Shown here one piece after another: positions 1 through 8,806 of a stretch of DNA of 8,806 nucleotides. Position numbers and translations under genes: made by a program. The DNA comes from an uncultured Devosia sp. (lineage in GTDB: Bacteria; Pseudomonadota; Alphaproteobacteria; Rhizobiales; Devosiaceae), in contig CAMLKN010000086.1 of assembly GCA_946480655.1 (NCBI GenBank), positions 1 through 8,806 on the forward strand, written 5' to 3'. Below the pieces are notes generated by a model, which did no database searches, was not told where the DNA came from, and saw nothing but the letters and a program-made list of their open reading frames with translations. How positions within the stretch are numbered: the first letter of the stretch is position 1; each line of letters starts with the position of its first letter.

Positions 1-2
1 GG

Positions 3-1049
3 AATCCGGAGACCGACGAACAGCCGCTGAGCTTTGCGCCCGTGGTGACCAATCGTCCGGCGCCGCAGGAGGTGTCTGGGTTTTCGGTGGCGCCAGCCAT
101 TGCCCTGGATGCGGAAGGGAATTCCCGTCGGCCGGCGATTGACGTGTTCTGGTCTTCGGCCTCGGTGACGGTGGACGTGCGGGCGGTGCGGATCACAATC
201 CGGCTGGCCGCGACAGACGTCATTGTTTGGGAAGGAGAGGCGCCCAGGCCTGAACTGGGCGAGGCGCGCATTACGCAGGCTCTGCTGCCGAATGAGGACT
301 ATGAGGTCCAGATCCAGTATATGCCCTTGTCTGGCCGCGTCACGGTGGAAAGCTCGTGGTTGTCGGTGACGACGCCCGACGTCAAGCTGGGCGCGCTCGA
401 TGTGGTCTATGGTGACCTCAACCTCGATGAACTCGGGGCGCAGGCCGAGGGTTATTTCGACTGGATGGGCATCAGCGTCCGCGAGCTCTACGAGAAGGCC
501 CAAGAGCAGGACGTTCACGGCGCCGACCAGGAACTAGCCAATGCCATGCAGTTCGATGAACTGCGGCGCAGCCTGTCGGTAGTCACTGGTGATCTGCAGG
601 CTTCGTTCGAAGAGACGATCACCGTCGCCATTGTCCCAATGCAGGGACAGTTGGTGGCCATTGCCGACTCGCTGACCGAGCTTTCGGCCGGCGACGGCAC
701 GGATGTGACCACGGCTCGCTTCCGCATGACCGCGATGACCGGGCCGACCGGCTATAGCCGGATCGGTGCGGAGACGCGAGTTGATGTGGCCGACAGTGGC
801 GCTTGGCGCGGCGCTGCCTGGTATCTGGACACCCCGACGAACCCGGCTCTGCCGACGCGGTTCATGGTCCTGGCTGACCAGTTCGTGGTCACTGACGACG
901 TGGATGTACAGCAGCCGCTGGTTTTCGAAGGCGGCGTCCTGAAGCTCCAGGTGGCCAATATCGGCACGGTGACCGCCGGCCTGATGCAAAGCCCTGACGG
1001 CAAGTTCGTCATCGACCTCAACAACAAGGTCATATCGATCTCGACATGA
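3..1049 (+). CDS. Phage tail-tip / host-specificity protein (gpJ-like), C-terminal part
   Basis: This is the C-terminal 348 residues of a tail-tip attachment protein. The reading frame is open from base 3, so the start lies upstream and the GTG at 42 is only an internal valine. The first ~110 residues look like a beta-rich fibronectin-III-type module. A linker of helical character follows (about 120-215). The last ~120 residues, with FRMTAMTGPTGYSRIGAETR and a Gly-rich stretch ending in a DGKFVIDLNNK motif, resemble the DUF1983-type C-terminal domain of lambda J-like central tail fibre proteins. Such proteins sit at the distal end of the siphophage tail and contact the receptor. The stop overlaps the next start as ATGA (1046-1049), so the two are probably translationally coupled. 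The family call is from recognised sequence style; the missing N-terminus could not be checked. Confidence 0.85.
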   Translation, partial: NPETDEQPLSFAPVVTNRPAPQEVSGFSVAPAIALDAEGNSRRPAIDVFWSSASVTVDVRAVRITIRLAATDVIVWEGEAPRPELGEARITQALLPNEDYEVQIQYMPLSGRVTVESSWLSVTTPDVKLGALDVVYGDLNLDELGAQAEGYFDWMGISVRELYEKAQEQDVHGADQELANAMQFDELRRSLSVVTGDLQASFEETITVAIVPMQGQLVAIADSLTELSAGDGTDVTTARFRMTAMTGPTGYSRIGAETRVDVADSGAWRGAAWYLDTPTNPALPTRFMVLADQFVVTDDVDVQQPLVFEGGVLKLQVANIGTVTAGLMQSPDGKFVIDLNNKVISIST

Positions 1050-1831
1050 CAATTCGCCTCTACGCAGACAGCTTCCGGTGCGCCATCTTTGAAGAGGCAC
1101 CTGGCGGCGGGAGCCCGGCCGACATCAATTCCTTGATGAACCGGCCGGCGCTCGACCCGTCCAGTTGGCTCGACAACATCTACTTCCATTCGGAGTTCGA
1201 CTATTACGGGGTGGCCGCCTACACGCTCGGCACCTCACTCACCCATGCCGCGATTGCGGGCATCACCCGCAATGCAGGCGGCGGCACGGGTGAAGTATCA
1301 ACCGTGGTGACACTGGCTGGGCAGAGCGGGTCTGACGACCAGCTCTTGCTCACCCACAATCTGGGCTACGTGCCGGACTTCTATGCCATCATAAACGGCG
1401 TCCTGGCCCCGAACGGCGTGCCAATTCAGCGTCCCGATGCGTTCCGAATGCGCTTCGCGTGCGTGTATGCGACGACGACAGAGATCCGTGTCGCCACCTT
1501 TGGGTTCTCATCGGGCAGCGATCTCAGCAGCATCAGCGCCACCTATGGCGTCATCGTGTTCCGCGACCATGCGGCCATCCCTGGCGAGAAGATGCTGAAG
1601 ATCGCGCCGGGTGACGTGATCTTCGGCCAGGGCAAATTCAACATGCAGCAACCCCATTTGCGCGCCGATGGTGCTGGCGACAGCCCCTTCGCGATCGCGT
1701 TGAGCAAGACCGCCGCGGCGCGGAATGGAGGGCTGCGGCTCTACAAGTCCAGCGGCAGCTACGAGGATTGGGGTTCCTTCAATGGGTCGTTGACCGCGCC
1801 GACATTCATCAGCGTAGCGGTGGGGTTGTAG
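1046..1831 (+). CDS. Phage tail-associated protein of unknown function (261 aa)
   Basis: I do not recognise a named family. The ATG overlaps the stop of the tail-tip gene (ATGA) and no strong ribosome-binding site sits at normal distance, so translation probably depends on the upstream gene. The protein has no signal peptide or membrane segment. Residues about 85-175 form a beta-rich module with THNLGYVPDF (103-112) and YATTTEIRV (141-149). Similar His-Asn-Leu-Gly-Tyr-Val-Pro phrases occur in small tail and fibre-like phage proteins. A Gly/Ser-rich stretch follows at 154-163, and the C-terminus (225-261) is again rich in Gly, Ser and aromatic residues. Its place between tail tip and fibre suggests a virion surface or adaptor protein. 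That role is inferred from position only. Confidence 0.75.
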   Translation: MTIRLYADSFRCAIFEEAPGGGSPADINSLMNRPALDPSSWLDNIYFHSEFDYYGVAAYTLGTSLTHAAIAGITRNAGGGTGEVSTVVTLAGQSGSDDQLLLTHNLGYVPDFYAIINGVLAPNGVPIQRPDAFRMRFACVYATTTEIRVATFGFSSGSDLSSISATYGVIVFRDHAAIPGEKMLKIAPGDVIFGQGKFNMQQPHLRADGAGDSPFAIALSKTAAARNGGLRLYKSSGSYEDWGSFNGSLTAPTFISVAVGL

Positions 1832-2686
1832 ATGGTTGACCAGTTCCTTGCGGAGAACGACCGCATTCAGGTCATCCGAGACAGTGAAATCGCCTTCGAC
1901 ACGGACAGGATATCGGTTGAGCGCTTCCCGGATGCCGATCACATCGTCCTGACCAACTACGACATCTCGTTTCCGAGCTTTGTTCAGTTCGCCGCCTACT
2001 ACCGCAACCAGACCGGCGGCGGTCTGACCACATGCGAGAGGTGGTCGACGCTGATCTGGCAGGAGTGGGGTCCGGATGAATCGACCCACGATGAAGTCTA
2101 TTACCCGGCCAACCCCGGCGCCTCCATTCCGGGGCCAACCACGCGACCCCTCACGCGCACCTTGCTGGGGTCAGTGCCGGCCGAAAGCAACTACCTCGAC
2201 ATCCGGGTCAATCTGAACCGGATCGTGACTCCGCCTGCCTTCCACGGGCTCGAAGTGCCGACTGTGCTGTTCAAGCAAAACCAATGGATCACGCTCCCTG
2301 GTGGCTCGTGCCCTTGTGAAGTGCTTCTGACCTCAGCCAGTCGGCTGTTCAACATCGTTCGGATTGGTAACGACATCTACCTCGATCGCTACCAGAGCGT
2401 GTTCAACACCAATAGCCCGCTGGCTCCAGGTGGATATGCGCAGGCCAACATCTCGGTCAACCAGTCCGGCTGGAACTCTTTCAATCAACGCGGTTCGCCA
2501 TCTGATGGGTCTTCGGTCGCGCCATATGCGAACAACATCCTTTATCACCTGATGGATCAGAAGCCTTACAGCCTCGATGGCAACAAGCGGCCCGGAGGGA
2601 CCAACCCCTGTGGCGGTTCGCACCCCGATCTCACATCGACCTATCGGGGCAGCATTGTCATCGCTCCGTGCCGTCACCGGACCTAA
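1832..2686 (+). CDS. Phage tail-region protein of unknown function (284 aa)
   Basis: I do not recognise this family. The ATG follows the previous stop with no gap (TAG|ATG), behind a GTGGGG purine stretch at about 1820-1825 that may serve as a weak ribosome-binding site. No signal peptide or membrane segment is visible. The N-terminal ~60 residues are acidic and beta-like. The middle contains aromatic-rich text (WSTLIWQEWG, 71-80) and a Pro/Thr-rich run (95-110). Five cysteines (C68, C160, C162, C260, C280) include a CPC pair and one in the last five residues, which is more than its phage neighbours have; disulfides or metal binding are possible but unproven. It is the last gene before a terminator hairpin, so it may close the tail-tip transcription unit. 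A virion-surface or receptor-binding accessory role is inferred from position. Confidence 0.72.
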   Translation: MVDQFLAENDRIQVIRDSEIAFDTDRISVERFPDADHIVLTNYDISFPSFVQFAAYYRNQTGGGLTTCERWSTLIWQEWGPDESTHDEVYYPANPGASIPGPTTRPLTRTLLGSVPAESNYLDIRVNLNRIVTPPAFHGLEVPTVLFKQNQWITLPGGSCPCEVLLTSASRLFNIVRIGNDIYLDRYQSVFNTNSPLAPGGYAQANISVNQSGWNSFNQRGSPSDGSSVAPYANNILYHLMDQKPYSLDGNKRPGGTNPCGGSHPDLTSTYRGSIVIAPCRHRT

Positions 2687-2721
2687 GCCGCCGGAACTCA
2701 CCAAGCCTCATCTACCTGACC

Positions 2722-2739
2722 GCCGCAGGGCGGCTTTTT
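2722..2739 (+). terminator. Intrinsic terminator candidate in the gap before the fibre gene
   Basis: The stem GCCGC (2722-2726) pairs perfectly with GCGGC (2730-2734) around an AGG loop and is followed at once by TTTTT (2735-2739). An alternative register, CCGCC (2720-2724) with GGCGG (2729-2733), is equally good. The stem is short but fully G+C. It lies between the stop at 2686 and the fibre start at 2756, so it may separate the fibre pair from the tail-tip unit or merely attenuate read-through. Confidence 0.65.
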
Positions 2740-2746
2740 CTTGCCT

Positions 2747-2758
2747 GGAGCAACCATG
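2747..2758 (+). promoter_or_regulatory. Ribosome-binding site fixing the fibre start
   Basis: GGAG at 2747-2750 lies five bases before ATG 2756. This favours ATG 2756 over the in-frame TTG at 2741, which would begin within two bases of the terminator T-run and has no ribosome-binding site. Confidence 0.7.
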
Positions 2759-4480
2759 CCCGCAGTCTCCGATTACGTGACCGGTTCAATTTCGCTCACC
2801 AATGGCTCCATAAACTTCACCGGCACCTCCACCGGCTGGCTGCTTGCTGGCTTCAAGGAAGGCGACACCATCATCGACATCACTGGCGCCACCGAGTTCA
2901 TGGGCGTCATCGCGACTATCGATGCTAATGGGGCAGGGACGCTCACCAAGGCGTGGGAAGGTCCGACGCTGGTCGATGTGGCCTATAGGATGCGTTACCA
3001 GCCTGACGGGGCTCGTGTGTCAGCCCAGGCGCGCAATCTGATCGAACTGCTGGGCAATGGGAATGTCCTGGCTCTGGCCGGGCTGTCCGGCTCCGCCAAT
3101 CAAGTGCCAATGTTCACCGGCCCCGGCGCCATGACGCTTGTGCCCAAGACCGATCTGGTGAGCGGCGTTGCCTATGATGTGCAGGTTGATCTGTTGGCCG
3201 ACCGGGACGCTTACGATGGGCAAGCGGAAGGATTCAGCGTCCTCGTGGCGGACGTGGGCGACGGACGGGCAGCTGTCTATGCCAAGGCTTCGGCAGCGTC
3301 CGGCGACTGGACGGACCCGGCATATGTGACTGGACCTGTCGGGCCGGCACCGGTGTTCACAGTGGACACCACCACGACGCTTGCACCAGGCTCCGCTGCA
3401 ACGTTCGTCTTGACGCCCACCGTTGACGGCTACGAGATCGACATCGGCATACCGGCCGGCCGTGCCGATGGCGTTCCGTTTCTGTGGGATACTGGCACCG
3501 CTGATGCTGACCCGGGAAGCGGTGACCTTCGGGCCAACAACGCCTCTTTGGGCTCCGCGACTTTTCTGTATGTATCGAAGACTTCGGCGGCTGGATCAGC
3601 GGTCGCGGCGTATTTGCTATCCTTGGACGATAGCACCAATCCGACAAAGAAGGGCGATCTCATCCTGAAGCGATCCGCTGACGGAGTGATCGCGTCTTTC
3701 ATCGTCGGCACCGTCACGGACGCCACCAACTATGTGACGATCGCTGTTTCGGGCCACTCCGGCGCTACGTCATTCACGGCTGCTGATTTGATCCAGTTCG
3801 AATTTGCCCGAGCTGGCGATAAAGGCGCCGACGGTGCTGGAACCGGCGATGTGGTGGGTCCGGCATCGTCTACCAACAACGCCATCGTCCGGTTCGATGG
3901 CACCACCGGCAAACTTCTGAAGGAACTGGGCAGCGGCGTAGCCAACTCCGATATGGCTTTGATGGCTGAAGCCACGGTCAAGGGGCGGGCTGTTGGTTCT
4001 GGCACCAACGTTCCGTCCGATCTGACAGGCGCTCAGGTTGCCGCCATCGTGATGGCAGGCGGCCAGTTGGCCTTCCCTGCAACACAAATCCCGTCGGCTA
4101 ATGCCAACACCCTCGATGACTACGAAGAGGGCACCTACACCCCGACCTATACCAACATCACCATCGGCAACGGCACAGTCAGCTCGAAGTACACCAAAGT
4201 TGGTGACCTCATTCATCTGGAATGGTCACTTACCTGGGGCAGCACGACTTCAGCCACGGCAAGCCCAACCACTATCGGCCTGCCGTTTACTGCCGGCGCG
4301 GACGGTGCCGGTTCGGCATCTGCGTTGGACCTCGGGAGCGCGTTTTTCCACCCGATTGTTTTTCGCTCAACCACGTCAATGGTTCCGAGAAGCCCTAGCG
4401 CCGGTAGCTATTCCGGCACGGTCCCCTTCACCTGGACGACCGGCGACGTGCTGACCATCACCACAACCTACAAGGTCTGA
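2756..4480 (+). CDS. Modular phage tail fibre protein (574 aa)
   Basis: This is a probable trimeric tail fibre that binds the host surface. Residues 1-130 form a virion-proximal module seen widely in alphaproteobacterial prophages: a YVTGSISLTNG beta start, FKEGDTIIDI (33-42), AYRMRYQPDGA (76-86) and a helix with NLIELLGNGN (94-103). A central beta-rich region (about 140-350) carries Gly-Pro turns (GPVGPAP, 193-199). A short collagen-like turn, GDKGADGAGTGDVVGP (354-369), leads into NNAIVRFDGTTGKL (374-387), a phrase common in phage fibres. Residues 448-574, beginning ANTLDDYEEGTYTPT, look like the distal Ser/Thr/Gly-rich tip domain, the part that normally varies with host range. No intramolecular chaperone or glycanase motif is visible. 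The next gene begins three bases after the stop, so the two are probably an expression pair. Confidence 0.85.
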   Translation: MPAVSDYVTGSISLTNGSINFTGTSTGWLLAGFKEGDTIIDITGATEFMGVIATIDANGAGTLTKAWEGPTLVDVAYRMRYQPDGARVSAQARNLIELLGNGNVLALAGLSGSANQVPMFTGPGAMTLVPKTDLVSGVAYDVQVDLLADRDAYDGQAEGFSVLVADVGDGRAAVYAKASAASGDWTDPAYVTGPVGPAPVFTVDTTTTLAPGSAATFVLTPTVDGYEIDIGIPAGRADGVPFLWDTGTADADPGSGDLRANNASLGSATFLYVSKTSAAGSAVAAYLLSLDDSTNPTKKGDLILKRSADGVIASFIVGTVTDATNYVTIAVSGHSGATSFTAADLIQFEFARAGDKGADGAGTGDVVGPASSTNNAIVRFDGTTGKLLKELGSGVANSDMALMAEATVKGRAVGSGTNVPSDLTGAQVAAIVMAGGQLAFPATQIPSANANTLDDYEEGTYTPTYTNITIGNGTVSSKYTKVGDLIHLEWSLTWGSTTSATASPTTIGLPFTAGADGAGSASALDLGSAFFHPIVFRSTTSMVPRSPSAGSYSGTVPFTWTTGDVLTITTTYKV

Positions 4481-4483
4481 CAC

Positions 4484-5098
4484 ATGACGGAAATTCTGCA
4501 GCGGTCCGAACTGGACATGACGGGCTACAATGTCGGTGAGGACGTGGCCATGCAGGGGCAGATTGCCCTGCGCTGGCGCAAGCTCACCTATGCGAACGGA
4601 ACGCTGATCGCGACAGAGTATCATCGCGCAATGATCGAGCCTCTGATGGATATCGCAGGCTTCCTAGACGGCGTCGAAGCCGACCTGGCGGCGCAGGGCT
4701 GGCCCTGGGCCGAAAATGTAGTAGCGCTTGACCGCCAGATCATCGCGACCCTTGCCAGCATGATCTGGACCGAGAACGTCGTGGCTGCATTCGACGCACG
4801 CCGGCGGGCCGAGGAGCAACAGACAAATGATCTCGCTGCCATGTCGGCCCAAAGGCTTCCGCGATGGAAGTTCTGGGCGGCCCTCGGCATGGCCGGCCTT
4901 ACGGATGCAGTCCGAGCAGCCTTTTCCGCTATCCCCGATCCCCAACTGCGGGCCATAGCCGTCGCGAAGCTGGAAAATACGGACTACTACGACCGGTCTG
5001 ACGCATTGTTCGCTGACGAAGCTCTTCTGGGGCAGATCGGTATCGATAGCGACGGCGTTGACGCGCTCTGGGCACAGGCGTTGGCGCTGCCCGATTGA
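4484..5098 (+). CDS. Fibre-associated phage protein, possible assembly factor (204 aa)
   Basis: The gene follows the fibre after three bases. AAGG at 4472-4475, inside the fibre gene's end, can serve as its ribosome-binding site. The protein is soluble and largely helical in appearance. Its C-terminal part (about 126-204) has the pattern WKFWAALGMAGL, then an AIPDP turn (149-153), then a LWAQAL end. Small proteins of this pattern (a Trp/Phe-rich helix, a 'IPDP' turn, a short acidic helix) commonly follow fibre genes in phages, and some are called fibre assembly proteins. The N-terminal half (residues 45-110) has a long helix with several Trp residues and an RRRAEEQQ coiled-coil-like stretch. 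A chaperone or accessory role for the fibre is inferred from position; I cannot name the family with certainty. Confidence 0.7.
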   Translation: MTEILQRSELDMTGYNVGEDVAMQGQIALRWRKLTYANGTLIATEYHRAMIEPLMDIAGFLDGVEADLAAQGWPWAENVVALDRQIIATLASMIWTENVVAAFDARRRAEEQQTNDLAAMSAQRLPRWKFWAALGMAGLTDAVRAAFSAIPDPQLRAIAVAKLENTDYYDRSDALFADEALLGQIGIDSDGVDALWAQALALPD

Positions 5099-5123
5099 CC
5101 AATGGGCCCGGCAGCCCGGACGG

Positions 5124-6110
5124 CTAATTGCAGAGTGTGGTTTCTGAGCACAGGGCATCGACAAGTCGCGCCGTTCGCGCGTCTGCCCCAACGCCTGTAG
5201 GATGGTAGAGGGTATCGAACATCAAGCTCATCGGCAGAAGACTGTCTTCGTAGTCGCCGACCCACGCGACCCCAGAAGAGATCAATCGGTCCCGCGCCGC
5301 GAACAGCCTGCATATGTATTGTGGCTCACGAACCTCGGGACGATTCATTTGGTTCGGCCACGTCATGATTAGCAAAATTCCTTCGCGCTCCGCCCAGTTG
5401 GCAAGATCCTCGATGATTTCCAACGACCTGTGCTTGGCATGTTGGGGCTCGCACACAGGCAAGTCTGGTGCAGTGGTCGTTTCGTTAGGTTGGACTCCCG
5501 AGAGCGAGATGAGGCTGTCAGTCTGGCTCTGAGTAGGTCCGCGCCAATCACCTCTCTGGTCGATGTCCCCCTTCTTGTGGGAGACGACCAGCTCCTCGGA
5601 CGGAATCTCAGTCCAAGCTGCGCGAAATATTCGTTGTAGAGGTAAGAGGCGAAGGAAGTGCAAGGCCTCGAGCGGGCGCATGTCCTGCATTAGCTCAAGA
5701 CCCATTGAGTAGGCGACGGTGGCGGAGACGAAATTCTCGACCTCATCGGTGGCGAGCACATGCGGTTCGAGCGGGAGAAGCACAGCATCTCCTGTCTTTG
5801 CCACTTCGCGTACCTCACGCGCCATGAAGCGGATACCCAAGCTGCCTGTAACGCCCATGTTGACGGTTGGTCGCCCCGTTGCCTGCTCCAACATGGAGGC
5901 GCGCACGCCAAACATTGCTCCGGACCCGGCCATCACGATGAGCTTGGGTTGCTCGACACTCAACGCGTAATTGCGCTTCATCAGGGTGATTTCCCGGCTG
6001 CCATAAAATGGGTCGGGGAAAGGCTTGCCCGCGCCCATCACGATCGAAAGTGCCATGAACAGCAGGCCGGCCACGACAACTGCTCCGGCGGTGATGAAAA
6101 AGGTGCGCAT
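5124..6110 (-). CDS. Membrane-anchored SGNH-hydrolase-like O-acyltransferase partner (328 aa)
   Basis: This is probably the periplasmic partner of the MBOAT protein encoded just upstream, receiving an acyl group and passing it to a glycan (compare AlgJ/AlgX, DltD and PatB, which pair with AlgI, DltB and PatA). Residues 4-25 are one hydrophobic segment (FFITAGAVVVAGLLFMALSI) and should anchor the protein with the rest in the periplasm. The likely SGNH signatures are a GSG nucleophile loop (IVMAGSGAMFGV, Ser63), NMG (84-86), a GDAVLLPLE strand (107-115), and a C-terminal D-TLY-H motif (Asp299, His303) followed by GVGADART. The usual block-I GDS/GSN is GSG here and the D/H pair is spaced by three residues, so the assignment is by overall pattern. 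The start at 6110 is chosen because TGATG (6108-6112) joins it to the MBOAT stop; longer in-frame starts would lie inside the MBOAT gene. Confidence 0.72.
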   Translation of the reverse strand: MRTFFITAGAVVVAGLLFMALSIVMGAGKPFPDPFYGSREITLMKRNYALSVEQPKLIVMAGSGAMFGVRASMLEQATGRPTVNMGVTGSLGIRFMAREVREVAKTGDAVLLPLEPHVLATDEVENFVSATVAYSMGLELMQDMRPLEALHFLRLLPLQRIFRAAWTEIPSEELVVSHKKGDIDQRGDWRGPTQSQTDSLISLSGVQPNETTTAPDLPVCEPQHAKHRSLEIIEDLANWAEREGILLIMTWPNQMNRPEVREPQYICRLFAARDRLISSGVAWVGDYEDSLLPMSLMFDTLYHPTGVGADARTARLVDALCSETTLCN

Positions 6111-7567
6111 CAGAAATTGAAATACAGGAAGGGCGCCACACTGGCCACCGACCAAAGAAGCGTGAGCGAGAAGAGCAGGGCGAGCCCAACTGCCGCACCC
6201 CAAGCTGCATTCGGGCGCCACTGAAGCCAAGACCGAGTACGGGCCAGCCCCGAGTATTCAATAATGCCCGGATCAAACTTTCGCATTATCTGGGAGGTGT
6301 TTGGACAGAGGAACACGACGGCTGCCAATGAGCCGAGGTGCACGGCGATGTGCGTTACGTCGGCCGGCAGCGCGACCGCTGACAGCCCACTGATCCCTGC
6401 CATACCAGCGTAGACAATGCCAGCAGCAGCGAGATCCTCTGCGCGAAATAGTACCCAGGTGAGAACCACGGCCAAGAATGTCAGCCCAACCCCGATGGGC
6501 CGAACTAGTCTGTAAGCGCTGAGGCGCGACGCGGCGAAACGTTGGTGCACAATGAGCATCGCCCCGTGCAGCGCACCCCAGGCAACAAAGGTCCAGCCTG
6601 CACCGTGCCACAGCCCGCCAATGAGCATAGTCAGGAAGAGGTTTATCGGACGTCGCCATGGACGGACGCGATTTCCTCCGAAACCAATGTAGACGTAGTC
6701 CCTTAGGAAGCGGGATAGCGTCATATGCCAGCGGCGCCAGAACGCAGTGATGCTGCTGCTCTTATAGGGGGAGAAGAAGTTGACCGGCAGTCTAATACTG
6801 AACATGGCCGCCAGGCCTATGGCCATGTCGCTGTAGCCAGAGAAGTCGAAGTAGAGCTGGAAAGTGTAAGCAAGCGTTCCGAGCCAGCCGTCCAGGAAGC
6901 CGACTGCGCTCCCAGATGCGGCTCCATCGAAAACGGCATTGGCGTATGGCGCAACCGGGTCCGCAAGCACCACTTTCTTGGCGAGGCCGATGGCAAAGAT
7001 TGTAAGACCCGCCGCGAAAAACGCATTCTCCCGAAGCCTCGACCAAGCTCTGCTGAACTGCGGTAGTAGGTCTCCGTGGTGGATAATGGGTCCTGCAATG
7101 AGATGCGGAAAAAACGTGACGAACAGTGCGTACCGCATCAGGTTGGGTTCAAACTTTGCACCTCGCGTGACGTCGACCAGGTAGGTGATCTGCACAAAGG
7201 TGTAGAAAGAGATGCCGAGAGGCAGGTGCGACGTTGGCAACTCGGTATGGATGCCAATTACCGACGCCCCGAACGCCCAGTACTTAAAGAAGGCGATGCC
7301 GGCGAGATTGGCCGCAATGGCGACGATTAGGAGCGGGCGTTGATGCGCTCCTGGGCGAGCCAGGAACAATCCGGCAATGAAGTTTGCGGCGATCGAAATG
7401 GCCAGTAGACCAAGATCAAACCAGCCAGCGAAAGAATAAAATACGAGCGACGCCGCCGTTAGAAACCAAAGCGCCGCCTGACGACCACCCCACCGCAACA
7501 ACACGGCATAGCCGACGAGGCACGCGGGCAGGAACCCAAAGATGAACTCGTACGAGCTGAAGACCAT
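6110..7567 (-). CDS. MBOAT-family O-acyltransferase, AlgI/PatA-like (485 aa)
   Basis: This is a polytopic inner-membrane acyltransferase that takes an acyl, usually acetyl, group from a cytoplasmic donor and moves it across the membrane for addition to a glycan. Many hydrophobic helices run the full length, and the size fits AlgI-type MBOATs. The N-terminus MVFSSYEFIFGFLP is the classic start of this family. Signature blocks appear in order: PLGISFYTFVQITYLVDV (116-133), FFPHLIAGPI (152-161), FDFSGYSDMAIGLA (240-253), FWRRWHMTLSRFLRDY (276-291, His281) and GGLWHGAGWTF (317-327, His321, the invariant catalytic histidine). No key residue is missing, so it should be active. It is the first gene of a two-gene unit opposite to the phage genes. 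The acceptor cannot be read from the sequence: alginate-like polymers, O-antigen, exopolysaccharide and peptidoglycan are all known for relatives. Confidence 0.93.
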   Translation of the reverse strand: MVFSSYEFIFGFLPACLVGYAVLLRWGGRQAALWFLTAASLVFYSFAGWFDLGLLAISIAANFIAGLFLARPGAHQRPLLIVAIAANLAGIAFFKYWAFGASVIGIHTELPTSHLPLGISFYTFVQITYLVDVTRGAKFEPNLMRYALFVTFFPHLIAGPIIHHGDLLPQFSRAWSRLRENAFFAAGLTIFAIGLAKKVVLADPVAPYANAVFDGAASGSAVGFLDGWLGTLAYTFQLYFDFSGYSDMAIGLAAMFSIRLPVNFFSPYKSSSITAFWRRWHMTLSRFLRDYVYIGFGGNRVRPWRRPINLFLTMLIGGLWHGAGWTFVAWGALHGAMLIVHQRFAASRLSAYRLVRPIGVGLTFLAVVLTWVLFRAEDLAAAGIVYAGMAGISGLSAVALPADVTHIAVHLGSLAAVVFLCPNTSQIMRKFDPGIIEYSGLARTRSWLQWRPNAAWGAAVGLALLFSLTLLWSVASVAPFLYFNF

Positions 7568-7572
7568 GTGCT

Positions 7573-7602
7573 CTTAGAGGGCGCCTCTCGGGAAACTGTC
7601 AA
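7573..7602 (-). promoter_or_regulatory. Candidate sigma-70-type promoter of the acyltransferase cassette
   Basis: On the minus strand a perfect TTGACA (7602-7597) is followed after 18 bases by TCTAAG (7578-7573), which matches the -10 consensus at four of six positions. The -10 ends only five bases before ATG 7567, so the transcript would start at or very near the start codon and be nearly leaderless. Two dyads lie in the region. AGAGG/CCTCT (7576-7588) overlaps the -10, and GCGCC/GGCGC (7605-7619) lies just upstream of the -35. They could be operators, but this is unproven. Confidence 0.45.
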
Positions 7603-7651
7603 GAGCGCCAGACCGGCGCCCCGAAGCGCTGAACAGAAACTTGCCTTCCAC

Positions 7652-7682
7652 AGGCGGTCCATCGGGGCCGCCTCTTTCTTTT
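7652..7682 (+). terminator. Strong intrinsic terminator upstream of the endolysin
   Basis: AGGCGGTCC (7652-7660) pairs with GGGCCGCCT (7665-7673), eight Watson-Crick pairs and one G-U, around an ATCG loop. A CTTTCTTTT tract (7674-7682) follows. It acts on + strand transcription, meaning rightward transcripts from the tail block. Those would have to cross the whole inverted cassette before reaching it, so it may be the original tail-block terminator displaced by the cassette. Rightward transcription of the lysis genes must begin after it or read through it. Confidence 0.75.
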
Positions 7683-7692
7683 GTCACATCAA

Positions 7693-7706
7693 TGGAGGCC
7701 GATATG
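7693..7706 (+). promoter_or_regulatory. Ribosome-binding site fixing the endolysin start
   Basis: TGGAGG (7693-7698) is five bases from ATG 7704. The in-frame ATG at 7692 overlaps this site, and a TTG at 7641 would place the terminator inside the gene. Both are therefore disfavoured. Confidence 0.8.
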
Positions 7707-8372
7707 GCTCGATCCGTGAACGCGGAGACCATCGAACACGTCAAGCGATGGGAGGGTTTTCGTGCCCAGGCTTATCCCGACCCCGGCTCGCGCGATGGGA
7801 AGCCCGTAACCATCGGTTATGGCCAGACCCGGCGCAACGGCCGTCCCATTCAGTTGGGGGAGACCATCACCGAAGCCGAGGCGGCGCAATGGCTGCTGCA
7901 GGAGCTGGCGCGCGTGGCGGGCGTGGTTGAGCAGGCCGTCAAGGTGCCGCTCAATGACAACCAGTTCGGCGCCCTGGTGAGCTTCACATACAACGTGGGA
8001 GACAATGCCTTCAAGGGCTCCACGCTGCTCAAGAAGCTCAACGCCGGCGACTACCAGGCGGTCCCTGCCCAGATGGCCCGCTGGAACAAGAACGATGGCA
8101 AGGTCATGGAAGGTCTGGTCAACCGGCGTGCCTCAGAGGCTGGGCTTTGGGCGAAGGGCGCCTTCGTCTCGTCGGCGCCCGTCGATGCCAAACCCGGCAA
8201 CCCGATCAAGGAACTGGTGACACCCGAGAACATGGCGGCCGGCGGCGGGCTTCTGGGTGGCGCTGCGGCGGTCGCGTCTGGCAATGGCCCGGTCCAGTAC
8301 GCCATTGCCGCCCTGATGGTCATAGCGGCCATCACGATCGCTTTCCTCGTGATCAGGAAGGCAACGCGATGA
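7704..8372 (+). CDS. GH24 (T4-lysozyme-type) endolysin with C-terminal hydrophobic tail (222 aa)
   Basis: This muramidase cleaves the MurNAc-GlcNAc bond of peptidoglycan to lyse the host. The GH24 triad is intact: Glu17 (KRWEGF), Asp26 (AYPDPG) and Thr36 (VTIGYG), with the same nine-residue Glu-Asp spacing as in T4 lysozyme. A loop of about four extra residues lies before the Thr. TIGYGQT replaces the more usual TIGYGHT. NDNQFGALVSFTYNVG (91-106) and the LVNRRASEAGLW helix (about 140-151) are typical of the fold. There is no N-terminal signal-anchor. Instead, residues 177-193 are Gly/Ala-rich and 199-217 form a clear transmembrane helix ending in RKATR. The enzyme is therefore likely tethered at its C-terminus, or fused to a holin-like hairpin. 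Its stop overlaps the next start as ATGA (8369-8372), suggesting a coupled lysis operon. Confidence 0.9.
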   Translation: MARSVNAETIEHVKRWEGFRAQAYPDPGSRDGKPVTIGYGQTRRNGRPIQLGETITEAEAAQWLLQELARVAGVVEQAVKVPLNDNQFGALVSFTYNVGDNAFKGSTLLKKLNAGDYQAVPAQMARWNKNDGKVMEGLVNRRASEAGLWAKGAFVSSAPVDAKPGNPIKELVTPENMAAGGGLLGGAAAVASGNGPVQYAIAALMVIAAITIAFLVIRKATR

Positions 8373-8674
8373 TCGACTTCATCCTCTTTCTTCTCGGCAT
8401 GGTGCCGTGGCCGGCGTGGGCCGTGCTCGCCCTGTGCCTCATATGTGCCGTCCAGTTCGTCTGGGGCTGGCGGGCGACCATTGCCGCCATCATCTCCCTT
8501 CTGCCGATCCTGGGCTATCTCTGGGGCCGGAAGCGGCAAGCGGAGATCGATCAAGCCCGGCGCGACCGGGAGGCGCTTCAGGACGCCAGATATCGGCGTG
8601 AGGTTGACCAAGGCGTTTCCGAGATGGGCGCCCAGGACGTGTCCGAAGAACTCTCGAGGTGGAACCGTGATTAA
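8369..8674 (+). CDS. Small membrane protein of the lysis module, i-spanin (Rz-like) or holin candidate (101 aa)
   Basis: ATG 8369 overlaps the endolysin stop; upstream starts in this frame lie inside the endolysin gene and are rejected. Residues 4-34 are hydrophobic (a Trp/Pro break at 13-17, then AVLALCLICAVQFVW) and 36-53 form a second segment (ATIAAIISLLPILGYLW). Residues 54-101 are strongly charged (RKRQAEIDQARRDRE) and suit a coiled coil, ending in SEELSRWNRD. A charged coiled-coil region ending in a Trp-containing tail, plus a lipoprotein gene starting inside its end, is the classic Rz/Rz1 arrangement. Rz proteins usually have one transmembrane helix, so two would place the coiled coil in the cytoplasm and fit a holin better. 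I prefer the i-spanin call because of the neighbour. Confidence 0.7.
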   Translation: MIDFILFLLGMVPWPAWAVLALCLICAVQFVWGWRATIAAIISLLPILGYLWGRKRQAEIDQARRDREALQDARYRREVDQGVSEMGAQDVSEELSRWNRD

Positions 8675-8806
8675 GATCATCGCTCTGATGCTATCTGCTG
8701 TGATGATGGCCGGCTGCTCGACCACGGGCGGCAACTTCTGCGACCTAGCCGCGCCGATCCGTCCGTCGTCGGAAGATCGATTGACCGGCGGCACGGCAAG
8801 CCAGCT
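8667..8806 (+). CDS. Rz1-like outer-membrane lipoprotein (o-spanin), N-terminal part
   Basis: The gene starts at GTG 8667 inside the last codons of the membrane-protein gene, overlapping it by eight bases in another frame. GAGG at 8656-8659 lies seven bases upstream. It runs off the window after 46 codons. A short basic start (MIKII) and hydrophobic core lead to a lipobox, MAGC, with Cys17 as the lipidated residue. Met at -3 is a mild deviation from the usual Leu. Ser18 at +2 favours sorting to the outer membrane. The mature part begins with Ser/Thr/Gly, has a second Cys (25) and a PIRPS motif (30-34) that I recognise from small lipoproteins of alphaproteobacterial phage lysis cassettes. With the upstream protein it would bridge inner and outer membrane during the last lysis step. 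Confidence 0.72.
   Translation, partial: MIKIIALMLSAVMMAGCSTTGGNFCDLAAPIRPSSEDRLTGGTASQ

Follow-up and report, generated by a model that had tools for sequence, protein, structure and literature searches.

The O-acetylation of host glycans by phages is well known for single acyltransferase-3 (AT3) proteins such as Oac. Phage D3 has a seroconversion module of iap, oac and wzy-beta, the functions of which are described in the available text of two sources (PMC11436027, PMC9658991); it lies between the tail gene orf27 and the endolysin gene orf31. In VarioGold an inverted O-antigen-ligase-like gene stands beside the lysis genes, and the authors speculate, in the available text, that it is active in lysogeny (PMC9658991). 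For the two-component system PatA/PatB, an acyl-shuttle hexapeptide FXYXXF at the C-terminus of PatA has been demonstrated, and the motif definition used here is taken from the available text of that source (PMC12148441).

An MBOAT protein has already been annotated in a phage, namely gp41 of the Pseudomonas phage JBD44 in GenBank. The receptor of JBD44 is reported to be the O-antigen; a variant with a changed fibre gp39 differs in its plaque halo, and its lysogens are resistant to superinfection (PMC9112912, available text). The terms acetyl, moron and gp41 are absent from this available text, which does not tie the receptor, halo or superinfection results to the gene pair, and the resistance of the lysogens may be plain repressor immunity. 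Neither a phage MBOAT-SGNH pair acting as a receptor modifier nor an experiment on one was recognised among the literature matches listed, which came largely from outside the subscription journals. Phage seroconversion and an annotated phage MBOAT are thus known; what is new in the locus described here is MBOAT chemistry instead of AT3, together with a partner from an unnamed family.

An inverted gene pair in a phage tail and lysis region

The window, by which is meant the whole stretch of 8,806 nt that was analysed, covers a portion of the tail and lysis genes of a tailed phage, as judged from its list of open reading frames and from Pfam and PHROG profile matches (Table 1). The nearest named relatives of the product of the first gene are mostly proteins of Rhizobium, Sinorhizobium and Mesorhizobium phages (about 29-36% identity), which suggests an alphaproteobacterial host. 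No integrase was found within the window; another relative of the window phage (L036) has an integrase-like gene about 2.5 kb past Rz, so the group to which the window phage belongs is probably temperate.

Table 1. Features of the window and putative active-site residues of the partner protein
Feature	Position	Strand	Basis or remark
Tail tip/fibre gene fragment	3-1049	+	phrog_5616, 1e-48
Two genes without a family match above cut-off	1046-1831, 1832-2686	+	Pfam/PHROG
Tail fibre gene	2756-4480	+	phrog_24607, 7.9e-21
Last gene left of the cassette, PHROG of unknown function	4484-5098	+	phrog_14311, 3.7e-9
Partner gene, predicted SGNH fold, 328 aa	5124-6110 (ATG at 6110, stop at 5124)	-	long ORF
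MBOAT O-acyltransferase gene, 485 aa	6110-7567	-	PF03062, E=8.4e-28; ATG start
TTGACA, possible -35 of the cassette	7597-7602	-	TCTAAG at 18 nt as possible -10, spotted by eye
Hairpin resembling a terminator, with T-rich tail, separating the cassette head from the endolysin gene	7652-7673	+	
Endolysin gene, right-hand neighbour of the cassette	7692-8372	+	PF00959, 6.8e-46; phrog_7
Rz-like spanin gene	8369-8674	+	
Rz1-like spanin gene	from 8667	+	
Block I of the partner	Ser63		invariant in 12 sequences
Block II-like residues of the partner	Asn84/Gly86		conserved columns
Block V-like residues of the partner	Asp299-Thr-x-x-His303		conserved columns

The two genes of the cassette lie on the minus strand between phage genes that are on the plus strand on both sides, and the stop codon of the MBOAT gene and the start codon of the partner gene share one base at 6110. 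The open reading frames and the flanking profile matches confirm what the first-pass annotation had described, an inverted gene pair joined by TGATG amid phage genes of the opposite strand.

The gene pair is phage cargo. The check proposed for this, a comparison of related phages with and without the cassette at the same locus, found a cassette-free phage in L035, the closest phage relative on the lysis side, the endolysin of which is 92% identical and the DNA of which is 86% identical over window positions 7649-8532. Upstream, L035 carries relatives of three of the fibre-region genes of the window, and its slot between fibre and endolysin holds, in place of the MBOAT pair, a small plus-strand open reading frame and a small inverted lipoprotein-like gene, a relative of which occupies the same slot in L037 (37% identity over 115 residues, E=1.9e-19). 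That the pair might be host genes rather than cargo was rejected, since phage genes flank it directly and L035 has a different inverted gene in the slot. A defence-system component was also considered and discarded, there being no PADLOC match. The earlier description of the pair as a moron is supported by the cassette-free L035 and by the D3 seroconversion slot. As in a seroconversion module, the slot is variable, adjoins receptor-binding genes and lacks the cassette in a close relative, as seen from L035, from D3 and from 9 of the 13 viral lineages considered below.

The right-hand edge of the cassette can be placed at the terminator-like hairpin, because the DNA similarity to L035 begins at 7649. 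The promoter-like TTGACA that had been noted at the head of the cassette is present, with a candidate -10 nearby, but the hexamer occurs once in the window against 3.28 copies expected by chance, and so is not above chance alone, and a sigma-70 scan listed no promoter at this site. A cassette promoter there is plausible but unproven. The GC content of the cassette is slightly lower than that of the phage genes (0.58 as compared with 0.59-0.65), as is its GC3 (0.68 as compared with 0.69-0.80). An insertion scar was sought and set aside; a single 8-base direct repeat (5073, 7649) is at about chance level.

The MBOAT protein and its partner

The assignment of the first cassette protein to the MBOAT family is straightforward, since it scores 98.1 bits against a PF03062 gathering score of 27. 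The first-pass annotation was correct that the catalytic His321 is retained: it lies in a GLWHG block that is invariant across 32 aligned MBOATs. The protein ends in FLYFNF (residues 480-485, with Tyr482 inside), which fits the FXYXXF acyl-shuttle hexapeptide. MBOAT is the only family above cut-off in this protein, and it lacks an acyltransferase-3 domain of the Oac type. Membership of the DltB type, and with it D-alanylation, was rejected, since the score against the DltB equivalog TIGR04091 is 150.4 bits and the curated cut-off is 375. PHROG gave no family match for either cassette protein of the window or for the pair proteins of JBD44 and L001, and the MBOAT model had no match in a viral structure library at E<=1e-3.

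The assignment of the partner is more involved. It has no Pfam match (0 families at E<=0.1), no PHROG and no NCBIfam model, and it does not match the AlgX/AlgJ profile PF16822. Its AF2 model, with a middling pLDDT of 77, finds SGNH proteins in the PDB with Foldseek; none of the seven best hits has a TM-score by query length above 0.40, and their rmsd values are 6.6-12.1. The predicted fold is alpha/beta, with a Ser that opens the first core helix and a His that precedes the last helix, as expected of the SGNH superfamily. A predicted N-terminal helix (2-26) is likely to be a membrane anchor.

The residues in Table 1 were assigned using the standard definitions of the SGNH blocks. From its place, Ser63 is the putative nucleophile. 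The textbook DxxH spacing is not evident in the sequence, where the partner has D-T-x-x-H with the Asp at -4, and Asn replaces this Asp in L027; nor does the partner have a clear block III Asn. The earlier description of the partner as SGNH-like is therefore one that is backed by structure prediction, without a family match. As modelled, the pair has the components of a PatAB-like relay, in that an adjacent, anchored protein of SGNH fold would offer a Ser nucleophile to the MBOAT. The two genes thus resemble an MBOAT/SGNH acyltransferase of two components, and this part of the first reading is borne out by the motifs, the pairing of the genes and the predicted fold.

Occurrence of the pair in bacteria and in other phages

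A profile search with the partner family found an MBOAT gene directly upstream of the partner gene in all 15 genome loci. An MBOAT gene also adjoins the partner in 8 of 9 further distinct places in one order, the exception (L072) having none within about 1.4 kb, and in the 3 others found in a phylum-wide sample (L084-L086), from which L083 was left out as a repeat of L006. The family is rare: at E<=1e-6 it was found in at least 8 of 397 genomes in one order, and in one phylum in at least 4 of 398 (the centre genome G001 among the 4); both counts are lower bounds, at most five first-look candidates having been scored per genome. Searches with the partner gave no match in genome contigs when a single query was used, nor in phage records or in viral contigs, yet L001, L027, L097 and L098 in the last of these hold relatives, so this search is insensitive.

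The closest relatives are metagenomic (P0005 and P0015, 83% identical, both listed with a longest contig of 146,287 bases), and chromosomal partners are remote, with 22-37% identity in the best segments. The finding that was to have counted against phage cargo, namely that in close relatives such pairs have polysaccharide genes of the chromosome as neighbours, was accordingly not made as worded. Genes for glycosyltransferases or glycan export do lie near the pair in all three chromosomal loci scanned for neighbours: in Halomonas (L008) the pair is in a cluster with Wzt, an ABC-2 transporter, glycosyltransferases, ManC and a sugar transferase, while L006 and L016 have glycosyltransferases nearby and L016 also has an ABC-2 transporter about 9 kb off. 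In a Dyadobacter locus (L010) the neighbours, judged by eye only, are not obvious glycan genes. Because the chromosomal pairs sit near polysaccharide genes, exported glycans are pointed to as the substrate.

MBOAT genes were found in 16 distinct viral contigs, which represent 13 lineages when the four JBD44-like contigs are counted once (JBD44-like, L001, L020, L021, L022, L023, L027, L028, L029, L094, L097, L098 and L099). Repeats were not counted (L031, which is L001, and L087-L093, L095 and L096, which are earlier contigs), and at least 37 MBOAT-matching "Bacteriophage sp." records (human-faecal among the matches listed) and at least three Enterococcus, Listeria or Staphylococcus phage records with MBOAT matches stand outside the count. 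Phage Y5 (OQ572407) was set aside, since its region resembles an alginate operon and is apparently of host origin; its AlgI-like protein is far from the window MBOAT in the tree.

In 9 of the 13 lineages (JBD44-like, L001, L022, L023, L027, L028, L029, L098 and L099) the first gene recognised beside the pair encodes a tail fibre or spike, and in four an endolysin or lysozyme lies on the other side (JBD44-like, L029, L001 and, with another gene between, L027). Among the nine, the pair runs opposite to the tail genes in the JBD44-like phages, L022, L023, L027, L028, L029 and L099 (where the partner is matched only weakly, at 27% over 159 residues), and is co-oriented with them in L001 and L098, the latter with an opposite-strand open reading frame of no matched family between fibre and pair. 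The spike that adjoins the pair in L028 is one which we take, from its N-terminus, to be P22-like. The other four lineages have no adjacent fibre: L094, where the inverted pair adjoins a baseplate-hub gene; L021, which is cut at the contig end; L097, which has no recognised phage gene; and L020. The first-pass annotation was thus right to place the cassette beside receptor-binding fibres, a position that such pairs share in several phages, but its remark that this use of such a pair seems unusual needs softening, since JBD44-like Pseudomonas phages have it too and the JBD44 MBOAT already carries its annotation in GenBank.

In a tree of 36 chosen MBOATs, a single supported clade (100/99) unites those of the phages JBD44, L022, L023, L028, L029 and L027a, and the window MBOAT lies outside it in a group with P0015 and the mid-distance MBOATs P0016 and P0017 (100/99). 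L027a combines an MBOAT of the phage clade with a partner of the window type, while the rest of the clade has ALGX-type partners, and L027 has both kinds of pair in tandem. These observations suggest that phages have probably captured MBOATs at least twice and exchanged SGNH partners; the history is only suggestive, because the non-phage rows are a small sample of 7,991 proteins and the bootstrap had not settled.

It is possible, with the balance tilted slightly against it, that phages own a modular class of receptor-modifying cassettes composed of an MBOAT and interchangeable SGNH partners. The phage MBOAT clade would then span phages with lambda-J-like fibres and with P22-like tailspikes, the window MBOAT would be a separate capture in the same fibre/endolysin slot, and glycan specificity would depend on the partner, which would be swapped between the ALGX type and the unnamed one much as gtrC is exchanged in Gtr systems.

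Proposed function and comparison with known systems

The reading that we hold to be probable, with some reserve, is that the phage carries, in these two genes, an O-acylation system. At His321 the MBOAT would accept an acyl group, which is probably acetyl supplied by acetyl-CoA; the group would move to Tyr482 in the C-terminal tail of the same protein on the periplasmic side, and would be handed on to Ser63 of the membrane-anchored partner, which would esterify a hydroxyl group on an exported glycan of the host envelope. The likeliest such glycan is the O-antigen or some other surface polysaccharide. The prophage would express the cassette without need of the late operon, and the altered surface would be the receptor for the same phage or for competitors, so that the outcome would be lysogenic seroconversion or superinfection exclusion. 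The relay is proposed by homology with PatAB, the substrate and the lysogenic expression from gene context, and the effect on the receptor from gene position and the example of D3.

If the pair instead O-acetylated peptidoglycan in the manner of PatA/PatB, it could stop rival phages' muramidases from acting, or keep the phage's own endolysin from lysing the cell too early. This is unlikely, since the three scanned chromosomal homologues are near polysaccharide genes, a fibre or spike gene is the next one recognised in 9 of 13 viral lineages while an endolysin is on the other side in 4 of 13, and the same slot houses O-antigen genes in D3. We would give equally little weight to a benefit for the host alone, in which the pair would acylate an alginate-like or cellulose-like exopolysaccharide and aid the lysogen in biofilm, stress or plant association with no bearing on phage receptors. 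Rhizobium, Sinorhizobium and Mesorhizobium hosts, to the phages of which the first gene product points, produce acylated exopolysaccharides. The MBOATs AlgI and WssH acetylate exopolysaccharides according to the available text of PMC9558356. Against this role stand the repeated location beside receptor-binding genes in unrelated phages and the parallel with D3.

Least probable, and improbable by any measure, is the view of the cassette as passenger DNA: two bacterial genes that the phage picked up where an insertion between late operons is tolerated, and that serve no function under selection. Its slightly low GC and GC3 and its absence from L035 would fit, but both frames and the active-site residues are intact, a relative retains both genes at 83% identity, phage-borne MBOATs form a supported clade across several phages, and the same slot is used in unrelated phages.

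Should MBOAT-SGNH pairs do the job of Oac, as the favoured receptor-modifying role implies, a whole class of seroconversion genes would be easily missed, because PHROG does not recognise the pair proteins of the window, JBD44 and L001, nor the viral structure library the MBOAT model. Since it is the MBOAT that bears the acyl group, while choosing the acceptor should fall to the partner, the swapped partners would be natural material on acceptor specificity, and the recurrence beside host-binding genes suggests a little-noticed way for phages to alter their own docking site.

Like PatA/PatB, the window pair reads as a two-component MBOAT-SGNH system with a catalytic His and a C-terminal shuttle of the FXYXXF form (PMC12148441, available text), but PatA/PatB is chromosomal and acts on peptidoglycan, and the window partner is not recognisable as PatB by sequence. 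AlgI with AlgJ/AlgX likewise joins an MBOAT to an SGNH-type partner, periplasmic in the alginate system, and acts on an exported polysaccharide, but the window partner matches no ALGX model. In DltB/DltD (with DltX and DltC) the shuttle is on DltX, whereas in the window it is fused to the MBOAT, and neither DltA nor DltC was seen there. The D3 genes share the slot of the window pair and its proposed surface-glycan chemistry, and iap and wzy-beta are also on the opposite strand. D3 differs in that its Oac is of the acyltransferase-3 type and is encoded on the late strand, that the slot has an HNH gene and no annotated gene for a separate SGNH partner, and that the O-antigen polymerase is swapped as well.

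The closest layout is that of JBD44 and the JBD44-like Pseudomonas phages (NC_030929, NC_074663), in which an MBOAT and an SGNH-type partner (gp41 and gp40) are both inverted between the tail fibre gp39 and the endolysin gp42, the endolysin position being annotated "hypothetical" in NC_074663. The JBD44 MBOAT is 42% identical to that of the window and falls in a separate, well-supported tree group, and gp40 is of the ALGX type (PF16822, 49.3 bits), whereas the window partner is of another family. JBD44 is a cassette-bearing model phage for which the O-antigen receptor is known, and the idea is therefore directly testable in it.

Possible module boundaries and alternative occupants of the slot

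Similarity at the DNA level between the window and its relatives begins near both of the terminator-like hairpins listed in the table, at 2729 for contig L032 and at 7649 for L035, as if the two hairpins marked the edges of modules. The slot between the fibre-side genes and the endolysin, which in the window holds the MBOAT pair, is occupied in the phage relatives L035 and L037 by small inverted lipoprotein-like genes which are 37% identical to each other. Neither has a Pfam match, the PHROG matches of the L037 gene are all weak, and these genes could represent another superinfection-exclusion gene. The GDSL esterase-like gene of L038, another of the phage relatives, possibly encodes a virion-associated deacylase, an activity opposite to acylation.

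Features of the window and of the contigs compared with it
Feature	Location	Strand	Remarks
Terminator-like hairpin, T-rich tail	window 2720-2734		just before fibre gene
Terminator-like hairpin, T-rich tail	window 7652-7673	+	just before endolysin gene
Small lipoprotein-like gene	L035 9491-9859	-	in slot of MBOAT pair
Small lipoprotein-like gene	L037 9480-9851	-	in slot of MBOAT pair
GDSL esterase-like gene	L038 9222-9812	+	after fibre; PF13472, E=0.0022, below cut-off

MBOAT and partner relatives in other records

In the phages collection the window MBOAT is matched at <60% identity by 37 unannotated, putatively phage-derived 'Bacteriophage sp.' records (MT83xxxx), which among the matches listed are human-faecal and mostly short. 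The MBOAT-matched stretch of the unverified Pseudomonas phage Y5 record (OQ572407) reads as an alginate biosynthesis operon, and this record seems to include host DNA. In the sampled bacterial order, the SGNH-fold partner is mostly a longer open frame of ~500 aa (L067-L071, L073 and L074), which still adjoins an MBOAT with the FIYFxF end.

The viral contig L027 (7299-12747) carries two MBOAT-SGNH pairs in tandem within one phage, one with a partner of the window's unnamed SGNH-like family and the other with an ALGX-type partner, a type that JBD44 has too.
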